Assembly (NCBI GenBank): GCA_944324185.1
Contig: CALUVI010000016.1
Coordinates: 1 to 40,934 of the forward strand
Direction of reading: 5' to 3'
From: Candidatus Gastranaerophilales bacterium
GTDB taxonomy: Bacteria; Cyanobacteriota; Vampirovibrionia; Gastranaerophilales; Gastranaerophilaceae
Length of the DNA: 40,934 nucleotides
Part shown: positions 1 to 40,934 of the stretch, in pieces
How the letters are laid out: each line of letters begins with the position of its first letter
Numbering within the stretch: position 1 is the first letter of the stretch
Made by a program: the position numbers and the translations under genes
The notes under the pieces: generated by a model
What the model saw: the letters and a program-made list of their open reading frames with translations, nothing else
Database searches by the model: none
What the model was told of the DNA's origin: nothing

Positions 1-311
1 CACCCGCATTTGTAGCTCGCTAATGCTCACACAACTGCGACCTCCCCGACTTGGGAGGTGGGTGCGATTATTGAACGCGACATGTGTTGAGCGACAGCGC
101 GTGTTCCCTCGCCCTTTTGGGGAGAGGGTTAGGGAGGGGGTTAACTTTGAATGATGAGTGAGTTAACTCCCCACCCGCATTTGTAGCTCGCTAATGCTCA
201 CACAACTGCGACCTCCCCGACTTGGGAGGTGGGTGCGATTATTGAACGTGACAATCGTTGAGCGACAGCGCGCCTTCCCTCGCCCTTTTGGGGAGAGGGT
301 TAGGGAGAGGG
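1..311. repeat. Two tandem copies of a ~140 bp GC-rich intergenic repeat (period 171 bp)
   Basis: The block starting cacccgcatttgtagctcgc at base 1 recurs at base 172 with very few changes up to about base 311. Each copy holds a short hairpin (acctcccc/gggaggt) and ends in a ctcgcccttttggggagagg segment that recurs near 2549-2594. The stretch from 312 to 404 contains degenerate related sequence. Open frames here are repeat-derived and have no ribosome binding site, so I call no gene in 1-459. Confidence 0.85.
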
Positions 312-404
312 GCTGATTTCTTTATCTCCCCAACTCTCCCTCATTCAGGGCAAGAGCAGCGAAAGCGTTCTTTTGCACGGAAATATCAAAGCGAAGTACA
401 CACA

Positions 405-433
405 ACAAAAAAGCGAGGCATAAACCCCGCCTT
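405..433 (-). terminator. Intrinsic terminator of the pilin-like gene
   Basis: Read on the minus strand, arms at 425-433 and 411-418 form a GC-rich hairpin with one bulged G and one G-U pair, followed by a run of six T. It lies 27 bases past the stop codon of the pilin-like gene. Confidence 0.7.
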
Positions 434-459
434 TTGTTTAATTTTATTTTAACAACTTA

Positions 460-1125
460 TTAGTTATCAAATGCCCATCTTGCAGCTGCACCATTAGGAA
501 CTGCATAACCGCCTCTTAATCTTACACCGAATTGGTCTTTGATTACACGATTTGATTTAACAGAACAATCTGTCTGAGCATCGTTTTGAGAAGCATTGTT
601 CAACATACCGGCATCACCCGAGCAGTTAGATAACAAATTCGGACCTTTTCTTCCGTTTGTATCATATATAGCTTTAATACCGTATACTAAACCGTCTGCT
701 TGTTTTGTTTTAACAGCTGCGTTAGTAACCAGTGTATTATTATCATTAGGGAATGCAACAGCAGAACCGTCACGGAAAAATACTACAAAGTTTGAAGCGC
801 CATTGTTTACAGCATCTGCAGCATCTGTATCAGCACCTGTTAACTGATAGTCAACGTTTGTTCTGTTTGCTAACAACCCGTACAGAGATTGTGTTTCAGG
901 GTTATTTGTAGATGTTTCATTAAAAGAAGCAAAGTCAAATCCTGCGATAGCCTGGTTCATTTGAGAAGCTTCCGTTAAAGTGTTAATACCTTTTTTAAAG
1001 CCGGTAATTGCTTGTTGTTCCTGAGTGTTTGTCATCAATGCAGGAAGTGTTAATGTAGCAACTACACCAATGATAGCCAAGGTGATTAAAACTTCCGCAA
1101 GAGTAAAACCGTTCTTCTTCATCAT
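460..1125 (-). CDS. Type IV pilin-like protein (prepilin N-terminal methylation motif)
   Basis: Major or minor pseudopilin of a type IV pilus or type II secretion-like machine. The 221-residue protein begins MMKKNG then FTLAEVLITLAIIGVVATL: a prepilin peptidase site (cut between Gly6 and Phe7), Glu at mature position 5, and the hydrophobic assembly helix. The rest is a globular domain with two Cys pairs late in the chain that could form disulfides. I place the start at 1125 rather than at the longer upstream frame because AAAGGA lies 5 bases before this ATG and the prepilin leader must be short. No pilus assembly genes are adjacent, as is common for scattered pilins in Gastranaerophilales. 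Family assignment is firm; the specific pilus role is inferred. Confidence 0.9.
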   Translation of the reverse strand: MMKKNGFTLAEVLITLAIIGVVATLTLPALMTNTQEQQAITGFKKGINTLTEASQMNQAIAGFDFASFNETSTNNPETQSLYGLLANRTNVDYQLTGADTDAADAVNNGASNFVVFFRDGSAVAFPNDNNTLVTNAAVKTKQADGLVYGIKAIYDTNGRKGPNLLSNCSGDAGMLNNASQNDAQTDCSVKSNRVIKDQFGVRLRGGYAVPNGAAARWAFDN

Positions 1126-1262
1126 AATATTCCTTTCTCTTCTTATATTATTATTCAGAATCAAATTCTCTACATCTATACATATTTTATCAAACTTATA
1201 CACACGTGTCAATATAATAATAAATCATGTTACATTATAAATTTAATTAAATACCCGTCTGC

Positions 1263-1730
1263 TTATGCAAGTATTTCAAACCGGTCTGCTCTTGTTTTTA
1301 TAAGCGAAATTGCAGCCTGAGAATTCAAGAAATTTAACGCTCCCATAAAACTCTTTTTATTACTCAAGCCTTCTCTTGCGGAAAGCATGTTATTTTCTAT
1401 CGTTGCCTGAGCCATCTGCTCATTTATCAGACGGCTTTGAGTGTTTGCTCTTGTTTTTATTTCACGAACAGGGAAGCCTATATCCTGTTCTTTGACTTCC
1501 TGCATTTGGGCTGTATTCTTTTCCTCAACCGCAGGCTGAGGTTTCGTATTTTCGATAATCTTTGAGAACGGATTATTTTTACTTACAAATGATTCACGGG
1601 CAATATCCATAATGTCTGCCTGAACATCCTCTGTCATACTCTCGGAACGTTCGCGAACACGCTTGAATATCATCTCCTTAAGTGCATCTGCCTCATGTCT
1701 TGTTACTAATGAATCAAATTTGTATGACAT
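1263..1730 (-). CDS. Small uncharacterised protein
   Basis: A 155-residue soluble protein with no domain I recognise. The first third is charged and helical (Arg/Glu-rich around residues 20-45), the middle is low-complexity (Gln, Glu, Lys), and the last third contains several short helices. There is no signal peptide or membrane segment. The start is supported by AGAGGA 6 bases upstream of the ATG. It lies downstream of a 300 bp AT-rich spacer and is separated from the pilin gene by 137 bases, so it may have its own promoter. Function unknown. Confidence 0.7.
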   Translation of the reverse strand: MSYKFDSLVTRHEADALKEMIFKRVRERSESMTEDVQADIMDIARESFVSKNNPFSKIIENTKPQPAVEEKNTAQMQEVKEQDIGFPVREIKTRANTQSRLINEQMAQATIENNMLSAREGLSNKKSFMGALNFLNSQAAISLIKTRADRFEILA

Positions 1731-1977
1731 ATTATCCTCTCTTATATTTATATAAAAACATAAATGTAAAGAAAATTGACAAAATTATATATAATTAGTA
1801 TATATTTGTTACATAACTTAACACTTCTTATTTTTTGGCATTTCTTAGATTATGACTGGATTATATACTTAATCAAATATACGACATGCCTGTATAACAT
1901 GTAAATTTGTGTATTACATTATTTGTAATTTTCGAAACTTTATAGTACAATAAACATGCTATTTATATTTCGGCTAG

Positions 1978-2034
1978 TGTAAAATCTTAACAGGAAGGAT
2001 ATAACCGACCTGTTTTCTTTTGGTTTATTTTACA
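1978..2034. other. Nested inverted repeat in the AT-rich spacer
   Basis: Outer arms tgtaaaat (1978-1985) and attttaca (2027-2034) enclose inner arms aacagg (1989-1994) and cctgtt (2009-2014), the latter followed by ttcttttggttt. It could be a weak terminator or a structured RNA element. The rest of 1731-2070 is AT-rich with nothing else I can support. Confidence 0.35.
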
Positions 2035-2070
2035 TGTCTGGTCAATCAGATTTCTTTTTGGAGCTTTTCA

Positions 2071-2280
2071 GCCCCTCTCCCGCATCTGTAGCTTTCGCAC
2101 GGCTCAAGCACAGCTGCTCCCTGTCTTGGATTTACTCCTCGCTCACGGAGTTTCGCCTTCGGAGCAAAGCTCCTGTTGACTCAATCCGTTCGCTATCCGG
2201 AGGGGCGGCTGTTTTGACTGCTTCACCCGCTCCGTCCGCAAATCCGCTCTCCCCAATGGAGCGTGGGGAACATCACGCTT
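2071..2280. repeat. MITE-like GC-rich repeat, copy 1
   Basis: A non-coding GC-rich block. The 21 bases at 2180-2200 (ctcaatccgttcgctatccg plus g) and the segment around 2128-2160 recur in inverted orientation at 37527-37725. The cgcaaatccgctctccc core also matches the element near 16490. The ends carry cccctctccc and gcgtgggg, resembling short terminal inverted repeats. The 82-residue frame that spans it is not a gene. Confidence 0.7.
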
Positions 2281-2329
2281 AGCGTTCAGCATACCCTCCC
2301 CTTGTGGAAAGGTCGAAATCTATATTTAT

Positions 2330-2594
2330 CACCCTCTCCGACTCTCCCTCATACAGGGAGAGAGGTGCGGCAGCGCTCTTTTGGCGCTGAATAGATGCTT
2401 GTTGAACGACAGCGCGCATTCCTTCCCTTTTGAGGGAAGGTTAGGATGGGTGCTGATACTTTTTCACCCTCTCCGACTCCCCCTCATTCAGGAAGAGAGG
2501 TGCGGCAGCGCTCTTTTGGGGAGGAATAAATGCTGAATGAACAGTACAGGCGCCTTCCCTCTCCAACGGGGAGGGTTAGGGAGGGGGTTAACTT
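2330..2594. repeat. Two tandem copies of a ~135 bp repeat
   Basis: caccctctccgact starts at 2330 and again at 2465. Both copies continue with the same ggcagcgctcttttgg segment. The second copy runs into gagggttagggagggggtta, which is shared with bases 124-143 and 297-310, so this and the 1-311 array are one mosaic repeat family. No gene is supported between 2281 and 2685. Confidence 0.8.
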
Positions 2595-2670
2595 TGAATA
2601 ATGAGCTTGTAGTCTACAGGCTACGGGCTGCCCCCCCTAATCCGGCAATATATTTTATTCTGCGACTTTA

Positions 2671-2676
2671 TATAAT
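2671..2676 (+). promoter_or_regulatory. Candidate -10 element for the ECF sigma gene; transcript may be leaderless
   Basis: TATAAT sits 9 bases before the ATG at 2686, so transcription would begin only about 3 bases upstream of the start codon. No good -35 element is visible, and there is no Shine-Dalgarno sequence before this ATG. Confidence 0.4.
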
Positions 2677-2685
2677 TATTTTGAG

Positions 2686-3255
2686 ATGTCAAAATCTAAG
2701 TACAAAAAAAGGGATATTAATACGTTAATTATTTTTGCTCAAAGAGGTGATACAAAAGCTTTAGAGGAGTTAATCCGGCGTGTGCAAAAAAATGTCTTTA
2801 CCATGTTCAGCTATCTGACCGATAAAAGGCAGGATATTTCCGATCTTACACAGGAAGCTCTTTTAAGAATGGCAAAAAGTATCAAATCCTTAAAAGATGT
2901 GGCATTGTTTAAATCATGGCTTGACCGCATAGTCACTAATATTTTTTATGATTATGTAAAAAAGCATACCAGACACAACAAAATCGAAACAGATATAGAT
3001 AAACTTCTGGAGATAAAAGACAAAATCGGGTGCGAACCTGGAGAAAAATGCTTGTTTTCAGAAATGGAAAAAATTATCAAAGCAGCCCTCTTAACACTGC
3101 CGGAGAATTTGCGTATCGTACTGGTTTTACGTGAATATGAAGGTTTAAGTTATGAAGATATTGCAAAAATTACAAATACTGCTCTCGGAACGGTAAAGTC
3201 CAGAATTTCAAGAGCCAGACTCAAACTTCAGGAAGAGTTAAAAGAGTTTATATAG
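2686..3255 (+). CDS. ECF-type RNA polymerase sigma factor (sigma-70 family)
   Basis: Redirects RNA polymerase to a specific promoter set, usually in response to envelope or redox stress. The 189-residue protein has the two-domain ECF layout. Region 2 is near residues 25-95 (LTDKRQDISDLTQEALLRM, then FKSWLDRIVTNIFYDYVKK). Region 4 is near 130-185, with LREYEGLSYEDIAKITN followed by the recognition helix TALGTVKSRISRARLKLQEE. It is followed after 9 bases by a zinc anti-sigma gene, so the two form a cognate pair. The start lacks a Shine-Dalgarno sequence but has a TATAAT 9 bases upstream, suggesting a leaderless mRNA. The target regulon is not identifiable here. Confidence 0.93.
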   Translation: MSKSKYKKRDINTLIIFAQRGDTKALEELIRRVQKNVFTMFSYLTDKRQDISDLTQEALLRMAKSIKSLKDVALFKSWLDRIVTNIFYDYVKKHTRHNKIETDIDKLLEIKDKIGCEPGEKCLFSEMEKIIKAALLTLPENLRIVLVLREYEGLSYEDIAKITNTALGTVKSRISRARLKLQEELKEFI

Positions 3256-3264
3256 GAGTAAAAA

Positions 3265-3804
3265 ATGGAAATAACATGTGCACAAATGGACGTTTTGTTG
3301 TCTTTTTATGTTGAAGGCGACCTTAGTAAAGCTTTAAAATTAAAAGTAGAAGAGCATTTAAAAAATTGTCCTTCTTGCAGAGAAAAATATGAGATTATTA
3401 AAACTATGATACAGGATTTAAAAACTTCGGTTGAAGAAAAAGAGGAAATATATTCCTCCAAATCAAACAGCCAGTACAGAATTTTCCAGAATAACCTTTC
3501 CGCTTATGTTGATAATGAACTGCCTGCTGATGAAAGCATAAAAATTAAGAAGTATACAATAAATAATAAACAGGCACGGAAAGAGCTTCAAGATACTTAT
3601 AATATAAGACGTCTTATGAGCGAATCATTTAATAAAACAAAGCTTGACGCAAAGCATGATTTTGCAAGAAATATCCTGAAGCAGCTAAATCCGAATGAGG
3701 ACTATTCGTTTTGCTTCCATCCTGTCATAAAACTCGCCGCAGCTTTTGTAATGACCGCATTAATCCTGTCCGCAATAATTGTATTTTCGCTTACCCTCAG
3801 TTAG
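3265..3804 (+). CDS. Anti-sigma factor, zinc-binding (ZAS) domain, single membrane segment
   Basis: Holds the upstream ECF sigma factor inactive at the membrane. Cys5, His31, Cys35 and Cys38 form the exact C-x25-H-x3-C-x2-C zinc anti-sigma pattern. A second cysteine-free copy of the same fold seems present near residues 75-115 (LSAYVDNELPADESIKIKK). One transmembrane helix lies near residues 156-177, leaving almost no external domain. The near-absence of an extracytoplasmic part suggests sensing through the zinc site (redox) or the membrane segment rather than a periplasmic sensor; this is inference. AGGAG lies 6 bases before the ATG. The gene is co-transcribed with the sigma gene. Confidence 0.9.
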   Translation: MEITCAQMDVLLSFYVEGDLSKALKLKVEEHLKNCPSCREKYEIIKTMIQDLKTSVEEKEEIYSSKSNSQYRIFQNNLSAYVDNELPADESIKIKKYTINNKQARKELQDTYNIRRLMSESFNKTKLDAKHDFARNILKQLNPNEDYSFCFHPVIKLAAAFVMTALILSAIIVFSLTLS

Positions 3805-3860
3805 ATACCGGCAAATAATGCGCAGTGAATACTAATTCGGAAATGTATCTGATAAAATCT

Positions 3861-3901
3861 GTAAAAGAAGGGGCGTGCAGAATGCACGCCCCTTCTTTTA
3901 C
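3861..3901. terminator. Bidirectional intrinsic terminator
   Basis: A perfect 19 bp inverted repeat (3861-3879 and 3883-3901) with a 3-base loop, a GC-rich core gggcgtgca, and A-rich/T-rich outer arms. It serves both the anti-sigma gene (plus) and clpC (minus), which converge here. Confidence 0.92.
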
Positions 3902-3911
3902 ATAAAATGTT

Positions 3912-6425
3912 CTATTCCTCTTTTGAACCCTCATCCTGAGTTTCCTGCGGTTTTTCTTCTTCGCCGCCGGCTTTTCTCTCAAAAACAATTTCATCATCTT
4001 TGAGTTTCAATACTATTGTATCACCCGGTTTATATGCGTTTGTAAGAATTTCCTCCGCAAGCGGATCTTCTATTTTCTTCTGAATCAAACGTCTCAAAGG
4101 TCTTGCGCCGTAAGCCTCATTGTAACCGTCTTTGGCAAGGAAATCTTTAACTTCATCCGTAACTTCGATGGAAATTTCACGTTCTGACAAGCGTTTGAAC
4201 AAATCTTTCATCATCAAATCTACAATCTGACGGATTTCTTCCTTACTCAGGTGTGAGAATACTATTATATCATCAATACGGTTCAAAAATTCCGGTCTGA
4301 AAGCTTTTTTAAGCTCTTCGTTAACTGTTTCTTTAAGCTTTTCATACTTATCTTTCTTAGCATCATCTGCAGCAGAGAAGCCGAGTCTGCCCTGAGTTGC
4401 AATCATACTTGCACCGACATTTGATGTCATAATAATTACTGTATTTTTGAAATTAATATGGCGACCTTTTGCATCAGTTAAACGCCCGTCATCAAGGATT
4501 TGGAGCATTATATTGAATACATCGGGGTGAGCCTTTTCAATTTCATCAAAAAGAATAACAGAATAAGGTTTCTTTCTGACTAATTCTGACAGGTGACCGC
4601 CATCATCATATCCGACATATCCCGGGGGAGAACCGATAAGTTTTGCAGTAGAATGTTTTTCCATAAATTCTGACATATCTACTCTTATCATATTATCTTC
4701 ACTGCCAAATATAGCTTCAGCAAGCGCTTTTGCAAGCTCTGTTTTACCGACGCCTGTAGGACCTGAGAAAATGAAGCTCCCTATCGGTCTGTTTGGTGAT
4801 TTTAACCCGACTCTTGCACGTCTGATTGCTTTAGCAATAGCAGTAACTGCATCTGATTGACCAATAACTCTTGCATGCAAAGTATCTTCTAATCTTAACA
4901 GTCTTTCAGATTCGCCTTCCGTAAGTTTGGTTACAGGAACACCGGTCATTGTTGCAATAACTTCCGCAACATCATCTTCGGTTACGGTAGGTTTGTTAGC
5001 GTCATTCTGGCGTCTCCACTCCTCAGAAACTTCACGGATTCTGTCCTTCATATTAGCTTCATCATCTCTGAGAGCGGAAGCACGTTCAAATTCCTGATTT
5101 CTGATTGCGTCTTCTTTTTCTTTGATAATTTCTCTTAATTCTTTATCAAGCTCCTTGCCTTCCGGAGAAAGCGTGCAAACTTTTAATCTGACTTTAGAAC
5201 TTGCCTCATCTATAACGTCGATAGCTTTGTCCGGCAAAAATCGGTCGTTTATGTATTTGCTGGACAATTTTGTTGCCGCAACAATTGCTTCATCAGAAAT
5301 ATGAAGGTTATGGTGTTCTTCATATTTGAATTTTAAACCTCTGATAATCTCAATTGTTTCATCAATGGAAGGTTCTTCAATGATTACAGGCTGGAATCTT
5401 CTTTCAAGCGCAGAGTCTTTTTCAATATACTTTCTGTACTCGTCGGAAGTTGTAGCGCCGATAACCTGAATTTCGCCTCTGGATAGAGCCGGCTTTAAAA
5501 TATTTGCAGCGTCAATTGCGCCTTCTGCAGCACCGGCACCGATAAGAGTGTGCATCTCATCAATAACAAGAATTACATTTCCTGCCTGACGGATTTCGTC
5601 CATAATTTTCTTTAAGCGTTCTTCAAATTCGCCTCTGTATTTTGTACCGGCAATCAAAAGCCCCATGTCAAGCTGGATAATCTTTTTGTTTTCCAGAATA
5701 TCAGGAACTTCACTGTTAACAATTCTAATCGCCAAACCTTCCGCAACGGCAGTTTTACCGACACCGGGTTCGCCTAACAGAACAGGATTGTTCTTTGTTC
5801 TTCTTGCAAGAATCTGAATAACACGTTCAATTTCTTTTTCTCTTCCTACAACAGGATCAAGTCTCTGCTCTGCAGCAGCCTGAGTCAAATCTGTTCCAAA
5901 TTCGTCAAGGCTAGGGGTTTTAACTTTATTTGCCTGAGAAGATGATGAAGATGACGATGTTCCGACTCCTGCACCTGTAGTCTGAGGCTTAGAGTCACCA
6001 AGCATTTTAACGACATTGCTTCTTACCTTATTTAAATCAACACCCAGATTTTCAAGAACTCTTGCTGCAACACCTTCGCCTTCTCTAATCAAACCTAAAA
6101 GCAGGTGTTCCGTTCCGATATAATTATGACCAAGCTGTCGGGCTTCATCCCAGGACAATTCCAAAACCCTTTTAGCTCTCGGGGTAAACGGAATTTCTAC
6201 AGCAACAAAGCCTGAACCGCGACCGATAATTTTTTCCACCTCAATTCTGGCGTCTTTGAGGTTAACTCCCATTGACTTGAGAGTCTTGGCAGCAATCCCC
6301 GTACCTTCTCCGATAAGCCCGAGAAGCACTTGTTCCGTACCTACAAAGTTATGCCCGAGGCGTCTGGCTTCTTCCTGAGCCAGCATAATAACTTTTATCG
6401 CCTTTTCAGTAAAACGTTCGAACAT
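3912..6425 (-). CDS. clpC: ClpC, Hsp100 ATPase of the Clp protease
   Basis: Hexameric AAA+ unfoldase that feeds proteins into ClpP. The 837-residue chain shows two Clp N-domain repeats (residues 1-145) and a Ser-rich linker. The first AAA module has Walker A GEPGVGKT (about 217-224) and Walker [13 protein letters not shown] middle region with a UVR-type coiled segment near 420-460 follows. The second AAA module has Walker A GPTGVGKT (about 555) and Walker [15 protein letters not shown], then a C-terminal D2-small domain and an acidic tail. The UVR-containing middle and length separate it from ClpA and ClpB. It is preceded by a promoter and AGAGGA 9 bases from the ATG. It stands alone, without ctsR or mcsAB neighbours, as in cyanobacteria. 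Confidence 0.97.
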
Positions 6426-6466
6426 TTAAAAAATTCCTCTTCTTATAAATATATTTATGTAAGTTT

Positions 6467-6495
6467 ATATTACAAAAAAATGGCACTTTTTTCAA
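6467..6495 (-). promoter_or_regulatory. clpC promoter
   Basis: On the minus strand TTGAAA (6490-6495), a 17-base spacer and TAATAT (6467-6472) make a good sigma-70 promoter about 40 bases upstream of the clpC start. A run of nine G/C (6496-6504), the end of a tandem repeat, abuts the -35 directly. Confidence 0.65.
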
Positions 6496-6765
6496 GGGGG
6501 GGGGTAAATGTATTAGACTGGTAAGTACGACTACAAGCTATAAGTCCTACGGAAATAGGGGTAAATGCATTAGGCTGGTAAGTAAGACTACAAGCTATAA
6601 GTCCTACGGAAATAGGGGTAAATGTATCGGGCTGGCAGGTAAGACCACAAGCTATAAGTTCTGCATGGGAGAGGGAATGTATCGGGCTGGTAAGTAAGAC
6701 CATAAGCTATAAGTTCTGCATGGGAGAGGGAATGTATCGGGCTGGCAGGTAAAACTTCATGCATA
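6496..6765. repeat. Tandem repeat, five units of 57/57/55/55 bp
   Basis: The word taaatg or gaatg followed by tatcgggctggtaagtaag recurs at 6505, 6562, 6619, about 6676 and 6731. Each unit ends with cacaagctataagt. The first unit is preceded by nine consecutive G. Partial units occur at 10319-10360, 16378-16432, 16691-16800 (inverted) and 37796-37820 (inverted), so it is a dispersed family. It is not a CRISPR: the whole unit repeats and there are no unique spacers. The minus-strand frame through it is a translated repeat. Confidence 0.9.
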
Positions 6766-6804
6766 ATTTATGGTGCGGAGCAAGCTCCACACTACTGCTA
6801 AAAC

Positions 6805-7212
6805 TTAATTATTGCTAATACCTTCGGCAAGAAGCATCCCCTCTATAACCGAGTGTAATTTTAATAATGACTGCTTATCTTTATTTAAAGCATTTATAGC
6901 CAAATTGATAAAATTTATTTTATTAGGATACATTTTTATTTGTTGAATTTTGTATAAAATATCATCTTTTAACAAGTCTGCTTTATTTTCATTTCTAAAT
7001 TCTTTAAAATCAAATAAGTCCATAGGTTCTACACAAAAGACTTCACAGATATGTTCAAGAGTTTTAAATGACGGGAAACTCTTACCTGTTTCAATTCTTA
7101 CAAGCTGCCTCTGGTTGATACCAACCATTTCTGACAGTTTCTCCTGAGTCAACCCGCTCGACAGGCGTAATGTTTTTATTTTTACACCTAAATAATCTTT
7201 TATGACCGCCAT
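6805..7212 (-). CDS. XRE-family transcriptional regulator (Cro/C1-type HTH)
   Basis: DNA-binding regulator of 135 residues. Residues 8-63 form the helix-turn-helix domain (LGVKIKTLRLSSGLTQEKLS, then VGINQRQLVRIETGKSFPSF). The C-terminal 70 residues are helical and could be a dimerisation domain; no enzyme or ligand domain is recognisable. It is divergent from the glycosyltransferase gene at 7408, with 195 bases between them, so autoregulation or control of that gene is possible but unproven. The tandem repeat lies just past its 3' end. A phage or toxin-antitoxin origin cannot be excluded, but no partner gene is adjacent. Confidence 0.88.
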   Translation of the reverse strand: MAVIKDYLGVKIKTLRLSSGLTQEKLSEMVGINQRQLVRIETGKSFPSFKTLEHICEVFCVEPMDLFDFKEFRNENKADLLKDDILYKIQQIKMYPNKINFINLAINALNKDKQSLLKLHSVIEGMLLAEGISNN

Positions 7213-7407
7213 TATTTATCCTCATCAATATAATATGTGTAAATAATAAATATTAACAGGACTTATCAGTGCATAAATTACCGATATGCATAAGACATTT
7301 AATGACTTAGACTCCAACCATATAGATTATATTGAACTTTTTATAAATTTATAGCATTATGCTAATATGACATCGTGTGTCTTTTATAAATTTAAGAGTG
7401 CAAGCCC

Positions 7408-8623
7408 ATGAAAATTATCAAGATTGAAAATAAACCAGATGACTTTTTCCCGCGAATAATTATTCAAATTTTAGGACTCAAATTTGTTTTTGCAAATAAA
7501 AATATTTATTATAAGAAGTTTCAAATATTTCACAAATACGATAAACCTGCAGCTGTAATTTTTGACCATGTTTGGGGCGGCGGCACCGAAACTTTCTTTT
7601 ATAATTTTATTGAATCTATATTGAATCCGGTAAACCGGATTCAATATCATCCAAAATATAACTTATACAAAATTTCTATTTTGTATAAAGGATTAACTTC
7701 CATTTTTTATGAAAAAGACATTGAACACCTGTTTAAAATCCTTAAACAAGTAGAAATTTCAGAAATAGTTGTTAACAATCTTGTCGGTTATACCTGTACA
7801 AAAGATGTTTTGAGAAATATCAAAGAATTAGCCGGAGCAAAAAATATAAAAACAACATGTATGTTGCATGATTTCTATCCGATTTGTCCGGTACACACTC
7901 TGACAACTAAAGATAACGAGTATTGTAATCTTAATTTTGACAGAACGTATTGTAATATCTGTGCACAAGATAATAAACATCCCGCAATCAAAATTAGTGC
8001 AACCTATAAAAATTTTGACATTTGTGAATGGCGAGATATGTGGAGAGATTTTTTATCTTCTATGGATGAAGTACGGACATTCTGCCCGTCAGCAAAAAAT
8101 ATTCTACTTAGAGTTTATCCGGAAATTTCATCTAAGATAACTGTTGTACCCCACAAAGTTAAACCATTCATACAAAAGGATAAAATTCATGTCGGTATAT
8201 TAGGAACTCTAGGAAAGACAAAAGGTTTGAATGTTATTTCAGATTTTCTAAAATATCTTGACGAAAACAATATTAATAATATCCAACTTTATATTATCGG
8301 AGATTTTCAGAGCAATATAAAAAATAAAAAAATGACGATTTTAGGTTCTTATAAAAGAAAAAATTTACCTGAAATTCTTCTCAAAAATAATATTGATATT
8401 GTTTTTATACCGTCAATATGGCCTAGAAACATTCTCTTATACAACAGCAGAAGCAATAAGTCTCAACTATCCTGTTGCCTGTTTTGATATAGGAGGCCAG
8501 GCTGACCAAGTCAGAAATTATAAAAAGGGGATTATTCTTAAATCACCGCGGGACATCACAGATATTTATAATTCAATAATAAATTTTAAAAGAGAAATTG
8601 AAAACCAAATCCCCTTACATTAG
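7408..8623 (+). pseudogene. Glycosyltransferase (GT4-like) interrupted by a one-base frameshift
   Basis: A GT-B type glycosyltransferase probably acting on a surface polysaccharide. The first frame runs 7408-8487 and contains a GGGTETF motif (residues about 56-62), a Cys-rich CNICAQ segment, and the C-terminal nucleotide-binding lobe starting HVGILGTLGKTKGLNVISD. At 8425 one extra A moves the reading frame. The family motif then continues in the other frame as ETFSYTTAEAISLNYPVACF (from 8426) to the stop at 8623, giving PSIWP-ETFSYTTAEA without loss. As written the gene lacks its donor-binding Glu motif in frame. This could be a real recent mutation, programmed slippage (no slippery heptamer seen), or an assembly error. 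The start has only a weak aagag upstream. Confidence 0.82.
7618..7647. repeat. Perfect 14 bp inverted repeat inside the glycosyltransferase gene
   Basis: Arms atattgaatccggt (7618-7631) and accggattcaatat (7634-7647) are separated by two bases. It is translated, and nothing downstream resembles a terminator tail. A related hairpin with atccggtaaat arms lies at 10370-10396. Confidence 0.8.
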
Positions 8624-8685
8624 CTGAAGCAGTCAGGTATTTTCCTTTTAGAAAAAGCCGTTCAGGTTTTGCCTGATATTAGAAC

Positions 8686-9588
8686 TTAATCAAAAAGAGC
8701 TTGAATAAACTCTTTTGAATCAAAGTCTTTTAAATCTTCCATTTTTTCACCGACACCGACAAGTTTAACCGGAAGCCCCATTTCTTTTGCAATAGCAAGC
8801 ACTATCGCACCTTTGGCAGAACCGTCAAGCTTAGTTAGCGCAACCGCAGTCAAATTTACACACTCTTTAAAGACCTTTGCCTGCTGCAAGCCGTTCTGTC
8901 CGGTATTGGCATCTATTACCAGAATACTCTCTCTCAAATCCTCCGGCGCATTTTTATCAATGACATTTTTAATTTTTGTCAATTCTTCCATTAAATTGAA
9001 TTTATTTTGCAGGCGTCCTGCCGTATCCACAAGAATTACGTCATATTTTTCATTTCTTGCCTTTTGTATAGCTTCATAAACAACAGATGCCGGATCTGCC
9101 TTGTCACGTCTTACAATGTCAGCCCCCGAACGCTTAGACCAGATATCAACCTGTTCTTCCGCAGCAGCTCTGAAAGTATCACCCGCAGCAATCAAAACCC
9201 GTTTCCCTTCTTGTTTAAAGCGATAAGCCATCTTACCGATAAGGGTAGTTTTACCTGCCCCGTTAACGCCTGTTACAAAATAAATATTTAAAGCATTTTC
9301 TCTATAATCTAACTTACAAGCACCTGCTTCATCAAGAATTTTAAAAAATTCATTCCGCAAAAACTCTTTAACCTCCGAAGGTTTAATTCTCGTTTGCTTG
9401 CGGAGTTTGTCTACAAGTTCGGCGGCATAATCCACGCCCAAATCCGCGCTGATTAATAAATCTTCCATATCATCAAGGACAAAGTCCGAAAATTCTTCCT
9501 CATCAGAAACCACACTCACGACGTTCCCAACCAGAGCCTGTGCGGTTTTTGATACAGTTGATTTTAGTTTGTCAAAAAAGTTAAACAT
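8686..9588 (-). CDS. ftsY: FtsY, signal recognition particle receptor GTPase
   Basis: Membrane-docking GTPase that receives SRP-ribosome complexes for co-translational insertion. The 300-residue protein has the N domain (residues 1-95) and the G domain, with G1 GVNGAGKT (107-114), GDTFRAAAEEQ (136-146), G3 DTAGRLQ (188-194) and G4 TKLDG (252-256), then the GLPVKLVGVGEKMEDL closing motif. It lacks the long acidic A domain of the E. coli protein, as is usual in Gram-positives and cyanobacterial relatives. It follows nusB after three bases on the same strand, so the two are co-transcribed. No dedicated promoter is visible between them. Confidence 0.97.
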   Translation of the reverse strand: MFNFFDKLKSTVSKTAQALVGNVVSVVSDEEEFSDFVLDDMEDLLISADLGVDYAAELVDKLRKQTRIKPSEVKEFLRNEFFKILDEAGACKLDYRENALNIYFVTGVNGAGKTTLIGKMAYRFKQEGKRVLIAAGDTFRAAAEEQVDIWSKRSGADIVRRDKADPASVVYEAIQKARNEKYDVILVDTAGRLQNKFNLMEELTKIKNVIDKNAPEDLRESILVIDANTGQNGLQQAKVFKECVNLTAVALTKLDGSAKGAIVLAIAKEMGLPVKLVGVGEKMEDLKDFDSKEFIQALFD

Positions 9589-9591
9589 GTT

Positions 9592-10251
9592 CTATTTCAA
9601 GCCGTTTTCTACAATAACTTTTGCTAAAATACCATTTACAAAAGAAGATGAATCCTCTGTTGAATATTTTTTTGCAAGTTCTACCGCTTCATCTACAACA
9701 ACCTTGATTGGCGCATTTTTTATAAAGAGAAGCTCGGTAATTGCTATTCGTAAAATATCTTTATCCATTTTTACCAGTCTTGAAATATCCCATCCGTTTG
9801 CATATTTCTGAATTTCCGCATCAATTTCTTTCTGGTGGAGTTTAAACTGTTCCGCTATTTCTACTGTATAATTCTTAACTTCCGACTGATTTTCCAAAGT
9901 TGCAAACTCTGCAATCTCAAGAGCCAGAATTGATTTTTCTGCAACATCTATCATTATATCGACTTTTTTAATCATCTCATCTGTCATAGGAATTTTAACC
10001 GGCTTATTTTTAGCACCCATAGGTCTTGCAAGGTTAGATTCGTCTTCTGCTTCATAAGTATCAAGCATGTCTTTAATATCAATCAAAGACCCGACTGTAA
10101 GTTTTAATTCCTCTGACGCAGAGTTAGAAAGAATTCTAACTGATTTCAACATAATATCTTCAAAGTCTTTTCTGGAATACTTTGAAATCTCTTTTTCAAA
10201 TTGGGAAAATAATATAAGTGCCAATTCTCTTGCTGCACGTCTTGCCTGCAT
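9592..10251 (-). CDS. nusB: NusB transcription antitermination factor, enlarged
   Basis: Binds boxA RNA with NusE/S10 to support antitermination, chiefly of rRNA operons. The start MQARRAARELALILFSQFE and the C-terminal VDEAVELAKKYSTEDSSSFV plus VNGILAKV are standard NusB. At 219 residues it is about 80 longer than the usual 140. The extra length is an internal, mostly helical, charged insertion near residues 22-105. The gene opens a nusB-ftsY operon with CAGGAGAT upstream of the ATG and its own promoter. The insertion is intact in frame, so I take it as a lineage trait rather than damage. Confidence 0.93.
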   Translation of the reverse strand: MQARRAARELALILFSQFEKEISKYSRKDFEDIMLKSVRILSNSASEELKLTVGSLIDIKDMLDTYEAEDESNLARPMGAKNKPVKIPMTDEMIKKVDIMIDVAEKSILALEIAEFATLENQSEVKNYTVEIAEQFKLHQKEIDAEIQKYANGWDISRLVKMDKDILRIAITELLFIKNAPIKVVVDEAVELAKKYSTEDSSSFVNGILAKVIVENGLK

Positions 10252-10287
10252 ATTTTATCTCCTGTAATTTATTTACTTTTTGAAATT

Positions 10288-10316
10288 ATAATATCATAAA
10301 GAAACAGTACGAGCAA
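10288..10316 (-). promoter_or_regulatory. nusB-ftsY promoter
   Basis: On the minus strand TTGCTC (10311-10316), a 17-base spacer and TATTAT (10288-10293) lie about 40 bases before nusB. A 12-base G/C homopolymer (10319-10330) begins two bases upstream of the -35, the same arrangement as at clpC. Confidence 0.55.
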
Positions 10317-10318
10317 AA

Positions 10319-10504
10319 GGGGGGGGGGGGAAATGTATTAGGATGGTAAGTAAGATTGTAGATACAAGGATCCGGTAAATCAAAAATTTACCGGATTCTA
10401 CAGACTTTACACAAAATAGACTCGAAATATAGCTATAATGTCATTCCGAACTTGTTTCGGAATCTTGCCGGTGATAAGACCCTAAAACCGGTTCAGGGGG
10501 GGGC
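10319..10504. repeat. Cluster of small dispersed repeats upstream of the hydrolase gene
   Basis: The 353-base gap 10252-10604 contains four things: a G12 tract followed by one partial unit of the 55-57 bp repeat (aaatgtattaggatggtaag, from 10331); an 11 bp hairpin (10370-10380/10386-10396); the palindrome attccgaa/ttcggaat (10443-10463), a motif type widespread in bacterial intergenic repeats; and a second G run (10497-10503). I see no gene before 10605. Confidence 0.7.
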
Positions 10505-10604
10505 AATTTTAGCTTTTTTATTCAAACTGCGATATAAATCCCGATTTTTTTGTAGCAAAAATTTATTTTTTGTGTTTTTATATAAACACGAAAAAGGTTT
10601 AAAA

Positions 10605-11501
10605 ATGAAAATTTCCAATATAAATGGTTATACTCAGACATCACATATTAATCACAAGGGCGGAATAAAATCCTTAAATGTTATAAATCCGATATCTCAT
10701 TACCTTGACAGATATTTTAACAAAATGGCAAAAGCTTCTGCTAATCATATAGAAACTGTATCCCCAAAGCTTGCCGGAAGTGTCAGATTTGTTAGAATGA
10801 ATAAAACTTCCGCCTGGGATATTAATCCTAAAGCTTCTAAAAATTATATTTTATTTCTTCACGGAATGTCCCAGAATGTCAGCAATTATCAGAGACTTTA
10901 CGAAGCCCTGGTTGAACATACAGGAGTTTTTGCTCTGGAATACCGCGGCTACGGACTTAACAGCTTTGCAAAAGTTTCAGAAGACCGGCTTGGAGAAGAT
11001 GTAGAACAGGCATACAATTACCTGACCGGAAAGAAACAAATAAAACCGGAAAACATAACAGTTGTCGGTCACAGCATGGGCGGCGCACTGGCATCAAAAT
11101 TTGCTTCTAAACATCCTGACCTGAAAGCAATGGTACTAATTTCTCCGATAACAAAAATGTCATATCTGGGGAAAAAATTTATGCATAATCAAAATCTCGG
11201 AGTCGGAATACCTGAGAGAATACAAAATCTAACGGAGAGATTACGACCGCTCGGAAAGTTATTTGATTTCAGATTCAATTCAATCAACAAGATAAAAAAA
11301 GTTAGTGTCCCGACATACATTATTCAGTCGAAAAACGACTCTGTTACTTCAAAAGACGGTACGCGCACTCTGATTAAAGCCGCTAAACGCCGCGGCATTT
11401 TGAAAGAATTTAAATACCTTCCGTATGGAGGACACAAGGTGGATTCAAATAAAATATCCGTAGTTTCGGATATGGTTGGAAAAATTTATAGCAAAAAATA
11501 A
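10605..11501 (+). CDS. Alpha/beta hydrolase (serine aminopeptidase S33/lysophospholipase-like)
   Basis: Likely esterase, lipase or peptidase of 298 residues. The oxyanion region is LFLHGMSQN (83-91), the nucleophile elbow GHSMGG (155-160, Ser157), the acid probably Asp245 in SKNDSVT, and the base His277 in PYGGHK, so the catalytic triad is complete. EYRGYG (112-117) is typical of S33/lysophospholipase relatives. I start at 10605 (MKISNING) because the longer upstream frame runs back through repeat sequence. The N-terminal 55 residues are polar and fit the extended leaders of other proteins in this window. The substrate is unknown. The gene lies 21 bases upstream of the CheR-like gene on the same strand. 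Confidence 0.85.
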   Translation: MKISNINGYTQTSHINHKGGIKSLNVINPISHYLDRYFNKMAKASANHIETVSPKLAGSVRFVRMNKTSAWDINPKASKNYILFLHGMSQNVSNYQRLYEALVEHTGVFALEYRGYGLNSFAKVSEDRLGEDVEQAYNYLTGKKQIKPENITVVGHSMGGALASKFASKHPDLKAMVLISPITKMSYLGKKFMHNQNLGVGIPERIQNLTERLRPLGKLFDFRFNSINKIKKVSVPTYIIQSKNDSVTSKDGTRTLIKAAKRRGILKEFKYLPYGGHKVDSNKISVVSDMVGKIYSKK

Positions 11502-11522
11502 TTTTACACACGTTATATAAGT

Positions 11523-12275
11523 ATGCAAATCAGTATTAAAAATTCAACCCCCGTATTTTGTTCAACCGGCAGGTGTTATGACTCTGCGGACGGCGATTCT
11601 CTGGGCTGTAACAGCTGGTTGTTCCGTGATGATTTGGATTGGAGAAATACGGCAAAATATGAAGCAAAGTTATTTAAGGATAAAGATAAAGTAAATATAG
11701 AAATGTATGCTGCTTCCGACGGTTCTGAAGGATATACCAAAATGATTTCTTTATATGAACATTTCGGGCGTGAAAATCCTGAAGCGGCAGAAAAATTCTT
11801 CCCGATAATGGCTTATGATATTGATAATGAGATACTAAAAGCCGCAAAGAGCGGACTTCTTAAAACCTGTCTTGCAGACAGAATGAGTATACAAATGTAT
11901 TGCGAAGATTATGAGGATTATTTTGGTCCGGCTGATAAAAAAATTGATATTGATAATGATATAAAATTACAAGCAGAAAAAACACTGACAGTAAAAGACA
12001 AACTGACAAAAAATATAAAATTTATGCACGGCGATATGTTTGAAAAGATTAAAGAACTTAAAGATGAATCAAATACTATTTTAATGTGCAGAAACATTCT
12101 GGGATATTTTTTAAATGACAAAATTGAAGAATTTATAAAACTTGCATCAGAAGTTCTAAAATCAAACAGTTTGTTTGAAATCGGCGACCATGATTCTAAG
12201 TTTTTCAATATAAAATCCTGCATGGAAAGATACGGATTTAAACAAGTTATGAAAAATGTATATAAGAAAGTTTAG
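11523..12275 (+). CDS. CheR-like SAM-dependent methyltransferase
   Basis: A 250-residue protein with the order of motifs of the CheR catalytic domain. SWLFRD (31-36) matches the FFRD region. AASDGSEGYTKMISL (63-77) takes the place of the CheR motif I CSTGEEPYSLA. YDIDNEILKAAKSGL (98-112) is the acidic SAM-binding strand and following helix. IKFMHGDMFE precedes MCRNILGYF (188-196), matching the CheR CRNVLIYF signature. The chemoreceptor-binding N-terminal domain of true CheR is absent and no chemotaxis genes are nearby, so its substrate is probably not a chemoreceptor. It is probably co-transcribed with the upstream hydrolase and overlaps the convergent HNH-like gene by 4 bases. Confidence 0.75.
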   Translation: MQISIKNSTPVFCSTGRCYDSADGDSLGCNSWLFRDDLDWRNTAKYEAKLFKDKDKVNIEMYAASDGSEGYTKMISLYEHFGRENPEAAEKFFPIMAYDIDNEILKAAKSGLLKTCLADRMSIQMYCEDYEDYFGPADKKIDIDNDIKLQAEKTLTVKDKLTKNIKFMHGDMFEKIKELKDESNTILMCRNILGYFLNDKIEEFIKLASEVLKSNSLFEIGDHDSKFFNIKSCMERYGFKQVMKNVYKKV

Positions 12276-13366
12276 TTCCTACCCGTCTTTCGGGCATAAT
12301 ATTTCTTTTGTACCGCAAAAGCCTGCTCTTCGGTATATTTGTATTTGGATAAATCCAGCTTTATTTTACCGCGGGATTCTTCAGCAAGTTTTTTTTGTAT
12401 TTTATAAGGATAGGTCTCGTTACCTTTTAGCAGCCCTTTATGAATCAAATCAATAATTTGTTCAATATAAGCCTGACACTTTTTAGGAACAGCAGGAAAC
12501 ATATCTATAAATTTGGTGAGCGGCATATTTGACCGCATACTGTTTGCACCTGCAGAGGCAAGCAGAAAATTCCCTATAGTGTTTTCGCCGTCAAGCGAAT
12601 CTGGCTGTATATGTTCAATCGTAGCTATAGACGGTCGCAAAATCCTTTTTGCTACCTCCTGCTGTGTCCTTTCGGCATATTTTACTATAAAAGCATTTTC
12701 GCTCGTTCCGGATGTAGGCAGGTATACCGCACGATCTTTTAGTTTTTCAAATACTGCAAACTCATTATTTGTATTTTTAGGCTTGATATCATCCAGAGAT
12801 GAGAGCAGGATTTTTCTTTTAAACGTATCTTCTCTATTGTTTTCTAAAATTACCTGCCGGCATCGAGTTGTTTTGGCATGAACAGCAAGTGCGTTTTCCG
12901 GGGAAAGTTTAAGCGAAATTTTATCCACATCATCCAGGACATTAAATTCTTCAAGTTTTAGTTTTATAATGGCTTCGTCGTACCAGAACTTTAAACACTC
13001 CGGAAGAGTTTTTTCAGGTGCAATTTTAGAAATTTCCGCAAACCGTTTAAAGATTTTCTTTTCTGTATCCTGCATAAATCGGGTATATTTGGAAAGAACT
13101 TTTACCACATCTTTTACATTCATACATTTATCAAGACGTCTTTCTATTTTTACAATATCACTTCCGGAAATCATCTCAGTGCCATAATACGGACATTTTA
13201 CACCCTTAAGTTTCTTAAGCGGATTTCCGGCAGAAGTGTTGGCTTCAAACGAAGGAGCCTTTATAAAACAGTCCGGGACATCTGAGTATAAATAACGCCT
13301 GTACAACTCCTTATGATTAAGCGATATGTTTTTTTGATCATTAATATTAACCGGTATAATCCGCAT
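12272..13366 (-). CDS. Uncharacterised protein with an HNH-endonuclease-like C-terminal motif
   Basis: A 364-residue soluble protein. Near the C-terminus IATIEHIQPDSLDGENTIGN (247-266) followed by ANSMRSNMPLTKF resembles the core of HNH nucleases (an (E/D)H pair, then two Asn) in the style of EHIxPxSxGGxNxxxN. An upstream VKCPYYGTEM (56-65) could be a remnant of the usual zinc Cys pair but keeps only one Cys. The middle is helical and unassigned. There is no restriction, phage or toxin neighbour. Nuclease activity is an inference; a degenerate domain is equally possible. Confidence 0.55.
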   Translation of the reverse strand: MRIIPVNINDQKNISLNHKELYRRYLYSDVPDCFIKAPSFEANTSAGNPLKKLKGVKCPYYGTEMISGSDIVKIERRLDKCMNVKDVVKVLSKYTRFMQDTEKKIFKRFAEISKIAPEKTLPECLKFWYDEAIIKLKLEEFNVLDDVDKISLKLSPENALAVHAKTTRCRQVILENNREDTFKRKILLSSLDDIKPKNTNNEFAVFEKLKDRAVYLPTSGTSENAFIVKYAERTQQEVAKRILRPSIATIEHIQPDSLDGENTIGNFLLASAGANSMRSNMPLTKFIDMFPAVPKKCQAYIEQIIDLIHKGLLKGNETYPYKIQKKLAEESRGKIKLDLSKYKYTEEQAFAVQKKYYARKTGRN

Positions 13367-13497
13367 GATTTAAATATCCCTCAAAAATCATATCAAAACC
13401 ACTAAGAGTGTGCAAGATTATTGCAAAATACTATTAATAAAAATAAATTGTTCTAATCCGCATTGATTTAGTCCGAATAATTGTTATAATTTATTAT

Positions 13498-14607
13498 ATG
13501 GACAGTTTTAGCGTTGGAAAAATTTTAGCAGGTTTAAGAAATCCGGAAATATACTTAAAAAAACTTAAGCAGGACGGAATCAATGCCGGAGAGAGCGGAT
13601 TTAACACATCTCTATCCCAGCCGAAACCGGCTTTTACACCGAGTGTTCAGGCAACCGCAGCTTTAATGCAACAGCTTCAGATGAACCAGATTGCAAGTAT
13701 GGACAGAGCAGTTTACATAAGAAACCTGCTGGGACTCCCGCAGACACTCGGACAAATCCTTCTTGCCGCCCAAAACCTGAAGAATCCGCTTAATGCAAAT
13801 AATCTTTTATTAAACGACTTAAATCAGGATATTTTAAAAAACCAGAAAATTCTTGCACAACTGTTTGACGAAAATGCTGAAATTCCTTCGCTTTCGCAGA
13901 ACATTCAATCTCAAATAGCAGGTGCACAAAAAGATACAGTAATGCTTATGTTCAGCGGCATGATACAGATGCCTGCAATCTCAGAATTGATACTCAAAAA
14001 CAGTAAGCAGGCTGTAGCAAGTCTTATTATTGCTATGGCGTCAGCCTCCAAAAACGGTATGACCGGAGACCAGATAAGAGAAAATTTGAGTATAATAAAT
14101 TCCTGCATTGCAATGGCAGAATCCGGAAATCCGACACAAACCTTAAAGAGTCTTATGCTCCTGTATCTGCCATGGCTTCCTTTAAATGAAGGGGTCGGAT
14201 TTGATCTTGAAGTCACACCGCCTGACGGCGAAAATGAATCCAATGATTCCCAGCTTACCGTTCTTATCCAAACCCGGAACTACGGAAATGTTAAAGGCGT
14301 TTTTACTCTCACAACATCTAACTCGGTTGATATTTATATAATCTGTTCGGAAGATTTTCCAAAAAGAACTCTTCAAAAGAGTCTTATGGAAGAAAGTTCC
14401 TCTCATGCAATGAATTCGACTATTGATATTGAAGCGGTTGCGCCTAAAAACAAAAATTCAAACGAGACGCAGGAAGCAAAAGTTAATCTTTCAGCCACAA
14501 ATGAAATGAACCCGTACCTTCTTCTTATGGCACATGCTTTTATAAGAAACACCATTTTTATAGACTCAAATTCGATTATTGAAGAGCCTGAAGAATCTAG
14601 CTCTTAA
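13498..14607 (+). CDS. Uncharacterised protein
   Basis: A 369-residue protein I cannot assign. The first 60 residues are Pro/Ser/Gln-rich and likely disordered. Residues 60-220 are helical with Met/Leu/Ala-rich segments but no clear transmembrane span. Residues 230-310 look like a small alpha/beta domain (SQLTVLIQTRNYGNVKGVFT, then a DIYIIC strand), whose strand order faintly recalls the C-terminal domain of flagellar hook-length proteins; I would not name it on that. The C-terminus is acidic and Ser-rich. The 3' end overlaps the convergent MetE-like gene by 11 bases. Confidence 0.65.
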   Translation: MDSFSVGKILAGLRNPEIYLKKLKQDGINAGESGFNTSLSQPKPAFTPSVQATAALMQQLQMNQIASMDRAVYIRNLLGLPQTLGQILLAAQNLKNPLNANNLLLNDLNQDILKNQKILAQLFDENAEIPSLSQNIQSQIAGAQKDTVMLMFSGMIQMPAISELILKNSKQAVASLIIAMASASKNGMTGDQIRENLSIINSCIAMAESGNPTQTLKSLMLLYLPWLPLNEGVGFDLEVTPPDGENESNDSQLTVLIQTRNYGNVKGVFTLTTSNSVDIYIICSEDFPKRTLQKSLMEESSSHAMNSTIDIEAVAPKNKNSNETQEAKVNLSATNEMNPYLLLMAHAFIRNTIFIDSNSIIEEPEESSS

Positions 14608-15643
14608 AAGGAATCCTTTTACCTAACTGATTTGCAAGAATAAGAGCTTTCTCAGCAAAAATCAACGGAAGGTGATTTACATCTCCCTGAATCGAAACAG
14701 AAGAACGATTATATGTCAGTCTTTCACTTGTACCGGCTATTATAAGCCCTTCTATTGTTTTAATAAATCTGTCATATATATTATCAATCGTAAGGTTTTT
14801 AACAAGCGTCTCATTCCTTACCGGAACAATTGCCCAGTTGATTCTGCCGCCTCTTACAAGAAACTCGTTTACCTGCTCAGGAATAATATTCAAATTATTA
14901 GGATTTGTATAAGCATCAAAAGATATTAAATCCGCACCGGCTTCTATCGGGAGCTTCCAGTCACATTTTTCAAAGCACTGAATCCCTGCTTTTGCATCAA
15001 AATCATGGATTTTAGAAATAACTTTCCCCATCATATTAATAATCACATCACGCGTAATATCTTCATTTTCACGCTTTACATCTCCGACTTTATACAGCAG
15101 CGGCTCTTCCAGCATAATAATAGGTCTTGTCTCCGGAGACAATTCTCTTATTTTACTTATTATCCATATCGCTTTTATACTTATTGCCTGAATAAGGACT
15201 TTCCGGTAGAATTTATCGGCAAGAAGCTGCGTCCCGTCTTTATTCACCATTCTTTGCGAAACAGTAAACGGACCTGTGAGATTTACAACTGTTTCAGAAG
15301 GCTTAATACGTTCAATTATCTGATAATACTTAGGGAGAAAAAAAGTGTTAAAACCGAAAGGTTCAAGATTTTCTTTTGCAGGATTATTGAAAGCTGCATC
15401 CATTAAGACGAGCTTTTGCTTTAAATCCTGTTCACTATCTCTAAAGATAATCTTTTTATCTTTAATATAAACGCCTGGGATGTTCATCAAAGTGCGTCTT
15501 ATTATTGTTTCTTCAGCAGACACCTCCGGTAAATTCGCAAGGAAAGGGATATCTTCAAATAACTTTACCATCATCTTTGTCGCCGCTTTATCTGTTACAT
15601 ATGGCAGACTTCCTGTTGGTAAACATCTAAAAGGTTTCTTCAT
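14597..15643 (-). CDS. MetE/UROD-superfamily protein (cobalamin-independent methionine synthase-like)
   Basis: A 348-residue TIM-barrel-type protein resembling the C-terminal half of MetE. It begins KPFRCLPTGSLPYVTDKAAT, the GSxP motif typical of stand-alone MetE-like proteins, followed by FLANLPEVS. NLTGPFTVSQRM, IIMLEEPLLYKVG and LISFDAYTNP are further barrel strands. In MetE the zinc site is His-x-Cys, Glu and Cys; here the matching strand reads GIQCFEKCDW, so the Cys is kept but the His looks replaced by Gln, casting doubt on classic zinc chemistry. I prefer the start at 15643 because the upstream extension runs into a terminator. The true methyl donor and acceptor are unknown. Confidence 0.75.
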   Translation of the reverse strand: MKKPFRCLPTGSLPYVTDKAATKMMVKLFEDIPFLANLPEVSAEETIIRRTLMNIPGVYIKDKKIIFRDSEQDLKQKLVLMDAAFNNPAKENLEPFGFNTFFLPKYYQIIERIKPSETVVNLTGPFTVSQRMVNKDGTQLLADKFYRKVLIQAISIKAIWIISKIRELSPETRPIIMLEEPLLYKVGDVKRENEDITRDVIINMMGKVISKIHDFDAKAGIQCFEKCDWKLPIEAGADLISFDAYTNPNNLNIIPEQVNEFLVRGGRINWAIVPVRNETLVKNLTIDNIYDRFIKTIEGLIIAGTSERLTYNRSSVSIQGDVNHLPLIFAEKALILANQLGKRIPFKS

Positions 15644-15659
15644 CTCAGCTCTTTCTCTT

Positions 15660-15693
15660 AAAAAAACGTGCCGATTATAGTATACCGGCACGT
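15660..15693 (-). terminator. rplI terminator
   Basis: Arms acgtgccg (15666-15673) and cggcacgt (15686-15693) form a hairpin followed, on the minus strand, by a T run. Its loop contains TATAAT on the minus strand, which could be the -10 of a promoter for the MetE-like gene placed inside the terminator. Confidence 0.8.
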
Positions 15694-15711
15694 TATTAAA
15701 ACTTTTTATAA

Positions 15712-16206
15712 CTATGCTTCGGTTTCTTCCAATTCTTCAACAGTTTCTTTTACTACTTCTGATGCAGTAACAATAACTTTTAATTCTGTCTTAACTTTAG
15801 AAGTTAATTTAATTAACATTGTAAATTCACCGATTTTGTTAATTGGTGCATTCAAAGAAACAGTCTTTCTGTCAACTTCAATGTTGTGTTTTTCTTTTAA
15901 TTCTTCGCATAATTTTTTAGTGGTAATTGTACCGAACAATTTACCGCTCTCGCCGGCTTTTGCGGAAAGTTCGATTGAACCGATTTTTTCGATTTCAGCA
16001 GCCTTAGCCAGAGCTTCCTGATGTAATTTTTCCTGCTTAGCCTGAAGTCTTGCAATATTTTGTTCTCTGTTTTTCAAAGCGCCTTCAGTAGCGATTTCAG
16101 CGTAATTTTTAGGGATAAGATAGTTTCTTGCGTAACCGTCTTTTACGTTTACTACGTCACCGGCTTCGCCGATATTTTGAACTTCTTTTTTCAATATTAC
16201 TTGCAT
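15712..16206 (-). CDS. rplI: Ribosomal protein bL9
   Basis: Large-subunit protein at the base of the L1 stalk. MQVILKKEVQNIGEAGDVVN and VKDGYARNYLIPKNYAEIAT are the highly conserved N-terminal domain (residues 1-45). A long connecting helix (about 45-75) and the C-terminal domain with GKLFGTITTKKLCEEL follow. At 164 residues it is slightly longer than usual because of a C-terminal Glu/Val-rich tail. AAAGGAG lies upstream. It stands apart from rpsF/rpsR/ssb, its frequent partners elsewhere; only repeat sequence lies upstream. Confidence 0.97.
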   Translation of the reverse strand: MQVILKKEVQNIGEAGDVVNVKDGYARNYLIPKNYAEIATEGALKNREQNIARLQAKQEKLHQEALAKAAEIEKIGSIELSAKAGESGKLFGTITTKKLCEELKEKHNIEVDRKTVSLNAPINKIGEFTMLIKLTSKVKTELKVIVTASEVVKETVEELEETEA

Positions 16207-16377
16207 ATTCTTTTTTCTCCTTTAACTATTATTGGGCTAGTATAACTTTTATCATAAACAAAAAAAGATGAAATGTCGAGTACCCATGCTTTTTGAGCTT
16301 AAAATAAGTTAACGTAATCTGAAATATTCCCCGCTCCGGATGTAAATGCTTACATTTTTTATATTCTTGTAAGTTGT

Positions 16378-16830
16378 CAGTCATTGCAAGGGGTAAATAT
16401 ATCGGGCTGGTATTAAGACCTCCTGAAGTGCCGTCATTGCGAGGAGCGGAAGCGACGCGGCAATCCATTCTATTTAATTGTCACTTTTCCCCTCGCCCCT
16501 TGTGGGAGAGCGGATTTTCGGTAGGGCGACGGCTTTGCCCAGCCCGTAAGGTGGAGGAAAGCTGTGAACTTTCCGACACCCCGAATAATCCAAGAGAGGG
16601 AGCAGCCGTTCTTGAGCCGGAAGGCAAAAGTTACGGATGCGGGTGAGGGGTTTTTGTTCTGGATTGCTTCGGGCTAAATGACTACTCCCTCGCAATGACG
16701 CCCGATTTATAGGCTTATCGACTAACCTAATTTATTTACCCCAGTAATGACGCCAACTAGTAGTTTTGCCGACCAGCCCAAACATTTACCCCCGCAATGA
16801 CGCGGAACTTTTAGGCTTACTTCATACCTG
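16378..16830. repeat. Nested composite repeat with inverted flanks
   Basis: From the left: one 54 bp unit (gtcattgc at 16378 to gtcattgc at 16432) containing ggtaaatatatcgggctgg; then gtcattgcgaggagcggaag, a motif family common in intergenic repeats of many bacteria; then a GC-rich core (about 16488-16655) starting cccctcgcccc and ending gggtgagggg, related to 2071-2280 and 37527-37725. On the right, in inverted orientation, come ggattgcttcgggc, cctcgcaatgacg, and two units of about 50-52 bp containing ccagcccaaacatttacccc. No gene is supported between 16207 and 16844; frames here are repeat-derived. Confidence 0.8.
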
Positions 16831-16844
16831 AAATCTTTTACCAA

Positions 16845-18590
16845 TTACAAATTATTTATTGCCGTTATCACGACTTCTGCTGCTTCTTCGGGCTTCATTG
16901 CAGTTTTTTCGTCTGTTTCACGGATTTTAAATTCTACATTACCTTCCGCAATTGATTTTCCGACAATAATCTGATAAGGGAACCCGATTAAATCAGCGTC
17001 TTTAAACTTAACTCCGGCACGTTCGTCTCTGTCGTCAATCACAACTTCTGCGCCGTGTTTTTTGAGAGTAACATAAATATCATTTGCAACTCTCATTTGC
17101 TCTTCATCCTTTGTGCTCACCGGAATCACTATTGCATGATAAGGCGCAATTGCCAGAGGCCATTTGATACCGTGCTCGTCATAGTGTGCTTCAACTGCAG
17201 CAGCAGCAGTTCTTGAAATCCCGATACCGTAGCATCCCATAATATACGGCTGGGTTTTGCCGTTCTGATCCAGATAAACCGCATTCATCGGCTTAGAATA
17301 CTTTGTACCGAGCTGGAAAATATTACCGACTTCGATACCTCTTGTAACTTTAAGCGGCTTACCGCACTGCGGGCAAAGTTCTCCGGCTTCTACAAGACGT
17401 ATATCCGTAACTGTCTCCGGCAGCTTTACATCCAACGCCCAATTGTATCCTACACCGTGTTTGTCTTTTTGGTTAACTCCGATTACAAAATTCTTCATAT
17501 CTTTTACAGTTTCATCGGCTATAACAGTAATTTCATAACCGTTATATTCCTTCAAACCCTGTGGTCCGATGAATCCTTTTGCGGCATCAAAACCGTTTAC
17601 CCCCATCATCTCTTCAATCTCGCCTGCAGTTGCAATCCTTATATCAGAACCGCCGGCTGCATTCATAAGCTTGGTTTCTTCTACCTGCTTATCTCCTCTT
17701 ATTAAGGCTAAAACCGGTTTCTTATCCACAATATAAACCAGAGTTTTAACAATCAGTGTTGAAGGAATCTTTAAGAAATCACAAAGCTCTTCAATTGAAT
17801 GTGTTTCAGGCGTATCAACAATTTTGGCAGATGTCCACTCTCCTGTTATATTAGCTCCTGCAGGTAGTTTTGAAACAGCGTGGTTTGAATTTGCGGAATA
17901 ATCGCAGCTGTCACAATAAAACACATCGTTTTCACCTGCATCAGTATCAGTAATTACCATAAACTCATGGCTTACACTTCCGCCGATTGCGCCTGAGTCA
18001 GACTGAACCATTTTGGTATTTAATCCGCAGCGTTTGAATATTTTTGTATAAGCTTTTGCCATATTTTCATATTCTTTTTCCAGTCCTTCCTGAGTCATAT
18101 CAAAGCTGTAGGCGTCTTTCATAATAAATTCCCTGCCTCTTAAAAGTCCGAAACGCGGACGGACTTCGTCACGGAATTTTGACTGAATCTGGTATAAATT
18201 AACCGGTAATTGTTTGTAAGATTTTAAACCATCCCGCGCAATAGAAGTAATAATCTCTTCATGAGTCGGACCTAAGCACATTTCACGGTTATGTCTGTCT
18301 CTCAAGCGCATAAGTTCCTTACCGTAAACTTCCCATCTGCCTGATTCTTCCCAGAGTTCTTTTGGCTGCACAAACGGCATCAAAAGTTCCTGAGCCCCGG
18401 CTGCGTCCATTTCTTCACGAACAATATTTTCAATTTTCTTCAAAACTCTCCACATAAGCGGTAAATAATTATATACCCCGGAGGTGAGTTTTCTTATATA
18501 TCCGGCTCTTACAAGCAATTTATGAGAAATAACCTCTGCATCAGAAGGAAATTCTCTTAAAGTCTGTACAAACAATTTTGACATTTTCAT
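16845..18590 (-). CDS. proS: Prolyl-tRNA synthetase, bacterial type with editing insertion
   Basis: Charges tRNA-Pro and edits mischarged Ala-tRNA-Pro. The 581-residue protein has class II motif 1 near residues 40-80 (GVYNYLPLMWRVLKKIENIV). Motif 2 is at about 135-165 (QIQSKFRDEVRPRFGLLRGR). The YbaK-like editing domain lies between motifs 2 and 3 (about 225-390). Motif 3 is around GCYGIGISRTAAAAVEAHYD, and the anticodon domain is at the C-terminus. AAAGGGG lies 11 bases from the chosen ATG; a second ATG two codons later is also possible. It is a single gene flanked by repeats on its 3' side. I see no T-box leader. Confidence 0.97.
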   Translation of the reverse strand: MKMSKLFVQTLREFPSDAEVISHKLLVRAGYIRKLTSGVYNYLPLMWRVLKKIENIVREEMDAAGAQELLMPFVQPKELWEESGRWEVYGKELMRLRDRHNREMCLGPTHEEIITSIARDGLKSYKQLPVNLYQIQSKFRDEVRPRFGLLRGREFIMKDAYSFDMTQEGLEKEYENMAKAYTKIFKRCGLNTKMVQSDSGAIGGSVSHEFMVITDTDAGENDVFYCDSCDYSANSNHAVSKLPAGANITGEWTSAKIVDTPETHSIEELCDFLKIPSTLIVKTLVYIVDKKPVLALIRGDKQVEETKLMNAAGGSDIRIATAGEIEEMMGVNGFDAAKGFIGPQGLKEYNGYEITVIADETVKDMKNFVIGVNQKDKHGVGYNWALDVKLPETVTDIRLVEAGELCPQCGKPLKVTRGIEVGNIFQLGTKYSKPMNAVYLDQNGKTQPYIMGCYGIGISRTAAAAVEAHYDEHGIKWPLAIAPYHAIVIPVSTKDEEQMRVANDIYVTLKKHGAEVVIDDRDERAGVKFKDADLIGFPYQIIVGKSIAEGNVEFKIRETDEKTAMKPEEAAEVVITAINNL

Positions 18591-18665
18591 GGTTTCATAT
18601 TCCCCTTTAATATTTAATATACGTAAATTTTATCATGAAAAGAGAAAAGGCAAAATTATTAAAGA

Positions 18666-18694
18666 TAGACAGCTTTTATTAAATACTGTAATAT
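18666..18694 (+). promoter_or_regulatory. Promoter of the 24-residue peptide gene
   Basis: TAGACA (18666-18671), a 17-base spacer and TAATAT (18689-18694) predict a start near 18701, giving a leader of about 68 bases before the peptide ATG. Confidence 0.55.
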
Positions 18695-18768
18695 AAATCT
18701 GTAGGGCTTGCACAATGCAACTTCGTTACACACAATTTTCAGAGAAATTGAACGAAAGGAGGCAGGCT

Positions 18769-18843
18769 ATGGTTGACAAAATAATAATGCTACTACTGGC
18801 TTTTTCAATCGCAGTAATAGCATTAAAATTGATTCAACTGTAG
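18769..18843 (+). CDS. Tiny hydrophobic membrane peptide, candidate type I toxin
   Basis: A 24-residue peptide beginning MVDKIIMLLLAFSIAV: one transmembrane helix with a charged N-terminus, a Lys near the C-terminus and nothing else. It resembles in size and layout the small holin-like/TxpA-Fst type toxins, though I do not claim homology. The start is set by a consensus AGGAGG (18757-18762) six bases before the ATG. An in-frame upstream ATG at 18715 would add 18 residues but has no such signal. The gene has its own promoter, a terminator right after the stop, and a strong opposing promoter that would make an antisense RNA over its 3' half. It is unlike the neighbouring housekeeping genes and lies in an otherwise empty 480-base gap. 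Confidence 0.6.
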   Translation: MVDKIIMLLLAFSIAVIALKLIQL

Positions 18844-18893
18844 GGTGCAGAGGGCTCTTAAGGCTAGCTTAACTCTTAGGAGCACCGCCCTAC
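18778..18893 (-). ncRNA. Predicted antisense RNA to the membrane peptide gene
   Basis: A promoter at 18900-18928 predicts initiation near 18893 inside the peptide mRNA's terminator. Inside the peptide gene lies an inverted repeat (18786-18798/18812-18824). Its only mismatch is C-A in the mRNA but G-U in the antisense strand, and on that strand it is followed by attatttt. It therefore looks like the terminator of a ~116-base antisense RNA. Such a 3'-overlapping pair is the layout of TxpA/RatA-type type I systems. Predicted from sequence only. Confidence 0.45.
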
Positions 18894-18899
18894 TTTTAT
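18842..18899 (+). terminator. Terminator of the membrane peptide gene
   Basis: The sequence gtagggtgc pairs with gcaccgccctac, with a two-base bulge. The interior (ctcttaag.../...cttaggag) extends the hairpin, and ttttatatt follows. It begins at the stop codon of the peptide. Confidence 0.7.
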
Positions 18900-18928
18900 A
18901 TTATTTACTATATTGCAATGTTTGTCAA
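18900..18928 (-). promoter_or_regulatory. Antisense promoter facing the peptide gene
   Basis: On the minus strand TTGACA (perfect -35, 18923-18928), a 17-base spacer and AATAAT (18900-18905). No minus-strand gene follows it before the end of proS, so its only evident product is an antisense RNA over the peptide gene. Confidence 0.6.
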
Positions 18929-18976
18929 GCTTACGACGTATAAATAAAAATACATGTAAATTGCCCGATAAAGTTA

Positions 18977-19005
18977 TTGCACAAAAAAACATAGTGTGAT
19001 AGAAT
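18977..19005 (+). promoter_or_regulatory. Promoter of the small gene-ribF-formyltransferase operon
   Basis: TTGCAC (18977-18982), a 17-base spacer and TAGAAT (19000-19005) lie about 70 bases before the ATG at 19075. I find no FMN riboswitch (RFN element) in the leader. Confidence 0.55.
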
Positions 19006-19074
19006 TATCTTACGGAACGGATTTTACCCTTCAAAGTGTGATCTGTTTTGTGTGGTATTAGAAAAGGGGTGGCT

Positions 19075-19311
19075 ATGCTAGTTTCTGCAATATCTACAAA
19101 TAACAACAACGGCTATAATGTAAGCAGTAATATGCCTTTCTACAACAGCCGTAGCAATGAAACTATCGGAGATACGGCGTTTAATTCCCTAACCCCTAAT
19201 AAAAAAGTTGTCAGTCAGGATAAAACCCCTCAGGTTTTTGATAATATTAATGAATGGCAAAACTTCTGCCACAAACAGATTTTAGGCGAAAAACTCAACG
19301 TAATAGCTTAG
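19075..19311 (+). CDS. Small uncharacterised protein
   Basis: A 78-residue, Asn/Ser-rich protein starting MLVSAISTNNNNGYNVSSNM, without membrane segments. The N-terminal half looks disordered; a short helix (DNINEWQNFCHKQILGEKLN) ends the chain. The ATG at 19075 is preceded by AAAGGGG; the slightly longer upstream frame has no such signal. It ends 9 bases before ribF, so it is probably the first gene of that operon. I recognise no family. Its low-complexity start resembles the leaders of other lineage-specific proteins here. Confidence 0.6.
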   Translation: MLVSAISTNNNNGYNVSSNMPFYNSRSNETIGDTAFNSLTPNKKVVSQDKTPQVFDNINEWQNFCHKQILGEKLNVIA

Positions 19312-19320
19312 TTTTTAAAT

Positions 19321-20163
19321 ATGAAAAAGGGTTTGATTTTAGGTTTTTTTGACGGCGTGCATATAGCTCATCAGGCTGTTATTACTTCTGCCGTAAATTA
19401 TGCGGAATACCCTGTCCTTATTACTTTTAAAGACTCTCCGGCAAAGTATTTTAAGAGGGAATATAAATACATTTATCCGCGGCATAAATCTGTTGAAAAA
19501 ATCAAAACGCTTGGCGTGAAAGAAGTTGTGGAGCTTGATTTTGAAGAGATTGCTAATATAAGCGCCGAAGAATATCTGAAATTCTTGATAGAAAAATACA
19601 ATCCTGTCTCAATCTCCACCGGTTTTAATCACACCTTCGGCAGAAACAAATCCGGAAATCCGGAGTTTCTTGAGGCATGCCGGAAAAAATACGGATATGA
19701 GTATTTTTGCGTTGAGCCGCAAAAATATAATGGCGAAGTTGTAAGCTCTTCCCTTATAAAAGACTTTTTACAAGAAGGAAAAATAGAAGTTGCAAACAGG
19801 CTTTTAGGGAGCAATTTTTCACTGGAAGGCGAGGTTGTACATGGCGCTCAAATCGGGAGAACAATCGGGTTTCCGACTGCAAATATAAAATATCCTGATG
19901 AGATTGTGCGTATTCCGTTTGGAGTTTATGCAGGAAAAACCCAATTTGGCGCCGCCATAATCAACTGGGGCATGAAGCCTACTGTACACAACACTAAAGA
20001 GCCTGTTGTTGAGGCTCATATTATCGGGTTTAGCGGAAATCTCTACGGTGAAACAATAGAGCTTGAAATTATAAAAAAAATACGGGATGAAAGGAAATTC
20101 GATTCGCTTGAAGAATTGAAAATACAGATAAATAAGGACAGGGAAGAATGCTTAAAGTTGTAA
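19321..20163 (+). CDS. ribF: RibF, bifunctional riboflavin kinase/FAD synthetase
   Basis: Makes FMN from riboflavin and then FAD. The 280-residue chain has the nucleotidyltransferase domain first, with GFFDGVHIAHQ (8-18), STGFNHTFGRNKSGN (99-113) and SSSLIKDFL (142-150; the usual SSTRIR motif is altered to SSSLIK). The kinase domain follows, with GRTIGFPTANI (179-189), GVYAG (201-205) and the catalytic Glu in VEAHI (Glu231). The first residues are trimmed relative to longer homologues. It overlaps the following formyltransferase gene by 16 bases, so translation is probably coupled. MnmG in this window is an FAD enzyme that would use the product. Confidence 0.95.
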   Translation: MKKGLILGFFDGVHIAHQAVITSAVNYAEYPVLITFKDSPAKYFKREYKYIYPRHKSVEKIKTLGVKEVVELDFEEIANISAEEYLKFLIEKYNPVSISTGFNHTFGRNKSGNPEFLEACRKKYGYEYFCVEPQKYNGEVVSSSLIKDFLQEGKIEVANRLLGSNFSLEGEVVHGAQIGRTIGFPTANIKYPDEIVRIPFGVYAGKTQFGAAIINWGMKPTVHNTKEPVVEAHIIGFSGNLYGETIELEIIKKIRDERKFDSLEELKIQINKDREECLKL

Positions 20164-21101
20164 TTATAGGCTACGGCGAGATGTTCACCAATCTTATAGC
20201 GGGAACTCTTGATGCAGGATGTGAAATTGCCGGAGTTTTAAGGAAAGATACGGTTAAATACCACCCTCTCTGGAAAAAATTAAGAGATTTAATCAATCCG
20301 TCTGTTGAATATAATTACATAAAAAGTTATTCTATTCCGGAGATTGAGGCAAGGGGAGTAAATACAAAAGAATTTAAGAATGCGCTTTTAAAGATTAATC
20401 CCGATATAATTCTTGTTGGTTCGTGGGGAGAAAAAATCGGCAAAGAAATATATGATTTACCAAAAATTGCAGCGATAAATGCACACCCTTCACTGCTTCC
20501 AAAATACAGAGGTCCTAATCCGTATTTCTGGACAATCAGGAATCAGGAGCAGGAAAGCGGGGTTACTTTTCACCTTATAGACAAAGGGCTTGATACCGGC
20601 GCAATTCTGGCGCAGGAGGAGATTAAAATTTATCCTTCCGACACCGGAAAATCTTTGAAAGAGCGGACTGTACTTCTTGCCCGCGGTGTGGTTTGCGACC
20701 TTTTAAATGCCTTGAGGGAAGATGTTATAATCCCTCTCCGGCAAAGAGAGGACAGGGCAAGTTATTTTTCACATCCGGAGGAATTGGAACTTAATTTTAC
20801 AGGAAGTGCAGAAGAAAACGATGCTCTTATAAGAGCAATTTATCCGTGGGGTGAAGCGTATTTTTACCATAATGATACCTGTTTTGCAGTAAAAGGTCAC
20901 AGGACGGAAATTTTTGAAAACAATACAACATATAAAGAAGCAGGAACTATTACTGAGATTGATTCAAAAAATCGTACAATAAGCGTTTTATGCGGAAACA
21001 ATAAAATTATAAAGTTTAATATAATCTTATATAAACACATTGACCGGCTGTTTACCGGAAACTATATAAAAAGAGAAATGAAAGAAGGAGATATTCTCTA
21101 A
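20148..21101 (+). CDS. Formyltransferase of the Fmt/ArnA family
   Basis: Transfers a formyl group from 10-formyltetrahydrofolate. The catalytic Asn111, His113 and Asp149 triad is present in INAHPSLLPKYRGPNPYFW and DKGLDTGAILAQ, with the SLLP signature. The C-terminal third (about 205-310) has the layout of the Fmt C-terminal beta domain (FTGSAEENDALIRAIYPWGE), although shorter. The N-terminus lacks the canonical Fmt start and carries a different segment at residues 32-65. It may be the genome's methionyl-tRNA formyltransferase or a relative acting on a nucleotide sugar; without seeing a second fmt I cannot decide. It is coupled to ribF by overlap. Confidence 0.82.
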   Translation: MLKVVIIGYGEMFTNLIAGTLDAGCEIAGVLRKDTVKYHPLWKKLRDLINPSVEYNYIKSYSIPEIEARGVNTKEFKNALLKINPDIILVGSWGEKIGKEIYDLPKIAAINAHPSLLPKYRGPNPYFWTIRNQEQESGVTFHLIDKGLDTGAILAQEEIKIYPSDTGKSLKERTVLLARGVVCDLLNALREDVIIPLRQREDRASYFSHPEELELNFTGSAEENDALIRAIYPWGEAYFYHNDTCFAVKGHRTEIFENNTTYKEAGTITEIDSKNRTISVLCGNNKIIKFNIILYKHIDRLFTGNYIKREMKEGDIL

Positions 21102-21442
21102 AGCTTATCCCATTCTCCGTTTTCAATAAGCTTTCTTATCTCAGCTTTGACATCCATATCATCGGTTTTTGCCTGCAGTTCTTTTATTAATTTTTCTTTT
21201 TCTTCCGCCGTAAGATTTGCAATATGAGAATTTTGGCCGGTCATTTGTTTTATTTGCTCTATAGTTGGTTTCTTTTTAGCTCTTACGGCAAGAATTGCGG
21301 CTGTCGCAACACCTGCCGCTGCAAGGATTGCAAGCGCAACTTCCGGTGAGACGGTATTATTTTTGTCCTTCCGGTTGTTTTTCTTTCCGTCAGACATTAT
21401 TGCATAATCCTCTGTTTTGACTGGTAAAACTTCAATAGACAT
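21098..21442 (-). CDS. Small single-pass membrane protein, uncharacterised
   Basis: A 114-residue protein with a basic N-terminal segment, one Ala-rich transmembrane helix (residues about 33-52, VALAILAAAGVATAAILAVR) and a C-terminal cytoplasmic or periplasmic helical tail rich in Glu and Lys (LTAEEKEKLIKELQAKTDDM). No family recognised. It converges with the formyltransferase gene, overlapping its last four bases. It has an AAAGGTT ribosome binding site upstream of the ATG. Orientation in the membrane is uncertain. Confidence 0.65.
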   Translation of the reverse strand: MSIEVLPVKTEDYAIMSDGKKNNRKDKNNTVSPEVALAILAAAGVATAAILAVRAKKKPTIEQIKQMTGQNSHIANLTAEEKEKLIKELQAKTDDMDVKAEIRKLIENGEWDKL

Positions 21443-21539
21443 ATTTTTAACCTTTCTATATATATAAAAACATTCCGGTAAGAAAAATTGCTGACTCAGG
21501 TAAATTCTTTTTTAAACAAGCTTATGTTAAAATATTTTT

Positions 21540-21905
21540 ATGACAGAACTTGCACTGAGAAATTATGCTCATTTAGGCGACGCTATCTGGGAGATTTTTG
21601 TAAGAGAGTATGTTATTTACAAAACCTCTAATCCGAAAACTCTCCACAAACTTACTACAGAACGTGTAAATGCGACATTTCAAGCCGATATGCTGCATTT
21701 TATTGAAGAAGATTTGGCAGAAGAAGAAAAAGAACTTGCAAGACGCGGCAGAAACCTGCCGATACCCGTCGGGCGCAAGGCAATACAGAATACTTACCGC
21801 CCGGCAACAGCATTTGAAGTTCTAATAGGGTACTGGTACCTGCATAACAAAGACCGGCTAAATTTTTTCTATAACAAATTTAAATCAACAGAATTCTTCA
21901 AGTAA
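21540..21905 (+). CDS. mrnC: Mini-ribonuclease 3
   Basis: RNase III-family nuclease lacking a dsRNA-binding domain; in Bacillus it matures 23S rRNA. The 121-residue protein has ALRNYAHLGDAIWEIFVREY with the catalytic Asp (Asp14). The conserved LHKLTTERVNATFQADML helix and RRGRN follow, then the second acidic motif in YRPATAFEVLIGYWYL. Its length is normal for the family. It is monocistronic on the plus strand and converges with the TPR gene across 2 bases. The family occurs in Firmicutes and cyanobacteria, consistent with the proposed host. Confidence 0.93.
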   Translation: MTELALRNYAHLGDAIWEIFVREYVIYKTSNPKTLHKLTTERVNATFQADMLHFIEEDLAEEEKELARRGRNLPIPVGRKAIQNTYRPATAFEVLIGYWYLHNKDRLNFFYNKFKSTEFFK

Positions 21906-21907
21906 TA

Positions 21908-22945
21908 CTAATTTATCCCGAGCTCACCGTTAATTCTCTCCTGATAATCAAGTAATATCGGACTGTCCGGCTGCTCCTGCGCCAGTACATTTAATTCCTT
22001 TCTTGCAAGAGCAAGATAGCCAGTATCATAAAGAATTATAGCCTTAAGTAAATTTGCCTCAAAAAAATTATCTTGTAATTCTTCAAGCGCTCTTTTGTAA
22101 TGTTTTTCAGAGTAATACAGATTTGCAAGCGCAAAATGATAATTCCTGTTATCAGGGCACAGGGTAATTGCATGATTGTAATACTGCTTGGCAAATGTTG
22201 TATCTCCCTGCTTAAAATATATATTTGCAAGATTAAAATAATATTCATCGTTTTTCGGCGCAAGTTTTATAGCACGCATTACAAAATCCTTTGCCGCTTT
22301 AAAGTTCCCCTGATAACTTTCTACCGCTCCGCAGAAGTTTAAAAGTTCGGGATTTTCATTATCTTCCGAAAGCTTATTTAAAAGCTCTATACACTTATCT
22401 TTTTTATTCCGTGCATAATATACCTGTCCGAGAGTCAACAAAATATCCTGATTATCAGGCTCTTTTTCCAGTGCCTTATACAAAAGCTCTTCTGATTTTT
22501 CAAATTCTTTTTTATTATAAAAAGCCCGTGCCTGCTCAAGATATATCTCTGCATCAGGATTTTCTATATTGTACTCAAAAATCTCATCAAACTTGCCCTG
22601 TTTATTTAATAATTTTAAAATTCTTACAAGATCAGAAAGATTACGGGAAATGCAATATATATTTTTAGCAGTCTGCTCCGCCTCAGGAAGAGCATTCTTA
22701 TCAATAAATATTTTCTCCAGAAGTTTTAAAGCCTCTATATGCTCCGGATTCTTATCCAAAATCTGTTCTATATAACCCAGCGCCTTTTCTTCATTTTGCA
22801 TTTTGTAATACAAATCCGCAATCTCAAGAAGAAGTTCCGTACTGCTGTTATCCTCTTCCAGAGCTTTATAAAAGACTTCTATTGCACGCTTATAATGTCC
22901 TCTGTTCTTTAAGGTAAAACCTTCCTGTAATAAATTTTTAATCAT
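21908..22945 (-). CDS. Tetratricopeptide-repeat protein
   Basis: A 345-residue protein made almost wholly of about nine 34-residue TPR units, for example GHYKRAIEVFYKALEEDNSS (near 16-35), KEFEKSEELLYKALEKEPDN and KEHYKRALEEL-type segments. There is no signal peptide or membrane helix, so it is probably cytoplasmic and serves as a scaffold for protein interactions. It overlaps the upstream DivIC-like gene by 8 bases, so the two are translated from one mRNA and may act together. Partners are unknown. Confidence 0.88.
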   Translation of the reverse strand: MIKNLLQEGFTLKNRGHYKRAIEVFYKALEEDNSSTELLLEIADLYYKMQNEEKALGYIEQILDKNPEHIEALKLLEKIFIDKNALPEAEQTAKNIYCISRNLSDLVRILKLLNKQGKFDEIFEYNIENPDAEIYLEQARAFYNKKEFEKSEELLYKALEKEPDNQDILLTLGQVYYARNKKDKCIELLNKLSEDNENPELLNFCGAVESYQGNFKAAKDFVMRAIKLAPKNDEYYFNLANIYFKQGDTTFAKQYYNHAITLCPDNRNYHFALANLYYSEKHYKRALEELQDNFFEANLLKAIILYDTGYLALARKELNVLAQEQPDSPILLDYQERINGELGIN

Positions 22946-23372
22946 GTTTCGTCAACTTTATCAGTCTTGAGACTGCATCCTTTTCTGTTTTCTCTTCTTC
23001 TTCCTGTTTGTTAATTATAACCAGAACTTCGTCCTCACTTGACATTTTTAAATTATTTCTGGCAATAGCCTCAAGCCCCGTAACATTTGAAAAATTCTTT
23101 ATATTATCCTGAAGCTGCTCATTCAAAGCTTTTGCGGCATTTCTTGTCTTTGTAATCTGAACAATTTTAGCCTTATATGAAACTATTTTAGAAATGTTTA
23201 AAACCGCGCTTACCGTAATCTGAAACAAACACAGAAGCAGAATTATGGTAAGAAAAGAGTAATAAAATCCGTTTGAGGATGAAGTCTTTGGAACTTTTTT
23301 CTCATCCCGCCTTTTTTTATCCGTATTTATAACTCTTTTAGGGCGTTTCTGCTCCCTTGCGTATCTTTTCAT
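22938..23372 (-). CDS. DivIC/FtsB-like septum formation protein
   Basis: A bitopic division protein candidate of 144 residues. It has a Lys/Arg-rich cytoplasmic N-terminus (1-33), one transmembrane helix (about 37-58, YYSFLTIILLLCLFQITVSA) and a coiled coil (about 65-92). The family motif VTGLEAIARNNLKMSSEDEV matches the extracytoplasmic ARxxLxM...GE motif of DivIC/FtsB. These proteins bridge FtsL and FtsQ in the divisome. The acidic tail is extended. It overlaps the TPR gene downstream. A specific name (divIC or ftsB) would go beyond what the sequence shows. Confidence 0.8.
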   Translation of the reverse strand: MKRYAREQKRPKRVINTDKKRRDEKKVPKTSSSNGFYYSFLTIILLLCLFQITVSAVLNISKIVSYKAKIVQITKTRNAAKALNEQLQDNIKNFSNVTGLEAIARNNLKMSSEDEVLVIINKQEEEEKTEKDAVSRLIKLTKHD

Positions 23373-23401
23373 AAGTTAATTATATAAAATTTTCGGGTTA
23401 A

Positions 23402-24121
23402 TTACAACTTAAATCCGGTAGAAAAACTTACGGCGGAACTTCTCCCCCCGTTCGCGTAATAAGACTGCGCTACACCCAGTTCAAATTTCAATGAATCAGC
23501 ATATTTTTTGAGTGCCGGACTGTATACAATAGTGATTTCATTTTTATTCTTAGGCGCATTTACATAATTTGTAAAACTGTCTTTTAATGTCAATTTATCA
23601 GTAATATGCCATTCCGGCGTAACACTTACCGTTCCGTATTGCGAGCCTATATCCTGAGAAGCCGAGCGTTTAAATTTTGTCTCAAAAGAGAAAATCTTTG
23701 GCGCGTCATACCTTAAAAAAACACCGGTTGATGACTCCATTTGTGAAAGAGACAATTCTTCACCCCAGAGAGTTCCGTAAGTTATACCTTTAAAGCTTTC
23801 GGACAGAGTCCCGCTCAAAGGAAGTATATCCTTCAGATTATTTCTTGTTACTGCCGCCCTTGCAAGGGCACTCCTGGGCGTGTTTGTATTTGACATAATA
23901 TTTAATATTTTTACCGGTATAGTTACCGAACGCTGCGGAATATTAACTTGCGGCTTTTCAATATCATCATCCAGATAAATTGTCTCTACAGGATTATCAT
24001 CATACTCAACCTGTCCTTGCAGCTTATATGTTTCTACAACCGGTTTAACTTCCGGTTCTTCTGAAAATACCGGAAGAAAATTCATAAATATTAAAACCGT
24101 AATTAATAATAATTTGCGCAT
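23402..24121 (-). CDS. Exported protein, probably outer-membrane beta-barrel
   Basis: A 239-residue protein with a signal peptide (MRKLLLITVLIFMNFLPVFS, cleavage near residue 20). A Pro/Val-rich linker follows to about residue 75, and then alternating polar and hydrophobic strands (VFLRYDAPKIFSFETKFK, KLTLKDSFTNYVN, SLKFELGVAQSYYA) end in an aromatic/hydrophobic terminus FSTGFKL. That pattern fits a small beta-barrel with a periplasmic leader. It is transcribed away from ompH, whose gene starts 120 bases away divergently, and an OMP chaperone next door fits. No family name can be given. Confidence 0.65.
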   Translation of the reverse strand: MRKLLLITVLIFMNFLPVFSEEPEVKPVVETYKLQGQVEYDDNPVETIYLDDDIEKPQVNIPQRSVTIPVKILNIMSNTNTPRSALARAAVTRNNLKDILPLSGTLSESFKGITYGTLWGEELSLSQMESSTGVFLRYDAPKIFSFETKFKRSASQDIGSQYGTVSVTPEWHITDKLTLKDSFTNYVNAPKNKNEITIVYSPALKKYADSLKFELGVAQSYYANGGRSSAVSFSTGFKL

Positions 24122-24241
24122 AGCTACATTGTAGATTAAATAAAAGCGGTTTTCAATTATTTTTTGCCTGATTGGAGAATATTATTTTCTCTCAATTTAA
24201 AAGATAAATTAGTAAGAGTTTTGAAAATAGGAGATATTTTT

Positions 24242-24673
24242 ATGAAAAAAAGTTTGTTAATTTTATCAATGGGGGTGTTTATGGTTTCAAACAGCGCTTT
24301 TGCAGCAGAAAATATTGCAGTTGTCGACTTACAGAAAGTTGTAAGCAATTCTGCACAGGTTAAACAATTGAAACAGGAACATGAAAAGAAGATGGAAGAA
24401 TTAAACAAAATTGTCATAAATGCGCGCGGGGAAATTTCAAACACAACTGACAGCACAAAGATTTTACAATTGGAAGAAAAATATACTAACGAATTTAATA
24501 CCAAAAAGGCGGCGCTCGAAAAAGAATACAGCAGCAGGTTAAATGCTATTGAAAAAAATATAAAAGATGAAATTGCTAAAAAAGCTCAGCAGGACAAGTA
24601 TGATTATGTATTTGCAAAAAGTGTCCTCCTCTACGGCGGGAAGGATATTACAAATGATATAAAGGTTAAATAA
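24242..24673 (+). CDS. OmpH/Skp-family periplasmic chaperone
   Basis: Holdase for outer-membrane proteins in transit. The 143-residue protein has a signal peptide (MKKSLLILSMGVFMVSNSAF, cleavage after AFA at 23), the N-terminal strand ENIAVVDLQKVVSNSAQVKQ typical of Skp, a long coiled-coil arm (about 40-115) and a returning strand KYDYVFAKSVLLYGGKDIT, where the usual family motif is YDLVL...Y...DIT. AGGAG upstream and the signal peptide fix the start at 24242, not the longer frame. Presence of Skp indicates a diderm envelope. Confidence 0.92.
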   Translation: MKKSLLILSMGVFMVSNSAFAAENIAVVDLQKVVSNSAQVKQLKQEHEKKMEELNKIVINARGEISNTTDSTKILQLEEKYTNEFNTKKAALEKEYSSRLNAIEKNIKDEIAKKAQQDKYDYVFAKSVLLYGGKDITNDIKVK

Positions 24674-24688
24674 ATACAAGTTTATAAC

Positions 24689-24718
24689 ACTCAAAAAACT
24701 ACTGCATTTTGAGTTTTT
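24689..24718. terminator. Terminator after ompH
   Basis: Arms actcaaaa (24689-24696) and ttttgagt (24707-24714) with a 10-base loop and following tttt. It may also act on the convergent YhaM-like gene. Confidence 0.65.
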
Positions 24719-24731
24719 AAACGTTACAAAC

Positions 24732-25562
24732 TCACCCCAGCATTGAAACATTTGTTTTGCCGAACTTGGCAGACAAATCATCAATATGGTGAATCAAATA
24801 TACAAAAGGTTCCAAATCTTTTTCATTTAAATCTATGATAGCTCCCCAGTCAGTTCTGGCGTGATGGGCTGCTATCATTTTTGCAACCCGCTTAAATCCG
24901 GCAGTCATGCATATTGAAAATCCGTATTGCGAGTGAGAAATCCATTCTTTTCTAAAGTTTTCATCATAATCTATTAAACCGGATTCCGTATCAACTTTAT
25001 ATTCAAAGATTTTTCCTATATCGTGCAAAAGACAGGCTGCATATACTTCATCGTGGTTAACACGTTGAAAAAATATACTCATATTAACTTCCGCATATTT
25101 CAAACATTCCAGAATATGAACCATAAGCCCGCCTATATAATTGTGATGCATTAGCTTTGCGGCAGGCATAATAAGAATCCTCTCCCTGTTCTTTGTATAA
25201 ATATCTCTGACAAATTCTCTTAATTTTTCATCTTTAATCTTATCTATATATTCACAAATTGCGCCGTACTCTTGCTCCCGCTCTTCTTCATTAAGACCGG
25301 TTTTTGCCTCTTTTATCAGCTCAAGAGCCGATATAAGACAATTATTATATTTCTCGTTAAAAGAACCGGACACTATTCTCAAAAGATTTCCGCACCTGAA
25401 AAGTTTTGAATCCATTCTGTTTAATGCTTCTTCCCACAATATGCAGTTTAGAAGCTCACCGCTCTGTGAATCTTTGAGCTGCAATTTACCCATTTTGCTT
25501 CCTGATTTAGTATCTCCTATAGAGAAAGTAACAACTTCATAAATTATATCGGTGCTAAACAT
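24732..25562 (-). CDS. YhaM-like 3'-5' exoribonuclease (OB-fold plus HD domain)
   Basis: A 276-residue protein with the two-domain layout of YhaM. An N-terminal OB-fold (about 1-85, SGSKMGKLQLKDSQSGELLN) is followed by an HD domain with metal ligands in LMHHNYIGGLMVHILE (His139/140, His149), CLLHDIGKI (His180-Asp181), IAAHHARTDWG (His233/234) and IHHIDDLSAKF (Asp261/262). Family members degrade RNA or single-stranded DNA from the 3' end. It is slightly shorter than the 314-residue Bacillus enzyme because the C-terminus ends soon after the last motif. It is preceded by TATAAT and AGGAGA on its own strand. Confidence 0.87.
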   Translation of the reverse strand: MFSTDIIYEVVTFSIGDTKSGSKMGKLQLKDSQSGELLNCILWEEALNRMDSKLFRCGNLLRIVSGSFNEKYNNCLISALELIKEAKTGLNEEEREQEYGAICEYIDKIKDEKLREFVRDIYTKNRERILIMPAAKLMHHNYIGGLMVHILECLKYAEVNMSIFFQRVNHDEVYAACLLHDIGKIFEYKVDTESGLIDYDENFRKEWISHSQYGFSICMTAGFKRVAKMIAAHHARTDWGAIIDLNEKDLEPFVYLIHHIDDLSAKFGKTNVSMLG

Positions 25563-25600
25563 TCTATTCTCCTGATTGTTTCTTGATTATAGCACAAAAA

Positions 25601-25626
25601 AAGAATTGAATATTGCTTCAATTCTT
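25601..25626 (-). terminator. Terminator of the glycine-zipper protein gene
   Basis: A perfect 10 bp hairpin (aagaattgaa/ttcaattctt, 6-base loop) followed on the minus strand by seven T. It sits between the glycine-zipper gene and the YhaM-like gene, so these are separate transcripts. Confidence 0.85.
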
Positions 25627-25652
25627 CCTTGTTCCTTTCACAAATACAAAGA

Positions 25653-25979
25653 TTAGCTTCTTTTGTCATCTTTGTTTTTGTTGTCCTTATTGACACTTTC
25701 AACAGCATTTCCCAGCATACCGCCGGCGACTCCGCTTGCTGCCGCATAAAGCCCGCAAACAAGAGGTGCAGCAGCTCCGCCGCTGAGAATAGTAACAGCA
25801 CCAAGTCCGATAAGAGCGCCGATACCGACACCCTTTGCGGTTTCATGTGCTTTAAAAGCGACAGTGTCAACCTTTGGAGCAGATTCAGGAACAGTTGTTG
25901 TCATTTTCACATTCCTGTTCCCCTTCATTTTTGAGACAGCACGAGCCGGCTCATAATTTCGGATAGCAGAGATTTTCAT
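25653..25979 (-). CDS. Small protein with a glycine-zipper membrane segment
   Basis: A 108-residue protein. The N-terminal 50 residues are polar and contain VDTVAFKAHETAKG, which resembles the VxFKG motif seen near the start of other proteins in this window. Residues 50-95 are a Gly/Ala-rich double hydrophobic hairpin (GVGIGALIGLGAVTILSGGA, then LVCGLYAAASGVAGGMLG) of the glycine-zipper type. The tail is Lys/Asn/Asp-rich. I start at 25979 (MKISAIRN) with AAGG upstream. Probably membrane-associated; function unknown. Confidence 0.65.
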   Translation of the reverse strand: MKISAIRNYEPARAVSKMKGNRNVKMTTTVPESAPKVDTVAFKAHETAKGVGIGALIGLGAVTILSGGAAAPLVCGLYAAASGVAGGMLGNAVESVNKDNKNKDDKRS

Positions 25980-26129
25980 AACCTTACCCTCTTTTATAAC
26001 ACACCCTAGCACATTACTATAAATATAAGAATTTGTCAATACTTTCTACATGATTTTTTACATTAGAACACATTTTTATACAGTTGGAGAATATATTTTT
26101 TCTTTAAATTATCTATTATAAATATTGCT

Positions 26130-27707
26130 ATGATATATAATTACAACGAAGATTACCAGTACGACAGCTGTGTTTCGCAAGGAGTTTGTTCGGTTAATCC
26201 CAGAACATCTTCTTTGCAGGAAGTGCTGATTCTATATTTAAAACTTGCGTCTTATTATGCTCTAAAACTCTATGAAAACGGAGTAAACGATGAAGACACC
26301 AGAAAAATGATATTGAATACTATATCGGTTCTAGTTTCAAACTTTGAATTTTCCGAAAAAGATTTCAAAGTTTTAACCGGCGGATTTAATAAAATACTGC
26401 CGTCTCTCATAAAAAAATATGAAGAAACTTGTAAAAACAATAATATTGTACCGGAATGCCTGAAATCCATTTTAAAATTTAAACAGAGCTCGGATATCGT
26501 AAAATCAATAAGATTTGGAGAGAAAGAATTTTTAAAGGAAGCCAAATCTCTTAGTCCGGAAACAAGAGACCTGTATAAAATACTTTTTGTACTCGCTAAA
26601 AGTATTTGCATAAATGTACTTGATCTGGAAAGTTTTGATATTGAAGACAGTGACGGATATATTTCCATTCTTAGACTGTTAAACACACTTAACACCGGTA
26701 AGAATGATACAGAAGGTCTCAAAAAAATCATAGAAGAAATCTCTGTTAAAGATAATAAATTAATGGAGACACTTCAAAACGCAAAAGAAGAGCGTTACGG
26801 AAAACAGCGCTTATGCGAAGTCTCATACACCACAACACCGGGTAAAGCTGTCCTTGTTGTCGGCTCTAATATCAGAGAATTAGAAGATATTCTTGAAGCA
26901 TTAAAAGATAAGAATATTGATGTTTATACTCACGACGAGATGATTCTTGCAAATACATTCCCGAAGTTTGGGGAATATAAACATTTGAAAGGACAATTCG
27001 GTCAGGGAATAGAAAACTGCCTGCTAGATTTTGCAACATTTCCCGGACCTATTGTACTTACCAGACATTCTTTATATAACGTAAAGCATCTGTACAGAGG
27101 GCTTTTGTATACTACTGATTTCGCTACTTCTAAAGGAGTTATTCCTGTAAAAAACAGAGATTTTTCCGGTGTAATTGAAGCGGCACAGAATGCAAAGGGA
27201 TTTAAGAGAGGTCGACAGTGCGAAACCGTAAACGTAGGATATGATTATGAAAAGCTTATGGAGAGAATAAAGCTTTACGAAGGCAAGTATAAGCAGGTTT
27301 TTGTAATCGGACTCGGAGCTTATACGATGGAACAAAAAGCTTATTTTGAGAAACTGCTTGCAAAAACTCCGGAAGATATTCTTGTCATTTCTCTTTCGTA
27401 TTGTATTCAAAGAGAAAATATAATATGCCTTAACGCCTGTTTTGACGCATTTGCCCTGACAAAAATCGCATCCTCTCTGACCAATGAGTTATCAATTCCG
27501 ATCTCGGTATTTTTCCCTAAATGTGACAGACACTCTATTTCACAAATGATTTATCTGAACCAAAAGCCGGATATAACTATTTACGCAGGGAAATGTACAC
27601 CAATTATGTTAAATCCGAACATGATGATAACATTAAAAAAGGTTTTTAATATTAATACCCTTACATCGGTCAAAAAAGATCTGGATAAGATTGTTAACAG
27701 AGAATAA
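26130..27707 (+). CDS. Hybrid-cluster-protein (Hcp) homologue with most cluster ligands lost
   Basis: Hcp enzymes reduce NO or hydroxylamine at a hybrid Fe-S-O cluster. This 525-residue protein follows Hcp along its length: DSCVSQGVCSVNPRTSSLQE (residues 12-31) matches the N-terminal Cys motif; NIDVYTHDEM matches IDVYTHGEM; FPGPIVLTRHSLYNVKHLY matches the GPILMTTNC region. The hybrid-cluster positions mostly differ. The GHDxRD His is Ser (VGSNIRELED), the TTNC Cys is gone (TRHS), the GGCDG Cys is gone (IGLGAY) and the WYEQKA Glu/Lys are not evident (FPKCDRHS). One or two C-terminal Cys remain. It may bind only a simpler cluster or none. The first CxxC of the N-terminal site is also absent. 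The reading frame is intact, so it is probably a functional, diverged protein. Confidence 0.75.
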   Translation: MIYNYNEDYQYDSCVSQGVCSVNPRTSSLQEVLILYLKLASYYALKLYENGVNDEDTRKMILNTISVLVSNFEFSEKDFKVLTGGFNKILPSLIKKYEETCKNNNIVPECLKSILKFKQSSDIVKSIRFGEKEFLKEAKSLSPETRDLYKILFVLAKSICINVLDLESFDIEDSDGYISILRLLNTLNTGKNDTEGLKKIIEEISVKDNKLMETLQNAKEERYGKQRLCEVSYTTTPGKAVLVVGSNIRELEDILEALKDKNIDVYTHDEMILANTFPKFGEYKHLKGQFGQGIENCLLDFATFPGPIVLTRHSLYNVKHLYRGLLYTTDFATSKGVIPVKNRDFSGVIEAAQNAKGFKRGRQCETVNVGYDYEKLMERIKLYEGKYKQVFVIGLGAYTMEQKAYFEKLLAKTPEDILVISLSYCIQRENIICLNACFDAFALTKIASSLTNELSIPISVFFPKCDRHSISQMIYLNQKPDITIYAGKCTPIMLNPNMMITLKKVFNINTLTSVKKDLDKIVNRE

Positions 27708-27732
27708 AGTTTCTTATCAATCCCGGTACGGT

Positions 27733-27758
27733 ACGGAAAGTTTTCCGTTAGGCTTTTT
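27733..27758 (+). terminator. Terminator of the Hcp-like gene
   Basis: Hairpin acggaaa/tttccgt (27733-27739/27742-27748) then taggcttttttg. It overlaps the stop codon of the convergent large protein gene. Confidence 0.7.
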
Positions 27759-29736
27759 TGTTTACCTGTCTCTTTACTTTTCCATACTGCTGAATTTTAG
27801 ATTCATAGAGATGGTTATAATATTTTCTTGCATCTCTTGCACGGTATTGCGGATTTGTTTTTTTCTCCTGTTGAATTTTTGCCTCTGCTTTTCTAATCAT
27901 TGAGATAATGTCTTTCACCTCAAACATACGGGTATTATCAACATTGCGCTTCTTGAGCAAATAGTTTACATACTTTTTATTATTGCCGTTAACCAGTAAA
28001 TAAAGGTCTAACACATCTTTGTTTGAAGAATTTATGCGGTATTTGCCCGCTGCCCTGTCAGTTTTTCTTGTATCGGCTATTGATGAGAAAATCTCAGGCA
28101 GTATGCCGAGACGGATTTTTGTTGCATAAGCTCCAAATGCATCCTGTTGTTTTGCGTATGTTTTAGGTCCCAATTTTGATGAGATGATTTCAAAAATATT
28201 CTTTTTGATTTCTTCCTTATTTGCTTTCTTTTTCGCCGCAAGCATGGGTTGCTTTTCTACAGCCGAAATTTCTGACTCATAAACTTCCCGCATCTTTTTA
28301 TCCGGAGCCTCTATTACATTAATGTCTTTAGATTCTGCTTTCTGAACTTTTTTTACGGTTTCAGCCGGCTGCATAATTATTTCAGGTTCTGTTTTGATTA
28401 TTTCAATTTCAGGTTCAAATGCCGCGGACGCAGATTTAACAGCGGAAACTCCACGATTTTCCACCTTTCTGTATTCAAGAATTTTAATATCATTAATAAT
28501 TTTTCTAACAAGTTTTCTTAGCACGGATTCCTTTTTTTGATATCCGTATTTTATTGCATCTTTTTTTCTTTCTCTTGTCATTTCGGTTTCAAAGAACGGA
28601 TTCTCCAACTCATTTTTTAATGTTTCAATCCTTTCCCGACCGTGAGTTTGTTTAATAATATTTTTTGCATTATGACTGAATATCGCAAGTTTTTGGGCAG
28701 GAATTAACTTGAGTATTTCATTCATACTGTTAATTGAGATAATGTCATAGACAGAATTATCTACAAAATCCTGCATAAATTTTCTTGCATATTTATCATT
28801 ATCTAAAGTGTCATATAATTTTTTTAATTCATTAAACTGTTTAACCTGCAGTTCATTATCTTTATGGGGAACTCTTATTCTTCCCAGAATCTTTAAAATA
28901 GCTATACGCATATTAATATTTTTTTCATTACAAGTTTTGAATATATCAAACAAAGTAGTATCAGCACCCATCTGTAAAAGAGGCTTATCTATATAAAAAT
29001 GAGTAGCAATATATTCAAGGAACTGCCGTCCTGCTTTAGAATAATTTTCTACAAAATTATCCGCATTGAAAATCTCTGTATCAGGTAGTAAAAATTCTTT
29101 ATGTAAATTTTTGTTTATATATAAAATATCATATTTTTTACGGTCATAAGTTCCGTTTGTAACCATTTCATCAAGATTTTTTACAACATCTTTATTATCC
29201 CGGTTTAGTTTCAAATAAGATTTGTATTTGGAGTAATTCTTCATGTATTCTTTAATGTTTGACGATTCAAGAAGTTCAGGAATCATACCTCTGTAAACAT
29301 TATTATGATATGACAAAACTTCACGGTTAATTCTATTTGCGAAATTAACACGTTTTGATTTATTACCCGCAACTGCAAAGATTCTGTACAGTTCCGCAAG
29401 AGTGCCGGTAAAATTCGTGGTTAAATCGTTGTGTGCATTCTCCGGAGACTTTATCATTTTATATATTTTATTAACCAGCTGCGAATCTTCTTTTATATCC
29501 GCTTTTCGATAATAGTTATCTTTATTATACCTGTCGCTTAAGTTTCTAAAGAAACGGACTCTTCTATCCGAAGCATTTTTTGTCAGATTAATAATATCTT
29601 TTCTGTCCTGCTGCAAAATTGCAGAAATAATTTCTGCGCTGTGCTTTCTTTCTATTATTGCAGCTTTACTTAAAATACCAAAACCTTTAAATTGTACATT
29701 ATCAGATACGCTATTTATATTGTTAATTGAATTCAT
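27748..29736 (-). CDS. Large uncharacterised helical protein with N-terminal VxFKG motif
   Basis: A 662-residue, Lys/Asn-rich, mostly helical protein. The N-terminus MNSINNINSVSDNVQFKGFG carries the VxFKG motif shared with the gene at 33957. No signal peptide, membrane helix or catalytic motif is recognisable. A Glu/Lys/Pro-rich low-complexity linker (about 445-515) divides a long N-terminal helical region from a C-terminal region (SSKLGPKTYAKQQDAFGAYA onward) that ends in a basic tail. I start at the ATG at 29736 because AAGGCAAGGG lies upstream; the longer frame would begin with GTG. Length and composition suggest a structural or effector-like protein, but nothing proves it. Confidence 0.65.
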   Translation of the reverse strand: MNSINNINSVSDNVQFKGFGILSKAAIIERKHSAEIISAILQQDRKDIINLTKNASDRRVRFFRNLSDRYNKDNYYRKADIKEDSQLVNKIYKMIKSPENAHNDLTTNFTGTLAELYRIFAVAGNKSKRVNFANRINREVLSYHNNVYRGMIPELLESSNIKEYMKNYSKYKSYLKLNRDNKDVVKNLDEMVTNGTYDRKKYDILYINKNLHKEFLLPDTEIFNADNFVENYSKAGRQFLEYIATHFYIDKPLLQMGADTTLFDIFKTCNEKNINMRIAILKILGRIRVPHKDNELQVKQFNELKKLYDTLDNDKYARKFMQDFVDNSVYDIISINSMNEILKLIPAQKLAIFSHNAKNIIKQTHGRERIETLKNELENPFFETEMTRERKKDAIKYGYQKKESVLRKLVRKIINDIKILEYRKVENRGVSAVKSASAAFEPEIEIIKTEPEIIMQPAETVKKVQKAESKDINVIEAPDKKMREVYESEISAVEKQPMLAAKKKANKEEIKKNIFEIISSKLGPKTYAKQQDAFGAYATKIRLGILPEIFSSIADTRKTDRAAGKYRINSSNKDVLDLYLLVNGNNKKYVNYLLKKRNVDNTRMFEVKDIISMIRKAEAKIQQEKKTNPQYRARDARKYYNHLYESKIQQYGKVKRQVNKKA

Positions 29737-29816
29737 TTTATATACCCTTGCCTTTAACTGTTTTATTTTCACTAAAACACGTAAATAGATATTTTGCTAT
29801 TTAATTTTGCAAAAAT

Positions 29817-30839
29817 TTACAAATTGTTTAAATAATTAATACAAGCTTTTTCAGATGTGTAGTTTAAAATTGTTGAATAAGTATTTTTAAGTATTTCATT
29901 TTGATTTTTGAAATTAATTATATTATCTATTATTCCGGCTTTCCAGAAATATCCGTTCTCCCCGTCTTTAATTATCCCACATACACCGTCTCTTTCCGTA
30001 CAAACGGTAATACATCCTGATGCCATTGCTTCAAGATACACCATTCCAAAAGTTTCATTCACGCTCGGAAGCGCAAAAATATCGGATTTTCTCATCTCTT
30101 CCAAAACTTTTTCATGTTCAAGCCAGCCTAAAAACCGCGTTTTTGAAGAGAGTTTTTTTAAATTCTTCAATTCCCTCCCATCTCCGATGATTGTCAAATC
30201 AACATCAAGTTTTTCACACTCTTTTATAACTTTATCCACATTTTTCCGCTTAATGAGATTTGCGCAGGTAAGAACTTTGACTTTCCCCTCCGGCTTCCAT
30301 TCCCTTTTTACGATTGCAGAGTCAACGCCTGAAAAACAAACGAAAGTTTTTCCCTCAAATTCCGGATAGAGTTTCAGAAATTTCTTTTTTATGACCTCCG
30401 AGCGGCATGCAATTTTTTCGGCATTTCTGTAAGCACGCTCAAGTTCCGGCTTAAAATAAATTGAATACAGCGGATTTGTCAAAACTTCCAGATCAGAGAC
30501 ATGAACTCCTGCCGTGAATTTTAACCCGAGCCTGTTTGCAAAGATAATTCCGGAGGGCATGTGTGCAACAACTTTATCCGGCTTAAATTCCGTCTTTATT
30601 TTTTCCCTTATGTTTCCCCAAAACGGCAAAAAATAGTTAATATTTTCAACATTTTCATAAATTCCGCTTTTATAGAAAGGTTTTTTTCTTATAAACGAAT
30701 TGAAAATAAAATTCGGCTTGATGACTTTAACCTCATGCCCGAGTTTTTCCCACCCCCGGACAAAATTCAAAATAGTCCGCGGTGTAAATTTTTCATCCTC
30801 ATCTACCGGATACAAATCTGTAATAACAAGAATTTTCAT
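29817..30839 (-). CDS. Glycosyltransferase family 4 protein
   Basis: A retaining GT-B glycosyltransferase of 340 residues. The N-terminal acceptor lobe starts MKILVITDLYPVDEDEKFTP and has the expected GWEKLGHEVKVIKP. The donor lobe contains KVLTCANLIKRKNVDKVIKE and LTIIGDGRELKNLK. The diagnostic motif SDIFALPSVNETFGMVYLEA carries the donor-binding Glu (ExFGxxxxEA). GVCGIIKDGENGYFW is the closing strand. It starts on the last base of the upstream permease gene, so the two are translationally linked. The product is probably a cell-surface or exported saccharide; donor and acceptor are unknown. Confidence 0.93.
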   Translation of the reverse strand: MKILVITDLYPVDEDEKFTPRTILNFVRGWEKLGHEVKVIKPNFIFNSFIRKKPFYKSGIYENVENINYFLPFWGNIREKIKTEFKPDKVVAHMPSGIIFANRLGLKFTAGVHVSDLEVLTNPLYSIYFKPELERAYRNAEKIACRSEVIKKKFLKLYPEFEGKTFVCFSGVDSAIVKREWKPEGKVKVLTCANLIKRKNVDKVIKECEKLDVDLTIIGDGRELKNLKKLSSKTRFLGWLEHEKVLEEMRKSDIFALPSVNETFGMVYLEAMASGCITVCTERDGVCGIIKDGENGYFWKAGIIDNIINFKNQNEILKNTYSTILNYTSEKACINYLNNL

Positions 30840-31711
30840 CAGATATCGCTGTATTTGTTCCTTTCAAAACACAAAATATTAATCAGTGAAAATAACATTA
30901 CAACAACAAGCAGGACAACAGCAAGCGCGGATGCGTACCCCAGATCAAGATTCTCAAACGCCCTTTCATAAATATAATAAACAATTGTTTTGGTGGAATT
31001 CAAAGGACCGCCTTTTGTCATAACATAAATTTCCGCAAAAACTTTCATGGCGGAAATCGTGCTTATTGTTGATACAAGCGCAATTGTAGGCATTATATGC
31101 GGAACAGTTACGGTCAGATGTTTGGTGAGAAAATTCGCCCCGTCAATGTCGCACGCCTCATAAAGTTCCTGCGGAACACCCATAAGAGAGGCAAGATAAA
31201 TCATCATATAATACCCGATACCTTTCCAGATAGTAACAACCGCAACGGAAAAAAGCGCCCAGTTGGTATCCACAAGCCAGCCTACCGGTTTAATATTGAA
31301 CAAAGACAAAACATAATTTAAGACTCCCTGATTTGCGTAAAGCCATTTGAAAGCAATTGCCGCAACAACTATCGATACAATTACCGGAAGATAGAGAAGA
31401 ATCTTGTAAAGAGTTAACCCTCTGATTTTCCGGTTAATTAGAATTGCAAGAAACAGAGGAAAAATTACCAGAAAAGGAACTGCAATAATCAGGTACAAAA
31501 ATGTATTAAACATGACCTTATAAAATACAGGCTCCTTAAAAAGTTTTATATAGTTATCAACACCGCAGAACGACGGATGATAAAGACTTGATGAATAATC
31601 AAAAAAGCTCAGCCCGAAAGTTTGAAAAAACGGTATAAAAAAGAAAACCATTAATACTGCAAGTGCAGGAATCAAAAACAAATACGGCGTATATTTTTTA
31701 TAATAATTCAT
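30839..31711 (-). CDS. Sugar ABC transporter permease (MalF/UgpA type)
   Basis: Inner-membrane subunit of a carbohydrate importer. The 290 residues have six transmembrane helices and the EAA coupling loop EACDIDGANFLTKHLTVTVP (about 190-210) that contacts the ATPase. The N-terminus MNYYKKYTPYLFLIPALAVL and FDYSSSLYHPSFCGVDNYIKL are typical of MalF-like permeases. Neither the second permease, the binding protein nor the ATPase is adjacent. Instead it is fused by a one-base overlap to a glycosyltransferase gene. It either works with components encoded elsewhere or is a remnant of a dispersed operon. The frame is intact. Confidence 0.9.
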   Translation of the reverse strand: MNYYKKYTPYLFLIPALAVLMVFFFIPFFQTFGLSFFDYSSSLYHPSFCGVDNYIKLFKEPVFYKVMFNTFLYLIIAVPFLVIFPLFLAILINRKIRGLTLYKILLYLPVIVSIVVAAIAFKWLYANQGVLNYVLSLFNIKPVGWLVDTNWALFSVAVVTIWKGIGYYMMIYLASLMGVPQELYEACDIDGANFLTKHLTVTVPHIMPTIALVSTISTISAMKVFAEIYVMTKGGPLNSTKTIVYYIYERAFENLDLGYASALAVVLLVVVMLFSLINILCFERNKYSDI

Positions 31712-31800
31712 AAACTGATTATCTCATCGGAACCGTTTCCGGTCAATACTTTCTACCGGAAACAGGTAATGTCTGTTTTATATTATATACTTTTCAAAAA

Positions 31801-33633
31801 TTACAAAAGATTATAAATTTTATTATATCTTTCTATAATTTTAAACGTCCATCCGGAATCGTACTCCATAGCGTTTTTTATAAGCAAATTCCAGCTTCCT
31901 TCATTTTGATTATACATATTTAGAGCTTTTTGTACTGTCAAATAAAAGTCATTAAACACATCCTGATTTTTGTTATTCTGTGTCTTAAAACCGCATCCGC
32001 GGGTCATATCATCAAAAATATCATATATTGTGTCGTTATATATACCAAATCTTGAAGCAACAGGAACACATCCGTATTTCATTGCGGTATAATGACCGTA
32101 CCCGGTCGGATTTTCTTTTGCCGGAAACAGAGCAATATCTGCCGCGGCATAGAATTGCGGCTGATTTACATTTCCGTCTATAAACATCCATCTGCCGTCA
32201 AGACTCTTGTTTTTTTCAAGAAACTCCACCCAGGAAACCACATGCGGATTTTCAAGTCCTGAAGGAATATTTACAATAATCTGAACATTTTGATGCAAAT
32301 TGAGGAGGTTAAGCAAAACCGCAAGCCCAATATCTGCACCGGTTGAAAATATATCCGAAGAAAATTTTGAAAAAATAAGAGGCGCATCAACAGACGAATC
32401 CAGAAAGCCGCGAATGGTGTAATTTTTATCTGCAAATAGTTTAGAGCTTATAAAATTAATTTTTACCCTTGCACTTGAGAATTCCCGTACAACAAAATTT
32501 TTGTTCCTGACTCTGTAATCACGAAAGTTTTCGGCAGTAAAATCCTGTATAATTTCAGCCGGTTCCGCTTTGTGACCATATAGAACGTATGTGCTTTTGC
32601 TTTTTGTTTTTACAATGCTGTTATAGAATTTTCCGGATAATTCCGGTTTTGTTAAAAGATCTTTATAATAAGTCTTAGAAACAGCAATCCAGCAATTAGT
32701 ATTTTTGAGCGTATAAGAAATCGGATTATAAACCAAATCATCTTCTATCATCATCTGTGGGAATAATTTTTGAATCTGCAAATTTAATTGTTTTATCTCG
32801 GATTTATAATTCACAATCTCATCATCGCCGGCATTACTGAACTGTTCATAATTTCCGCAAATAAACTCAAGAGCTTCATCCGGATTATCCGAACTTTTAG
32901 GAAGCGCACAAAGTGAAGCTATTCCCTTTTTTACAATTTTATTTTTAAGCAGCTTTTTTAAAATTTTTTCATCTGCAAAATTAATTACAGCCCGGAAAGA
33001 ATCTGTTTTTAGATTATTAAAATCCGTAAAATCCTGTATAACCTGCATAATCTTTATCCTGAGCGGATAAGCCGGTTCAAACTCCGCTCCGAAAAAGAAC
33101 GGTAGATTGTCCGCCTGTACAATATCAGGGTCAAGTTCTTTTATAACAAGCCGTGCCGCTTTCATAAAAGGTGCAAGGAAACCGAAATCCGAACGTTTTT
33201 TCCCCGCAAAAGTCTCCGAATACAATCCGAAGATTTCCACATGCTCAACCGGTTCTTCTATTCTGTATAAAGAAGCACTATGCATTCTATTTTGCATAAA
33301 GAAGCTGACATCTTTTTCTAAATCTTCAAGCCCTTCAATGTTATCGATCGGAACAAGAACTTTTATAATTTTATCCGGATATTGCTGCCTGAAAGCAGAT
33401 ATAAAGTCCAGAGGAGGCTCTTTAACAGTAAGATAAATAATTTCTTTAAGCTCGTTCTCCTTTTTGGCAGAAGAAAAAATAGAAAAGCGTCTTCTTAAGA
33501 AGCGAAAATATAATTTAAAATTATGAACCAATACGCTGTCTTTAAAACTCTCTTCAGTAATTTTGTTTTCAGAAGAACTGTATATTGCGTCCAGTTCATC
33601 TGTATGATTTTCTTTGTCTTTGTTCTCTTCCAT
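31801..33633 (-). CDS. GT5-like (glycogen/starch synthase-type) glycosyltransferase, divergent
   Basis: A 610-residue protein whose C-terminal lobe looks like a glycogen synthase: GADIGLAVLLNLLN, QFYAAADIALFPAKENPTGY, GHYTAMKYGCVPVASRFGIY and the terminal AMEYDSGWTFKIIERYNKIY, which matches the synthase ending. The middle shows VEIFGLYSETFAGKK and VIQDFTDFNNL, in the positions of the synthase N-lobe. The ADP-glucose-binding KxGG motif near the N-terminus is not visible. About 80 N-terminal residues are an acidic extension. The ATG at 33633 is preferred; a longer frame would need TTG. It may be an altered synthase or an inactive regulator. It lies 89 bases downstream of nothing obvious and precedes the permease gene by 89 bases. 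Confidence 0.7.
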   Translation of the reverse strand: MEENKDKENHTDELDAIYSSSENKITEESFKDSVLVHNFKLYFRFLRRRFSIFSSAKKENELKEIIYLTVKEPPLDFISAFRQQYPDKIIKVLVPIDNIEGLEDLEKDVSFFMQNRMHSASLYRIEEPVEHVEIFGLYSETFAGKKRSDFGFLAPFMKAARLVIKELDPDIVQADNLPFFFGAEFEPAYPLRIKIMQVIQDFTDFNNLKTDSFRAVINFADEKILKKLLKNKIVKKGIASLCALPKSSDNPDEALEFICGNYEQFSNAGDDEIVNYKSEIKQLNLQIQKLFPQMMIEDDLVYNPISYTLKNTNCWIAVSKTYYKDLLTKPELSGKFYNSIVKTKSKSTYVLYGHKAEPAEIIQDFTAENFRDYRVRNKNFVVREFSSARVKINFISSKLFADKNYTIRGFLDSSVDAPLIFSKFSSDIFSTGADIGLAVLLNLLNLHQNVQIIVNIPSGLENPHVVSWVEFLEKNKSLDGRWMFIDGNVNQPQFYAAADIALFPAKENPTGYGHYTAMKYGCVPVASRFGIYNDTIYDIFDDMTRGCGFKTQNNKNQDVFNDFYLTVQKALNMYNQNEGSWNLLIKNAMEYDSGWTFKIIERYNKIYNLL

Positions 33634-33734
33634 AGGCTTTAATGTATTATAACTGAATGATTTGAAACAAGTCAACAATCATTTGGATTATTAACACTTT
33701 ATAACTGCTTTCAAATAATATAGATATATGGCTA

Positions 33735-33764
33735 TTGACAAGTGTAAACATATAGAGGTATACT
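33735..33764 (+). promoter_or_regulatory. Strong promoter of the mini-ORF/small RNA unit
   Basis: TTGACA (33735-33740), an 18-base spacer and TATACT (33759-33764), among the best sigma-70 matches in the window. Transcription would start near 33771, three bases before an ATG. Confidence 0.75.
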
Positions 33765-33773
33765 CTAATTACT

Positions 33774-33848
33774 ATGAGAAGCATACTATTTGGATTAACA
33801 AACAATTCATCCTCCTCCTGCTCCAAGTTTCAATCGGGACTTGAGTAG
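33774..33848 (+). CDS. Possible 24-residue Ser-rich leader peptide
   Basis: An open frame starting MRSILFGLTN and containing NSSSSCSK: four consecutive Ser codons, Cys, then Ser. The predicted transcript starts three bases before its ATG, so translation would be leaderless; there is no Shine-Dalgarno sequence. It ends 46 bases before the terminator arm, over the cgggactt segment that competes with the terminator. This is the spacing of an amino-acid leader peptide. It may instead be chance within a non-coding RNA. Confidence 0.35.
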   Translation: MRSILFGLTNNSSSSCSKFQSGLE

Positions 33849-33894
33849 TTTTGGTATGTAGTTTTCGTATATAACAAAATTTGTAATATAAAAA

Positions 33895-33924
33895 AGTCCC
33901 GTTTGATTTAACGGGGCTTTTTTT
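33895..33924 (+). terminator. Intrinsic terminator or attenuator before the 33957 gene
   Basis: agtcccgtt (33895-33903) pairs with aacggggct (33910-33918) with one G-U pair and a 6-base loop, followed by seven T. It stands 33 bases before the ATG at 33957. Confidence 0.85.
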
Positions 33925-33956
33925 ATGCGGATTTTATGACTTGGAAAGGGCAGTTA

Positions 33957-35462
33957 ATGAAAGTAAACAATGTAAATAGCAATGTAGGGTTTAAAGGTCC
34001 ATTAGACGGCGTAGTAACAGGTGTTTTGAGAACCTGCGATATGAATGAAATGGTAAATGCAGTAGGACTTGATGTCGGCGCAATGGTTATTCCGAGGGCT
34101 TATTATGATACAAAAGCGCGCAATGAATTTGCCGGAGCAGAGACCTTCATCAGAGAAATCAGCGGAACTTTCATCAACTGCCTTTCTGCCGGTTTATTTG
34201 CAATGGGGATTTCTAAAATTGCATCAAAAAAAGTTCAACCGGAGATTAAAATCAATCCGGACAGCTGGTATTCGGAAGAATCTTTGCAAACACTTAATCA
34301 AGCCTGGAAAAAGAGCGGCAATCTTGATGATTACTTAAAAACAGTTCTGGAAAATATTTCAGGAAGAGACGGCAGAGGGGTAAATTGTTTTAAAGACATT
34401 AACTGGAAAAATGTTGAATGGATTGATGAAAAAAGATGGGATAATATTAAGTGGAACAACCCTGAATATAAGGGTATGCAGGAGGATTTAAAAACGGAAA
34501 AGGGTTTTGTAAGAACACTAAAAAAACTCATAAAAGATGAAACTATTACAAAAGATGATAAAAAATTTGCCCTTTCAATTGTTGAAAAGCGTCTTGCAAA
34601 CGCACTCGGCGCTGAGCGCGATACAGAATTGAATATTGACGGTCACAAACTTTCTGCCAAACTTGAAAATATTTTGCGCGACACACACGATATGGCAAAA
34701 GATGTTTTCACAAAGAAAAACAGCGGTGAAATTGAAAAAGCTGTTAACAAAATTTCACGGGTTAACAAGATTAAAGCTTTCGGCGCAATCAGTGCTTCTT
34801 GCCTCTTAGGGCTTACTAACCAGTGGATGAACAGAAAAATTACCGAAAAAAGAACCGGTAAAAAAGGATTTGTCGGCGACGTTGACTACACTTCCGCAAC
34901 AAGATGCGAACAGAAAAAAGACAGATTCCTGTTATTCAAAAAAATTGGCGCAAGCGCTCTTATGGCAGGTATGGTTTTTAGCGTTATGGGAGTTAAAAAC
35001 TTTAAACAGTTTGCTAAAAAGCTTGAATTTACCGGACCTGTAACAAGCGGAAACGCTATTAAGACAGTTTATGCGGCAAATATTATCGGAAGATTTATGG
35101 CTGCAGATAACGGAACCGAGCTTAGAGAATCTATGACAAGAGATTACCTCGGATTCTTAAACTGGCTTGTATTTGGCGGATTTGCCGCAAAGGGTGTAGC
35201 TAATCTTCTGGATAAAAAAGGCAAGGATTTATTTAACTATAAAAAAGAAGGCAAAGGTCTAAAACACTGGCTTAATGATATGAGCCTCAAAACACATAAT
35301 GAAGTTGCCGCAAAAGGAAGAACTTTTGCAAAGAAAAATATGTGGAAACTCAATCTGGCTCACGCCTCAGGAATCGCTTATTCTGCAATAACACTAGGGC
35401 TTCTGCTTCCGATGATGAATGCCAAAATAACAGAAAAACAGGCAATAAAACAAAACGCATAG
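33957..35462 (+). CDS. Uncharacterised multi-pass membrane protein with N-terminal VxFKG motif
   Basis: A 501-residue protein starting MKVNNVNSNVGFKGPLDGVV. Likely membrane helices lie near residues 62-82 (FINCLSAGLFAMGISKIA), 275-292 (FGAISASCLLGLTNQW), 325-343 (IGASALMAGMVFSVMGV), 395-415 (FLNWLVFGGFAAKGVANLL) and near the C-terminus (SGIAYSAITLGLLLPMM). Between the first two is a 190-residue soluble, charged region with Trp-rich NWKNVEWIDEKRW. The start is set by AAAGGG 6 bases before the ATG. The gene follows the terminator/attenuator above and converges with mnmG over two bases. I recognise no family; it looks specific to this lineage. Confidence 0.7.
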   Translation: MKVNNVNSNVGFKGPLDGVVTGVLRTCDMNEMVNAVGLDVGAMVIPRAYYDTKARNEFAGAETFIREISGTFINCLSAGLFAMGISKIASKKVQPEIKINPDSWYSEESLQTLNQAWKKSGNLDDYLKTVLENISGRDGRGVNCFKDINWKNVEWIDEKRWDNIKWNNPEYKGMQEDLKTEKGFVRTLKKLIKDETITKDDKKFALSIVEKRLANALGAERDTELNIDGHKLSAKLENILRDTHDMAKDVFTKKNSGEIEKAVNKISRVNKIKAFGAISASCLLGLTNQWMNRKITEKRTGKKGFVGDVDYTSATRCEQKKDRFLLFKKIGASALMAGMVFSVMGVKNFKQFAKKLEFTGPVTSGNAIKTVYAANIIGRFMAADNGTELRESMTRDYLGFLNWLVFGGFAAKGVANLLDKKGKDLFNYKKEGKGLKHWLNDMSLKTHNEVAAKGRTFAKKNMWKLNLAHASGIAYSAITLGLLLPMMNAKITEKQAIKQNA

Positions 35463-35464
35463 AT

Positions 35465-37339
35465 TTATTTCCCGAGCATAACCATTAATACGGAAATATC
35501 TGCCGGCTTAACACCCCCGATGCGGGACGCCTGCGCAAGATTCTGCGGTCTGATTTTTTCAAGCTTCTCTCTGGTTTCGGTTGATATGTGCTTAATTTGT
35601 GAATAATCTATATTTGCCGGAATCCTGTATTTTTCAAGCTTTTCGCTTGTCTCAACCTGCTGCTCCTGGCGCTTAATATATCCGTCATATTTTATCAAAA
35701 CTTCAGCTTCCTCAGTAATATCATCACTCAAGTTCAATTTTCTTGTTTCTTCGTCGCACTCTTTAAAGATTTTGTATGTAATATTAGGGCGCTTTAGAAG
35801 TTCGGCAAGGCGCATTCCCCTGTCAATATGCTCGCCGTACTTTGCAAGAACCTGATTGACTTCCTCTGTTGCCGGAAGTTTTGTTTCTTTAAGTCTCTCA
35901 ATTTCTTTTTGAATGCTCTCCTGCTTATTCATAAATCTTTGATATTGAGCTTCATCAATCAAACCTGTTTTATGTCCGATTTCTGTTAATCTCTCATCTG
36001 CATTATCCTGTCTCAAAAGAAGCCTGTATTCCGAGCGGGAAGTCAGCATTCTATAAGGCTCCTGAATATCTTTTGTAACCAAATCGTCAATCAAAGTTCC
36101 GATATATGATGACGCCCTTGAAAGTTCCAGAGGTTCTGAATTATTCAGGTAATTAACGGAGTTTATGCCTGCAATCAAACCCTGCGCCGCAGCTTCTTCG
36201 TATCCGCTTGTACCGTTAATTTGTCCTGCAAAGAATAGTCCTTCAATATCTTTTGACATCAAAGAATGCTTTGTTTGAACTGCCGGAACGTAGTCGTATT
36301 CTACGGCATAAGCCGGTTTAATAATGTGGGCATTTTCTAATCCCGGAAGCGAGCGGAGCATTTCTACCTGAACGCAAGCAGGAAGGCTCGTTGAAAATCC
36401 CTGAATATAAACTTCATAAGTATTTAACCCTTCCGGCTCAATAAAGATATGATGGGAAGGATTGGAAGCAAATCTTACGATTTTATCCTCAATAGAAGGA
36501 CAATACCTCGGTCCAACCCCCTGAATCAAACCCTGATACATCGGCGACTTGTCCAGATTTGCGCGGATTATTGAATGTGTTTCCTCATTTGTTCTTGTAA
36601 GATAGCAAGGAACCTGCGGGCGGACAGGACGGTTCGGCTTAAAAGAATAAAAACTTAACTTTTCATCCCCCGGCTGAACCTCCATTTTCGAATAATCAAT
36701 CGTTCTTTTATCCACACGAGCAGGAGTACCTGTTTTAAGCTTTTTAGTTATAATACCGTGGTCTCTTAAAGACTGCGAAAGCCCGATTGCGGCTCTTTCT
36801 CCGAGCCTTCCGCCGGAATAAGCCTGCAATCCTACATACATTTTGCCTTCAAGAGAAGTTCCGGTAGTAAGAATTATTGCGCGGCAGGAATATTCAAGCC
36901 CGTATTCATCAATTGCACCGGTTATTTTTCCGTCCTTGACTTTAATATCTGTAATACAGGTCTGCTTTATCCAGATATTGTCCGTACTTTCCAGAATATG
37001 ACGCATATAATTTGTGTATTCTTTTTTATCCGATTGCGCTCTCAATGCTCTAACTGCCGGACCCTTTGAAGAATTAAGAGTTTTCATCTGGATATAAGTA
37101 GCGTCCGCAACTTCGCCCATAACTCCCCCGAGAGCGTCAATTTCTCTCACAAGAGTTGACTTTGCAGGACCTCCGATTGCAGGGTTACAAGGCTGAAGCG
37201 CAATATTATCAACATTCAAAGTGCATAAAAGAACATTACAGCCTAATTTTGCAGCACTTAATGCAGCCTCACATCCGGCATGCCCTGCACCAACAACGAT
37301 AATATCAAATTTGTTATTTAAATAATCCCGACCGGTCAT
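35465..37339 (-). CDS. mnmG: MnmG (GidA), tRNA uridine-34 modification enzyme
   Basis: With MnmE, installs the carboxymethylaminomethyl group at U34 of tRNAs; uses FAD and methylene-tetrahydrofolate. The 624-residue protein has the FAD fold IIVVGAGHAGCEAALSAAKL (13-32) and the conserved NPAIGGPAKSTLVREIDALG, TGTFLEG-type TGTSLEGKMYVG and GTPARVDKRTIDYSKME motifs. The tRNA-binding C-terminal domain reads EPYRMLTSRSEYRLLLRQDN and ends in EKIRPQNLAQASRIGGVKPA. Full length and intact. mnmE is not in this window. Repeat sequence lies upstream. Confidence 0.97.
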   Translation of the reverse strand: MTGRDYLNNKFDIIVVGAGHAGCEAALSAAKLGCNVLLCTLNVDNIALQPCNPAIGGPAKSTLVREIDALGGVMGEVADATYIQMKTLNSSKGPAVRALRAQSDKKEYTNYMRHILESTDNIWIKQTCITDIKVKDGKITGAIDEYGLEYSCRAIILTTGTSLEGKMYVGLQAYSGGRLGERAAIGLSQSLRDHGIITKKLKTGTPARVDKRTIDYSKMEVQPGDEKLSFYSFKPNRPVRPQVPCYLTRTNEETHSIIRANLDKSPMYQGLIQGVGPRYCPSIEDKIVRFASNPSHHIFIEPEGLNTYEVYIQGFSTSLPACVQVEMLRSLPGLENAHIIKPAYAVEYDYVPAVQTKHSLMSKDIEGLFFAGQINGTSGYEEAAAQGLIAGINSVNYLNNSEPLELSRASSYIGTLIDDLVTKDIQEPYRMLTSRSEYRLLLRQDNADERLTEIGHKTGLIDEAQYQRFMNKQESIQKEIERLKETKLPATEEVNQVLAKYGEHIDRGMRLAELLKRPNITYKIFKECDEETRKLNLSDDITEEAEVLIKYDGYIKRQEQQVETSEKLEKYRIPANIDYSQIKHISTETREKLEKIRPQNLAQASRIGGVKPADISVLMVMLGK

Positions 37340-37494
37340 AGTTTAATTATATAACAAAAAGAAGAACAATGGCGTTGGGAGCAAATATCTTGCTTCACAG
37401 TTAGAGAGATACGGTAAATAAAAGTTTTACCACCTCCTGCACCTGCTTACACAACTTTTGTGGAGCAAGCTCCACACTACAGCTGCTTTTTGCC

Positions 37495-37820
37495 AAATGA
37501 GAGAACGCGCGTTTTCATCCGATTAACGCGTTCCCCTCGCCCCTTTGCGGGAGAGCGGATTTGCGGACGGACGACACGAACGTCAGAGAGTTAGTCCGGA
37601 TAGCGAACGGATTGAGCCTGCAGTAGCTGTACTCCAATGGCGAAACTCCGTGAGCGTGGAGTAAATCAAAGACAGGGAATAATTTCCTAGTGAGCGATTA
37701 GCGAACTTAGAAATTCGGGTGAGGAGCTAGGCAGAGGTAAGTTATAGAGATTCTTCGAACTCCAGTCCTTAGAATGACGGCACTCCGGATGTTATACAAA
37801 CCAACCCGATACATTTCTGC
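37495..37820. repeat. MITE-like repeat (inverted copy) and repeat fragments
   Basis: 37527-37725 is an inverted, diverged copy of the element at 2071-2280 (cccctcgcccctttgcggga at the left, cgggtgagga at the right; ccggatagcgaacggattga inside). A fragment of the 55-57 bp family (ccaacccgatacatttct) lies at 37801-37818. The remainder of 37340-37884 contains no gene I can support. Confidence 0.75.
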
Positions 37821-37884
37821 TTCTTGCTCACCTGATTATTTAACCACTTGATTACAATCAGAAAATACATTTCTCCGTCCCCCC

Positions 37885-37914
37885 TTGTTCTTTTTTATAT
37901 TTTTGTATTATAAT
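37885..37914 (+). promoter_or_regulatory. Promoter of the secreted protein gene
   Basis: TTGTTC (37885-37890), an 18-base spacer and TATAAT (37909-37914), 31 bases before the ATG. Confidence 0.55.
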
Positions 37915-37945
37915 AATATTATTGAAAGCTTAAGGAGGCTGCAGT

Positions 37946-38458
37946 ATGAAAAACAAAATGTTAATTTCATTAGGCTTGATTGCTGTAATGGGCTTCACGG
38001 CTCAGGTTTATGCACACTCAACTATTTATACCGATGATTTAGGCAGACTGCATTTCCTTGGCAAAGATCCGGGGGCGAAAACTCTTCAGAAAATAGAAGA
38101 TTATGACAATCCGGCTCAAAAAGATTTAACAAATGTTATGTACAAAGACGGGCAGAAGGCTCAACCGGAAGAATCTGCCGCCACAGAAGGTAATAATATT
38201 TCACAGCCTGCAGATGAAGCTCTTCCTGCAGAAGAAGCTCCGGCGGTAAATGCAGAACCTGCGTCCGGCGAGACACCTGTTTCTGACGTAACAAAGAAAG
38301 AACATACAAACAAATCTAAAGGTTCGTTCACATTCAATAAAGGTGCAATGGACGCTTCTGATCCTTATACTTTTGGCAATACAAATGTTGACTATCAGAA
38401 GAAAGATGAAAATCAATTAGAAGATTTGAGCAAAAAACGTTTTTGGCAAATCTGGTAA
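37946..38458 (+). CDS. Secreted or periplasmic protein, uncharacterised
   Basis: A 170-residue protein with a clear signal peptide (MKNKMLISLGLIAVMGFTAQ, then VYA, cleavage before HST). The mature part begins with a conserved-looking HSTIYTDDLGRLHFLGKDPG. A long Ala/Glu/Pro-rich low-complexity region (about 70-118) and a polar C-terminus follow. A consensus AGGAGG 7 bases upstream suggests strong expression. It is followed by tRNA-Gln 20 bases after the stop. No family recognised; a lineage-specific envelope protein is the best description. Confidence 0.75.
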   Translation: MKNKMLISLGLIAVMGFTAQVYAHSTIYTDDLGRLHFLGKDPGAKTLQKIEDYDNPAQKDLTNVMYKDGQKAQPEESAATEGNNISQPADEALPAEEAPAVNAEPASGETPVSDVTKKEHTNKSKGSFTFNKGAMDASDPYTFGNTNVDYQKKDENQLEDLSKKRFWQIW

Positions 38459-38478
38459 AATAAATAAGTAAAAAACAT

Positions 38479-38549
38479 TCCCGGATCGTCTAGTGGCAGG
38501 ACGAAAGATTCTGACTCTTTTAACGGTGGTTCGAATCCATCTCCGGGAG
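38479..38549 (+). tRNA. tRNA-Gln (anticodon CTG)
   Basis: A complete cloverleaf of 71 bases: acceptor tcccgga/tccggga with discriminator g; D stem gtc/gac; anticodon stem aaaga/tcttt with loop ttctgac (anticodon ctg, reading CAG); T arm ggtgg-ttcgaat-ccatc. The U1-A72 pair is typical of tRNA-Gln. CCA is not encoded. A T run follows directly, ending the transcript. Confidence 0.93.
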
Positions 38550-38672
38550 TTTTTTATTGTTTTTTATTAACCTCAAATTATACAAAAAATGTTTGAACGG
38601 GACAAAAATATCTCCAAAGCCTTTGCGCCGTTGAGCCGCCGCTCTCAGCTAGCCCCCGCTTGAATCCGCTGA

Positions 38673-38844
38673 CAAGACTTTGACTTGTGCTGAATCTTAA
38701 TTCTCACAATGACAGGTAGTTTACCAATGAGGGTGACAAGTAATTTTAATTAAAGTATTGAATGTTGACTTATGTCACCCGACAATATGTTCTTTTCTTT
38801 TTGGTTACTTTTTCTTTTTAGTAAAGAAAAAGTCATAAACTGGA
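38673..38844. repeat. 172 bp direct repeat, left copy
   Basis: Matches 40237-40408 with a constant offset of 1564 bases, no gaps and only a few substitutions. It contains the inverted repeat gggtgac/gtcaccc and the hairpin actttttcttt/aaagaaaaagt, a type of intergenic repeat common across bacteria. The region 38550-38672 holds degenerate repeat sequence; I see no gene in 38550-38952. Confidence 0.92.
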
Positions 38845-38952
38845 CACCACGTCCGATAAATCGAACTTTTTACTTCAACAATTTATTGATTCGTTATTAG
38901 ATATTGCATTTGTCTCTGCTATTAAAAAATATAAAAAGTGTATCTTAATAAA

Positions 38953-39810
38953 CTAGTCTTTTTTAGATATTTTTCCAAATGAGTTAGACTTTGCAATTTC
39001 TTTCTCATTTGTTTTAACTCTTCTAGCAAGTTTTTTAATGTCTTCTTCTGGAGGCAATTCTTCGGGTTTAATCCCGCTTTTGCCTAATAGCTCTCTTACT
39101 TCTTTATTATTTTTAACATGTTCATCAGTAATAGCTTTTTCGCCATATAAAGTATTATTTTTCTTTACATTAAAATTCGTAATTTCAGTTGCTAAATCCT
39201 TTGCTTTAATTGTGATAGTAGGTAAAAAATCTGCCAAAGGGCGATTGTCAGGAATTCCTAATTTCCTTTTCATTTCAGCAGTATTATGACCACCGAATAG
39301 AGCACAATCTCCTTTACTCCTTATTTTTGCAAAGCCTTTATTATCAACACCCTTTTCGTAGATTAATTGCGACAATTCAGTTTCTGTAGCTGTAAGTTTT
39401 TCTCTTGCTTCCAATCTTTCTGCTAATAAAATGCGTTCTTCAAGGATTTCTTGTTTTCTTGTTTGTATTGCAAAATAACTTTGTGCAAATGCTATTTCTT
39501 CTTTCTTAGGGTCACCATTTTGCGCAATTAAATAACAAGCATATCTGGTAAGCAATATATCTGTAATACTTTTTTCAGCGCCTGAGCCTATTTGAACCAT
39601 TTTGTTGACTTCAACAAAATGGTTATTTATATCTTGTTTCGCAGTTTTACAAGAATCTTTTGCCTTATTTATCACATTTTCAAAATTTCGCCATTCAGTA
39701 TAATTTAACAAGATTTGTAATTCTCTTGCAGACCAACATTCAATACCTTGGTAGTCAAAAGCTGCTTCTTCAAAAGTCTTTCTTAGTTTAACAATTAATT
39801 CTTTTTTCAT
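38953..39810 (-). CDS. dinD: DinD-like DNA damage-inducible protein
   Basis: A relative of E. coli DinD, an SOS-induced protein that interferes with RecA filaments. The 285-residue protein has YQGIECWSARELQILLNYTE near the start (a Bro/antirepressor-like fold). The ADITDILLTRYACYLIAQNGDP-type segment (here KSITDILLTRYACYLIAQNG) and SKGDCALFGGHNTAEMKRKL are hallmark DinD sequences. It is slightly longer than usual because of a charged C-terminal tail. AGAGGAAAGG precedes the ATG. No LexA box is visible; instead an inverted repeat overlaps its promoter. It lies between two 172 bp direct repeats, suggesting arrival as a cassette. Confidence 0.9.
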   Translation of the reverse strand: MKKELIVKLRKTFEEAAFDYQGIECWSARELQILLNYTEWRNFENVINKAKDSCKTAKQDINNHFVEVNKMVQIGSGAEKSITDILLTRYACYLIAQNGDPKKEEIAFAQSYFAIQTRKQEILEERILLAERLEAREKLTATETELSQLIYEKGVDNKGFAKIRSKGDCALFGGHNTAEMKRKLGIPDNRPLADFLPTITIKAKDLATEITNFNVKKNNTLYGEKAITDEHVKNNKEVRELLGKSGIKPEELPPEEDIKKLARRVKTNEKEIAKSNSFGKISKKD

Positions 39811-39829
39811 GCCTTTCCTCTTTTAACTT

Positions 39830-39856
39830 ATTATAGCATAAATGTCATATTTATGC
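39830..39856. promoter_or_regulatory. Operator-like palindrome between dinD and the divergent small gene
   Basis: gcataaat (39836-39843) and atttatgc (39849-39856) are perfect arms around gtcat. The minus-strand TATAAT (39830-39835), the likely -10 of dinD, directly adjoins it, so a bound repressor would block dinD. Confidence 0.55.
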
Positions 39857-39890
39857 GTATTTGTGTACATTAACAAGAAAGGAGAAAACA

Positions 39891-40247
39891 ATGACAAAGA
39901 AACATGGTTGCATTATCAAAATACCAACAAAAAAGGTTTCAAAAAAGGAAATTGAAGAAAAAAAGGGAAAAGCCCGTAAATTGCTTACTAAGTGGATTGC
40001 GCAAGAAATTTTTAGAAGAAGTGGAATTGATATAGACATGAATGAAGTCGAACTCTGGAAAGCCAGTCAACAAGCGAATTGCATGGCGAAGATACCAAAA
40101 AGTAAAAAATGTTTACAAAATCATGACAAAATTCAACCCTGTAAAACATTGATTTTACTGGGGTTTATCAAAAAGTTCGATTTTAAAATATACTTGAGAT
40201 GGCAGGAGTGTCTTACTCGCTCCCACTTGAACCTGGCAAGACTTTGA
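39891..40247 (+). CDS. Small uncharacterised protein, 3' end inside the direct repeat
   Basis: A 118-residue, Lys-rich protein starting MTKKHGCIIKIPTKKVSKKE with AAAGGAG six bases before the ATG. The first 80 residues are helical with EVELWKASQQANCMAKIPKS; no domain is recognised. The last few codons lie within the right 172 bp repeat (from 40237), and the Cys/Arg-rich ending does not look like a natural terminus. The gene may therefore have been truncated when the repeat was formed. It is divergent from dinD and may be controlled by the same palindrome. Confidence 0.55.
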   Translation: MTKKHGCIIKIPTKKVSKKEIEEKKGKARKLLTKWIAQEIFRRSGIDIDMNEVELWKASQQANCMAKIPKSKKCLQNHDKIQPCKTLILLGFIKKFDFKIYLRWQECLTRSHLNLARL

Positions 40248-40408
40248 CTTGTACAGAATCTTAATTCTCACAATGACAGGTAGTTTACCAATGAGGGTGA
40301 CAAGTAATTTTAATTAAAGTATTGAATGTTGACTTATGTCACCCGACAATATGTTCTTTTCTTTTTGATTACTTTTTCTTTTTAGTAAAGAAAAAGTCAT
40401 AAACTGGA
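40237..40408. repeat. 172 bp direct repeat, right copy
   Basis: The second copy of 38673-38844. The two copies bracket dinD and the small gene, giving a unit of 1,564 bp (one repeat plus contents). Confidence 0.92.
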
Positions 40409-40482
40409 GCGAACAGTCCTCTGAGCAAGAGGCTCAGGTTGTTTTAACATGACGATAACTCTCTGGTTTCAACCTCCAATCA

Positions 40483-40606
40483 GTATAAATCCCTGTTATT
40501 TTCAAAAAACAGGGATTTATACATAGATGAGTACCGTAGAACCTTTTCTATGTAAGCATTCTAGTATCAATTCCCTGCTAAGAAAAAACAGGGAATTTTT
40601 TAATAC
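40483..40606. other. Three consecutive hairpins, candidate structured RNA or terminator series
   Basis: Hairpin 1 is a perfect 15 bp inverted repeat (40483-40497/40508-40522, gtataaatccctgtt). Hairpin 2 is acatag/ctatgt (40521-40526/40548-40553). Hairpin 3 is aattccctg/cagggaatt (40569-40577/40589-40597) followed by a T run and enclosed by agtat/atact. Hairpins 1 and 3 share the tccctg/caggga core. The last is a plausible intrinsic terminator. No gene is seen between 40248 and 40755. Confidence 0.55.
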
Positions 40607-40624
40607 TGAAATCCTCATTATGAA

Positions 40625-40746
40625 AAATATTCCCGTACGGGAATATTTCACCGTCTTTATTTTATTTTTTATCTATTATTCCCGTTCGGGAATAATAACT
40701 TGACAAGCAGAAGAAAAAGTATATAATATTCCTGTACGGTAATATT
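40625..40746. promoter_or_regulatory. Three operator palindromes at the HipB-like regulator promoter
   Basis: Operator 1 (40625-40648) is a perfect 24 bp palindrome with half aaatattcccgt. Operator 2 (40674-40697) has half tattattcccg and centre tt. Operator 3 (40725-40746) is an imperfect copy with half aatattcctgt. The shared core is ATTCCCGNNCGGGAAT. Operator 3 covers the -10 and start site; operator 2 adjoins the -35. Confidence 0.85.
40700..40727 (+). promoter_or_regulatory. Promoter of the HipB-like regulator
   Basis: TTGACA (40700-40705), a 16-base spacer and TATAAT (40722-40727), 28 bases before the ATG and embedded between operators 2 and 3, so autorepression is expected. Confidence 0.8.
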
Positions 40747-40755
40747 TAGATAACT

Positions 40756-40934
40756 ATGATAATAAAATCTGCCCAAGATATAGGAAAAATAGTAAAAGAA
40801 GCTCGCAAAAAACAAAATTTTACACAAGTGCAGCTTGCCCAGCTTTCTAATGTCGGTACGCGCTTTTTGTCTGATTTAGAGAATGGTAAACCGACTTGTG
40901 AAATTGATAAAGTAATAAAAGTTCTGGCAAATTT
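40756..40934 (+). CDS. HipB-like XRE regulator/antitoxin (partial, runs off the window)
   Basis: The first 59 residues are visible, starting MIIKSAQDIGKIVKEARKKQ. The helix-turn-helix is FTQVQLAQLSNVGTRFLSDL followed by ENGKPTCEIDKVIKVLANF, closely matching the HipB/Y4mF family of antitoxin repressors. HipB proteins bind several operator palindromes in their promoter and neutralise a HipA kinase encoded just downstream. The three palindromes here agree, so a hipA-like gene is expected beyond 40934 but cannot be seen. There is no strong Shine-Dalgarno sequence before the ATG. Confidence 0.85.
   Translation, partial: MIIKSAQDIGKIVKEARKKQNFTQVQLAQLSNVGTRFLSDLENGKPTCEIDKVIKVLAN

Follow-up and report, generated by a model that had tools for sequence, protein, structure and literature searches.

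A dispersed repeat with a G-run head at the clpC and nusB promoters, at gene ends and in frame within genes of a Gastranaerophilales genus

Does a run of guanines that touches the promoter of clpC tune that gene, or is it simply the end of a repeat that came to rest there? We addressed this question in a 40,934-nucleotide stretch of DNA from Candidatus Gastranaerophilales bacterium (the window), which is contig C16 of a draft genome of 1,974,695 bases in 67 contigs (G000). An array of five direct units spans positions 6496–6755 on the plus strand. It begins with nine G (6496–6504) and continues with unit 1 (6505–6557), units 2 and 3, each with an inner run of four G (6558–6614 and 6615–6669), unit 4, in which the G run is not followed by T (GAGAGGGAATG; 6670–6724), and a truncated unit 5 (6725–6755), at spacings of 57, 57, 55 and 55 bp. 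Read on the minus strand, nine C run directly, with 0 nt between, into the clpC promoter TTGAAA-17-TAATAT (6467–6495), which is conserved in the genus and lies 70 nt ahead of the start of clpC (3912–6425, minus strand; Pfam domains Clp_N, AAA_2 and ClpB_D2-small). Further along, a single unit headed by twelve G (10319–10330, plus strand; remainder 10331–10375, its far end, which merges into unrelated sequence, estimated by eye) is separated by two T's (minus strand) from the putative nusB promoter TTGCTC-17-TATTAT (10288–10316), upstream of nusB (9592–10251) and ftsY (8686–9588), all on the minus strand. A first-pass annotation had described both junctions, and both stand as described, as do the identities of clpC, nusB and ftsY, which Pfam matches bear out. 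The nusB −35 element is itself weak and was not reported by our promoter scan, and in an alignment of relatives read by eye, the −10 alone looks conserved; the insert at nusB was present only in this genome among 30 loci compared by eye.

The array is one member of a dispersed family. Its core, GGGGTAAATGTAT, was matched six times in the window and 0 times in 100 shuffles, and with up to three mismatches 77 times in the whole genome, compared with 8 times for a reversed control pattern. A profile search of 251 kb, comprising the loci around repeat and G-run matches (12.7% of the genome), recovered 141 units at E<0.01, and the best hit in reversed sequence reached only E 5.1; the shuffle, reversed-pattern and reversed-sequence controls thus exclude chance. 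By our own count the genome holds 25 distinct tracts of at least nine G, 18 of which lead into the family as judged by eye. Among 34 genomes of the genus, this one included, BLAST detected the long unit in 9, and among 23 others in 0. Elsewhere in the window we found a unit with four G followed by a CGTC-type palindrome (CGTCATTGCGAGG...GCAATCCA; 16390–16470, plus strand), two more tandem units (16690–16797, minus strand), a diverged single unit that lacks the G run (37761–37823, minus strand) and a junction of seven G whose unit is missing (2631–2637, minus strand); at the identical base, the genome of a sister species, G028, has ten G and a full unit. CGTC-type palindromes joined to units, similar in tag and tail to RPE-4/6, were seen at 16421–16470 and at 20 places in the examined segments of this genome, and the last unit continues into GTCATTGCGAG in 17 of 73 cases. 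The window also contains tandem repeats of 171 bp and 135 bp and a duplicate of 176 nt that is 98% identical (1–312, 2325–2580, 38669–38844 and 40233–40408).

The unit is not palindromic, and 85 units showed no excess of folding (mean z of −0.42 and 0.03 on the two strands). An Rfam scan of window positions 6300–10500 returned no match and, given this and the absence of a folding excess, we rejected a structured RNA. No terminal inverted repeats were seen in the unit by eye. A literature search of open-licence PubMed Central, which is not proof of absence, brought up no paper that we recognised as describing the repeat.

One reading frame of the unit is open (GGKCIGLxxETTSLxxS), and units lie in frame within genes. 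In this genome, RadA contains three units and a further repeat between VLGGG and IVKGS, and G028 has two units at the same place; 27 of 29 RadA loci are uninterrupted. Residues 1–83 and 152–515 align with residues 1–84 and 84–449 of PDB 5lkm, so that the insert (residues 84–151) replaces nothing; GGG flanks it on both sides, which is ambiguous as a target-site duplication. GcvPB has three units near its N terminus in 2 of 26 loci, MnmE has one unit in G000 and three in G028 between identical flanks, and in-frame units were also present in CoaBC (G011 and G026) and RecJ (G011), the latter at the N terminus, where the true start codon is uncertain. Unit-head spacings in coding arrays were multiples of 3 in 15 of 15 cases (after two values outside the inserts, 183 and 767, had been dropped), compared with 5 of 44 pairs in non-coding arrays, in which spacings range from 49 to 62 bp. 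Copy number changes in frame-keeping steps at sites that exist uninterrupted in relatives. MnmE also contains a second, unrelated repeat (TPPPNPLPQGAG), likewise in frame and located downstream of the units (L307, which is MnmE of G028, and contig C30 of G000).

We next examined the position of the G end. A 5′ end was present in 117 units, of which 68 were array heads (37 in unique DNA and 31 in other repeats) and 49 were inner units. Runs of at least seven G were found in 16 of the 37 heads in unique DNA, in 1 of the 31 heads in other repeats and in 4 of the 49 inner units. With ORFs called by a simple longest-ORF rule, 17 of the 37 unique-flank heads, among which some visibly repeat-derived flanks remain, face gene 5′ ends, 16 face 3′ ends and 4 are undecided. 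The repeat had been proposed to insert preferentially beside promoters; given this balance, and with units also in frame inside genes, we rejected a special promoter bias. The related proposal that the G end faces promoters held in one respect, its closeness to the −35: at 9 of 12 scored junctions, no more than 4 nt separate the run from the start of the best −35, compared with 4.25 expected from shuffles (P 0.003), although promoter scores at most of the 12 were weak and no better than those of shuffles. These junctions were picked for runs of at least seven G (13 in all, 8 from the unit-head set and 5 from a second set, with 1 too short to score). Among the 16 heads that face 3′ ends, 10 are no more than 18 nt from the stop, and in 4 the final G of a TAG stop codon doubles as the first G of the run; by eye, heads also follow apparent terminator T-runs at C19:9436, C8:9825 and C8:28394.

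Bacterial intergenic DNA is short, and even a random insertion would always land near a gene, so that the edge position could be a by-product of gene density; the crudeness of ORF calling here adds to that concern. We nevertheless judge this explanation distinctly improbable. The junctions are exact, falling inside TAG and 0–4 nt from the −35, and at loci fetched by protein, a stop is found within 15 nt of the G side in 8 of 27 cases, compared with 0 of 22 for the other side. The corresponding counts for the in-genus stretches were 3 of 7 for the G side and 0 of 8 for the other (Fisher p 0.077), compared with 12.6% of random intergenic positions. Chance as an account of the boundary position is weakened by these counts. 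As the stop of Fba and of SMC is provided by the G run, insertion might have truncated these genes, a reading that we rejected: the C termini are of equal length in nearly all relatives examined, with two SMC proteins 4 residues longer.

Comparison with G028 allowed us to follow the tracts themselves. At the same junctions, tract lengths in G000 and G028 were 9 and 8 at clpC, 9 and 10 at C50:5939, and 7 and 10 at window position 2637; two more G000 tracts are interrupted by T in G028. Tracts were equal in RadA (5/5 and 5/5) and MnmE (4/4), and the first GcvPB tract goes from 4 to 7, a difference of one codon. The fba head, the smc head and the nusB unit have no counterpart in G028. The draft state of this genome (67 contigs) and the location of some tracts at the ends of contigs would be in line with G runs that are sequencing or assembly artefacts, but identical junctions recur in a second genome with other lengths and in-frame copies keep their frame, which makes an artefact extremely unlikely.

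Tract lengths in raw reads and other isolates had been put forward as the measure of variability. Between sister species they do differ; since the genomes compared are species and not strains, the differences show turnover, not switching. Promoter tuning or phase variation of clpC or nusB, as the first-pass annotation suggested, is possible. In its full form, the tracts would be contingency loci: by moving or changing the sequence immediately 5′ of the −35, slippage would tune clpC and nusB–ftsY. The runs of nine and twelve G at the upstream edge of the −35 and the junction lengths that differ between sister species are in keeping with this view. We think it quite unlikely, however, as the tract is upstream of the −35 and outside the spacer, so that a change of length need not alter the promoter, and roughly one head in two faces a gene 3′ end; moreover, the length comparison is cross-species and a metagenome-derived assembly may misjudge homopolymers. 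If tract length did affect clpC or nusB, it would be relevant to their regulation.

Other G tracts were also seen. A run of 11 G lies in frame in a long Ser/Ala/Gly-rich, secreted-looking ORF that has no Pfam match (L115:1308–3011, the same as G000 C40:16183–17886), and this ORF is a better candidate for classical phase variation than clpC or nusB. A run of 12 G follows CCTTC at G000 C2:37753–37764, near the start of a 339-amino-acid ORF of doubtful reality. G028 has a different dispersed G-run repeat, in which ...GCCCTC is followed by 9–14 G and TAAATCCCGCTATTAGC (L188, L195, L196, L200, L201, L203 and L207), with runs of 9, 11, 11, 11, 13, 13 and 14 within this one genome.

The head word of the repeat, GGGGTAAAT, reaches beyond the long unit and is enriched approximately 12–17-fold in the genus and approximately 2-fold outside it. 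In 174 loci of relatives fetched by protein (537,562 bases), it tops 15,780 ranked 9-mers, tied with its complement, with 70 copies seen and 4.2 expected; 18 of the 70 lie inside called ORFs, and some of these are conserved coding sequence. Twenty longer in-genus stretches, which overlap the clpC loci of the 9-mer set and in which the word ranks behind conserved clpC words, contain 22 copies compared with 1.8 expected, and 20 stretches from outside the genus contain 4 compared with 2.2. The word is also enriched in species that lack the long unit. At 15 of 30 loci, a run of at least four C lies no more than 3 nt from the clpC −35, compared with 98 of 26,280 background positions, and the 55–57-bp unit is present in only 2 of the 30, so that the C-run does not depend on the repeat. 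The fba stop is followed directly by a G run and TAAAT in 5 of the 28 loci that could be read, and the smc stop is followed directly by GGGTAAAT in two relatives; because the species share ancestry, neither the clpC C-run loci nor the recurrences at fba, smc and clpC are independent counts. At the fba 3′ end of species without a G-headed element, a TGCTACGCACGTAG-like block sits between the fba stop and a similar downstream region (L334–L337, L340, L344 and L346).

Such a distribution might mean that GGGGTAAAT is a functional word used throughout the genus, such as an uptake signal or the site of a nucleoid protein or regulator, with the long units as amplified carriers. Its place as the most over-represented 9-mer, its excess within the genus relative to outside, and its recurrence at the clpC −35 and behind the fba and smc stops in several species all point that way. 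Still, only 10 of the 20 in-genus stretches hold the word, a low density given that uptake words are usually denser; some of the 70 copies are explained by conserved coding sequence, and the word often stands in tandem micro-repeats, as selfish repeats do. We therefore consider a functional word unlikely. A bolder conjecture, which we hold only tentatively and would not bet on, is that GGGGTAAAT seeds DNA growth exactly at functional edges. Stop codons, terminator tails, −35 boxes and Gly codons would each acquire a G-headed element, by addition or from a template, with the G end always leading; template switching or addition of G without a template might be the means. The element would then be amplified into species-specific, translatable units of 12–57 bp.

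The explanation that we favour, with some reserve, is that the array belongs to a genus-specific dispersed repeat, non-autonomous and non-palindromic, which has a G-run head and probably spreads as selfish DNA, any effect on clpC or nusB being a side effect. Such a repeat would expand locally as direct repeats and persist where function is spared. Copies that cut into a promoter or gene would be removed by selection and the survivors would end at the last tolerated base. This would account for the position of the G run against the clpC and nusB promoters and, at other loci, against stops and apparent terminators. Copies could also persist in protein loops because one frame of the unit is open. 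Lengths would change as the G run slips and units undergo unequal exchange, and any influence on transcription of clpC or nusB would be incidental, with no dedicated switch. Purifying selection alone does not account for the edge being met by the G end and not by the opposite one, or for the greater length of the run at edges; enrichment of GGGGTAAAT without the long unit and the clpC C-run in half of the loci would fit a functional word as well. If selfish spread is correct, the junctions mark where purifying selection begins and could serve to locate the edges of promoters and terminators in an uncultured group, and the genus-wide word GGGGTAAAT offers a concrete lead.

How does this family compare with known systems? 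Homopolymeric contingency loci are familiar from Neisseria and Campylobacter, and the runs of 7–12 G near promoters resemble them; unlike those loci, the run here forms the head of a repeat with dispersed copies, is positioned upstream of the −35 and is found equally often behind genes. In-frame selfish repeats are best known from Rickettsia. By analogy, the mode of action is most likely to be that of Rickettsia palindromic elements (RPEs) and intragenic REPs, together with that of STAR direct repeats. In the portions of the literature available to us, RPEs are found in frame in genes (PMC10969869), and REPs lie near ORF 3′ ends, the termini of GTAG-REPs often supplying the TAG stop (PMC3733652). 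The present family likewise places short in-frame repeats, including multi-unit inserts, in many unrelated housekeeping genes, DNA-repair genes among them, and the frame stays open in RadA, GcvPB, MnmE, CoaBC and RecJ. It differs in that RPEs and REPs are palindromic and form hairpins; the unit here is non-palindromic, starts with a G run, is arranged head to tail in tandem and meets −35 elements as well as stops, and being non-palindromic, it was classed as neither RPE nor REP. The CGTC-type REPs, which include RPE-4 and RPE-6, are described in the accessible part of the same source as having a CGTC tag, an AT-first stem and a CCA tail, and the five phyla listed there for them do not include the present lineage (PMC3733652). 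Palindromes joined to the far end of some of our arrays begin with CGTCATTGC, end with GCAATCCA and fit this type as far as that description goes; they are neighbours fused to the unit and not the unit itself. STAR elements of Staphylococcus, in the part of the account available, combine a short G-rich direct repeat word with spacers of approximately 40 bp, vary in copy number per locus and occupy loci that differ by species (PMC3532100). Our repeat shares with them a G-rich direct-repeat word with spacers of at least 40 bp (spacings 49–62 bp) and intergenic copies. By eye, however, the unit sequence does not match the STAR consensus T(G/A/T)TGTTG(G/T)GGCCC(C/A), and we did not class it as STAR for this reason; STAR elements are described there as intergenic, whereas this family also lies in frame within genes, and its different word meets functional edges. 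What is new here is a non-palindromic, G-headed family that is both in frame and edge-hugging, in a lineage unrelated to Rickettsia.
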